Virus record (IMG/VR): IMGVR_UViG_3300022848_000022
Span: 1 to 39,298 of that record
DNA length: 39,298 bases
DNA from: a virus
Direction: 5' to 3' (one strand)
The position numbers were made by a program, and so were the translations under genes. Below are positions 1 to 39,298 of this stretch, in pieces. The notes under the pieces are model-generated. The model saw only the letters and a list, made by a program, of their open reading frames with translations, was not told the DNA's origin and ran no database searches. Every line of letters begins with the position of its first letter. The stretch's first letter is position 1.

Positions 1-252
1 GTTCCAGCGTGTTTCGTGATAGATCCCCTCAGACTTTTTGCCTGTCAAAGGTTCTGGCAAATTCTTTGTATTGAATAGCTGATAGCCCATGCCTTCGGTT
101 TCCATAACTTCGTATCCCATAATGTCATACACACCTAAAAGCCTTGTTTCGTCCAACTCAAACGCCGGTGTAACGCCCTCCGGTATAATCGTTAGCCATA
201 CGCCTTGCCCTACCATCGGTTTAACATTGCTTGTATAGATTGATACGTTCAT
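1..252 (-). CDS. hypothetical protein, 3' end cut by window edge
   Basis: The first 84 codons of a leftward gene are open to the window edge. The start at 252 is preceded by AAGGAG nine bases upstream. A second in-frame ATG at 261 touches that site and is too close to be used. The protein begins MNVSIYTSNVKPMV and looks soluble; I recognise no family. It is the first gene behind the strong leftward promoter at 324-352, so it would be the first gene of a leftward early operon. If the molecule is circular, the fragment at 39172-39298 could be its tail, but a direct join is out of frame. Confidence 0.7.
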   Translation of the reverse strand, partial: MNVSIYTSNVKPMVGQGVWLTIIPEGVTPAFELDETRLLGVYDIMGYEVMETEGMGYQLFNTKNLPEPLTGKKSEGIYHETRWN

Positions 253-323
253 TCTACTCATCTCCTTTTAATTTATAAGCCGTTTGCGTTTGCCTGTGTT
301 GTCGTCGTCGTTGGTATGTCATA

Positions 324-352
324 ACTATAACAGACGGTTAATTGACCGTCAA
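324..352 (-). promoter_or_regulatory. strong leftward promoter with palindromic operator
   Basis: On the minus strand TTGACG (352-347) is followed after exactly 17 bases by TATAGT (329-324), a near-consensus sigma-70/sigma-A promoter. The spacer and -35 are covered by an 18-bp palindrome, GACGGTTAATTGACCGTC (333-350), with perfect 6-bp outer arms. A repressor bound there would block the promoter. It drives the gene starting at 252 and possibly the whole leftward operon. Confidence 0.75.
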
Positions 353-503
353 CACTTTTTTTAATATTCTTTTAAATTTAATGCGTTGATTGCCGGAACA
401 TGGCTTATACCAGTGCTTTCGAGCGTTATTTATTTTCAGGTTGACGGACTCATACTAATAATAGCATCGATGACGGTATTGATAATGGGCGTGGTTGTGG
501 TGG

Positions 504-535
504 TGGGTGAAATAGTGGGTGAAATAGTGGGTAAC
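504..535. repeat. 12-bp tandem repeat
   Basis: GTGGGTGAAATA occurs twice in tandem and is followed by a partial third unit, GTGGGTAA. Short direct repeats like this can be protein binding sites, but nothing else identifies a function. Confidence 0.6.
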
Positions 536-702
536 GTAACTAGTTTGCAGTAATTTTATGTTAAATACTGGCTTATTGGAACATTCCCAGTTCCATCCAA
601 AAAGTTATGGTAAATGATATTATGTACTTTGCATACAGTATATGGATGACGCGACGGAGTTAAGCCATTTGTTTTTTGGTGGATTCGCCCAATTCCGTTA
701 TT

Positions 703-1017
703 TGTTACACAAATGTTACAACTTGTCCGCTGATTGGAGGGTTGTGCACGCTGAGGTTACATAAAGTACCTCCGAATTTCCAAAATATAGTAGACTCACT
801 TTTCTGAGAATGGACACGTTAGCCTTGCGCGCGTGTACCTTGTAATGTCAACCATGTGTTACAAGAGTACTATCTACTAATATAGTCCTTGTAACATTTT
901 GTAACAAATGCATAACAGAGGTATACTATAATATACGTATCTATATCAATATATACCTCTAAGCACTGGTATAGGCTAGTAATTTGTAACACTTACACTT
1001 GTATACTACTTGTTACA
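703..1017. promoter_or_regulatory. cluster of TGTTACA / TGTAACA motifs
   Basis: The 7-mer TGTTACA or its complement TGTAACA starts at 703, 714, 857, 890, 900, 985 and 1011. Several copies extend to TTGTAACA(A). Seven exact copies in about 315 bases are far more than chance (well under one expected), and both orientations are used. This looks like an array of binding sites for a phage regulator or replication protein; the protein is not identifiable from the sequence. Confidence 0.6.
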
Positions 1018-1165
1018 TCCTATTCCATAATAATTGGTAATTCCGTCCTCATTTACCCTGGTTTACACCACAAAATACAGGTACTCTATAGATGTAATGC
1101 ACCGTAAATCCTTACAACCGGCTGATACCAACGCTTTCAAGCAATCTGCCCAAACGGCAAAATAG

Positions 1166-1185
1166 GACAAAACTATAATTTTGTC
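1166..1185. promoter_or_regulatory. palindrome with central TATAAT
   Basis: GACAAAACTATAATTTTGTC is an inverted repeat with perfect 7-bp arms around CTATAA. The centre carries a consensus -10 hexamer (1174-1179), although no good -35 is present 17 bases upstream. Just downstream is an isolated perfect TTGACA (1190-1195) without a matching -10. It may be an operator or a structured element in the replication and control region. Confidence 0.45.
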
Positions 1186-1221
1186 TAATTTGACATAATA
1201 CAGGCAGTGCTCATTTGGTAT

Positions 1222-1235
1222 CGACATTAATGTCG
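1222..1235. promoter_or_regulatory. 14-bp perfect palindrome
   Basis: CGACATTAATGTCG is a perfect palindrome just upstream of the tandem 11-bp repeats. TTGGTA (1216-1221) and TAGCAT (1238-1243) lie around it at a 16-base spacing, so it may sit inside a weak promoter as an operator. This is suggestive only. Confidence 0.45.
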
Positions 1236-1244
1236 GTAGCATAC

Positions 1245-1299
1245 TCAGGCAGTGCTCAGGCAGTGCCCAGGCAGTGCCCAGGCAGTGCTCAGGCAGTAC
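1245..1299. repeat. five tandem 11-bp iteron-like repeats
   Basis: Five units of YCAGGCAGTRC start at 1245, 1256, 1267, 1278 and 1289. An isolated sixth copy (ACAGGCAGTGC) lies at 1200-1210. The 11-bp period is about one helical turn, so all copies face the same side of the DNA, as in iteron replication origins. A pyrimidine, T-rich run follows at about 1328-1357 and could melt easily. It is a candidate origin or a cooperative regulator site. Confidence 0.6.
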
Positions 1300-1439
1300 T
1301 TTGTTTTGCTTTGTGGGTATAGCCCGTCCCTTTTCTTTTCTTTTTTTATTTTTTTTGCGCGTTGCGTGGGTGGGTGGGTGCCGTGTTCGCGCGGTCCTGC
1401 ATTGGATGATTCACCCTATCGGCACCCTATCGGCACCCT

Positions 1440-1640
1440 TGCCCCCCCCCACCCTTGCCCCCCCCCACCGTGTCCCCCTGGACCGGACCCGCGCCCGGAC
1501 CGTGGCTAGGACTATGATTCTCCCTAACACGAACCCCAAACTCGACTCCTCAAACCAAGTCCCACATATTCCCATCCCCATATTCCCATCCCCATATTCC
1601 CATCCACATATTCCCATCCCCATCCCCAAGCCCCCCCCCT
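1440..1640. repeat. C-rich, strand-asymmetric low-complexity tract with 14-bp repeats
   Basis: The plus strand has runs of nine to ten C separated by ACCCTTG (about 1442-1468), then four tandem 14-bp units, MCATATTCCCATCC (1564-1577, 1578-1591, 1592-1605, 1606-1619), then another C9 run near 1631-1639. The complementary strand has many GGG runs and could form G-quadruplexes. The tract is non-coding and ends just before the early promoter. It is also prone to sequencing error. Confidence 0.65.
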
Positions 1641-1647
1641 TCGAGCA

Positions 1648-1676
1648 TTGCTATGCCCACAAAATTTTTGTATAAT
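1648..1676 (+). promoter_or_regulatory. rightward early promoter
   Basis: TTGCTA (1648-1653), a 17-base spacer and a consensus TATAAT (1671-1676) lie about 45 bases upstream of the first gene of the rightward early operon. The -35 matches four of six consensus bases and the -10 matches six of six. Confidence 0.7.
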
Positions 1677-1719
1677 TTTTAAAGTCCCAAAAACCAAATA
1701 GAGGAAGAAGGAATGCAGC

Positions 1720-2025
1720 ATGTTACCCGGATACTCCAAAGCGACAAGACCCGTCCTCCCCTTAACATTCAAGGAGAAGGTAAACAGCGCCCCCAAAGTC
1801 GAGAGCTACCAGTGTATTTACTGTGGGTTCGCATCGGATGACAAGTACGAGGTCATGTACAGGTGCCACTGCAAGGTCGCGCAACGCCTAGAACAGATTC
1901 AGGCAGGTAAAGACCCCAAAAGCAAGAAACACGCGAAGCACAGGCGCGTGGTGGGCAAGCGGAGCGCATCAGTAAGCGCCGCCTACCACTACCCCAAGAA
2001 GGTAGGGTTCAAACCGAACGAATGA
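1720..2025 (+). CDS. small basic protein with a cysteine-rich zinc-binding motif
   Basis: This 101-residue protein is the first gene of the early operon. Residues about 32-51 carry CIYC and, after a short spacer, CHC, a pattern that probably binds zinc. The C-terminal half is rich in Lys, Arg and His (for example KSKKHAKHRR), as expected for a nucleic-acid binder. The start at 1720 has AGAAGGA seven bases upstream. An out-of-frame ATG at 1713 is closer to that site but opens only a short reading frame. I do not recognise the family. Its first position in the operon suggests an early host-takeover or regulatory role, which is inference. Confidence 0.65.
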   Translation: MLPGYSKATRPVLPLTFKEKVNSAPKVESYQCIYCGFASDDKYEVMYRCHCKVAQRLEQIQAGKDPKSKKHAKHRRVVGKRSASVSAAYHYPKKVGFKPNE

Positions 2026-2095
2026 ATCCTTGTCATCCGGCAACAAGGCTGATAGCATTATGGCGGATTTTAAAAAACGAATCGGAGGAAACAAG

Positions 2096-2404
2096 ATGTT
2101 AAAAGGACATGTAGCAAACGCAGATTTAACAAAAACAAACCGCGAGTTTTTACAGATTGGTATTCACATGGAGGATGGGCAGCCCTACAACCTGACGACA
2201 AGAATCTACACGAACCCCGAGGAAACCCACGGGCAACTATTCCACGATATCCCAGCAGAAGAAGGTATGAACATATTCACGAGGAACGTACTACATCAGG
2301 TCAAGCTGGCGATTGGTCACTTCTCCGGCGTATGCTGTCAGAACCATAATGAAGAGTTTAAGAAGGACCCCAACCCGACAACAGAAGGTGAAGCCAATGA
2401 CTAA
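2096..2404 (+). CDS. hypothetical early protein
   Basis: A 102-residue soluble protein. The reading frame is open further upstream (a TTG at 2030 and an ATG at 2060), but CGGAGG seven bases before the ATG at 2096 decides the start. It has one CC pair and a charged C-terminus (EEFKKDPNPTTEGEAND), no membrane segment and no motif I recognise. Its stop overlaps the next start by eight bases, so the two genes are probably translationally coupled. Confidence 0.65.
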   Translation: MLKGHVANADLTKTNREFLQIGIHMEDGQPYNLTTRIYTNPEETHGQLFHDIPAEEGMNIFTRNVLHQVKLAIGHFSGVCCQNHNEEFKKDPNPTTEGEAND

Positions 2405-3305
2405 GCCACGGTTTAAGATAGATTTACTTGAGCTACTTTCACCAACGTTTATCAATACCGGCACTGACACGATGCGTGGGTACCCAAAGTTTGGCATGGT
2501 TGGTGATACGATACTTTATTTTACGTTAGCCGACCACCAGGCAGAGTTAGATTTTCTGGGGGAAATCCATCAAGAAGAGCGTGAGCGTCCGGCGGATGAT
2601 GACACACACAACACGCGAGAGCAGCTAGTTAAGCTGACGATGTTAATGACACGGGTATTGGGCATCTTAAAGGATCATATAAGCAAGCCAGGCAAGCCGA
2701 CTATGCCAGATAGCTTATATGACCACGTATTTGCTTTCACCTCAGGCATGCTAATCACGATAGCCCAAATGATTGAGTGCATCGACCGTTACGAGTTGTG
2801 GGGAGCGCAGGTTGACCCAGGGCAGTTTGAGCGCAAATGCAACGAGTACAACAGAGAAAACGAAGGGCAGTCTATCCCGATACTGATAGAACGGTCACCA
2901 AAGGCAGCGCAGAACGCGATGATAGGCGCAGCTAGTGTTCTCTCGATGGTGCCTTTGTTACTGGATGCGGTGCAATGCTTGCCGTGGGATATAGCTTCTA
3001 CGGAGTTGATAGCAGAAATCCCCATACACGAGCTTCCGGTAAAAATCGTTAGTGCGATGTGCTTATTCCAGTTAGACATGGGGATAGAGCACGGCATGTT
3101 TGTCCGGCTAGAGCAGATTGAAGAGAACCCGAAAGACCACGTATCGCGCATCTTTGCGCATTCGCATGTCTTGCTCAAGAAAATAATAGGTGGCGTGACC
3201 CAAGAGACGTGCAATGAAGCGCGTGAGGAGTATCTTAAAAAGCGCATTACTCATAACGTGAGGAAGATTATACAGGACATGGATAAGCCAGGTGATGACG
3301 ATTAA
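2397..3305 (+). CDS. hypothetical early protein, 302 aa
   Basis: The frame is open from 2313, but the ATG at 2397 overlaps the previous stop and follows GAAGGTGAAG, a fair ribosome site, so it is chosen as the start. The protein is largely helical, acidic in its first third (EERERPADDD) and has no signal peptide or clear membrane segment. No catalytic motif was recognised. It lies in the early operon between two small unknown proteins and overlaps the next gene by about 11 bases, again suggesting coupled translation. Confidence 0.65.
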   Translation: MTKPRFKIDLLELLSPTFINTGTDTMRGYPKFGMVGDTILYFTLADHQAELDFLGEIHQEERERPADDDTHNTREQLVKLTMLMTRVLGILKDHISKPGKPTMPDSLYDHVFAFTSGMLITIAQMIECIDRYELWGAQVDPGQFERKCNEYNRENEGQSIPILIERSPKAAQNAMIGAASVLSMVPLLLDAVQCLPWDIASTELIAEIPIHELPVKIVSAMCLFQLDMGIEHGMFVRLEQIEENPKDHVSRIFAHSHVLLKKIIGGVTQETCNEAREEYLKKRITHNVRKIIQDMDKPGDDD

Positions 3306-3678
3306 ATCACTAGCGCGGATAATTGAGAACATAGGCCGTGGCAACATCTACAAGAAGCTTGGTGGGGAAGGCATCGGACAGTTTAAGTTCAGGGACGATT
3401 TGACCTTGCGCCTTTTTCACGTGGAATACTCTAGGGAGCTTGGTTGGGATCGTGTTATTGTCCAATTGGTAGCGAGGAATGCTAAGGAGCACCAGCACCC
3501 AACTCCGCCAACTTGGGCTGACATGTGTTATATCAAGGACATTTTTTTTAACGAGTCTGAAACCGTGGTGCAGTACCACGCCTCTAGTGATGCGCACTTG
3601 AATATTCATGCGAATGTGCTGCACTTGTGGAGACTGCAGGACGGTTGTTTCCCGACACCACCGTTCCAGTGCATATAG
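3295..3678 (+). CDS. DUF7694-like phage protein
   Basis: A 127-residue protein. The middle contains the order PTWADMCYIKDIFF, then a QYH motif, then NIHANVLHLWR, which matches my memory of the DUF7694 family found in many phages of Gram-positive bacteria; its function is not known. The start may be ATG 3295 or the adjacent in-frame GTG 3292; both overlap the end of the previous gene. It belongs to the early operon and is followed by a strong ribosome site for a tiny reading frame. Confidence 0.65.
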   Translation: MTIKSLARIIENIGRGNIYKKLGGEGIGQFKFRDDLTLRLFHVEYSRELGWDRVIVQLVARNAKEHQHPTPPTWADMCYIKDIFFNESETVVQYHASSDAHLNIHANVLHLWRLQDGCFPTPPFQCI

Positions 3679-3690
3679 GAGGATGAGGGG

Positions 3691-3741
3691 ATGTTATCTA
3701 TGCAACAAATTACAGTCCAAGGGAAGCGGTGCTATGTATGA
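3691..3741 (+). CDS. tiny 16-residue peptide, possible leader of the Tad2-like gene
   Basis: A perfect AGGAGG (3677-3682) stands eight bases before ATG 3691, which opens a 16-codon frame (MLSMQQITVQ...). Its stop overlaps the start of the next gene as ATGA (3738-3741). The DUF2829 gene has no ribosome site of its own as strong as this one. The peptide may therefore act mainly to couple translation into the next gene rather than as a product. The arrangement is visible; the role is inference. Confidence 0.4.
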   Translation: MLSMQQITVQGKRCYV

Positions 3742-4001
3742 GTGAAGACAGGTTTTTGAATTTTGAAATAGCGTTGGCACAGGCAAAGAAGGGCGCAAGG
3801 TTGCGTCGAAAGGGTTGGAATGGTAACGGTATGTTGTTGATGGTGCAGTTTCCGGACAAAAACAGTAAGATGACGCACCCATACTTCTACATGACGATCC
3901 CTGGATGCACGGAGGGCGAACGTAAGCTCCCATGGCAGCCAGCCCAAGTTGATTTATTCGCTAATGACTGGATTGTTGAGACTACAGGTGGCGATGTATG
4001 A
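3738..4001 (+). CDS. DUF2829 / Tad2-like protein, candidate Thoeris anti-defence
   Basis: An 87-residue protein with the DUF2829 pattern: an N-terminal FEIALAQAKKG helix, the RRKGWNG motif (about residues 21-27), an aromatic PYFYM strand and the C-terminal PWQPAQVDLFANDW motif. Members called Tad2 are small cytoplasmic proteins that bind and sequester the cyclic ADP-ribose-type signal made by the bacterial Thoeris system, so the host abortive response is not triggered. Family membership is strong from the motifs; sponge activity and ligand are inferred. The ATG at 3738 is chosen, although an in-frame GTG exists at 3729. It overlaps both neighbours in the early operon, where anti-defence genes are expected. 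Confidence 0.75.
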   Translation: MSEDRFLNFEIALAQAKKGARLRRKGWNGNGMLLMVQFPDKNSKMTHPYFYMTIPGCTEGERKLPWQPAQVDLFANDWIVETTGGDV

Positions 4002-4297
4002 GTGAAACACCCAATCTAACCCCCGAGGAAGTCCAGAGAATTACAGATAAGTTCGGTCAAAGAATGCAAGATAAAGAAACAGAGTGCTCCATAACCCGAA
4101 TTACTAAGCTACTCATAGACAACGCTCAAACACTCAGCAATAAATCCGAGCCAGAGGACGAAGTGACGGTGAAAATTGGATGTTTGCGCAAACTGGCTAT
4201 GCATATGTTTATGGACGGTGTGAAGAGTGGCAAAGAATTAATTATGGCAGTTCAAGAAGCCGTAGATGATATAGAAAACCCTAAAGAGAAGGCGTAG
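3998..4297 (+). CDS. small acidic hypothetical protein
   Basis: A 99-residue protein, last in the early operon, starting in an ATGA overlap with the Tad2-like gene. It is helical and acidic, with no cysteine-pair motif or membrane segment. I recognise no family. Small acidic early phage proteins often inhibit host proteins or defences, and its place next to the Tad2-like gene makes that possible, but nothing in the sequence proves it. A strong terminator follows 20 bases after its stop. Confidence 0.6.
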   Translation: MSETPNLTPEEVQRITDKFGQRMQDKETECSITRITKLLIDNAQTLSNKSEPEDEVTVKIGCLRKLAMHMFMDGVKSGKELIMAVQEAVDDIENPKEKA

Positions 4298-4312
4298 TCA
4301 ACAACGAATAAC

Positions 4313-4353
4313 AAAAAAAGCCCACCGTCAGCATATACGGTGGGCCTTTTTTT
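4313..4353. terminator. bidirectional rho-independent terminator
   Basis: A 9-bp perfect stem (GCCCACCGT at 4320-4328 with ACGGTGGGC at 4337-4345) has an 8-base loop. An A7 run precedes it and a T7 run follows, so it works on both strands. It separates the rightward early operon from the convergent leftward gene ending at 4359. Confidence 0.9.
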
Positions 4354-4358
4354 GTGCA

Positions 4359-4850
4359 TTAATCTTTGCTTTTTATAAGGTGCTTAGCGTATGCGACGAT
4401 TGCCTTGCGCGACATCTTCTGCGCTATAACATCGTCTTCTTTGGCTTGTTCTTCCGGAAGCGCGGTGTACTCGGTGTCAACTACGAGCTGTGATATGGCA
4501 ATAACATCGGTGTCATTCTTTATCAACTCAATAAGCTTCTCCTTGCTTATTCTCTGAGTGTTAAATAAGTAGGTGTAAAAGACATACATTGTCCTGCTCT
4601 TCTCGAATAGGCAGTCAAAAGGTTCGTACTTCGCAGTGGACGCGCCTTTATCACGGGCGATGTGGAATAGCTCCAAGGCTAACTCCTTCATGATTTCCTC
4701 AAAGTTAAATGAAAAGAGGTCAGTCTCAACGGCCTTTACCATACTGCGCATAGCGATGTTTTCCAAACGCTCTTCGCCCAAAGTCTCACGCATAATATGT
4801 AAACCCGCCTTGAACATCAGGCCTTCTTCAAACTCCAGCAACTTGCTCAT
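4359..4850 (-). CDS. hypothetical protein, 163 aa
   Basis: A helical, soluble protein of 163 residues with an acidic stretch near the C-terminus (EEQAKEDD) and a basic tail. No known domain was recognised. Its start overlaps the stop of the upstream leftward gene by four bases (ATGA), so both are co-transcribed and probably coupled. It ends six bases from the bidirectional terminator. The two genes form a leftward pair set among rightward genes. Confidence 0.65.
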   Translation of the reverse strand: MSKLLEFEEGLMFKAGLHIMRETLGEERLENIAMRSMVKAVETDLFSFNFEEIMKELALELFHIARDKGASTAKYEPFDCLFEKSRTMYVFYTYLFNTQRISKEKLIELIKNDTDVIAISQLVVDTEYTALPEEQAKEDDVIAQKMSRKAIVAYAKHLIKSKD

Positions 4851-5467
4851 AACTTCTCACCACCAGCATCAATGCCGGACTCATGGCACATATCCCCGTA
4901 GCGCTTATTGAGCTTGTTTAGCTGCTTTGTATCTAGGGACGCCATGATAAGCAATGCGAGAGCGTGTCGCGCAGCCTCAAGCTTGTCACCATCCTTCTCC
5001 GCCTTGTTAATCACTTCATCCGGCGAATCCTTGCGCACGTTGCAAAAGAACATAGACTGGATGAACTCAAAGAATCGGTCATCATCGTTTGTTAAATCGT
5101 TACAAACAATCCACGTTGTGAATGCGTGGTAATGATCAAGGCTGAGTCGCTTGGTGTCCATCACCCACATGGCTATAAAGTATACTACTGCTTGTTTTCT
5201 GAGGAATACTCCAAGAGGGCTTATCTCGTCTTTTATCTTCAGGTGAAGTGGCTCGTAGTAGGTTATCTGGTCTAGCAACGTGCTTTTGAGGGCTGCTTTT
5301 GGCGGTATCGTGCCATCTATTAATCCGCAAGCCCTGAGCCAGCAGTTACCTGCTAACTGCCGTAGGTATTCTTTCTCAGCATCCCCTTGCTCGACCTGCA
5401 CTCCGCTATAGCCACCACTCACTATATCGTCACTAATCGCCTTGCCTGTTTTAACTTGTTTGCCCAT
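4847..5467 (-). CDS. hypothetical protein, 206 aa
   Basis: The frame is open to 5515, but GGGAGG lies just upstream of the ATG at 5467 (start of MGKQVKTGKAI), which is chosen. The protein is mostly helical, with a hydrophobic stretch near AVVYFIAMWVM that is too short and broken to be a sure membrane segment. No family was recognised. It is divergent from the tRNA-like gene and promoter at 5499-5527. I saw no good sigma-A promoter for it, only a TATGAT on the minus strand about 60-70 bases upstream with a weak -35. Confidence 0.65.
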   Translation of the reverse strand: MGKQVKTGKAISDDIVSGGYSGVQVEQGDAEKEYLRQLAGNCWLRACGLIDGTIPPKAALKSTLLDQITYYEPLHLKIKDEISPLGVFLRKQAVVYFIAMWVMDTKRLSLDHYHAFTTWIVCNDLTNDDDRFFEFIQSMFFCNVRKDSPDEVINKAEKDGDKLEAARHALALLIMASLDTKQLNKLNKRYGDMCHESGIDAGGEKL

Positions 5468-5492
5468 GTTTAATTCCTCCCGAGAATTTGTA

Positions 5493-5527
5493 ATGCCATT
5501 GACGGCATCCGGCACATATCATACACT
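5493..5527 (+). promoter_or_regulatory. rightward promoter with palindrome over the -35
   Basis: TTGACG (5499-5504), a 17-base spacer and TACACT (5522-5527) form a good promoter about 20 bases before the tRNA-like gene. The inverted repeat ATGCCATTGACGGCAT (5493-5508) covers the -35 and could be an operator. It would drive the tRNA-like gene and the rightward genes at 5690-6596. Confidence 0.6.
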
Positions 5528-5546
5528 ACTAAACGTGTGAAAACTA

Positions 5547-5618
5547 GTAAGCATAGCTCAATTGGCAGAGCTAACACCAGGCACGGTGTTGATACAGGTT
5601 CGAGTCCTGTTGCTTGCT
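5547..5618 (+). tRNA. tRNA or tRNA-like gene, anticodon unresolved
   Basis: A 7-bp acceptor stem (GTAAGCA with TGCTTGC, one U-G pair), a D arm (GCTC, AATTGGCA, GAGC) and a perfect T arm (ACAGG, TTCGAGT, CCTGT) are present, with no encoded CCA. The anticodon arm is abnormal: AACACC pairs with GGTGTT, leaving only AGGCAC as loop, or a 5-bp stem leaves an 8-base loop. Neither gives the invariant U33. GGC (Ala) and GCA (Cys) are both possible readings; the T at the discriminator position would suit Cys. It may be a decayed tRNA, or a tRNA-like RNA not used for decoding. Confidence 0.6.
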
Positions 5619-5647
5619 TACAAGGCTGTTTTAAAACTGGTCTTGAT

Positions 5648-5667
5648 AAAGGGCCGAAAGGTCCTTT
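5648..5667 (+). terminator. hairpin with GAAA tetraloop after the tRNA-like gene
   Basis: AAAGGGCC, a GAAA loop and GGTCCTTT form an 8-bp stem (one G-U pair), followed by AATAAT rather than a T run. It could be a weak terminator or a processing hairpin between the tRNA-like RNA and the downstream gene, whose ribosome site begins about 10 bases later. Confidence 0.4.
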
Positions 5668-5689
5668 AATAATATTCGGAGGTGGTTTT

Positions 5690-5920
5690 ATGTCACATGG
5701 AGAGTATCAAAGACACGTATCAAGAAAGCCCAGGGAAGCAAGCTGCACATGCAGTCAATACCTCGTCGGCAAGAAGCCCGGAGAAGCATCTTTTTGTCCG
5801 GCATGCTCGCTGAAGCTCACAGGCTCTGTCATGACCAACACTGTATTCACTCTCAAGGCCATTCACAGGGCTAAGGTTGCACGGCACGGCAAAGATGAGG
5901 TGAATATAGATGGAAACTAA
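5690..5920 (+). CDS. small zinc-ribbon-like protein
   Basis: A 76-residue basic protein. Cys19 and Cys21 (CTC) and Cys36 and Cys39 (CPAC) are spaced as two zinc-binding knuckles. The frame is open through the tRNA-like gene, but CGGAGGTGG just upstream of ATG 5690 gives the true start. The function is unknown; a nucleic-acid or protein contact role is likely for such a small zinc ribbon. It overlaps the next gene by 11 bases. Confidence 0.65.
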   Translation: MSHGEYQRHVSRKPREASCTCSQYLVGKKPGEASFCPACSLKLTGSVMTNTVFTLKAIHRAKVARHGKDEVNIDGN

Positions 5921-6596
5921 ACACGAGCCAGACAACAGCCTCCTCGAAGCATTAAGCAAGGAATACAATACTCCGGTCAAAGTTGGGAACATTACGCAAG
6001 TTGAAAACTGGGACGAAAGCAATGTCTTTGGCCTGATGGCAACGGTAAGTATGCATGATGCGGAGCATGATTACACATCGCTCGTAGACTATCAAAAAGT
6101 CAAAGTGGATGAGAGAGAGGGCTTAGCCGTTGCGATCCTTACCATCCGGCGAGGGCATCCGTATTTCGGGGTGCATCACAAAGATATCCAGGACCCTGAG
6201 TTTAAAAGAGTTGAACAGTTTATCGTCGGGTGTGGGCACGTCATGGAGATAGACATAGAGAACGAGGGCAACGATGACGGGGAGAGAGTAGTGGACACAA
6301 AGGATTTCTGGTCTTTCATACTGCGCATTGGCTATTGCGATGACCTGCAAGGGCCGATGATTTCAGCAATGCAAAAGCACTACAAGCACGATCCCAAGGT
6401 GCAAAGCCAGTCGAAGCAATCTTACATGGACGCGCTCAAAAGGGGTAACACTGACTACGAGGCGAAGTATATCGCCAAGCACCTGAAGCGCGTGTCGTTT
6501 TGCTGCACGTACCTCAAGCTCCCTGCGATTGAGCTTACACGATTGCTAGTAGAGGTGCAGTCGGTAAACGGCTCCCAAGACGGTGTGAAGCACTGA
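5910..6596 (+). CDS. hypothetical protein, 228 aa
   Basis: A 228-residue soluble protein of mixed charge with an acidic stretch in the middle (IENEGNDDGE). It starts inside the end of the zinc-ribbon gene. I recognise no domain. It is the last gene before the candidate origin at 6598, and its stop is almost in contact with the first DnaA box. Confidence 0.6.
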   Translation: METKHEPDNSLLEALSKEYNTPVKVGNITQVENWDESNVFGLMATVSMHDAEHDYTSLVDYQKVKVDEREGLAVAILTIRRGHPYFGVHHKDIQDPEFKRVEQFIVGCGHVMEIDIENEGNDDGERVVDTKDFWSFILRIGYCDDLQGPMISAMQKHYKHDPKVQSQSKQSYMDALKRGNTDYEAKYIAKHLKRVSFCCTYLKLPAIELTRLLVEVQSVNGSQDGVKH

Positions 6597-6597
6597 T

Positions 6598-6652
6598 TGT
6601 GGATAAGTCTGTGGATAACCCTGTGGATAAGCTGTTGGTAACATGGGGATAA
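6598..6652. promoter_or_regulatory. array of DnaA boxes
   Basis: TGTGGATAA, the complement of the consensus DnaA box TTATCCACA, occurs three times at 6598-6606, 6610-6618 and 6622-6630, exactly 12 bases apart. A near copy, TGGGGATAA, lies at 6644-6652. All face the same way. Host DnaA binds such sites and can help open neighbouring AT-rich DNA. Confidence 0.8.
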
Positions 6653-6713
6653 GTCCATAACCTGTTAACATAAATCGATATGGGTTTCGATGGATACGGC
6701 TACGCCTTTAAAA

Positions 6714-6737
6714 CTCGCTTCGCTCGAGGATTTTTTT
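6714..6737 (+). terminator. weak hairpin followed by a T run
   Basis: CTCG and CGAG pair around a 7-base loop, and a T7 run follows after GA. It is short for a terminator but could end transcripts from the upstream gene before the initiator gene. Confidence 0.3.
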
Positions 6738-6802
6738 AACTTTTAAGGATTTTTTTTAAAGAACGTGATAAGATTTGAAAAAAAATAAACTGCTTTTAGG
6801 GG

Positions 6803-6831
6803 TTGACAAGGCTTAGTCGATAGTGTAGTTA
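6803..6831 (+). promoter_or_regulatory. promoter candidate in the first duplicate unit
   Basis: A perfect TTGACA (6803-6808) is followed 17 bases later by TAGTTA, a poor -10, and by AT-rich DNA. The same sequence recurs in the second unit at 7056-7084. The weak -10 suggests it needs an activator, or that the hexamer match is chance. Confidence 0.35.
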
Positions 6832-7055
6832 AAAATATAAAAAGCACAGAAAACGAAAGCACTGGTATCAAAGGGTTTGCAGGGTTGGGGGGTGACGTGA
6901 GAGTTCATATGGGTGATCATGAGGATTCGCTACACCAAAAACACCACCGGAGGGCACTGCAGATGAGGGAATTGTCAAGAGGATTTTTTTAACTTTTAAG
7001 GATTTTTTTTAAAGAACGTGATAAGATTTAAAAAAAAATAAACTGCTTTTAGGGG

Positions 7056-7084
7056 TTGACAAGGCTTAGTCGATAGTGTAGTTA
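7056..7084 (+). promoter_or_regulatory. promoter candidate of the RepL-like gene (second unit)
   Basis: Identical copy of the 6803 promoter candidate: TTGACA, 17 bases, TAGTTA. It lies about 130 bases before the gene start at 7216. Further down, the G-to-T change at 7145 creates TTGACG (7145-7150) with GATCAT 17 bases on, a second possible promoter present only in this copy. Confidence 0.35.
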
Positions 7085-7215
7085 AAAATATAAAAAGCAC
7101 AGAAAACGAAAGCACTGGTATCAAAGGGTTTGCAGGGTTGGGGGTTGACGTGAGAGTTCATATGGGTGATCATGAGGATTCGCTACACCAAAAACACCAC
7201 CGGAGGGCACTGCAG

Positions 7216-7584
7216 ATGAGGGAATTGTCAAGAGGAATATTACAGATTGGGGAGTTTGCTATGAGCGCATTAAAATTATCTGAGGACATGTGCAATTCAA
7301 GCATGGGGGTAACAGATTACAAAGTTTTCCATTACATGTTTGCTAGGTTGCGATATGATAACACGTTTGGTTTCAGACAGTTCTTGTGTGCAAGAGATTT
7401 AAAATTGGCTAAGCAGCAAGTTAACAGGTCAGTAAAAAAGCTTATGGAAATAGGTATAATCCTCAGCGATAAAAACGATGAAGGTTTAGTCTATTCGATT
7501 AGCCCGAAATACGGACACCGGGGAAGTTACGAAAAAGGCAAAACAAAGGCATCTGAAAAGGCTAATCAGCTCTGGAATCGATAG
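7216..7584 (+). CDS. RepL-like winged-helix protein, candidate replication initiator
   Basis: A 122-residue protein. The middle has a helix-turn-helix layout: TDYKVFHYMFARL, then an ARDLKLAKQQVNRSVKKL recognition helix, then a GIILSDKND wing and SPKYG, similar to RepL and related winged-helix initiators of Bacillota plasmids and phages. GGAGGG eight bases before ATG 7216 decides the start; the frame is open from 7138, and a later ATG at 7261 also has a fair site. The gene lies next to DnaA boxes and AT-rich DNA, which supports a role in starting replication. A transcriptional regulator is the main alternative. Confidence 0.6.
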   Translation: MRELSRGILQIGEFAMSALKLSEDMCNSSMGVTDYKVFHYMFARLRYDNTFGFRQFLCARDLKLAKQQVNRSVKKLMEIGIILSDKNDEGLVYSISPKYGHRGSYEKGKTKASEKANQLWNR

Positions 7585-7675
7585 CTCAAATTGGCCTGTT
7601 GATTCTCATAGCAACTAAAGTAAACACCAGTGATGACTTACCTTGCACTATATTGCAATGACAGGTGGCAGAGCC

Positions 7676-7978
7676 ATGAGCGAGAAGCTAGACCTAGATA
7701 AAGTTTCGGCGAGTCTATTTAGCTTATTGGCTGAAGTCGGCGATGACGTGGCAGTGAGCGTCACTCTCGACAGCGCATTGACGGTAGGAGATATGCGCAA
7801 AATGATAGCAGCATACAACAAAGTGAACCACACCAGCTTAGTTGTCCGGAATAACGGCATTGCGCTGTATCAAGAAAAAGGACAGGTTGAATTTAGGGGC
7901 TGGATAAACGTGAACATTGGTCGGCCTACGGTGCTGGATAGGATGGATGAAGATGATGAGAAATCCGGTGACACCTAA
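7676..7978 (+). CDS. hypothetical protein, 100 aa
   Basis: A small soluble protein beginning MSEKLDLDKVSA, with AGGTGG seven bases before the ATG at 7676. It ends in an acidic tail (DRMDEDDEKSGDT). No motif was recognised. It overlaps the next reading frame by 26 bases and lies between the initiator candidate and the tail-fibre genes. Confidence 0.6.
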   Translation: MSEKLDLDKVSASLFSLLAEVGDDVAVSVTLDSALTVGDMRKMIAAYNKVNHTSLVVRNNGIALYQEKGQVEFRGWINVNIGRPTVLDRMDEDDEKSGDT

Positions 7979-8201
7979 AAACCGATACCCATGGCCTGAT
8001 AGGGTGCACTTTCCCTGCGTTGACGGAGCCGGATCAAATGCGCTGTGTGTCATTTGCACGTGGAAAGAATATGGGCAGTGGTTGTTCGGCGAAGGAGCTA
8101 TAGACGACGAAGCACCGGGAAGGTACGTAGAGTACAAGGGGAATGTGCCGGGCTTATTTTTCCCGGAGGAAACGTTCCGACAATTTTTTAAGGTAACGTA
8201 G
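7953..8201 (+). CDS. hypothetical protein with CxxC motif
   Basis: About 82 residues, containing CVICTWKEYGQW and several aromatic residues. ATG 7953 has AGGA nine bases upstream; in-frame ATGs at 7947 and 7956 are alternatives. The start lies inside the end of the previous gene. I recognise no family. A hairpin follows about 30 bases after the stop. Confidence 0.5.
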   Translation: MMRNPVTPKNRYPWPDRVHFPCVDGAGSNALCVICTWKEYGQWLFGEGAIDDEAPGRYVEYKGNVPGLFFPEETFRQFFKVT

Positions 8202-8217
8202 TACTGCCACATAAAAT

Positions 8218-8254
8218 TTGATACAATAACACGAGGATCCTATATGGGATCCTC
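8218..8254 (+). terminator. hairpin between modules, with an extended -10 sequence before it
   Basis: GAGGATCC (8233-8240) and GGATCCTC (8247-8254) form a perfect 8-bp stem with a 6-base loop, followed by TTTG. It may end transcription of the upstream genes. Just before it, TGATACAAT resembles an extended -10 promoter (TACAAT), but no good -35 is present, so a promoter with the hairpin near its start site is only possible. Confidence 0.45.
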
Positions 8255-8303
8255 TTTGTGCTACCTTCATTTATCCCAATACAACTTAGAAAGAAGGTGC
8301 AAC

Positions 8304-8828
8304 ATGGCACTACCAAGACCGACCTATGATGTAGATGTCATCCAGCAACTATCCAACTTGCCCAACTCAATCGACGGCCTCAGTGGACCGCAATTGAAAG
8401 CAAAGTTTGATGAAATCGACGCGAACCAGCTAGCGTACCAAGACACATTAATTGACGCGCTTGAGCTTGCAACCCCCGGCAGTGAAGGTGCTTTGAGTAT
8501 TGGGGCCTACTACAACGCCGCCGAAACGAATGTGCAGGCCGCACTGGTATCTGTCAAAGTAGATATCGGCGCTGTGCAGACTGGCTCAGATGGTGTTCAA
8601 GCCAACGTCGATATCCTAGATGCTAAGGTTGATGCTCTGGAAGCAACGGACATTGGCTACGTCAATACTGTTCCGGCGATACCTGGCACCGTGGATACCG
8701 TGCAAAAAGCAATTGAGGCTATTGCTACATTGACCGGAGTAGATGTCATTCAGGAATTAATCGACGCGAGCTTTGGGCCAGTTGATGCATACAATAAGCG
8801 CATTGCTTGGGGCGGAGCACCATATTAA
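8304..8828 (+). CDS. tail fibre / baseplate N-terminal-like protein
   Basis: A 174-residue protein. The first 60 residues include SIDGLSGPQLKAKFDEI and a following helix, a pattern seen at the N-terminus of many tail-fibre and baseplate proteins of Bacillota phages. The rest is Ala/Val-rich with heptad-like spacing (VDILDAKVDALEA), likely a trimeric coiled coil. AGAAGG precedes ATG 8304. It forms a pair with the following larger gene and probably attaches or trimerises a receptor-binding protein. Confidence 0.6.
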   Translation: MALPRPTYDVDVIQQLSNLPNSIDGLSGPQLKAKFDEIDANQLAYQDTLIDALELATPGSEGALSIGAYYNAAETNVQAALVSVKVDIGAVQTGSDGVQANVDILDAKVDALEATDIGYVNTVPAIPGTVDTVQKAIEAIATLTGVDVIQELIDASFGPVDAYNKRIAWGGAPY

Positions 8829-8847
8829 ATATAAGGAGTGATGAACA

Positions 8848-10368
8848 ATGGCAGATTTACCATTTGATAGTGTAGTCGGCGTAGAGACCGCCGGAGTAGC
8901 GGTTGAAATTTATAATGATGGTTACGTTGGGGCGTGGTCACCTAGCAATCAATTAGTGTACTTAACTGATGGATTAGGAGTGAATGTATTTACAACTCCA
9001 TTGGGGGGCTTTAGTGCTAGAGCTTTTAAACATGAGCCGGGTAATGTGAGGGCTTATTCCGGTCAAGGTGAGCGGTTCAATCACCCAGATCTTACATCTA
9101 TAAATTCTAGCTTTCTAACTTATCTTTGTGCATGTAGAGTGACTGACACAAGGGCTATTGCGTTTATAAGAGATAACAACGGCGTTGATGAGGTTGTTGC
9201 AGTACAAGTAGATGTAGACCCAGTGACGCTTGATGTAACAATGTCTGATGCAATCTCAATAAGTGGGACCGCAGGAGTACCTCTTGGCTGTGATTATGTA
9301 GATGCAGACAGGGTTATTGCTTTCTATAAAAACACAGTGGATAATAAGGGCTATGCTTGCATGGTGGACACTTCGGGAGTTGACCCTCTTCCGGGAACAC
9401 TTAAGGAAGTTACGTTCTTCATAGCAGTTGACACTGGAACCAATAAAAGCTCTAACCATCAAATAGCTACACTGACTACTGTTAGCGCAGTCGCGACGTG
9501 GGTTACAGCTAGCGCGGTATACACTAAGTTCTTAAGTATATCAGATATGACGATAACGACATCCACTTCTGAGGTCACCTATGCTCTTGCTGAACAGACG
9601 TATCAACCCGTAATCGTTCGCTTAACAGACACTTCATTCTTCGTTGTTGGTAGGCAGACTACTAGTAACTTTATGTACCAAGCCATAGGTAACGTTCCTG
9701 TCGCAACAATAACACTTTCTACGGGAACTATTAACTTATCTACTCATAATTTTTGGGGGGCTGTCGTAATAAATCCAACAACAGTTCGGTTAATTCATGA
9801 CTATAGCAACACGCTTTCCCAGATAGACGTCACCCATAATGGGACTAGTGTTTCATCGTATGCCAGCACGACTATTTCAGCCTTGACCGATTATCACGGA
9901 CCACCAAGGCCGAGTCCAACTTACGAACACAACACTTTTAATTTAGTGCTTTTAAACGGCGTAGTACTTGCAGGTTACAACACAAATCATTATAATGCCA
10001 GAATGACTTTATTTAATGGAGTACAAGACAAGACGTTTGTTACGGAGTTGTACACTGTGCCAACAGGGTATCTTCTTGAGTTGACGTTGGTTATTGCTGC
10101 GTTGCCGGAACTTACTGGTTATCTATATGGCTTTGCGTACAACGATGTTACATCAATAAAATCACCTGATATGAACCTTGCAGTTAATAGCTCGGAAAAT
10201 GTTGCGTTGACTAGTAGCCGTAGTGAAGACGTTAATATGAAAATCATATCTTTACCCAACACGCCAATATTCTTGAGCGCGGGTGACAAGCTTCTCTACT
10301 ACACAACGCACCAAAATAGTGGAAATCACAGAGTAACACTATCCGGCGTGCTCCGTGACATAAGCTAG
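8848..10368 (+). CDS. putative receptor-binding tail protein (beta-rich)
   Basis: A 506-residue protein rich in Thr, Ser, Val and aromatic residues with many short alternating strands and no coiled coil, as in a beta-propeller or beta-prism tail tip. AAGGAG precedes ATG 8848. It follows the fibre N-terminal-like gene after 19 bases. Because it is the most host-specific-looking structural gene here and lies away from the main tail genes, a receptor-binding role is likely, but I recognise no specific domain. Its base composition is slightly more A/T-rich than the structural module, which may reflect exchange. Confidence 0.5.
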   Translation: MADLPFDSVVGVETAGVAVEIYNDGYVGAWSPSNQLVYLTDGLGVNVFTTPLGGFSARAFKHEPGNVRAYSGQGERFNHPDLTSINSSFLTYLCACRVTDTRAIAFIRDNNGVDEVVAVQVDVDPVTLDVTMSDAISISGTAGVPLGCDYVDADRVIAFYKNTVDNKGYACMVDTSGVDPLPGTLKEVTFFIAVDTGTNKSSNHQIATLTTVSAVATWVTASAVYTKFLSISDMTITTSTSEVTYALAEQTYQPVIVRLTDTSFFVVGRQTTSNFMYQAIGNVPVATITLSTGTINLSTHNFWGAVVINPTTVRLIHDYSNTLSQIDVTHNGTSVSSYASTTISALTDYHGPPRPSPTYEHNTFNLVLLNGVVLAGYNTNHYNARMTLFNGVQDKTFVTELYTVPTGYLLELTLVIAALPELTGYLYGFAYNDVTSIKSPDMNLAVNSSENVALTSSRSEDVNMKIISLPNTPIFLSAGDKLLYYTTHQNSGNHRVTLSGVLRDIS

Positions 10369-10429
10369 TTTGAACACCGCGACAAAGTATGTTAGTATAT
10401 TTTTAAACCAATTGCACTCCTTCAAATTT

Positions 10430-10455
10430 GAAATGCCCTTGCAGCCAACGCAGGG
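10430..10455 (+). terminator. left half of a hairpin split by the insertion sequence
   Basis: The arm at 10430-10442 (GAAATGCCCTTGC) pairs, with one T-G pair, with 11883-11895 on the other side of the element. Without the element and one target copy, the two halves would form a 13-bp stem with a 7-base loop downstream of the tail gene, like a terminator. The element is inserted at the loop and right arm. Confidence 0.6.
10446..10455. repeat. target-site duplication, left copy
   Basis: CAACGCAGGG directly abuts the left inverted repeat and recurs at 11879-11888 directly after the right inverted repeat. A 10-bp duplication fits the ISAs1 family. Confidence 0.9.
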
Positions 10456-10482
10456 CAGGGTAATCGCTTACGGAAATTCGCT

Positions 10483-10510
10483 CTAAAAGCCTGTTCTAAT
10501 AGGCTTTTAG
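10483..10510 (+). terminator. hairpin inside the left end of the insertion sequence
   Basis: CTAAAAGCCT and AGGCTTTTAG form a perfect 10-bp stem with an 8-base loop upstream of the transposase. Such hairpins in insertion sequences can stop outside transcription or hide the transposase ribosome site. Confidence 0.55.
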
Positions 10511-10593
10511 ATGATAGATTGAATACAGAAGTCGAGCGATTCTTTCGTTAATGGATATTCATCCAACAGAGTTGCTACTTGAGAATAAATCCG

Positions 10594-10622
10594 TTGTCGA
10601 TTAGTCTAAACCAGACTATACA
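10594..10622 (+). promoter_or_regulatory. transposase promoter candidate
   Basis: TTGTCG, a 17-base spacer and TATACA lie 22 bases before the transposase start, and GGGGAG is the ribosome site. Confidence 0.5.
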
Positions 10623-10643
10623 CTGACATCGGGGAGACTTAAA

Positions 10644-11866
10644 ATGATTGATTCACTGAAAACTTGCTTTGAAAAAATACCGGACTATAGAACAGGAAAT
10701 GGATTGAAACATAAACTAATTGATATCCTAGTACTTTCAGTATTGGGCACACTTTGTGGGGCCGATGGCTACACGGATATACAAGAATGGGGTAACTCTA
10801 ACGAGGAATGGCTCAAAGATATTTTAGAGCTTCCGTTTGGTGTGCCTAGCCATGATGTGTTCGGAGACGTACTGGGGCGCTTGGAACCCGAAGGAATCCA
10901 TGAGGCTTTTATGGAATGGGTTGCCTACTTGGACACAAAAATATCTGGGCGACAAATAGCCATCGATGGGAAAACATTATGCGGCTCTGCAGATAAAGCT
11001 AATGGAAAAAAAGCATTGCATGTCGTAAGCGCATGGGCACGAGAAACTAGCCCGTGTGGGTGCGTGGATTGAAACTTTAAGTCTATCATGTCGTAAGCGC
11101 ATGGGCACGAGAAACTAGGGTTGTTTTAGGTCAGTTAGCGACAGAAGAGAAAAGTAATGAAATAACTGCTATACCTGAATTGTTAAAGAAACTCTGTTTG
11201 AAAAATGCAGTGATCACGATCGATGCGATGGGTACTCAAAAGAAAATAGCTGAGCAGATTATTAAGCAGGAAGCCGATTATGTCCTTGCTCTAAAAGATA
11301 ATCAAAAGACGTTATGCCAGGATACAGTGCTGCTGTTTGACGAGCTGATAAGCGATATAAACCCAGAGGAAAAAGAGCTGTTGAAGCAGCAAAAGCGCTA
11401 TCATAGAACACTTGATAACAGTCATGGACGAATGGAAATCCGTGAGTACTATGTGATTCACGATATAGAATACATCAAGCAAAATCATCACTTCAAAGGG
11501 TTATCTTGTCTTGGCATGTGTGTCAGTCGCAGGCAGGTAGGCGATAAAACTACTGTAAATTATCACTACGATATTTGTAGCATTGAACATTGTACTGCCG
11601 AGGCGTATGCACAGTATAAACGCGGACATTGGTCTGTTGAAAACGGCCTCCACTGGGTATTAGACGTAGCCTTCCGAGAAGATCTCAGCAGGATTCGCAA
11701 AGGTAGTGGAGCTGAGAACGTCTCTGTATTTAGGCACCTTGCAACGAGTTTACTCAAGCAAGAACCCTCGAAACTGGGCATTGCGGCTAAGCGGAAAAAG
11801 TGTGGATGGGATAAAACATTTCTTTTTAAAGTCCTTGGAATTGATTTAACTGGGATTAATCGGTAA
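10644..11866 (+). pseudogene. ISAs1-family DDE transposase, interrupted by a 68-bp insertion
   Basis: The first part (10644-11072) ends at a stop created by the insertion; the second part (usable from about 11087) runs to 11866. Removing 68 bases restores one 384-codon frame, normal for the family. Visible features are AIDGKTLCGS, then TIDAMGTQKK (after the break) and VENGLHWVLDVAFRED, which supply the acidic catalytic residues. The insertion is a 36-base piece with CRISPR-repeat sequence flanked by a 32-base duplication of the gene. The enzyme is expected to be inactive. The break could also be an assembly error. Confidence 0.85.
11019..11118 (+). CRISPR. CRISPR-repeat fragment inside a 32-bp target duplication (neo-CRISPR-like unit)
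   Basis: A 32-base stretch of the transposase (11019-11050, beginning CATGTCGTAAG and ending GAGAAACTAG) is repeated exactly at 11087-11118. Between the copies lie 36 bases (11051-11086). The first 25 end with GTGGGTGCGTGGATTGAAAC, the 3' part of a type I-C-like repeat; the last 11 are TTTAAGTCTAT. Lengths of 32 and 36 match a type I-C repeat and spacer. The duplicated target has GTCG, TGGG and GAAAC in the same order as the repeat. This is the form expected when Cas1-Cas2 inserts a spacer at a wrong site. Confidence 0.6.
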
Positions 11867-11878
11867 GCGATTACCCTG

Positions 11879-11888
11879 CAACGCAGGG
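11879..11888. repeat. target-site duplication, right copy
   Basis: CAACGCAGGG, identical to 10446-10455, directly after the right inverted repeat of the insertion sequence. Confidence 0.9.
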
Positions 11889-11897
11889 GCATTTCGC

Positions 11898-11926
11898 TTT
11901 ACACTGCGCTATTAAGCGCGTATAAT
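11898..11926 (+). promoter_or_regulatory. near-consensus promoter with palindrome in the spacer
   Basis: TTTACA (11898-11903), a 17-base spacer and TATAAT (11921-11926). The spacer contains GCGCTATTAAGCGC, an inverted repeat with 5-bp arms that could be an operator. It lies just outside the insertion sequence and leads to a terminator about 55-75 bases later. Confidence 0.7.
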
Positions 11927-11932
11927 AAGCCG

Positions 11933-12003
11933 TAGCTGCATGTTGTAACATTAAATTTTTCTTCCGAAAATTGCTGAGATGGGCGCCTAACGGCGTCCTT
12001 TTT
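11933..12003 (+). ncRNA. possible small RNA or attenuated leader of about 70 nt
   Basis: Transcription from the strong promoter at 11898-11926 would start near 11933 and meet a terminator (stem 11981-11998, T run to 12003). No start codon with a ribosome site lies between. The product would be a short RNA, or a leader ended early unless an antiterminator acts. A separate promoter for the next gene follows, which favours a stand-alone transcript. Confidence 0.4.
11981..12003 (+). terminator. rho-independent terminator
   Basis: GGGCGCC and GGCGTCC pair (one G-U) around TAAC and are followed by five T. Confidence 0.8.
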
Positions 12004-12009
12004 AGTATG

Positions 12010-12039
12010 TTGAAAAACATCATTAGATTATGGTATGCT
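12010..12039 (+). promoter_or_regulatory. promoter for the gene at 12080
   Basis: TTGAAA (12010-12015), an 18-base spacer ending TGG and TATGCT (12034-12039), giving an extended -10. It lies just after the terminator and 41 bases before the start codon. Confidence 0.6.
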
Positions 12040-12079
12040 CACTAAGCAGCAATTTTTAAAATTCGGAAGGAGAATGATT

Positions 12080-12946
12080 ATGTGCCAAATAAAAGCAGGA
12101 GAATTAACGCCAGTGGATGTTGAGATGGAGTTTGTAAACGAGGTTTTTAACTTGAGGATTTCGGCGAATTATGAAATTAAAGGGGATATATTAGTACTGC
12201 AACTGCACGAGATAAAAGCGGGATTGGCATCACTTTCTGGCGAAGCACGCTTACCGTCCGGCGAGCTAAAGTGTTTTGATAATCTTGCAGATAGCGTAGC
12301 CACGCTTTCAGATGAAATTGGTTTGGGAACTCATAAACTCAAAAATAAGTACGAAACGTACCTGTCAATTGTAATTAATGCGCTGGGCTACGCATACCGA
12401 AACGAATTGTTTGAACTACGAGATTTCCAGACGCAAAGAGGTGATATTGAGGTTGATAAATTCAATGCTGAGCATGTAAACTTACAACTAAGCGACATCC
12501 CTAAATATGTCATGAACATGATTCTCGGGTTGCGCAGTCTCATAAAGACGGATGAATTCAGTGCCAGGTTAAAGAGTGGAGAAAAGGAGTTCGCAAACGT
12601 AGTCGTGATGCTTGGTGTGATGCTCCGGCTTGTTTGCAGGAAGTTTAGTGACGGCGTGAAACGCTGTGATAATGAACCGATAGCTCTTAGATACTTCTTT
12701 ATGCATGAGATAGAAGATGTCAACAAGGCGCTCAGGACCGTTGAAGGCGGTCCTGAGTCTGTCGGAGGTACCTGCCCAAGATATAGGTCAGTGAATAATA
12801 AAGTGAAGCCTAGCGATATAAAAGAGTTGTCAGATTTAGTTGGTGATCTAATTGGGTTAATAAAAGGTAAGGAAGGTAAGAAGAGCTACGAAGACGGTAT
12901 GACGCCTGATATGCGCGAAATGTTGAAGAAGCTGACGAAGCGATAA
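12080..12946 (+). CDS. hypothetical protein, 288 aa
   Basis: AAGGAG seven bases before the ATG at 12080 sets the start; an in-frame ATG at 12074 is too close to it, and upstream codons overlap the promoter. The protein is mostly helical, soluble and of mixed charge. No domain was recognised. It has its own promoter and terminator, set between the tail-fibre and packaging modules, so it is a single-gene unit that may be an accessory (moron-like) gene. That is inference from layout. Confidence 0.65.
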   Translation: MCQIKAGELTPVDVEMEFVNEVFNLRISANYEIKGDILVLQLHEIKAGLASLSGEARLPSGELKCFDNLADSVATLSDEIGLGTHKLKNKYETYLSIVINALGYAYRNELFELRDFQTQRGDIEVDKFNAEHVNLQLSDIPKYVMNMILGLRSLIKTDEFSARLKSGEKEFANVVVMLGVMLRLVCRKFSDGVKRCDNEPIALRYFFMHEIEDVNKALRTVEGGPESVGGTCPRYRSVNNKVKPSDIKELSDLVGDLIGLIKGKEGKKSYEDGMTPDMREMLKKLTKR

Positions 12947-12993
12947 ATAACACGCATCCGGGATATAAGCGATAAATAAAAAACGATAAATAA
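12941..12993. repeat. three copies of CGATAAATAA at the gene end
   Basis: CGATAAATAA occurs at 12941-12950 (containing the stop codon of the upstream gene), 12970-12979 and 12984-12993. The copies look like local duplications of the gene end. Confidence 0.6.
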
Positions 12994-12996
12994 AAA

Positions 12997-13026
12997 CCCT
13001 TACACATTACGTGTGGGGGTTTTTTT
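12997..13026 (+). terminator. rho-independent terminator
   Basis: CCCTTACAC and GTGTGGGGG form a 9-bp stem (two G-U pairs) with loop ATTAC, followed by a T7 run. Confidence 0.8.
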
Positions 13027-13027
13027 A

Positions 13028-13036
13028 TGGTACACT
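13028..13036 (+). promoter_or_regulatory. extended -10 promoter of the packaging/structural operon
   Basis: TGGTACACT (TGn plus TACACT) follows the terminator directly and lies about 20 bases before the small terminase candidate. No good -35 is visible because the T run occupies the spacer. Confidence 0.4.
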
Positions 13037-13056
13037 GATATAAAGGGGGTGAAGCT

Positions 13057-13365
13057 ATGTCTACATATACCGAGGAGCAGAAAAAAGTACTTGAGTATTT
13101 CACGGAGGTTATGAACGGCGATATCCGGGATGAACATATTGTCATCACTAAGGATTCGGACGGACGAACTGATGCGGATATTAAGAGTACACGCGCTGCG
13201 GTAAAGGACAGAAACAACGCTGCAAAGATGCTAGCTGAAATCTATGACCTTGTAGATTCATCTATGCAAGTCAACGTCAGCAACGGCGATACTCAAAAGC
13301 TGTATGATGACTTGATAGCAGCAAAGGAGGCACTTAGCAATTCGAAGTCTGATAACACCGGATAG
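13057..13365 (+). CDS. putative terminase small subunit
   Basis: A 102-residue helical protein with AAAGGGGGTGAAG before the ATG at 13057. It lies directly upstream of, and overlaps, the large terminase gene, and is of the size and helical nature of small terminase subunits, which bind the packaging site and start headful or site-specific cutting. No helix-turn-helix is obvious, so the call rests on position and size. Another short head-related protein is possible. Confidence 0.5.
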   Translation: MSTYTEEQKKVLEYFTEVMNGDIRDEHIVITKDSDGRTDADIKSTRAAVKDRNNAAKMLAEIYDLVDSSMQVNVSNGDTQKLYDDLIAAKEALSNSKSDNTG

Positions 13366-14890
13366 CGTACCACCGGAGTTACAGAGCCAGTACAATCAAT
13401 ATATCCTTAGTGAGCTGAGAGACACGTGCTTCAATTCCTTGTTGGCGTATCAGACAACATTCTGGAAGGTACTTGAACCAGCTACGGAGTACAAGGATAA
13501 TTGGCATTTGCACTATATGATTGAGCATTTAGAAGCCGTGGAAGCAGGACAAATAACACGGTTGCTACTCAATCTCCCCCCCCGTTGTATGAAAAGCATA
13601 CTTACAAACGTCATGTACGGCTCTTGGTTATGGGCTAGAAGACCGGAAACGAGAATGTTGTCATTCTCCTATTCCGACTCGCTCGCAAAGAAGTTCAACA
13701 TCGACAGGCGTAATATTATGCAATCCAACCTATATAAGCAGCTATTCCCAGATGTAAAGCTGAAAGGTGACATGAATACCCAAAAGAAAATTGAAAACAC
13801 AAAAACAGGAATGATGCTTGCTTCTCCTATGCCTGGTACCGCGACGGGTGAGGGTGGCGATTTGATTATCATTGATGATCCACATGACCCACAGGGCGCT
13901 GAGAGTGATGCGGAACGTGGTAAACAAGTCGATTACTTCCGGCAAAGTATTCCTTCGAGGCTTAACGATAAGCAAACGGGCGCGATTATTGTCGTTATGC
14001 AACGCCTTAACCAAGGTGATGTATCCGGGGTAGCTCTTGAACTTGATGATTATGTACACGTCAAGTTGCCATCTGAAGAACGCTTAGAGCGTACTTTAAT
14101 ATTCCCTATGTCCGGCAGAACCATACACCGTAAGAAAGGTGATGTTTTATGGCCAGCACGTGAGCCGCAGGAAACGCTAGACAAGCTCAAAAGGATGTTG
14201 GGTGAGTACGGATATACCGGGCAGTATTTGCAAGAGCCATCGCCTTTATCCGGTGGGATGGTTAAAGAAGCGTGGTGGCAGTTCTACACCAAGATAGAAG
14301 AGCCGATAACACGGTGGTGCCTGTCAGTAGATGCCGCATTCAAGAAGTCGGACACCTCGGACTTTATAGTTATTCAGCGTTGGGGGATTGGCGTCTCCGG
14401 AAGAATGTACCTAACTGAGATGGTCCGGGAGCGTATGACTTTTATTGAAACCGTGGACGCGATACTGGTAATGCGTAGACGTAACGACATCTTGTACATT
14501 GAGGAAAAGGCGAATGGCAGCGCGATTATAGATGTACTCCGGCGCAAAGTAAGCGGAGTCATTGCTTACAATCCCACCGAAAGCAAGATTGCCAGGCTCC
14601 AAGCCGTATCGCCATGGATACAAGCTGAATCGGTGTACATTTACAAGTTTGCGCCATGGAAACAAATCTTCATTGACGAGTTTAACTTTTTTCCTAATGG
14701 TAAGAACGATGACATAGTAGACGCCACAACACAGGCGATTATCAAGATAAAAGACATAAGGCCGGGAGAATTGCGAGAACCCGTCGTTGACGACGTAAGA
14801 CATTTTGCTCCGGCTGTACAGCATGATGGTGATGGTGAACGGTGGGAAGATGAATTGTTTAGTGACTTCTCGGGTGAATTTAACGGATAG
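13340..14890 (+). CDS. terL: terminase large subunit
   Basis: The ATPase and nuclease motor that packages DNA into the prohead. Visible motifs: an atypical Walker A, NLPPRCMKSI (about residue 80), Walker B LIIIDDPHD (about 178), and nuclease acidic motifs near SVDAAFKKSD and NDDIVDATTQ in the C-terminal half. No ATG, GTG or TTG starts the conserved N-terminus. The frame runs back to 13340, where an ATT follows AAAGGAGG after nine bases, so a rare ATT start is proposed (516 aa). A TTG at 13439 lacks a ribosome site. It overlaps the small subunit gene by 26 bases. Confidence 0.9.
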   Translation: MRSLITPDSVPPELQSQYNQYILSELRDTCFNSLLAYQTTFWKVLEPATEYKDNWHLHYMIEHLEAVEAGQITRLLLNLPPRCMKSILTNVMYGSWLWARRPETRMLSFSYSDSLAKKFNIDRRNIMQSNLYKQLFPDVKLKGDMNTQKKIENTKTGMMLASPMPGTATGEGGDLIIIDDPHDPQGAESDAERGKQVDYFRQSIPSRLNDKQTGAIIVVMQRLNQGDVSGVALELDDYVHVKLPSEERLERTLIFPMSGRTIHRKKGDVLWPAREPQETLDKLKRMLGEYGYTGQYLQEPSPLSGGMVKEAWWQFYTKIEEPITRWCLSVDAAFKKSDTSDFIVIQRWGIGVSGRMYLTEMVRERMTFIETVDAILVMRRRNDILYIEEKANGSAIIDVLRRKVSGVIAYNPTESKIARLQAVSPWIQAESVYIYKFAPWKQIFIDEFNFFPNGKNDDIVDATTQAIIKIKDIRPGELREPVVDDVRHFAPAVQHDGDGERWEDELFSDFSGEFNG

Positions 14891-14900
14891 GTGGGATGAT

Positions 14901-15164
14901 ATGGAAACATTGCTTTCGGCAGCCTTGGTGGTTGTGTGGCTTTTGATAGCGTCAGCATTAGTGATTATTGCTTATGCGATCCTGATGGTTGCGCATATAG
15001 CAAGCGCGTTACATCTAAGTAATGGAGCGCCTAAAAAAGCGCGTGTTGCTAGTAAGCCGATGGGTGACGAACCAAGTGCAGTGGAGATTAAGTACGCGCA
15101 AGAACAGGAAGATGCCTTAAATCAAGTGCTAGGATATCATCCGAAAATGGGTGATACAGTATGA
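14901..15164 (+). CDS. small single-pass membrane protein
   Basis: An 87-residue protein with one long N-terminal hydrophobic segment (LLSAALVVVWLLIASALVII and on) and a charged C-terminal part. AGGTGGGA precedes ATG 14901. The stop overlaps the portal start (ATGA). Small membrane proteins between terminase and portal are uncommon; it may be a membrane-anchored assembly factor or a holin-like protein. The function is not known. Confidence 0.65.
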   Translation: METLLSAALVVVWLLIASALVIIAYAILMVAHIASALHLSNGAPKKARVASKPMGDEPSAVEIKYAQEQEDALNQVLGYHPKMGDTV

Positions 15165-17128
15165 TTAATAAAATCAAGGACATGCTCAAAGGTAACGGGA
15201 AAATTGCAGAAACGCAAGCATGGCGTGAATTTGAAGCTGGAAGAGTGTATAATTCACAACTGGGGGCGTATCGTGATTTGGATCAATGCAATCGTTTTTA
15301 CGAGGGCGACCATTGGCGTGGTCTTGAGTCCAGTGGACATCCCACGCCTGTCTTTAATCTCATTAAGAGAGTCATTGACTTCAAAGTCTCCGCAATAGCC
15401 TCAGAGCCGATCACGATGCGGTACACCTCATGGAGCGAAGAAGAGAACGACTTTATCAAGACGCTTAACGGACACACGAAAAACAAGTGGGAATGGCTAA
15501 AGATGGACTCCCACCTCCGGCAATCAACGCACACTGCTGCTGTTGAGGGCGTAGCTGTCTCTTACATGTATTGGGACGATGATATGGTTGCTGGTAAGTC
15601 AGATGGCTATGAGCCAAGCGTCAGCGACGATGGAGAGCCTTTGTATGGGCTTGATGGTACACCGCAAACAAAGCGCGTGCCTATCGAGGGCGACTACTGC
15701 ATTGACCATATTCCTATTACGCAACTATTCTTATCAGAACCGCAGGACTCCAGGATTAATAAAAACCAAAAGCCGAATCAAGAGTATGTGCTCCTCACTG
15801 GCAGAGAGAGCGTTGATAAGCTTATCCGCGAAGCTGAGGCCAATGGTGGAACACCTAAGCTAATCGGACCGGATGAGGATATCACCTATTCAGCCGGAGA
15901 CCATGCAAAGTACGAGCTTGAGACTGCACGTAAAGCAACCTATATCATAAAGATGTTTTACAATCCAGACACGAAAACAGTGTGGAGCAGTAAGTACACC
16001 CGAAGTGCTGTCATTGTAAAGCCGTATGATACAAAGCTCACCTTGTACCCGGTAGCACTGATGCCGTGGACACCAAGGAAGAGTACTTATATCGGTCGTT
16101 CTGAGATTAAAGAAATGATTCCTAACAATGTCGTAATAAATAAAATACATGCCATTTGCGCACGCTGGACAATCGACAGCGCGTTCGGGCGTGTAATTTA
16201 TGATGCAACCAGGATCCGGAATTGGTCTAACGGTGTGGGCAAAGCTATCAAGATGGACGGTCCGGTAAATGATGCGGTACAGCAAGTTATGCCGGCGCAA
16301 ATTAACCCGATTGTCGTGCAACTATTCGACCGCACGATTGACCGTACATTCGAGGTTATGGGCGTAAATGACGTAATACTTGGTAATGTCAGACCAGAAA
16401 ACGCTGCTGCGATTATTGCGATACAGCAGACGTCATCGGTGCCGCTTGAGAACGTCAAAGCTAACCTGTATCAATATGTCGAAGACATTGCGTTGATTCA
16501 AAAGGACTTCATACGGACACGGTACACAGTACCGCGCGAAGTGAAGTATGAGAATAACGACAAGAAGGAATCCGGCATCCTTGATATCGAAGAAATGCCT
16601 GATGACGTGCGTGTCAAAGTTGACGTTGGCGCATCGTCGCACTGGTCACAGATTGCATCCATGGAGACGAGCAGTAACCTGTTGCAGGCCGGATACCTAA
16701 CGCTTCCGCAATTCCTCAACCGTGCGCATGAAGGGTATGTGCCTAAGCGTGACCAGTTGATGGAGGAAATCAAGACAGACCCACCTCCGGCAATGGTTAA
16801 CGCACTAATGCAAACTGAGCAGTTAAAAATGCAAATGCAACAAATGCAAAATCCGCAGCAACCACCACCTCCAGGAACACCACCTCAAGGAGAGCCGGGA
16901 GCGCCACCACCGGGAGCACAACCGCCTCAAGGAGTACCACCAATGCCAACCGGAGAAATGCCTGAAGACATGTCACCACCGCAACAGTTGTCACAGATTG
17001 ACCAAGTGACAGAGTACTTCCAATCGTTACCGCTTAACCTGCAAGAACGCATAAAAGCACTCCCTCAAGAGCAACAAGCACAAGCATTAATAGAATTAGT
17101 TTCACAGCAAGGCGGAAATGTTGTATAA
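15161..17128 (+). CDS. portal protein
   Basis: A 655-residue protein between the large terminase and the scaffold, the usual place and size for a podovirus portal (ring at the head vertex through which DNA passes). The N-terminal part has an RFYEGDHW motif and an NLIKRVIDFKVSAIASEP helix typical of portals, and a long C-terminal helical region follows. From about residue 545 there are Gln- and Met-rich and then Pro-rich segments (QQPPPPGTPPQG) of low complexity. It starts in a four-base overlap with the previous gene. Confidence 0.85.
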   Translation: MINKIKDMLKGNGKIAETQAWREFEAGRVYNSQLGAYRDLDQCNRFYEGDHWRGLESSGHPTPVFNLIKRVIDFKVSAIASEPITMRYTSWSEEENDFIKTLNGHTKNKWEWLKMDSHLRQSTHTAAVEGVAVSYMYWDDDMVAGKSDGYEPSVSDDGEPLYGLDGTPQTKRVPIEGDYCIDHIPITQLFLSEPQDSRINKNQKPNQEYVLLTGRESVDKLIREAEANGGTPKLIGPDEDITYSAGDHAKYELETARKATYIIKMFYNPDTKTVWSSKYTRSAVIVKPYDTKLTLYPVALMPWTPRKSTYIGRSEIKEMIPNNVVINKIHAICARWTIDSAFGRVIYDATRIRNWSNGVGKAIKMDGPVNDAVQQVMPAQINPIVVQLFDRTIDRTFEVMGVNDVILGNVRPENAAAIIAIQQTSSVPLENVKANLYQYVEDIALIQKDFIRTRYTVPREVKYENNDKKESGILDIEEMPDDVRVKVDVGASSHWSQIASMETSSNLLQAGYLTLPQFLNRAHEGYVPKRDQLMEEIKTDPPPAMVNALMQTEQLKMQMQQMQNPQQPPPPGTPPQGEPGAPPPGAQPPQGVPPMPTGEMPEDMSPPQQLSQIDQVTEYFQSLPLNLQERIKALPQEQQAQALIELVSQQGGNVV

Positions 17129-17129
17129 T
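17101..17129 (+). promoter_or_regulatory. promoter before the scaffold and coat genes
   Basis: TTCACA (17101-17106), a 17-base spacer and consensus TATAAT (17124-17129) overlap the portal stop codon and lie 26 bases before the scaffold start. An extra promoter here would raise coat protein output. Confidence 0.55.
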
Positions 17130-17154
17130 TATTTTGTAAACGGAGGTTTTATAC

Positions 17155-18024
17155 ATGCTTGACATGTACGCTCAAAGCGGAGACTTGACCGCTCAAAAAA
17201 ACGATGGAGAAGATGGAGCAACTACGGATACCGGGGACTTCCACGATACGGATGGTCAGGAAACACAAATTCCTAATACTGATGAGCAGGATAACTCAGA
17301 CGAATTAAATAGTGATACGTCGTCAACTACGGACGATGAAGAGTCGCAGGACGAATCCGATGATGTTTCTACGAAGCCTGATGAAGATACCGCTGACAAA
17401 GGCAAGTATTACACTCAGGACGAAATAAATCGGATGATGGCAGACCGTGCACGAAGAGAGCGTGAATCAGCCCTCAAGACGGATCCTGTGCGTCAGTTTG
17501 TCGAACAGCGAGCTTCTAAGTTAGGGATGACGCCGGAACAGTTGATGCGTGAGACTGAGCGAATGGAAGCTGAAGATGAAACTAAGCGCATAGCTCAGGA
17601 AAACAACATTCCGGAACACATTGCGCAAGACATGCAAAGACAAGCTGCTGAAAAAAGGTCTAGAATAACGCAAGAAAAAGAACAACAAATGTACCGTGAC
17701 TTCATGACAACGCATCCGGACGTGCAGCCCTCACAGATTTCTGAAGATACCTGGTATCAAGTAAAGGTGTTGGGTAAAAGCTTAACGGAAGCTTACTCCG
17801 TACAGCGCGTCAAAGAACTCACAACAAAGATGCAACAGCTTGAGAAGGGTAAAACGGTACGCGCGTCGAACGAAGCAAATAAGAAGAGCGCACCGGGTAA
17901 GGTTGGCGGAACTGCAACGCAGAGTGGGTTCATTACTGAGAAAGAGTACACGAACATGTCTCTCCAACAGCTAACGGATCCGGCAGTGTACAAGCGAGTC
18001 GAAGACTCAATGAAGCACTGGTAA
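17155..18024 (+). CDS. capsid scaffolding protein
   Basis: A 289-residue, highly charged protein. The first 85 residues are acidic and Asp/Ser/Thr-rich; then come YYTQDEINRMMADRARRE and long helices rich in Glu, Lys and Gln, as in scaffolding proteins that guide coat assembly and leave the prohead. CGGAGG lies eight bases before ATG 17155. Its position between portal and coat supports the call. Confidence 0.8.
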   Translation: MLDMYAQSGDLTAQKNDGEDGATTDTGDFHDTDGQETQIPNTDEQDNSDELNSDTSSTTDDEESQDESDDVSTKPDEDTADKGKYYTQDEINRMMADRARRERESALKTDPVRQFVEQRASKLGMTPEQLMRETERMEAEDETKRIAQENNIPEHIAQDMQRQAAEKRSRITQEKEQQMYRDFMTTHPDVQPSQISEDTWYQVKVLGKSLTEAYSVQRVKELTTKMQQLEKGKTVRASNEANKKSAPGKVGGTATQSGFITEKEYTNMSLQQLTDPAVYKRVEDSMKHW

Positions 18025-18076
18025 GAAAATAAAATACCTCATACACACTACTACTATACTCTAAGAGGTGATCAGC

Positions 18077-18901
18077 ATGGCTTTTAAGAATTTAACGCCT
18101 GAGCATATTGCTGCAACGATTTTTCACGATTTGCATAAAAATCTGGCAGCGACTCAAATTTGCTACACAGAATATATGGGTGAAATCAAGCAGTCAGGTG
18201 ACACAGTAAGATTTCCGGGTCTTAATCGCCCAACAGTTCAAGCCTACACAGGCAGTGTTACGTACACAGAACCTACAGACGCAGGCGCAGTAATCAAGGT
18301 TGACCAGGACAACTACTACGGTATTAAAATCGAGTCCTTGGACGAGAAGCGTTCCGTTGTTAGTATCCAAAAAGACCAGGCGCGAGAAGCTATGTATGAG
18401 TTGCAGGACATTTGCGACACGTACATTCTTGGACTTGCGCAAAAACTGCCTGAAGAGTTTGCAGTTACCGTTACTCCGGCTAATGTGCTCTCGACAATTG
18501 CTCGCGCTAAGCAGGTAATGCTTGAAAACAACGTGCCGATGAAGATGATTAAGATGGTATACCCACCTTGGATGGAGACAATGCTCTCTCTCGCAGGTAT
18601 CGTATTCCAGATTAAAAACGGTTCCGATGCTGGTGATGGCGTGAGCTATGCCAAAGTGCTCGGTGTTGATGTGTATATCTCCAACAACGTGTACCAGACA
18701 GGTGGAGTGGATTACGTAATGTGTCTATCAGGTCGTGCGATTGCGTTTGCTGACCAGATGATGGAATCCCAAGTCATCAATCCGCATCCAAACTTCTTCG
18801 GCGCTGGTATCCGTGGACGGCATGTATTCGGTGCTGACATTCTCCGGCCGAAAGAGGTTATCCGCTTGAGCTTGACTGAAGGTACTATCAGCACTATCTA
18901 A
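18077..18901 (+). CDS. major capsid (coat) protein
   Basis: A 274-residue protein beginning MAFKNLTPEHIAATIF, of the type seen as HK97-fold coat proteins in phages with a P22-like head module: an N-terminal helix, SGDTVRFPGL, a long helix with YELQDICDTYILG and a C-terminal RPKEVIRLSL strand. AGAGGTGATC serves as ribosome site for ATG 18077; the upstream in-frame GTG lies inside it. It is flanked by scaffold and decoration-like genes, as expected. Confidence 0.85.
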   Translation: MAFKNLTPEHIAATIFHDLHKNLAATQICYTEYMGEIKQSGDTVRFPGLNRPTVQAYTGSVTYTEPTDAGAVIKVDQDNYYGIKIESLDEKRSVVSIQKDQAREAMYELQDICDTYILGLAQKLPEEFAVTVTPANVLSTIARAKQVMLENNVPMKMIKMVYPPWMETMLSLAGIVFQIKNGSDAGDGVSYAKVLGVDVYISNNVYQTGGVDYVMCLSGRAIAFADQMMESQVINPHPNFFGAGIRGRHVFGADILRPKEVIRLSLTEGTISTI

Positions 18902-18929
18902 TATGCCATAAGAAAAAGGAGGTTATTTT

Positions 18930-19319
18930 ATGCCGACAGTAACTAATACGCAAGGAAAGATTAACGAAGGTGTTGCATTGGTCCTGGCTGCTGCAGCAAG
19001 CTCTGTAGTTAACGCTACGGAAGACTTCGTAATGACTCTCGATGGAGACCACCGTACAGCTATTCTTGTAAAGAATGGCGCGGGCCATGGAGCCGTAACG
19101 ATTGCTATTCCCGTTGGGGATGGTTTTTGGTTTGGCAAAGGCGATGCAGGAGCTTTGACCGTCGCAGACGGCACGGAGCAAGTGCTTTACCTTGAGTCAG
19201 CAAAGTATCAGGCTAACGCAGGAACAATCACAATGACCGCGACTCCGGCAACCGGTAAACGTTTGTTGACGGATCACGCTCTCACTGTCTCTGTCCTTGA
19301 AGAGCCTATTGCAAACTAA
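18930..19319 (+). CDS. putative head decoration or stabilising protein
   Basis: A 129-residue protein rich in Ala, Thr, Val and Gly with alternating strands, after AAGGAGG. It directly follows the coat gene, the usual place for a decoration or head-fibre protein. It has no enzyme motif. The assignment rests on position, size and composition. Confidence 0.55.
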   Translation: MPTVTNTQGKINEGVALVLAAAASSVVNATEDFVMTLDGDHRTAILVKNGAGHGAVTIAIPVGDGFWFGKGDAGALTVADGTEQVLYLESAKYQANAGTITMTATPATGKRLLTDHALTVSVLEEPIAN

Positions 19320-19328
19320 TGATAAATA

Positions 19329-19352
19329 GGGGGGGCTATGCTCCCCTTTTTT
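19329..19352 (+). terminator. terminator between head and tail genes
   Basis: GGGGGGC (19330-19336) pairs with GCTCCCC (19340-19346, one G-U) around TAT and is followed by six T. The next gene begins 15 bases later with no clear promoter, so it probably attenuates rather than ends the transcript, keeping coat levels above tail levels. Confidence 0.75.
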
Positions 19353-19366
19353 AGGTGGTGGACGTA

Positions 19367-20296
19367 ATGATTGCAAGTGAAATTGTAAATATGGCCTACG
19401 ATTTAATGCAAATGCGAGACTGTCTCGCAGGAACATTTACAGCGGGGCGAAGAATTAGGACGGATGCCGAGGCACCGTCACTTTTGACGTTATGGCAAAA
19501 AGAAGTGTTCCCATTTGGTAAGTCATACTCGGAGTACGAGTACAATCATCGAGTACATAAAGACTTGATTACTAGTGGTTACGACGACGAAACAATGTCC
19601 GATGATTCGCTCATCGTTTCTGGCAGTGGCTCGGTAAAAGCATACACGTTCGAAGTGGACGCGCCTTGTGTTGTTACGATTGAAGCCTATGATGGCGCAG
19701 CATGGGCAGTGCTAGTTACGCACACAAAGCTAACAGGCGGTGTCGAGCGATTTAGTGGAAGCGTCACACCTCCGGCAGGAACGACAACATCAAGGATTTC
19801 CATAACAGGTAACTACTACACAATTTTAAAGAACTATGCGCTGTATTCTTACGCATATTATGTCGTGCCAGAGTACCGCAGATTCATCAAGATTCCGCTA
19901 CCGGCTGATTGTCGCTTTATTGATATTGTGCTTGAGGATTCGCAGTGGGACCGCATAGGCATTACATTAAACACCCAAGGGAATAACTTCATCCTGGACA
20001 ACGAGCATGACGCATCTTTGAAGATAGTGTATAGGCCAACGCCAGTAATGATAACAGCGCTTACAGATACGCTCGTCGTTGACAACGTAGCCGCTTTATC
20101 CGGGGCATACTTTTTGGCAGCACAGTTTTCGTTATTTATAGATCCGACGTCAGGCAGTTTTTTTCAGGAAAAATACGAAGAAGAAAGGGAGCGGTTACGT
20201 GAGCCAGGATCCTTTGTCGATATTGAAGACGAGCACCGAAGCTTTAACCATGCAGCGGAATCTGGTATTTCTTCTTTCAGCAATCCTTATCGTTAG
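19367..20296 (+). CDS. putative head-tail adaptor protein with inserted beta domain
   Basis: A 309-residue protein. The outer parts are helical (MIASEIVNMAYDLM at the start, a helical C-terminus with EKYEEERERLREP), like podovirus adaptor proteins that bind the portal. About residues 75-160 form a beta-rich, Ser/Thr/Gly insertion (SGSGSVKAYTFEVD) that may be an immunoglobulin-like or carbohydrate-binding decoration. AGGTGG eight bases before ATG 19367 sets the start. It precedes the nozzle gene, as adaptors do. Confidence 0.6.
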   Translation: MIASEIVNMAYDLMQMRDCLAGTFTAGRRIRTDAEAPSLLTLWQKEVFPFGKSYSEYEYNHRVHKDLITSGYDDETMSDDSLIVSGSGSVKAYTFEVDAPCVVTIEAYDGAAWAVLVTHTKLTGGVERFSGSVTPPAGTTTSRISITGNYYTILKNYALYSYAYYVVPEYRRFIKIPLPADCRFIDIVLEDSQWDRIGITLNTQGNNFILDNEHDASLKIVYRPTPVMITALTDTLVVDNVAALSGAYFLAAQFSLFIDPTSGSFFQEKYEEERERLREPGSFVDIEDEHRSFNHAAESGISSFSNPYR

Positions 20297-20570
20297 TTTT
20301 GCGATGTTTCTTTACGAAAGAAACAAGAAAAAGCTCTATCCGCTTAAAGGAGAGCCACCGACATATCAAGACTCAGACGGCTTACATTACTACCTCCTGT
20401 CCGGGGAAGCTATGTTTGACGGTGGGTATGACGCTAGGGAGTTTTGTGTTTATTGTCATGTGGAGGATATTAACAACCGGGACACTTGGATGATTAAATC
20501 CAGCACAGAGTTTTTTGGGAAAGAGTCTAAGATGATTGATTTCGACAGATTTATAAAAGTGAGTAGGTGA
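20199..20570 (+). CDS. single-pass membrane protein overlapping the adaptor gene
   Basis: A 123-residue protein with a clear membrane segment (NLVFLLSAILIVSFAMFLY, about residues 21-39), a short basic linker and a soluble C-terminal domain. GTG 20199 follows AAAGGGAG after seven bases and lies 98 bases inside the previous gene in another frame. ATG 20250 is a shorter alternative that keeps the membrane segment. The topology would leave the C-terminal part in the cytoplasm if the N-terminus is outside. The function is unknown. Confidence 0.6.
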   Translation: MSQDPLSILKTSTEALTMQRNLVFLLSAILIVSFAMFLYERNKKKLYPLKGEPPTYQDSDGLHYYLLSGEAMFDGGYDAREFCVYCHVEDINNRDTWMIKSSTEFFGKESKMIDFDRFIKVSR

Positions 20571-20573
20571 GTC

Positions 20574-22358
20574 ATGGCTAGGATTACTAGGCGCAGAGAA
20601 CAACAAGCGAAAATTATAAGTAAGTTCTTGGGGCTGAACTTGTCTGATGTATCCGCACTTAACCTCAAGGACGGCGAAGCCTCCGTCATGAATAACTGGA
20701 GGCTCAACCTTCAGCAAGCTCTTGAAAAGCGTCCGGGATGGGAAGTCAAGAACGCTCTATCAGCACAGCCTATTAGAGGTGGTTGGTACGGTGACCTTTC
20801 AGGCGTCCTATTCTTGCTCGTAGCTACAGATTCCGGCATATACAGCCTTGATTTGACGGACTTCACAGAGACGCTACTAGGCGCGTGTAGCACGACAGGT
20901 GATGTAACGTTCCAACAGTTCGGCACAAAGGTTTATATCAGGGATGGTGCTAGCTATTACTCATATGACGGGACAACCTACAGTGAGGTGTCGGGTTATC
21001 GACCTAAAATATTCATCTCGACGCCTCCAACAGGTGGGGGAACGGCGTTTGATGAAGTCAATTTACTCACAGGTGAGAAGACGCAGACGTTTAATGGCAG
21101 TGGCTCCGCAACGACCTTCCAGGTAGCTGAGACTACTATAGATTCCATTGATGAAGTATATGTGAATGCGGTGTTAATGGTTGTATCGGTGGACTACTCT
21201 GTTAACCTGACCAATGGCACAGTAACCTTTACGGTTGCTCCATCAAACGGTACGGACAATGTGGAAATCCAGTGGACCAAAGACAACGGCACTCGTTCTG
21301 AGATTGTAGGGCATAGGTACATGCAAGTGTTTTCAGGGAAGACCTCTAACCGTATGTTTGTATGGGGCGATCCCTTAGCTCCGGCGAGAAGGTATTGGAG
21401 CGACATAGCAAACGGCATCCCAAGCGCAGAGTATTTCCCTGCAAATAGCTTTGATGAGGTGGGTGACGGAACGCCTATCACAGGCATGATTGTCCAATAC
21501 AGCACGCTAAAGGTATTCACGCAAGACCAAGCGTACTACTCGATTCAAGAGACTGTGAATGTGGCAGGCGTGGATTTGACCACGTTCCCGATATTCAACC
21601 TCAGTGAAGAGGTAGGCAATGCCGCTGTAGACCAAGTTATAACGATTGAGAATAGCCCTGTCACATTAGACCAAGGCATATACGCCTGGCGTTCTACGGC
21701 AATAGAGTATCAAACGAACTCAAAGCGTATCAGCCAAAAGGTCGAGGCTAGCTTGCTTACTTACGACCTATCCACCGCTAAGATGGTGCATGTGAAGGAC
21801 AAGAACGAGTTCTGGATAGGTTTTCCGGATGGCGTTGTTTTCGTGCACAACTACCTGCACAAGGCGTTCTATAAGTACACCGGGATAGCGGCAACCTGCT
21901 TCATCGTCGTTGACAACGACTTGCTGTTTGGGGATGCTAACGGAAATATATGCCGATTCTCGGAAGGTTTGCTAGCGGATAACGGCAATTCCTTCGAATG
22001 TCTGTTCCGGCTTGCGTACATGGATTTCGGGGCGCCTCACTTACACAAAGTAATGAGCAACGCATACATAACGTTAGCACCGCAGCCTAACACCTATGTC
22101 GAGACGGCATTGATTTCTAGTAACGAGGGCAGGTTATTCACGAGTAACTTTAAAATTAGCCTGTTCAGCTTTGAGAACATGGATTTTGAAGACTTCAGCT
22201 TCAATACGAACTACGAGCCGACACCGTTTTACATTCAAGGGCCAGTGCACCGATTCAACTACCTGTCTATTGAGTTAAGGCTCGATAGTGCAACAAAGAC
22301 AGCGCGTGTGCTCAACTTGATATTCCCAGCACAACCGCTCGACAAAACAAGATGTTAG
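20574..22358 (+). CDS. tail nozzle / tubular tail protein
   Basis: A 594-residue beta-rich protein. It begins with a basic segment, then SALNLKDGEASVMNNW and EKRPGWEV, and many repeats of short strands as in the beta-propeller tail nozzle proteins (P22 gp10 and T7 gp12-type) that form the tail tube end below the adaptor. About residues 155-235 form an inserted beta region (SGSATTFQV). It starts a few bases after the membrane protein gene and is followed by ejection-type proteins. Confidence 0.7.
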   Translation: MARITRRREQQAKIISKFLGLNLSDVSALNLKDGEASVMNNWRLNLQQALEKRPGWEVKNALSAQPIRGGWYGDLSGVLFLLVATDSGIYSLDLTDFTETLLGACSTTGDVTFQQFGTKVYIRDGASYYSYDGTTYSEVSGYRPKIFISTPPTGGGTAFDEVNLLTGEKTQTFNGSGSATTFQVAETTIDSIDEVYVNAVLMVVSVDYSVNLTNGTVTFTVAPSNGTDNVEIQWTKDNGTRSEIVGHRYMQVFSGKTSNRMFVWGDPLAPARRYWSDIANGIPSAEYFPANSFDEVGDGTPITGMIVQYSTLKVFTQDQAYYSIQETVNVAGVDLTTFPIFNLSEEVGNAAVDQVITIENSPVTLDQGIYAWRSTAIEYQTNSKRISQKVEASLLTYDLSTAKMVHVKDKNEFWIGFPDGVVFVHNYLHKAFYKYTGIAATCFIVVDNDLLFGDANGNICRFSEGLLADNGNSFECLFRLAYMDFGAPHLHKVMSNAYITLAPQPNTYVETALISSNEGRLFTSNFKISLFSFENMDFEDFSFNTNYEPTPFYIQGPVHRFNYLSIELRLDSATKTARVLNLIFPAQPLDKTRC

Positions 22359-22370
22359 GAGATGTTACGA

Positions 22371-22880
22371 GTGAATCATGAAGCAGCAGTAGCAATGATT
22401 AGAATGGGTAACGTTGGCATTAAGTCGAAGCTAATAGAGCACATAGAAACCATAACAAGAAGCGCAAGCACCACAGCGTATACAGCAAAAGATTTTATGT
22501 TTCAAGTTGAAATACCGAACGTTGGAGTTGTTGGCGACTATGTTGCGCTAGATAGCATAAATATAATTCGCGACACAGGACATGAACACATTGCTGTGTG
22601 GGGGCCTGAATCTTTGGGGGCTTTTGCAGACAACTCAGCATTCGCGCCAACTAAAGACGTTATGTCAAAGGTTGGAGTAAGGAACTTGGGCTCTGCAATT
22701 ATCGACCTCACCTCCGGCTACCTGACAAGTAAAAAGGTTGATGAGGCGAGTTCTATACTTATTAAACTTACCTCAACGAGTTTGTTTATTAGCATCGTTT
22801 CTAATGGCTCCGGGACTCCTGGCTCGTTGGAGGAAATAATCTTTAGGGCTATCGTTAAAAATCACGGGCAATCCGTGTAA
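22371..22880 (+). CDS. hypothetical structural protein, 169 aa
   Basis: A mixed alpha/beta protein between the nozzle and ejection proteins. TTAGGAG with nine bases to GTG 22371 is a better start than ATG 22362, which touches the ribosome site. The N-terminal MNHEAAVAMIRMGNVGIKS helix is followed by beta strands with AVWGPESLG. It is probably a minor tail or virion protein by position. No family was recognised. Confidence 0.6.
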   Translation: MNHEAAVAMIRMGNVGIKSKLIEHIETITRSASTTAYTAKDFMFQVEIPNVGVVGDYVALDSINIIRDTGHEHIAVWGPESLGAFADNSAFAPTKDVMSKVGVRNLGSAIIDLTSGYLTSKKVDEASSILIKLTSTSLFISIVSNGSGTPGSLEEIIFRAIVKNHGQSV

Positions 22881-22892
22881 GGAGGTGTACTC

Positions 22893-24797
22893 ATGGCTAA
22901 TATGAGTGATTTCAAAGCAGCCAGTGAAAAGGCTGGATACAAAGACTATAACCAATTTGCTCAAACATTAGGCTACCAATCTTCTCCGGTTGCAGGGAGT
23001 AATGTACAGCCTATAGGGGCATATATGGGTGCGCTCCAGGACAACTTCTCTAAGTTGCCTCAACAGCAAAACCAGCAACAAGGAATGAGTTCGAGTCAGT
23101 TCAGCAACCAACTGCCTCAAAGTCAGTATAACTTTGGGCAACAGCCAGAGCAGTACAATAGGAGCTACGATTCTACTGCGGATATACAAGCATACGCACA
23201 GGCTCAATCGGATGCCCTTGAAGCTAAGCTAAGAGGCCAGGCCGACAGACAGCTTGCCGCGATTAATGAGTCAATCGCTAAAGTGCAACCAAGATTTGAT
23301 GAAGCCCGGCAAATGACTTCCTCAGACGCTGCGATTGCCGAACGCAACTTCCAGAGATTTTTAGCTGACCGTGGCATCTCTAACACCGGCGCTACAGGTT
23401 CACAGATACAAGCTAACTTGATGAATCAACAGGGATTGCAAGGGGCTATGGGTTCGCTCAATTCTCAACAAGAGGAAATGACAAAGGATTATGACTTCCA
23501 AAAGTTCGACGCTGAGAAAGCGTTTAACAATTCCCTTGCGTCCGGCTTGACGGATATCAACCTGTCAGCAATGCAAGAGCAGATTCGTTCAAAGGAGCAA
23601 CAAGACGAGAACAAGTATCAATCCTATCGGGACCAAATGCTTGATTTCTACAAAAACGCAGAACTACAGTTCAACGCTGATACGACAACGGCTGGGCTTG
23701 CAGAGGCGAATGCCAGGATGGATTCGATTCTCTACGATAGAGGCTTTGACAATGAGCAATTCAACTATGGCAAAGGGCAGGACGAAATAGGGAATCAACG
23801 AGAAGACCGCAGGCTAGATATTAACGTAGACCAATTCATGCAGGATATGGCACTGCGTCAAACGGAAGCAGACCGAGTTGAGCGTCAACGACAGTTTGAG
23901 AACGAGTTCCAGTCAAACCGTGAGATGGGCTATGTCTTCCCGGTCGATAAGATGATGCAAGAGTATGATGTCAACAAGGTTACACCTTACTCCGGTGACT
24001 ATCAGGCCGAAATCAACAGGCGTGAACAACTTGTCAAGAGCGGGCAAATGACCTACCAAGAATCGATGATACCGGAGTTAGAAGCAGCAAGGTTAGACAA
24101 ACTCCGTAGCTCACCAAGTTTACTCCGGCAATACGGGGATGAGTACCGGACCACTGACAGCCGGACCGCAGAGAAACAACAGCTTGGACTGGATATCAGT
24201 AACGAGATTAACAAGATTAACCTTGAAGCTCTCCCGGAGAAGCAACGCTTGGAGTTTGAGCAAATCCGGCAGTTACTTGAGTCAGGCCAGTTAGAAATCG
24301 TGGAGCAGGAAATCCGGAATAGCTTCTTGCCGGAGGAATTGAAGACAGATATTTTGGCAGTTAAAACGCAAATGGAAGTCTCGCGTGGACAGCTTGCCGT
24401 TTCTCAAGGTCAGCTAGGCGTTGCGCAGGGTAACTTGTCGTTAAGCCAGCAGAAAGAAGGACGTATGGCTTCTAATGCGGCTCAAGGGCTAGCACTGGAC
24501 CAGCAAAAAATGCAGTTGGCAGCGAAAGAGCTTCAAGCGAGAGTTAAGCAGAGTGAGTACGGGGATGTTACATCCTCAATCTTAGTTGGTAATATTGCAG
24601 ACCACTTTGGTTACATGGACGGAGACGGAAGGATAAGGATGGAGCCGGAGTCATACGTGCAAGCTAATGACTACATCGACAACCTTCAGGCGTCCGACTA
24701 CGTATCACCATCTGTTGTTAATGGCGTCAAAGCTCAAATGGCGCAATTTAAAGTTAGTGGAGGCTCTAACAATTCAGCGATTGGAGGTGGCCACTAA
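22893..24797 (+). CDS. putative internal virion / DNA ejection protein
   Basis: A 634-residue protein, extremely rich in Gln, Glu and Asn, with long coiled-coil helices and no membrane segment. Repeated SRGQLAVSQGQLGVAQG units near residues 497-515 form short tandem helical repeats. Its place after the nozzle and before a very large protein is that of the internal (ejection) proteins of podoviruses, which leave the head ahead of the DNA. Its stop overlaps the next start. Function is inferred from position and composition. Confidence 0.6.
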   Translation: MANMSDFKAASEKAGYKDYNQFAQTLGYQSSPVAGSNVQPIGAYMGALQDNFSKLPQQQNQQQGMSSSQFSNQLPQSQYNFGQQPEQYNRSYDSTADIQAYAQAQSDALEAKLRGQADRQLAAINESIAKVQPRFDEARQMTSSDAAIAERNFQRFLADRGISNTGATGSQIQANLMNQQGLQGAMGSLNSQQEEMTKDYDFQKFDAEKAFNNSLASGLTDINLSAMQEQIRSKEQQDENKYQSYRDQMLDFYKNAELQFNADTTTAGLAEANARMDSILYDRGFDNEQFNYGKGQDEIGNQREDRRLDINVDQFMQDMALRQTEADRVERQRQFENEFQSNREMGYVFPVDKMMQEYDVNKVTPYSGDYQAEINRREQLVKSGQMTYQESMIPELEAARLDKLRSSPSLLRQYGDEYRTTDSRTAEKQQLGLDISNEINKINLEALPEKQRLEFEQIRQLLESGQLEIVEQEIRNSFLPEELKTDILAVKTQMEVSRGQLAVSQGQLGVAQGNLSLSQQKEGRMASNAAQGLALDQQKMQLAAKELQARVKQSEYGDVTSSILVGNIADHFGYMDGDGRIRMEPESYVQANDYIDNLQASDYVSPSVVNGVKAQMAQFKVSGGSNNSAIGGGH

Positions 24798-27700
24798 TGG
24801 CTATTAGATTCTACAGCAATAGTTTGTCTGACCTAACACCAAGCCTTGGTCAAGGCGAAGACCCGGAAGAGCGGCGCAGACAGCAAGAAGAAGCTGCTGC
24901 GGCTCGCGCTCAGGCTAACGCCAATAAAGCGTATGAGATGTATCAAGAAAGGCGCTCCGGGGATAATCCCGGAGGCTTGATTCAGATGCTTCAAACCATG
25001 GGTTCCCAAGAAGGTGAGCGACGGAGAATGGCTGCTGAGAATGCCCGTTCTCTTGAGCGTAGCAACGCCTTTGCAGCGCGACAAGAAGCTGAAACCTTCC
25101 AGCGTAATAAAGAGCTTGAAACTAAGAAAGCGCAATTCGGGGAAATAAAGATGCCGACATTCAGTCAGCGCTACATTGACCCTATTACACGGCCTATGAG
25201 AGCGTTTAACGAAGGGTTTAACTCAATGGATCCGCTTACCGGGCTTGGTAATGCTGCAGCGGAAAAATTGATGGAGCTTATCCGTGGGAAAGAAGTGATG
25301 GATGAGAAGCGCTCTCAAAGAGCTTCGATCAGAGAAGCTTTGTCAGACTCTAATCCGAAATCAAGTTTCGCAGGTAAAGCTGCAGGTTTATTTGGTTCTA
25401 TGGCTGTCACTCCTGGAGTCGGTCAAACTGGGGCGTTTGCTAAAGCTGGGATGGCTGGCAAAGCTGGTTTAATGGGCGCTGAGGGCGCTGCCTACGGTGG
25501 CGGTATGCAGATGATAGATAACGCCAACAACAACAGACCACTCACTGAAGGCGTGGGCGCGTCTACAGCGCTCGGGGCTGGCATGGGCGCTGGGTTAGGG
25601 GTGTTGACAACTAAGTTTGGCAACTGGCTATCCTCGCGCAACCTACAGCCAACCGAGGATGCAGTAGAGAAGTTTATCCAAGAGATGCCCGAGGCACAGC
25701 ACATCCTTGCTAGTATGCCTGAGTACTCCGGACCCGGTGCCATGCCAAGTCTTGACATCCCACAACCTCAAGCGATGGGTGCAACAACAGCCCTTGCAAA
25801 GCTCAAAGGAGAATTGCTTGATGGCGTCACTTCGGGTAACAAGAATTATACCTTAACTCCTGAGCCAACAGAGAACGCCTTTGTGCGCTCGTTGGGCAGA
25901 TACAACAGGCCGGACCAAAAATCACAGTCATTCATGGATTCCCTGCGAGGAGTTGATACTCCGGCTGGGGGAGTCAATGCGCCACGAACTGACATTCAAA
26001 TGCCTGGTGGTCATGGAACCTCAGCCTTACGTGATGATGCGTTCACAAAGTCTCTGAGTAGATTTGGTCAACCGGAACCAATGGCACCTGTGCGGTCAGT
26101 TGCCCAACCGCAAATTCAAGCACCTAAACTACAGGGCGATGGCTTTATTTCTCCGATGGGTGGAGCACGCTTTAACACAGGCAACATTGAGTCTATTCCT
26201 CCGGCGAGATACTTAGAAGCCGTAAAGGAGTTTGCAGGGCCTGATGTGCCGTATGGAGCCAGTGAACAAGACTTCCTGATTAAGCTATGGGGGAAACTCT
26301 CAAAGCAAGAGCAGGAGTTTGTCATTAAACAAAAGTATGGAGACCTTGAAAATTTTAATCCTGGGGCGCGTGCAACTGTTGATCCGGCAGTGAACGTGAG
26401 TGGTGAACCTCCGACGACCACGACCCCACGGATTATTCCTTCAGCGGAGAATGCGCAATCCTTTCCTCCAACGCCTTACAGCACTGATGCGGAGGTTGGC
26501 ATTGCTAATAAAGTGCAGGAGTCTTACGGCGAGGCTATGGAGTCGTCTATCCGGCAAAAGATTAATCCAGCCGGCGCAAATACCACCTCAACCATAAGGC
26601 GTTCTGACTTATCCGCGAGCTTGAGTGAAGCTCCGACAGCAAAGCCAAAGGTGGATAAGCAATTCCCCGGTGCTGTGCTTGACGATACGATTACTCAAAA
26701 GGCTACGGGTGATGAAGCAGCACAATGGTACAACCAGTTTTACGATGAGGGTTTGTCCTTTGGGCAGATAAATAAAGTGAAGACGTTTAACACGAAAATA
26801 TTACCACTCAACCTGCAACTTTTTGCAGATAAGTTCGCAGGAAAGCCGCTCAAGTTTATTGAGAACTCCGTTATGGGCAGTGACCTGACTGCGAAAGAAG
26901 TGCTTGAGAACTTTGCACAGCACATGCCACGGCGTATGCCGATGCCAATGAAGGTTGCGTGGGATAAAGCATGGGAAGCTGTCGAAGCTGACTTGAGTGG
27001 ATCCATATCAAAATTCACTTCATCCGGCGATACCCTGAATAAGGACATGGCAGCGCTCGGACAAGCAATCATCGTAAAGCAGATGAAAGCGGGTGACTTT
27101 GCTGCAGCTAATGACACCATCATAATGCTTGCCGAAAAAGGTGCGGCAACCGGGGGAGGCGTTCAGATGCTATCAGCATTCAAAACGCTTTCCCCTGAAG
27201 GTTGGTTGCGCATGGGGAACAAGCAGATTGAAGCTGCTAAAAAGATACTCCTCGAAGCAGGCCATAAGCCGAACGAGTGGGTGAACGCTGGCGTCAAGAA
27301 CGCTGGTGATAAGTTATTGCCGGAGGATGCAACTGCGATAGTGAAGTTGTACGACGAGTTCCATAGCTTAACAAGAGCGCAGCAATTCGACCGACCGGGG
27401 CAAGTTGTTTTGGCTAAGTATAAAAAAATACTGGACAACTATGTATTGCCAGGTGTCGGGGATAAACTGCGAAGCTACCAGCGCGTTAACCTGCTTCTTA
27501 ATCCGACTTCGCTAGAGAAAAATGTTTATGGCAACGTTGGTTACAACGCGCTTTGGGTTGCTCCATCACAGGCGATCTCCGTTGTAGCGGATAACATCTT
27601 AGTCAGAGCAAGCAAATTAAAAGGCACTTGGGTTGATAAACTTCTTAGAGGTTCGCTGTCGAAGCTAAGCTCTGAGAAGACGCAGTACTTACCACAACTT

Positions 27701-29473
27701 GCAGATAACAATCCGTACAAAGCGCTCAAAGAAGGTGTTGGAGCTACTTATAACTTCGCGACTAAAAGAAAGAACTTTAGGGCCAACCCTAACGCAAAAA
27801 CATCCATGGGCCGGGCTGTGAATGAAGTTCTCGAAGACTCAGCGCTTGGGATTGATACGTCACCTGCTGGCACGGCTGTTGAGTTTGACACGAACGTACA
27901 AAACGCATGGAGAGATTGGGTGAATGCTGACCTCCCAACCTTCCCGGGCAGCTTGAAAGAAGCGAAAGAGATGGCAACGTTTGCCGTTAAATATCCGGTG
28001 GCGAAATCAAAAAGGGTAATCGGCTCACTGTATTCCGGCACCGATAAGGTAGTCAAAACCGCGCTCAAGATTGGTGACCGGCCTTTCTATCAAATGCACT
28101 ACGACACAGTGATTCATGGCTACCAAAAGACCGCCTACAAAGCTATGTCGGAGGAAGCTAAAAAAGGTGTCAGCATGTACGATATCGAGATTCCGGATGC
28201 CGTCTATAAACAAGCTCGTCAAATCGGGCTGCAGAGAACATTCCAGGATTTGAATAAGTTCAGTGAGCTTATGCTGGACCTGAGAAGGGCTGTGAACAAA
28301 GGCGGATACATCACAAGCGCTGGTCAAAAGTTCGGTGCTGGTAACATCGGTGCGCCTTTCGTACTAACTCCATCAAACCTTGCAGCAAGGGCAGGGGATC
28401 ATACTGTTGGCGGCGTGGCGAAGGTTGCTAAGCAAGCGTTAAACCTTGCGTCTAAAGGTGGCGAGTTTGACCAGTACAAGTTCACTCGCTACATAGGTGA
28501 CACTGTAACGGGCATGGGTTCGCTCTATGTCGGTGTCTGGATGTACCGCAACGGCTATATCACAGGTGGCATACCTAATGACAAAGACGCACGCGTGCAC
28601 GCTGACCAGCAGATGAACACAGGGTTTTACACCATGAAGGTACCCGGCACGGATACATGGGTTCCTTACGATTGGATGCAGCCGGAGGCACTAGCTATTG
28701 CCATGGGTGCAGACTATGAACAGAACAGGCAAAACGGAACTCCGGAGGACAGCGCGGTTTTAAATGCGGTCGGCACCGGGGCTAACACTCTGTTCAATCA
28801 AGCTATGTTGCAAACAATCCAACGGCTCTTTGGTGGTTACTCTTCGACTGGTAATAGCAACGTCGTTGAGAACGCAACAAAAATAGGCGCTCAAGCGTTC
28901 AGCCAGTTTGTTCCGCTAGGTGGGATGCAGAGCACGCTTGGTAAAACATTCGACACTAACAAGCGCGAGAACGACGACCCTAACAGCATCATGAAGCACG
29001 GCGTAAACCCCATGAAGCAAAGGATGTTGCCTTTAACTCAAGGAACTAATTCATTCTCAAGGTTGGGCTTACCTGAGAAGGTGGACACGTGGGGAGAGAA
29101 AGTACCCGAGCAAAGCTTAATCGAGACCTGGCTATCTCCGGCAAGAATCCGTAACTCTAAGCCGGAGTATATAGATACTGAGTTGCAGCGCATGTACAAA
29201 GAGTCCGGAGAAACAAAGCAGTTCCCACGCTATCAAGACTTTGAACTCAAGAGAACAAAAAACAAAGTTGTCCAAAGTTATAGCATGTCAGCGGAAGAAA
29301 GGGTACAATATCAAAAGGCCTATGGTCAACTAGCTAAAGGAGCTGTCGAAGAGTTCATGAGTTCCGGTGACTATAACCAGATGGATGATGTGGAACGTGC
29401 GAACGAGATAAGCAGTATATACACCGACATTGAATCGCTGTTAAAGGACAGTTACTTACAAGGGAGAGAGTGA
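24797..29473 (+). CDS. very large internal virion / DNA ejection protein, 1558 aa
   Basis: The largest gene. Residues 1-120 are charged coiled coil; about 190-290 are Gly/Ala-rich (GMAGKAGLMGAEGAAYGGG), possibly membrane-inserting. Around 370-450 two related motifs, AFVRSLGRYNRP and AFTKSLSRFGQP, recur. After about residue 660 a helical region follows with an NLLLNPTSLEKNVYGN motif, as in large virion proteins that also serve in DNA entry (T7 gp16-like by size and place). I saw no clear lytic transglycosylase or other enzyme motif. It ends just before the holin candidate. Confidence 0.65.
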   Translation: MAIRFYSNSLSDLTPSLGQGEDPEERRRQQEEAAAARAQANANKAYEMYQERRSGDNPGGLIQMLQTMGSQEGERRRMAAENARSLERSNAFAARQEAETFQRNKELETKKAQFGEIKMPTFSQRYIDPITRPMRAFNEGFNSMDPLTGLGNAAAEKLMELIRGKEVMDEKRSQRASIREALSDSNPKSSFAGKAAGLFGSMAVTPGVGQTGAFAKAGMAGKAGLMGAEGAAYGGGMQMIDNANNNRPLTEGVGASTALGAGMGAGLGVLTTKFGNWLSSRNLQPTEDAVEKFIQEMPEAQHILASMPEYSGPGAMPSLDIPQPQAMGATTALAKLKGELLDGVTSGNKNYTLTPEPTENAFVRSLGRYNRPDQKSQSFMDSLRGVDTPAGGVNAPRTDIQMPGGHGTSALRDDAFTKSLSRFGQPEPMAPVRSVAQPQIQAPKLQGDGFISPMGGARFNTGNIESIPPARYLEAVKEFAGPDVPYGASEQDFLIKLWGKLSKQEQEFVIKQKYGDLENFNPGARATVDPAVNVSGEPPTTTTPRIIPSAENAQSFPPTPYSTDAEVGIANKVQESYGEAMESSIRQKINPAGANTTSTIRRSDLSASLSEAPTAKPKVDKQFPGAVLDDTITQKATGDEAAQWYNQFYDEGLSFGQINKVKTFNTKILPLNLQLFADKFAGKPLKFIENSVMGSDLTAKEVLENFAQHMPRRMPMPMKVAWDKAWEAVEADLSGSISKFTSSGDTLNKDMAALGQAIIVKQMKAGDFAAANDTIIMLAEKGAATGGGVQMLSAFKTLSPEGWLRMGNKQIEAAKKILLEAGHKPNEWVNAGVKNAGDKLLPEDATAIVKLYDEFHSLTRAQQFDRPGQVVLAKYKKILDNYVLPGVGDKLRSYQRVNLLLNPTSLEKNVYGNVGYNALWVAPSQAISVVADNILVRASKLKGTWVDKLLRGSLSKLSSEKTQYLPQLADNNPYKALKEGVGATYNFATKRKNFRANPNAKTSMGRAVNEVLEDSALGIDTSPAGTAVEFDTNVQNAWRDWVNADLPTFPGSLKEAKEMATFAVKYPVAKSKRVIGSLYSGTDKVVKTALKIGDRPFYQMHYDTVIHGYQKTAYKAMSEEAKKGVSMYDIEIPDAVYKQARQIGLQRTFQDLNKFSELMLDLRRAVNKGGYITSAGQKFGAGNIGAPFVLTPSNLAARAGDHTVGGVAKVAKQALNLASKGGEFDQYKFTRYIGDTVTGMGSLYVGVWMYRNGYITGGIPNDKDARVHADQQMNTGFYTMKVPGTDTWVPYDWMQPEALAIAMGADYEQNRQNGTPEDSAVLNAVGTGANTLFNQAMLQTIQRLFGGYSSTGNSNVVENATKIGAQAFSQFVPLGGMQSTLGKTFDTNKRENDDPNSIMKHGVNPMKQRMLPLTQGTNSFSRLGLPEKVDTWGEKVPEQSLIETWLSPARIRNSKPEYIDTELQRMYKESGETKQFPRYQDFELKRTKNKVVQSYSMSAEERVQYQKAYGQLAKGAVEEFMSSGDYNQMDDVERANEISSIYTDIESLLKDSYLQGRE

Positions 29474-29474
29474 G

Positions 29475-29810
29475 ATGGACAACGCAGTTGACTTGACTCA
29501 AAAGATTATTGCGACGCACGATATTGAAGTTTTGATAACTATGTTCTATTGGTTTTTGGGCATCTTGATTACAGCGATTGCCGCACTATTTACGCTGATA
29601 TCAAAGCTGATAGTCTACATGCAAGCTTCAGCTAAAGAGCGTGAGGACTTCTTGCATCAAAGTATAGTCAAAACCCTTGACCAGAACAAGATGAACATGG
29701 AGCTAATGGTGCAGCAGGTTGAGAATATTGCTAGGTCAACCGTAGAAATGGCAAAGAGCATTGAGTTTTGCTCAAGCAGACCGAGAGTTCTTCGAGACAA
29801 GCAACGTTAG
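29475..29810 (+). CDS. holin candidate (small membrane protein with coiled coil)
   Basis: A 111-residue protein with one or two hydrophobic segments (MFYWFLGILITAIAALFTLI, about residues 23-42, then more) followed by a helical, charged C-terminus with heptads. It starts one base after the large ejection protein and ends the late operon, opposite the convergent amidase gene. Holins are often in that place. A role as an assembly membrane protein is possible. Confidence 0.5.
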   Translation: MDNAVDLTQKIIATHDIEVLITMFYWFLGILITAIAALFTLISKLIVYMQASAKEREDFLHQSIVKTLDQNKMNMELMVQQVENIARSTVEMAKSIEFCSSRPRVLRDKQR

Positions 29811-29822
29811 CCGTGTTATAAT
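29794..29822 (+). promoter_or_regulatory. promoter-like sequence before the terminator
   Basis: GAGACA (29794-29799), 17 bases and TATAAT (29817-29822) lie at the end of the holin gene. A transcript would be only about 50 bases before the terminator. It may be chance. Confidence 0.3.
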
Positions 29823-29842
29823 TAATTGGCTCAAGCGCAAGC

Positions 29843-29882
29843 AAAAAGCCTCTAGGAGCTGTCACCTCCGGAGGCTTTTTTT
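29843..29882. terminator. bidirectional terminator between late operon and lysis operon
   Basis: AAAAAGCCTC (29843-29852) pairs with GAGGCTTTTT (29871-29880), with extra partial pairing inside and a T run after. It ends both the rightward late transcript and the leftward operon. Confidence 0.9.
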
Positions 29883-29886
29883 GCGT

Positions 29887-30711
29887 TTACTTCGCTGCTT
29901 TTAACTCATTTATTTGCTTGTGTAGCTCGTCAATTTGATCTTGCATCTTATCGTATAACCTGTTGTTTGTTACGGCATCAAACCAAAGCGGTGATGGCTC
30001 ATTGAATCGCTTAGCCCAATCCACGGAGGTTATTAACTCGCGCTCGTGCATCCCCATAACTGCGTCGTGCTTCCACATTTCCTGATCGGCAACAGTCTTA
30101 GGTCTAAGGCTGTTTTGGTAGTCAACAACATCCTTCTTAAATTTAGCCCATGCTTGAGGGTTGTCAATCCAGTACCTATGACATCCTCTTGGCGATAACT
30201 TGCCGGTCGCAGGATCTTTGTCCAGGACAACTTCCCCATGTAGGTAGAAGTCGGTCAACGGATTCAAGCCCCATGCTGTCGCTTTTTCGGCTCCCCAGGA
30301 CACGGCCAGTTTGTAAGTAAGGTCGTCGGGTTTTCCGGTCCAGTCCGGATGACACAGTTCTACGCCCATGAGTGACTGGTTCGGATTCCGGCACCCCTCC
30401 ATTAAGCGCTTCCCGACCTCCGTATAGTTGTTTGCGCCCACGTGAAAGGCTTCCTCGCTGTCCGCCATGTTGCAGATGATGCGCTTGAAACCAATGATAG
30501 ATACGGCACTTGCATAAATTAACGTGCCGACCCCAGATTGGTCTTTCAATCCTTCGAAGTAGTTCCGGTTCATACGTTCGTCGGTATTTGCGTTCGCGAC
30601 CCAGTGCCACACAATGCCTCGTGTGAATTTTCTATTCCTCCCCGGACGGCTGAATGCGTTTGGCGTTAAATAGTTTAGATAAGAGTATGGTGTATGAAAG
30701 TACATATGCAT
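29887..30711 (-). CDS. N-acetylmuramoyl-L-alanine amidase (endolysin)
   Basis: A 274-residue protein of the Amidase_2 type, cutting the bond between muramic acid and L-alanine in the cell wall. Visible are VWHWVAN (zinc histidine, about residue 36), the EEAFHVGANNY motif, MGVELCHPD, YLHGEVVLDKDPATG and PRGCHRYW with the C-terminal zinc histidine. A short coiled-coil tail (DKMQDQIDELHKQINELK) may form dimers. No signal peptide is present, so it needs a holin. AAAGGAG precedes ATG 30711; ATG 30705 is an alternative. It is the last gene of the leftward operon. Confidence 0.9.
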   Translation of the reverse strand: MHMYFHTPYSYLNYLTPNAFSRPGRNRKFTRGIVWHWVANANTDERMNRNYFEGLKDQSGVGTLIYASAVSIIGFKRIICNMADSEEAFHVGANNYTEVGKRLMEGCRNPNQSLMGVELCHPDWTGKPDDLTYKLAVSWGAEKATAWGLNPLTDFYLHGEVVLDKDPATGKLSPRGCHRYWIDNPQAWAKFKKDVVDYQNSLRPKTVADQEMWKHDAVMGMHERELITSVDWAKRFNEPSPLWFDAVTNNRLYDKMQDQIDELHKQINELKAAK

Positions 30712-30723
30712 TCAGCTCCTTTG

Positions 30724-30813
30724 TTATTGGCTACATGACCGTTTAAACAAGTATTGCCCTACTCCTAGCCCGAGCACGCAACTAAATGTTACTATCGCAA
30801 GATGTAGTGCCAT
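30724..30813 (-). CDS. 29-residue membrane peptide, lysis candidate
   Basis: A very short reading frame beginning MALHLAIVTFSCVLGLGVGQ and ending KRSCSQ. GAGGAGG precedes the ATG at 30813 by about nine bases. It is almost all one membrane segment with a short basic tail. It sits directly upstream of the amidase and overlaps the end of the nuclease gene by 32 bases. Such tiny single-span peptides next to an endolysin can be holin helpers or pinholin-like proteins. The coding call rests on the ribosome site and the hydrophobic pattern. Confidence 0.5.
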   Translation of the reverse strand: MALHLAIVTFSCVLGLGVGQYLFKRSCSQ

Positions 30814-31318
30814 TTTTCAATTCCTCCTCGCAATCTTCGCAGATGAACCTGCGTTCCGGCATAACAGACTTGCATCGTGGGCACTGCAATGCCTTAGCTA
30901 GTGCGTCCAATAAGTCTTTAGCTCTAATCCGGACAATTACGGTGTCCGTAACGATTACGCTGTCCGTAACGATGTCCCACACTCTCGCGTTTTGGTACAA
31001 GTACGCGAACCACTCTTGTCTATCACTCCGGACAAAGACAACAGGCGTTGCTTTGCCTTTAGCGTCTATCTTTGCTTGCTCAAGCCATGAGTGGATCATT
31101 GTGTGCTTGTTGTGTACATCGTCGGCATATCTCTTGCTCTCGATATATAGTCCTGGTATGTTCGAGCGTACATCGGCTGAGTCGGACCCCTTACCGCAAA
31201 ACTGCTGCGTTCGTTCCGCTGTGAAACCGTAGGAGTCAATAAGCTTCTTCAACTCCCTTTCTCCGGCTCCACCCTTAGCCTTTCTCCACTTACCTAGTTG
31301 TTGCGGTGTTCTTTCCAT
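30782..31318 (-). CDS. PDDEXK-type nuclease with C-terminal zinc ribbon
   Basis: A 178-residue protein. GAGERELKKLIDSYG, then KGSDSADVRSNIPGLYIESKRY give the acidic, SADV and ExK residues of a PDDEXK nuclease, as in Holliday-junction resolvases and VRR-like enzymes. The C-terminus has CPRC and CEDC, a zinc ribbon. GAGGAGG six bases before ATG 31318 sets the start. In a replication operon it may resolve branched DNA before packaging. The fold is well supported; the substrate is inferred. Confidence 0.75.
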   Translation of the reverse strand: MERTPQQLGKWRKAKGGAGERELKKLIDSYGFTAERTQQFCGKGSDSADVRSNIPGLYIESKRYADDVHNKHTMIHSWLEQAKIDAKGKATPVVFVRSDRQEWFAYLYQNARVWDIVTDSVIVTDTVIVRIRAKDLLDALAKALQCPRCKSVMPERRFICEDCEEELKNGTTSCDSNI

Positions 31319-31592
31319 GCTCGACCTCCTCAAGTCGTTGCATCATGGCGTCTGTTTCAGTGTTGTAAATCCCCTCGTGCATTTCTAAAAGACACTCCTT
31401 ACACAGTGCAGCGTGTCGGTGTGTAAATAAATAATCTTCACTTCCGCAGAACACACAAGATGTCTTTCCGGCCTCTTTGATAAGCACGTTCCCCGGCACT
31501 CCATGAACCTCCACTTCATACCCTTCGATACAGTGCCTTAAATCTTTCTTTATGTACACTAGACCCGTGTTATATATCTTTTGTATCTTCAT
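31290..31592 (-). CDS. small zinc-binding protein
   Basis: A 100-residue protein with CVFCGS and CKECLLEMH, a likely zinc ribbon, plus a basic N-terminus and an acidic C-terminal helix. ATG 31592, with GGAGG nine bases upstream, is chosen; the frame is open much further but that part is a shadow of the next gene. It overlaps both neighbours by 20-30 bases. The function is unknown; a DNA-related role fits its place next to the nuclease. Confidence 0.65.
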   Translation of the reverse strand: MKIQKIYNTGLVYIKKDLRHCIEGYEVEVHGVPGNVLIKEAGKTSCVFCGSEDYLFTHRHAALCKECLLEMHEGIYNTETDAMMQRLEEVEHGKNTATTR

Positions 31593-32151
31593 CCTCCAAT
31601 ACCTCCAATAAAAATTCTTCTCTGTCTGTGTTGCCGTCAAAGGCGTAGCCACATCTATCTGTTGCGTACTCGTCATACATGGGCGCGTCAGCCATGATAA
31701 GCGCTTTCTTGAGCTTGCATCGGTGGTGGTCTTTAATCGTGCACCCTTGACAGGTAGCGCCGGAGATTCCGACATATAGTTCTTCAAGCAAGGCGCGGTC
31801 AATCGTTTGCAGTTTGTCCAGGCGTCTAAGTTCCTCACGAACTTTTTTTATGTCACCTTTGGGCAGTGAAACGAGGTCGCATTCAGCGAGAGTTTTAACA
31901 GCGCGTTGGATTTGCGTCTTATCCATCCGGCTGAGCAGTTCGTAATTCGCCGCTGAAAGGTGGTAGCTTGCCGCTAGCAAGTGCCGTTGCTCCTTTTGAT
32001 TATAGAGACTGGTGTTGGGTATCAGGCCAATCACCTTATTCTCTACGTACCCCCCAAGGCAAAGCAGTGTTGTGATGAGTTCAAGCTCAAAGGCGTTAAA
32101 GTATTTCTTTAACTGCTTCGGTTGTCGCGTAGCTACATGGTTGTCATTCAT
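31570..32151 (-). CDS. DUF5651-like protein
   Basis: A 193-residue protein. The C-terminal third contains CQGCTIKDHHRC and a later RCGYAF, a cysteine pattern that probably binds metal and resembles DUF5651 phage proteins; I am moderately sure of that name. The N-terminal part is helical with Leu-rich stretches. GGAGGAG stands before ATG 32151. It lies in the leftward replication operon between two other unknown genes and overlaps the upstream gene by one base. Confidence 0.5.
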   Translation of the reverse strand: MNDNHVATRQPKQLKKYFNAFELELITTLLCLGGYVENKVIGLIPNTSLYNQKEQRHLLAASYHLSAANYELLSRMDKTQIQRAVKTLAECDLVSLPKGDIKKVREELRRLDKLQTIDRALLEELYVGISGATCQGCTIKDHHRCKLKKALIMADAPMYDEYATDRCGYAFDGNTDREEFLLEVLEDEDTKDI

Positions 32152-32540
32152 TAAAATTCTCCTCCCTCCGGTAAGTTACCAGCCTTCTTGTCTTCAATCC
32201 AGCCGGAGACAGTGACTTGTGCGTGCTTGCGCCGTGCATCGTTGTTAACAATCCAACCGCAAAGTCTTACTCTGTCCGGATTAAAGTACTGGTGTTTGTG
32301 CTTCCAAACGATTGAGCCTGATTCGGCAAGCTGCATAATATACTCAATGTCCTCGTCCGTCTCCGGCTCCATAGGTAGCAGGTAATGGCAAAGGTCTTCT
32401 AATTCCTTACTCTCAAAGCAAGCCATGAGGTAGGTCATTAGGATGGTGTCAATAAATAACTCCTGGTGTTTTATCATTCCTTCGAGCGGTTGGCTCCTAT
32501 AGTCTACAATCTTTTTTAAAAGATAATCAATGTCTGGCAC
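32151..32540 (-). CDS. hypothetical protein, 129 aa
   Basis: A 129-residue, slightly acidic protein with a GTG start at 32540 preceded by GGAGG eight bases upstream. Its N-terminal half is helical; the C-terminal half has WKHKHQYFNPDRVRLCGWI. No family was recognised. It directly follows the primase-helicase gene. Confidence 0.6.
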   Translation of the reverse strand: MPDIDYLLKKIVDYRSQPLEGMIKHQELFIDTILMTYLMACFESKELEDLCHYLLPMEPETDEDIEYIMQLAESGSIVWKHKHQYFNPDRVRLCGWIVNNDARRKHAQVTVSGWIEDKKAGNLPEGGEF

Positions 32541-35033
32541 CTAGTTAACCTCCTTAGCAAATTTGACTCTGTGTCCACGCACCACATGTCCGGCCATCTT
32601 TGGGTGTCTTGATGTGCCGGGTTCAATAATTCCGCAGTCCTTTAGCTGGCTGAGCACTGCTGTCCGGCTCAAACATATATCCTTAGCGAACGCATCGAAT
32701 GCGCTGTTAATCAAGAATATATGAGAATCCCCGGTCCACCCAAGCAAATCTCTCACGGTACCGGTTTCTGTGATGAACGGAATCCGTGAGGAGTTCTTTG
32801 CTAGCCAGTCATAAAAAGCATCAGGCACCTGCTCTATGATGGGTACCTTGATAGCCTCGTAGCCGTAGATGGCGTCCAGAAAGTCAGATAGCTTGCTAGG
32901 CTTTTCCCTCAAGTGCATGGATAATATTTCGTCAGCCAGAACTATTGCTGTTAAGTTTGCTGTGTGTTGGTTAACAGCTCCCCTATAACGTTTCATATGC
33001 TCTCTCACTTGCTCGTTGAGCACCTTGAATCTCTCTTTGATTTGACCCCGGAAGCGTTGCACATAATCAATATAGATTGGGCCTATGTGACCGTAGTTAT
33101 CCGACAGCATAGCGTACATTGCATCCGCTTTGCTCTGGTCTTCGAACGGTGCGCCATAGGCTTCTAGTACACGTGTTCGGATCCCCTGCAGGTTACTCTT
33201 GTCCGTGAGTGGAAACTCGCCGGAGGTAACGAAGCATAAACGCCATGAATCGACGGGTACGCTCTCAAGCCTTACGTTCGAACGTGCCTTTGACACCCCT
33301 TGAATGAGCTTGTATATCTCATTAACAAACTTCTCTTTTTCAAACTCGTTGAGCATTTGATATTCGTCCAGGCATAAGCCGATATCGTTGTGCTGCGCTG
33401 CTGCTCTTTCTAATCCAGTGATGGTCGAATTGAATGTCCGGATAACCTTTTCCGGATCACCATACAGGGAACAGGCCAGCTTTTGAGCGCAGGTCTTGCC
33501 TACCCCGGATTGATGGTTGAACATGTGAAAGAAGAATGAGCGCAGGTTAAGTATCTTGAGTAGTGCGCTGGATGCGTACGCAGCCATGACCGCGCGAACA
33601 AAGTAGTTTTTCCTCGCGTCCACCGCTCCTGCTACCCACGTACTAATATCTCCAGATGCTTCATATCCGGCAAACAGGTTAGTATCAACACACGCATCCG
33701 CTGACATTTTGAGTGGCACGAACTCACGCATGTTGTTGCTCCACCCTCCGCGCTGGTACTGCGTCTTGTAAGGCGTCTCAGGGTTGTAACGGAGCAAGTC
33801 ACACATGAAGTTGGCTAATCGCTTTGAACTGCTCTCGGACACGTCAAGCCCCCTATCAGCGAGTTCAAGTATCTTGCGTCCGGACACGACATCCCCTCGT
33901 TTCACAGTCGTGTATATCCACCCTTTGATATGGTGCCGGAAGCAAAGTCGTACATACTCTAAGCCGGAATCATCCGTGAGGATAGCGTCAATGCAGATAG
34001 GTGTGCTTGTTACCAGCTTTGCGCTACCGTCCTCGTCGTAGCAGTAGATGCCACGCTTGGTGAAGGTGTAGCCGTTAGGCGTGTTGAAGGCAACAGGGCA
34101 GTCGTGTGATTTGCGTGCAAGCTCGTTGCGCTCCACCAGCACGGCTCCTGCCATCACCTTGTCCCAATTTTCTTTAAAGTTAATGCACTGCAGGTGCATG
34201 TCGGAAGGATCCTTGTATCCGATTGCAGCCGATGAAAGGCGATATACCTTTACATCAGACGCCCAAGCAGCACTGGCAATATCCCTGAAGAAATGCTCTC
34301 CGGCATCCTGCTTTTCGTCCGGTGGTTCGACTAATACATACACGTTCTTGACGTGCGGTATAACCTTTACAAAGTCTTTGTTGAATGCCGTTGCTCCGGG
34401 TACACCATATGCCGGAACTCGGTGGTGCCATAAGGTATGACAGTCTGACTCACCTTCGACAAAGACGATGCTCTCAGAGTTCTTGTTTAGGTCCAGCCAT
34501 AGGCCATAGAGAGAGACAACATTCTTTTCGTCCCACCCAAACTTGGGCCGTCCTTCAGTCCGGTATCTAACTGCAGTAACGACACCCTCCGGATTCATGT
34601 ATGGCATGGCAACGCAGTGTAGTTTCCACTGAGGATGCACCTTGTCTGTTACCGCCAGCGACATGAGGAATTCTGGTGGTATCTTCTTCATGTTGGAGTA
34701 GCCAGTCAGGGAGAGTGCTTCACGTGCGGAACGACTCTTCTTTTTCTTTGGCTCGTCAATGACTCCACCAAGCGCCATAACATGTTTAAATGCATCACCT
34801 GCAGAGAGATTAAGTACCTTCTCGAATATCTGGTGCCCGTTGCCAGTGCAAAGACAGGCTCCACGACATTGCCACATACCATTCTTACCGTTGAAGGTGA
34901 ATGATGCGTGTTTATCATCATGCCCAGGTATCGGGCACGACATAGAGTAGTTGTCTCCGGTTGATTTTTTAGGCTTGCCCCAGGCAGCGAAAACATCTAC
35001 CCAGTTAATGTGTAGCGCGTCATAGGCAGCCAT
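32541..35033 (-). CDS. primase-helicase with zinc finger, TOPRIM and ATPase domains
   Basis: An 830-residue protein. The N-terminus has a CHC2-type zinc finger (Cys33, His38, Cys56, Cys60/62), followed by a TOPRIM-like part with VFVEGESDCHTL and VYVLVEPPDE. The C-terminal half resembles DUF927: Walker A HQSGVGKTCAQ and Walker B LCLDEYQ. It would make primers and unwind DNA at the fork, as the T7 gp4 type does. GGGGGTG precedes ATG 35033. A few genes upstream in the same operon are the candidate binding protein and the SNF2-type helicase. Confidence 0.8.
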   Translation of the reverse strand: MAAYDALHINWVDVFAAWGKPKKSTGDNYSMSCPIPGHDDKHASFTFNGKNGMWQCRGACLCTGNGHQIFEKVLNLSAGDAFKHVMALGGVIDEPKKKKSRSAREALSLTGYSNMKKIPPEFLMSLAVTDKVHPQWKLHCVAMPYMNPEGVVTAVRYRTEGRPKFGWDEKNVVSLYGLWLDLNKNSESIVFVEGESDCHTLWHHRVPAYGVPGATAFNKDFVKVIPHVKNVYVLVEPPDEKQDAGEHFFRDIASAAWASDVKVYRLSSAAIGYKDPSDMHLQCINFKENWDKVMAGAVLVERNELARKSHDCPVAFNTPNGYTFTKRGIYCYDEDGSAKLVTSTPICIDAILTDDSGLEYVRLCFRHHIKGWIYTTVKRGDVVSGRKILELADRGLDVSESSSKRLANFMCDLLRYNPETPYKTQYQRGGWSNNMREFVPLKMSADACVDTNLFAGYEASGDISTWVAGAVDARKNYFVRAVMAAYASSALLKILNLRSFFFHMFNHQSGVGKTCAQKLACSLYGDPEKVIRTFNSTITGLERAAAQHNDIGLCLDEYQMLNEFEKEKFVNEIYKLIQGVSKARSNVRLESVPVDSWRLCFVTSGEFPLTDKSNLQGIRTRVLEAYGAPFEDQSKADAMYAMLSDNYGHIGPIYIDYVQRFRGQIKERFKVLNEQVREHMKRYRGAVNQHTANLTAIVLADEILSMHLREKPSKLSDFLDAIYGYEAIKVPIIEQVPDAFYDWLAKNSSRIPFITETGTVRDLLGWTGDSHIFLINSAFDAFAKDICLSRTAVLSQLKDCGIIEPGTSRHPKMAGHVVRGHRVKFAKEVN

Positions 35034-35045
35034 CGGCTCACCCCC

Positions 35046-35846
35046 TTAACCGTTTGATAGGAGTTGCTTGATGGCCATCTTTTGACTATAGAAATCAATC
35101 GCTGCATCCCGCTCATGCTCCGGACCAATCTCAAACTTAGCTTTGCAGAACTCTGCACCGCCGGATGACTTACCCAGAAACAACGTGACAGTCGCCTGAA
35201 ATTGAAACGGGTTCTTTCTTCGACCGATGAACGCATTTAAAAAGCTTTGGTATGCATTTAAGCTGGTGGGTGGAACATCCAAGATGTAGGGCATTGATTG
35301 CCCAGCCGGACAGAAATACACTCTGATTCGATTTGTACACGCCTTATGCCCGTCAACAAACTGGTTTAAAGGGCATGTCTCACACTCTATTTCGTTGCCA
35401 GTGATGCGCTCAATCCCTGTCTCGCCATCCTGACTTGCGCAATCCGGTGCCTTTTCATCCTCCGGCTTCTTATCAGCAAACGGAACTTTGTAATAAGCAT
35501 TTGTCCGGTGGTGGTGCAGGATGGTGCCTTTAAGCTCAGTGAGGGCAACGCCATCCACCATGAACACTGTTGTTGTTCCTTGAGGGAACTTAATCGTCGG
35601 GTACCTGGCTTCTACACCGTTGAGCAAATCGTCCATGTTAAAGGCTAGTGGATCGAAAGGGATAGCAAGCTCTGTAGGGTTTGCATCCTCGCTAGGTGTC
35701 GCTTGATTTTTAAGCTCTCCCACCGAGCAAACCTCTTGCGCCTTAATTTCTTCGGGAACTGGCAGCGTTGCTTGTGGTTTTTCGCTTTTGGCTTTAAGGT
35801 CAACGGAAGACCCGAGACCGAGCGTGTCTAGTTTGCTGGTATCCAT
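35046..35846 (-). CDS. putative single-stranded DNA-binding-like protein
   Basis: A 266-residue protein with a flexible acidic N-terminus (about 70 residues) and a central part with CASQDGETG, CETCPLNQF and ACTNRIRVYF, four cysteines that likely bind zinc. This layout is seen in phage DNA-binding proteins encoded next to primase genes, but the family is not certain. GGAGGG precedes ATG 35846. The operon position, directly before the primase-helicase, supports a replication or recombination role. Confidence 0.45.
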   Translation of the reverse strand: MDTSKLDTLGLGSSVDLKAKSEKPQATLPVPEEIKAQEVCSVGELKNQATPSEDANPTELAIPFDPLAFNMDDLLNGVEARYPTIKFPQGTTTVFMVDGVALTELKGTILHHHRTNAYYKVPFADKKPEDEKAPDCASQDGETGIERITGNEIECETCPLNQFVDGHKACTNRIRVYFCPAGQSMPYILDVPPTSLNAYQSFLNAFIGRRKNPFQFQATVTLFLGKSSGGAEFCKAKFEIGPEHERDAAIDFYSQKMAIKQLLSNG

Positions 35847-35848
35847 AG

Positions 35849-36241
35849 TTAGTTCCCTCCGGTTCGTCTGAGTGATACCGTGCTTACCTCGTGCACGTTG
35901 AGCTTGCTAGTTATCTCTCTAAGGTCTTGATTGTCTTTTATTTCTTCGTACAGACCGCTCAAAGCCCTGTAATGCACAGTCTCTTTGATTAAGTCTCCGT
36001 ACTTATGAGCCTTGAGTTGCGTCAACAACTCAGGCTCATATTCTTTTTTCATCGTGCAGTAGCGCTTAGTCTCCGGCTTCACCGTGAAGCCATGTCGGGT
36101 TATTGATTGTGTGTCAGTTAGGACCATCGTAAGGTTGAGCTGCTTCTTCAGGTCTTCTAGTCTTCCTTCTCTTTTTTTGAGGTTGTCTTTGGTTTTTTTG
36201 ATTCGTTCTGTGAGTCTAACAATTTCTTTAATGGCGTCCAT
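35849..36241 (-). CDS. coiled-coil protein, 130 aa
   Basis: The first 40 residues form a charged coiled coil (RLTERIKKTKDNLKKREGRL), followed by RHGFTVKPETKRYC and a helical end. Host nuclease inhibitors of the Gam type have such helices, but this match is weak. GGAGGG lies six bases before ATG 36241. Its 5' end overlaps the upstream gene by 85 bases in another frame. Confidence 0.55.
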   Translation of the reverse strand: MDAIKEIVRLTERIKKTKDNLKKREGRLEDLKKQLNLTMVLTDTQSITRHGFTVKPETKRYCTMKKEYEPELLTQLKAHKYGDLIKETVHYRALSGLYEEIKDNQDLREITSKLNVHEVSTVSLRRTGGN

Positions 36242-36474
36242 TCCATACCCTCCGTCTCTGGATTAAACACAAACACGTTGTTCTCAGCATCAAGCTCTTT
36301 ATACAGCTTTCTTTTGAGCGCCTTGAAGTACTGCAGGTTTTCTTTGACTTGCTCAAGGCTCTTCTCGATATTTTCAATCTTCCCGGTAATCCCGTTGATG
36401 GACTCAATTACTTGTAACGGGGAATTTGCCATAATCTCTTGCACCTGCGTGTCTAAATCCTTCTTTTCACCCAT
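36157..36474 (-). CDS. coiled-coil hypothetical protein, 105 aa
   Basis: A helical protein with IEKSLEQVKENLQYFKALKR heptads and a Lys-rich C-terminus. ATG 36474, with GGAGTG seven bases upstream, is chosen over TTG 36480. It overlaps the next gene by 85 bases, so two frames are read there. The function is unknown. Confidence 0.55.
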   Translation of the reverse strand: MGEKKDLDTQVQEIMANSPLQVIESINGITGKIENIEKSLEQVKENLQYFKALKRKLYKELDAENNVFVFNPETEGMEWTPLKKLLDSQNESKKPKTTSKKEKED

Positions 36475-36480
36475 GCTCAA

Positions 36481-36732
36481 TCACTCCATTTCTGAACGTA
36501 AATGTTCCAGTGCCGCTTCGACACTGGTTAATACACTGCTAAAGACTTGATGCTCATAGTCCGATAGTTCCTCAGCCGAACGCCTGTATAGCTGGTTGAG
36601 TCCTAGTAAGCTGGATTCCAGAGCATCGACGAATGGCAACAAGGATGCCTTCTTCTCGCTGTAGTACTCAAGTGCAATGTCAACATCGTGGTGCCTATCC
36701 TCAAGCGTTGCCACAATATCTTCATTCTTCAT
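36481..36732 (-). CDS. hypothetical helical protein, 83 aa
   Basis: A short acidic helical protein. ATG 36732 follows AAGGAG after ten bases; the TTG at 36738 is an alternative. It starts inside the end of the helicase gene. No family was recognised. Confidence 0.55.
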   Translation of the reverse strand: MKNEDIVATLEDRHHDVDIALEYYSEKKASLLPFVDALESSLLGLNQLYRRSAEELSDYEHQVFSSVLTSVEAALEHLRSEME

Positions 36733-38218
36733 CGGCAAACATCTCCTTCATGGCTGTTATAGACCGCGCAACATCTTGCTTGTTTTGCACGGTGTTATAA
36801 ACATGTTCGTCATAGCTATCAACAGTCGTCAAAAAGTACGAAGTGACCATACTCTCTTGACCAATGCGCCACATACGATATTCGGCTTGTTCTTTCTCTA
36901 CGAACTTAAACGATAAACTGTAAAAGATAGATGCCGTGCCTTTGGTAAGCGTTATACCCGTTCCGGCAACGGAGGTTTGACAAACTAGGCAATCGATGTT
37001 GCCTTTCTGAAATTCGTCTATTAAATATTGTCTCTTATCTGGCTTCGTTTGTCCATAAAAGGCGTGAGCATTTATACCCATCCGATTACAAAAATCAATT
37101 AAGCCGTCCACTTCAGCCGTGAACTGACAGAACACAGCGAACTTGATTTGTTGCTCATGTAATTCACGTGCCAGGCTAATGAATCCTTCAATCTTTGACG
37201 TGTTCCCAAGCTTCCAAGCGTCCGGCTCCTCCTCGTCCGGAACAAACCCCCCAAGGAATCGCCGGAGTTTGGTGGCTAGCGTCAAAGCCCCTGCCTGATC
37301 GCCGGAGCTAATAGCTCTGATACCTTCTCGCTTGATAGCCTCCATCACTGCCCTGTCAGGCTCTTTCATAGTCACCGGAACAACTACGGTCCGGTACGGT
37401 GGCATGTCAACAACGTCAGCAAGTTCAAGGACCACTGCGTTAGCGTGGAACTTCGCGTATAGCTCAGCTAAATTGCGATACCCTACTTGCTCATAGTGGA
37501 ACTTACCTTTCATTTTGGGCGATCTAAAAGGCACCCTGATGCACCTAACATGCCTCGCTTTAAAAGCCGTGTAGGATGGGTGGAATACCGTATCGTCGAT
37601 GAACTTGTATACGCTCCAAAGGTTAAGCGGAGTGTTCTGGATTGGTGTGCCGGACAAACCAAGCCGATACTTTGCAGTAAGGGCTATTATGTGCAGTGCT
37701 TTTGATTGATTGCTGTCGGGAGTTCCAAGCGCGTGAACCTCATCACAAATCACCATGTCCGGCTTCCAGTGCTCAATAAAGTGTGCCGGATGAACAGTAA
37801 CTTGCTTACTCACCGTCTTTTTGCCGTCCACAATCACTTCTGTTTCGACCGTCTCCTTGCGCCAGCACGATTCGTAGTTGACAACGACCATGCCAGTTTC
37901 GGGCAACGACTCAATCCACTTTGGCTTTTTGAAACGTTTTATATTAATCGCATCAACAGGCTCACGCATCAAGCCCTGCTCATACCACTTTACAAGCTCT
38001 CTAGTCCACGCATCGACAACTGCATTAGGGCATACGACTAAGACACGGGCTACGTTGTCCATGTCCATTAGTCGTTGCATTGACGCTATTGCCATTAAGG
38101 TTTTACCACTGCCCATTTTGGCTGCATACAGCCACTGCTTACCGTTGTTGTATCGCTCTATCGTCTCATTGACTATACTGCTCTGATAGTTCTTTAGCTT
38201 CAGCGTCGGTGCAGTCAT
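36722..38218 (-). CDS. SNF2/DEAD-like superfamily 2 helicase
   Basis: A 498-residue protein with the superfamily 2 motifs in order: Walker A AKMGSGKTL (about residue 34), VLVVCPNAV, DEVHALG (motif II), LSGTPIQN (motif III), KFAVFCQFTAEVD and TGITLTKG, and YRMWRIGQ (motif VI). This matches SNF2-type helicases common in phages of Gram-positive hosts. It may act in replication start, recombination or removing proteins from DNA. It belongs to the leftward operon; AAAGGGG precedes ATG 38218. Confidence 0.85.
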   Translation of the reverse strand: MTAPTLKLKNYQSSIVNETIERYNNGKQWLYAAKMGSGKTLMAIASMQRLMDMDNVARVLVVCPNAVVDAWTRELVKWYEQGLMREPVDAINIKRFKKPKWIESLPETGMVVVNYESCWRKETVETEVIVDGKKTVSKQVTVHPAHFIEHWKPDMVICDEVHALGTPDSNQSKALHIIALTAKYRLGLSGTPIQNTPLNLWSVYKFIDDTVFHPSYTAFKARHVRCIRVPFRSPKMKGKFHYEQVGYRNLAELYAKFHANAVVLELADVVDMPPYRTVVVPVTMKEPDRAVMEAIKREGIRAISSGDQAGALTLATKLRRFLGGFVPDEEEPDAWKLGNTSKIEGFISLARELHEQQIKFAVFCQFTAEVDGLIDFCNRMGINAHAFYGQTKPDKRQYLIDEFQKGNIDCLVCQTSVAGTGITLTKGTASIFYSLSFKFVEKEQAEYRMWRIGQESMVTSYFLTTVDSYDEHVYNTVQNKQDVARSITAMKEMFADEE

Positions 38219-38375
38219 AACCTAGCCCCTTTAGTAGTTCGCTCATTTTGTCGTCAATTAAGTCACTTTGTCCGGTATAGTGCGTGTTACTTTCAAGGAA
38301 ATCAGCAATCATTTTAACTGTTTTCCACTTCAAGTAAATCGTGTTCTTGTGCGTTACCTTCGTGTTTCGTTTCAT
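38166..38375 (-). CDS. small hypothetical protein, 69 aa
   Basis: AAGGAG seven bases before ATG 38375 supports the start. The protein is basic at the N-terminus (MKRNTKVTHKN) and acidic at the end. It overlaps the helicase gene by 53 bases and the upstream gene by 62 bases, in other frames. No family was recognised. Confidence 0.55.
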   Translation of the reverse strand: MKRNTKVTHKNTIYLKWKTVKMIADFLESNTHYTGQSDLIDDKMSELLKGLGYDCTDAEAKELSEQYSQ

Positions 38376-38865
38376 GGTATTTCTCCTTCGCTAATATCTT
38401 CAAGGTTACGTTCGGTCCGAATACTTTTTTCATGGCGTTCTGTGCGTTGTCATGTGAGAGTAACGATGAGTCCATGTCGATTTGCTTCTTCGCCAACACG
38501 CGCCACGCAAGGCACTTGACGTGATTGCTAAGGTTCGGGTTAAACTCTATGTCGCGCATTGTGACGCGCTTTATATGCCTTGCCAGTCCACATTGATTTT
38601 CGTAGGCATATCGGATAGTTAATTCTATTTCCGGTGTCATGTCGGGCGCGTGAGCGGTCATCCTGGCTTCGAATACAGCCGGAGAAATCAACCTGCCAGC
38701 ACCCGACACGCTTGAACCGGATAGTAAGGTGTATACATTCTGTGCAAGCCGTGAGTCAGGATGCAATTTGAGTAGGTCTGAGTAGTAGTCGTGTAGTTCT
38801 GAACGCGTGTAGTTCCAGTCGTGCATGGTCAAAAACTCCAATGCAAGGTCTTCCACTAAGCTCAT
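38314..38865 (-). CDS. hypothetical protein, 183 aa
   Basis: The open frame reaches 38961, but ATG 38865 with AGGCGGTG upstream is the better start, because the extra residues cover the promoter and hairpin region. The protein has a helical N-terminus (SLVEDLALEFLTMHDW) and a middle with SSVSGAGRLISPAVFEARM. I recognise no domain. Confidence 0.6.
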   Translation of the reverse strand: MSLVEDLALEFLTMHDWNYTRSELHDYYSDLLKLHPDSRLAQNVYTLLSGSSVSGAGRLISPAVFEARMTAHAPDMTPEIELTIRYAYENQCGLARHIKRVTMRDIEFNPNLSNHVKCLAWRVLAKKQIDMDSSLLSHDNAQNAMKKVFGPNVTLKILAKEKYHETKHEGNAQEHDLLEVENS

Positions 38866-38881
38866 AACGTCACCGCCTATT

Positions 38882-38933
38882 TTAAAAAATATCGAGCGCC
38901 TAAAATAATACCATAACTTTAGGCGCTCGACAA
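38882..38933 (-). promoter_or_regulatory. promoter embedded in a 39-bp palindrome, possibly also a terminator
   Basis: On the minus strand TTGTCG (38933-38928), 17 bases and TATTAT (38910-38905) form a promoter. Perfect 13-bp arms (38892-38904 and 38918-38930, TCGAGCGCCTAAA) enclose the -10 and overlap the -35. After the second arm a TATTTTTT run follows, so the same DNA may end the upstream transcript and restart under control of a bound regulator. Confidence 0.55.
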
Positions 38934-38935
38934 CT

Positions 38936-39181
38936 CTATTTATACTCGAACAATACGGCAAATCCAGCAGGGTTCAGAGATAACGTTGCTTTGTTCTCAA
39001 CCGTATCATAAACGTCATTGCTTCTTTTTATAATGTCGTTCCAGCCGGATATAAATAATGCTACTTCGCTGAACTCCTCGATTGAAAGCTTCACATTCCC
39101 ACGGTATATCTTTGTGTTATTTTCATCTTTCATGCAATCCCAAAGCCCCAAGGCTCTAATAGCTATCGGTGCTAATCGCAT
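38936..39181 (-). CDS. hypothetical protein, 81 aa
   Basis: A small protein whose ATG lies in a 10-base overlap with the previous leftward gene; GGTGGTG serves as ribosome site. It has mixed charge and no cysteine motif. Its stop lies six bases before the palindrome that may terminate the transcript. Confidence 0.6.
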   Translation of the reverse strand: MRLAPIAIRALGLWDCMKDENNTKIYRGNVKLSIEEFSEVALFISGWNDIIKRSNDVYDTVENKATLSLNPAGFAVLFEYK

Positions 39182-39298
39182 AGCATCACCACCGGATGAA
39201 GCGCTATCCGCTCATAGATTTTAAGGGCTTGTATATCCATGTCATCAAGCGACGCATGCCCCCCCTTACCATCACGCTTAGTGATAAAGAAATCACCG
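39172..39298 (-). CDS. C-terminal end of a hypothetical protein, cut by window edge
   Basis: The last 41 codons and stop of a leftward gene (reading GDFFITKRDGKGGHASL, ending HPVVMLCD). The frame is open to the window edge. A C7 run near 39257-39266 is a possible indel site. It could be the tail of the gene whose first 84 codons lie at 1-252 if the molecule is circular, but the frames do not match when the ends are joined directly. Confidence 0.6.
   Translation of the reverse strand, partial: GDFFITKRDGKGGHASLDDMDIQALKIYERIALHPVVMLCD

What the first reader, a model, noticed from the sequence alone, without database searches (positions are those of the whole stretch)
6598..7584. Candidate replication origin with three perfect DnaA boxes on a 12-bp period next to a RepL-like gene
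TGTGGATAA occurs at 6598, 6610 and 6622, with a near match at 6644, all in one orientation. AT-rich DNA and a winged-helix initiator-like gene follow. The phage has a primase-helicase but no DNA polymerase in the window, so recruitment of the host replisome through DnaA is plausible. A plasmid-like stage (phage-plasmid) is also possible.
Basis: partly seen in the sequence, partly recalled or inferred. Interest (0 to 1): 0.65.

Follow-up and report, generated by a model that had tools for sequence, protein, structure and literature searches.

The report
DnaA-box array beside RepL-like phage gene
An uncultivated phage carries a row of five evenly spaced docking sites for the host's replication-starter protein DnaA, next to an easily melted stretch of DNA and a plasmid-type replication gene; it may be a replication origin, but similar arrays occur in many unrelated phages, including some that do not need DnaA.

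Summary
Perfect boxes lie at 6598, 6610 and 6622 and a one-mismatch box at 6644; I add a weak box at 6633, so starts step 12, 12, 11, 11. These are the only perfect DnaA boxes in the 41.1-kb circle reconstructed with a sister contig, and chance is negligible. The 12-bp doublet occurs in at least 119 viral contigs; its reversed control occurs in none.

The 107-122-aa gene is homologous to sole HTH/RepL-type proteins of 1.4-4 kb plasmids. Seven of ten phage genes tested that contain such doublets are O-like/initiator genes.

Against a simple DnaA origin: the plasmid relatives have no array, and RepL plasmids are classed as rolling-circle. There is no DnaA-trio and no iterons, and the AT tract lies on the non-canonical side. 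T5-, T7- and T4-like phages also carry such arrays. The phage encodes its own primase-helicase. No integrase or partition gene was found, so a phage-plasmid is unsupported.

Best reading: a DnaA-assisted origin or replication-control region (about 50%). Titration, promoter control, or an origin at 0.25-1.8 kb remain open.

The parts
5910..6596 (+). 228-aa orphan gene; its stop codon is immediately followed by the array
   Evidence: No Pfam, PHROG or NCBIfam match; no tblastn match in phages or plasmids; single-sequence fold uninformative
6598..6606 (+). DnaA box 1, TGTGGATAA
6610..6618 (+). DnaA box 2, TGTGGATAA
6622..6630 (+). DnaA box 3, TGTGGATAA
6644..6652 (+). weak box 5, TGGGGATAA (1 mismatch)
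6726..6978 (+). first copy of a 253-bp tandem duplication (AT tract, RBS, start codon; leads into a 9-codon truncated reading frame MRELSRGFF* at 6963-6992)
6979..7231 (+). second copy of the duplication, leading into the intact gene
6729..6800 (.). AT tract of copy 1; DUE-like; third least stable 60-bp stretch of the circle
6982..7053 (.). AT tract of copy 2; contains the least stable 60-bp stretch of the circle
7216..7584 (+). RepL-like winged-helix gene (122 aa from ATG 7216, 107 aa from ATG 7261)
   Evidence: tblastn to small-plasmid HTH/RepL proteins; 34% over 79 aa with pJW1, 29% over 91 aa with pKM19s; relatives pass PF05732 cut-off, the window protein does not
32541..35033 (-). DUF927 primase-helicase with zinc ribbon: the phage's own replication module
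250..1770 (.). rival origin candidate: divergent, largely non-coding region with 11-14-bp tandem repeats (503-532, 1244-1297, 1560-1623), the least stable 100 bp (863) and the cumulative GC-skew minimum (1770)

Best explanation
The region is a host-DnaA-binding replication-control element, most likely a DnaA-assisted origin or part of one. Shown: five same-strand, helically phased DnaA-box-like sites (three consensus, then two weak ones towards the AT tract), a duplicated tract that includes the most easily melted DNA of the genome, and a winged-helix protein homologous to RepL-type proteins of minimal plasmids. Inferred: host DnaA nucleates on the three strong boxes and extends over the weak ones; the RepL-like protein binds the leader/AT region, helps melting and autoregulates its promoter; the phage's DUF927 primase-helicase or host DnaB is then loaded; host Pol III copies the DNA.
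For: Array far beyond chance. The 12-bp doublet is found in at least 119 viral contigs against 0 for the reversed control, and same-strand box spacings peak at 11-12, 21 and 32 bp (142 of 167 in phase; control 30 of 116), as cooperative DnaA binding would give. Of 10 phage genes tested that contain a doublet, 7 match replication-initiator families, and microviruses carry 4-5 boxes at or just after the end of their Rep gene, one with the identical 12,12,11,11 spacing. AT tracts adjacent. RepL-type homology; 8 of 9 members of that family alignment match an O-like initiation PHROG. P1, F, RK2 and pSC101 origins use DnaA boxes beside a winged-helix Rep (PMC4980987).
Against: No iterons. No DnaA-trio on either side, and the AT tract lies 3' of TGTGGATAA whereas in E. 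coli and B. subtilis the unwinding element lies 5' of it (established knowledge). Plasmid relatives of the gene lack arrays. RepL plasmids are classed as rolling-circle. GC skew does not turn here. Phages with autonomous replication also carry such arrays. Many arrays in the viral sample sit beside terminase genes rather than initiators. The window protein itself falls below the RepL cut-off.
Confidence: 0.5

Rival explanations
1. The array is a DnaA sponge or host-interaction site: multiplying phage DNA titrates host DnaA and slows host initiation, or anchors incoming DNA, without being an origin.
For: Arrays occur in T7-like, T5-like and T4-like phages that bring their own replication enzymes. 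In T5 they lie in the injection-stop region, where DnaA boxes are described (PMC13250531). Plasmids carrying DnaA boxes titrate DnaA and delay chromosome initiation (PMC5835720).
Against: Only five sites here; adjacent AT tract and RepL-like gene; in other phages arrays are strikingly often inside or next to initiator genes.
Confidence: 0.2
2. The array is a DnaA-responsive operator: DnaA bound upstream activates or represses the duplicated promoter of the RepL-like gene, tying its expression to host DnaA.
For: Array lies upstream of the duplicated leader with RBS and start codon. DnaA is known to stimulate lambda pR and thereby origin activity (PMC7466680).
Against: It is about 600 bp from the intact start codon, and promoter predictions in the region are no better than shuffles (4 vs 2.7).
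Confidence: 0.13
3. The origin is elsewhere: the divergent non-coding region at about 0.25-1.8 kb, served by the DUF927 primase-helicase module, is the true origin, and the array is secondary.
For: Least stable 100 bp of the circle at 863, cumulative GC-skew minimum at 1770, 11-14-bp tandem repeats. The primase-helicase/SNF2-helicase module also occurs in THSA-485A, which has a single perfect DnaA box.
Against: Skew follows gene orientation (negative also over the minus-strand genes at 4.4-5.5 kb), so it cannot place an origin; no known initiator site was shown there.
Confidence: 0.15
4. Chance or assembly artefact.
For: Neither sister contig covers 221-8795, so array and duplication rest on one assembly.
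Against: Chance about 7e-9; conserved boxes with variable linkers; the duplicate copies differ at 2 of 258 positions.
Confidence: 0.02

Closest known systems
Plasmid RepL / pSN2-type initiators (PF05732) and the related sole HTH proteins of tiny plasmids (pJW1, 1,410 bp; pBT3, 1,975 bp; pKM19s)
   Same: Homologous winged-helix domain and C-terminal NP-x-x-x-x-[RK]G-like motif
   Different: Window protein below the Pfam cut-off and shorter at the N-terminus; the ten plasmid loci examined have no DnaA array near the gene
Theta plasmid origins with DnaA boxes (RK2 oriV, P1 oriR, F, pSC101)
   Same: Clustered DnaA boxes, AT-rich tract, winged-helix Rep nearby
   Different: No Rep iterons between 6400 and 7700; the Rep family is different
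Phage O-like or initiator genes with internal DnaA doublets (L004, L007, L035, L060, L077, L089, L114)
   Same: Same 12-bp doublet, linked to winged-helix initiators
   Different: There the array is inside the initiator gene; here it is upstream, after an orphan gene
Microviruses bajarodmic virus 162 and mar39
   Same: 4-5 same-strand perfect boxes at or just after the stop codon of the upstream gene, spaced 12,12,11,11 or 11,11,11
   Different: Small ssDNA phages; the upstream gene is a Rep, here it is an orphan
T5 injection-stop region
   Same: DnaA boxes in phase (PMC13250531)
   Different: Lies in the terminal repeat of a virulent phage with its own replication enzymes; no RepL-like gene there

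Membership tests
RepL (PF05732) | Score above the curated Pfam cut-off (20.3 bits) | tested here: not met
   12.4 bits, E 0.12
RepL (PF05732) | Homology to proteins that pass the cut-off | tested here: met
   pJW1 (23.1 bits) and pKM19s (29.8 bits) proteins align with the window protein at 34% and 29% identity
RepL (PF05732) | Supports autonomous plasmid replication | not testable with these tools
   needs a mini-replicon test
RepL (PF05732) | Double-strand and single-strand origin of rolling-circle type | not tested
   described for pSN2 in PMC5703833
DnaA-dependent origin (oriC-like, basal unwinding system) | Cluster of consensus DnaA boxes in helical phase | tested here: met
DnaA-dependent origin (oriC-like, basal unwinding system) | Adjacent easily melted AT-rich element | tested here: met
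   ranks 1 and 3 among 60-bp windows of the circle
DnaA-dependent origin (oriC-like, basal unwinding system) | DnaA-trio repeats 3' of TTATCCACA, on the unwinding side | tested here: not met
   longest run 1 trio on the canonical side, 2 on the other; trios are absent from some oriCs (PMC8235120)
DnaA-dependent origin (oriC-like, basal unwinding system) | GC-skew turning point | tested here: inconclusive
   minimum at 1770, but skew follows gene strand
DnaA-dependent origin (oriC-like, basal unwinding system) | Replication depends on DnaA | not testable with these tools
   needs footprinting and mapping
Iteron theta plasmid origin | Repeated 17-22-bp Rep-binding iterons beside rep | tested here: not met
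   only the 253-bp duplication and a box-derived 12-mer were found
Phage-plasmid | Partition, plasmid-maintenance or lysogeny genes | tested here: not met
   no integrase, repressor or ParA/B among the proteins scanned; some small ORFs, the 1558-aa protein and the 1.8-kb gap were not scanned
Phage-plasmid | Circular genome | tested here: inconclusive
   sister contig joins the window's ends through 1,789 nt; a circularly permuted linear phage would look the same

The most novel reading that the evidence does not exclude
Helically phased DnaA-box arrays are a convergent module in unrelated phages (ssDNA microviruses, T5-, T7- and T4-like phages, O-type phages), used to capture host DnaA for phage replication, host shut-off or DNA entry. 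This phage pairs one with a RepL-type protein, a combination not seen in the RepL plasmids examined, as an origin separate from its own primase-helicase system.
Probability: 0.25. Interest if true: 0.7.

Novelty: new member of a known kind. Interest (0 to 1): 0.42.

Why it matters
How most phages start replication is unmapped. A simple sequence signature (same-strand DnaA boxes spaced 11-12 bp) that is strongly enriched in viral contigs and often sits in or beside initiator genes could locate candidate origins or DnaA-capture sites in thousands of uncultivated phages. The presence of the same arrays in phages thought not to need DnaA makes the function an open and testable question.

Tried and rejected
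Close relatives of the RepL-like gene and of the 5910-6596 gene in viral contigs: none. AlphaFold without an alignment gave unusable models (pLDDT 42 and 35), so no fold search was made. AT-content profile around 98 viral arrays showed no consistent side. Sister contig G1 looked like an alternative left arm but carries a second terminase gene and joins at a shared fibre gene, so it is most likely a chimera. The ISAs1 transposase as a host marker gave only 47% best full-length identity (Clostridia on top), not a host assignment.

Full report
Where it lies. The window is an IMG/VR virus record: a tailed phage with terminase, portal and head genes on the + strand, and, on the - strand, an endolysin, a RusA-like resolvase, a DUF927 primase-helicase and an SNF2-type helicase. 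Two contigs from other metagenomes share identical DNA. One of them (G2) joins the window's end to its start through 1,789 extra bases, so the map is circular or circularly permuted, about 41.1 kb. The other (G1) is probably chimeric. Neither covers the array, so the array and the duplication rest on one assembly.

Observation. The three perfect boxes and the near match are exactly where stated. A further weak site at 6633 makes a five-site row with starts 12, 12, 11 and 11 bp apart. No other perfect box exists in the circle. Single one-mismatch boxes are not in excess; the cluster is (no perfect pair within 60 bp in 100 simulated genomes; about 7e-9). Between the three units only the linker columns vary.

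Between the array and the gene lies a 253-bp tandem duplication, 99% identical. Each copy holds an AT tract of about 22% GC that ranks first or third among all 60-bp windows of the circle for low duplex stability, plus a ribosome-binding site and a start codon. The first copy leads only into a nine-codon frame, the second into the intact gene. Because the copies differ at two positions, a real duplication is more likely than an assembly loop, but reads are needed.

The gene. No family library names it outright (weak PHROG hits), but tblastn against plasmids finds HTH proteins of very small plasmids, of which the 1,410-bp pJW1 and 1,975-bp pBT3 encode hardly anything else. Pairwise identity is 34% over 79 residues to pJW1 and 29% over 91 to pKM19s, including the C-terminal motif. 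Several of these relatives pass the Pfam RepL cut-off; the window protein reaches 12.4 of 20.3 bits. Eight of the nine members of the family alignment match an O-like replication-initiation PHROG. So 'RepL-like' is right as homology, but formal membership was tested and not met. None of ten plasmid loci has a DnaA array near the gene, and a review classes RepL plasmids as rolling-circle (PMC5703833). The gene and the array are therefore independent parts.

Comparative evidence on the array. The exact 12-bp doublet occurs in at least 119 viral contigs, where the scan stopped, and its reversed control in none. In a scan with free spacing, same-strand boxes lie 11-12, 21 and 32 bp apart: 142 of 167 pairs are in helical phase, against 30 of 116 for the control word. 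Of ten viral genes that contain a doublet and were scanned, seven match replication-initiator families. Genes around a wider sample are mixed: initiators and ParB, but also several terminase genes. Among named phages, microviruses carry the row at or just after the end of Rep, one with exactly this 12,12,11,11 spacing. T7-like phages have it between the terminase end and the first early gene, a Klebsiella T7-like phage near its genome end, T5-like phages in the terminal-repeat region of the injection stop signal, and Vibrio T4-like phages between small genes. DnaA boxes at the T5 injection stop are described in print (PMC13250531). T5-, T7- and T4-like phages bring their own replication enzymes (established knowledge), so an array does not by itself mean a DnaA-dependent origin.

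Mechanism. I commit to a DnaA-assisted origin or replication-control region at about 50%. Steps shown: box row, phasing, melting-prone tract, initiator-family homology of the gene. Steps inferred: DnaA binding, strand opening at the duplicated tract, helicase loading, host polymerase. Against it stand the missing DnaA-trio, the AT tract on the side opposite to the E. coli/B. subtilis arrangement, the absence of iterons, and a rival low-stability, repeat-bearing divergent region at 0.25-1.8 kb where cumulative GC skew is lowest. Skew follows gene direction here and cannot decide. The phage-plasmid idea has no gene-content support.

Verdict. The broader signature, phased DnaA-box rows across unrelated phages, is the more interesting lead.

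Noticed in passing
window 6726-7236: 253-bp tandem duplication of an AT-rich leader with RBS and start codon; the first copy yields only a 9-codon frame (MRELSRGFF*).
   Followed up: partly
window 5546-5619: A tRNA gene (Rfam 42.7 bits) for which ARAGORN calls a four-base anticodon ggca, i.e. an enlarged anticodon loop, just upstream of this region.
   Followed up: no
window 10644-11866: ISAs1-family transposase split by a frameshift; a 32-bp direct repeat (11019-11050 / 11087-11118) lies at the break and is present in all three assemblies.
   Followed up: partly
L123:374-2278 (contig G1): TerL of the other phage in the chimeric contig appears to hold an intein-like insert (CFVGETELITPTG ... 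VEGNHNFYANDILAHN), judged by eye from the translation.
   Followed up: no
G2 contig positions 304-363 and 1415-1472 (inside the 1,789-nt gap): A 60-bp repeat, 93% identical, lies beside genes that look like RadC-type and DnaJ-type by eye.
   Followed up: no
window 503-532, 1244-1297, 1560-1623: Tandem repeats of 11-14 bp in and beside the divergent non-coding region, a possible alternative origin or regulatory region.
   Followed up: partly
L440:1503-1557; L445:1525-1566: ssDNA microviruses carry 4-5 consensus DnaA boxes spaced 11-12 bp at or just after the end of the Rep gene.
   Followed up: partly
L444:1513-1615; L448:1501-1543; L447:2501-2529; L441:1136-1232: DnaA-box rows in T7-like, T5-like and T4-like phages that encode their own replication enzymes; in the T7-like ones between the terminase gene and the first early gene.
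   Followed up: partly
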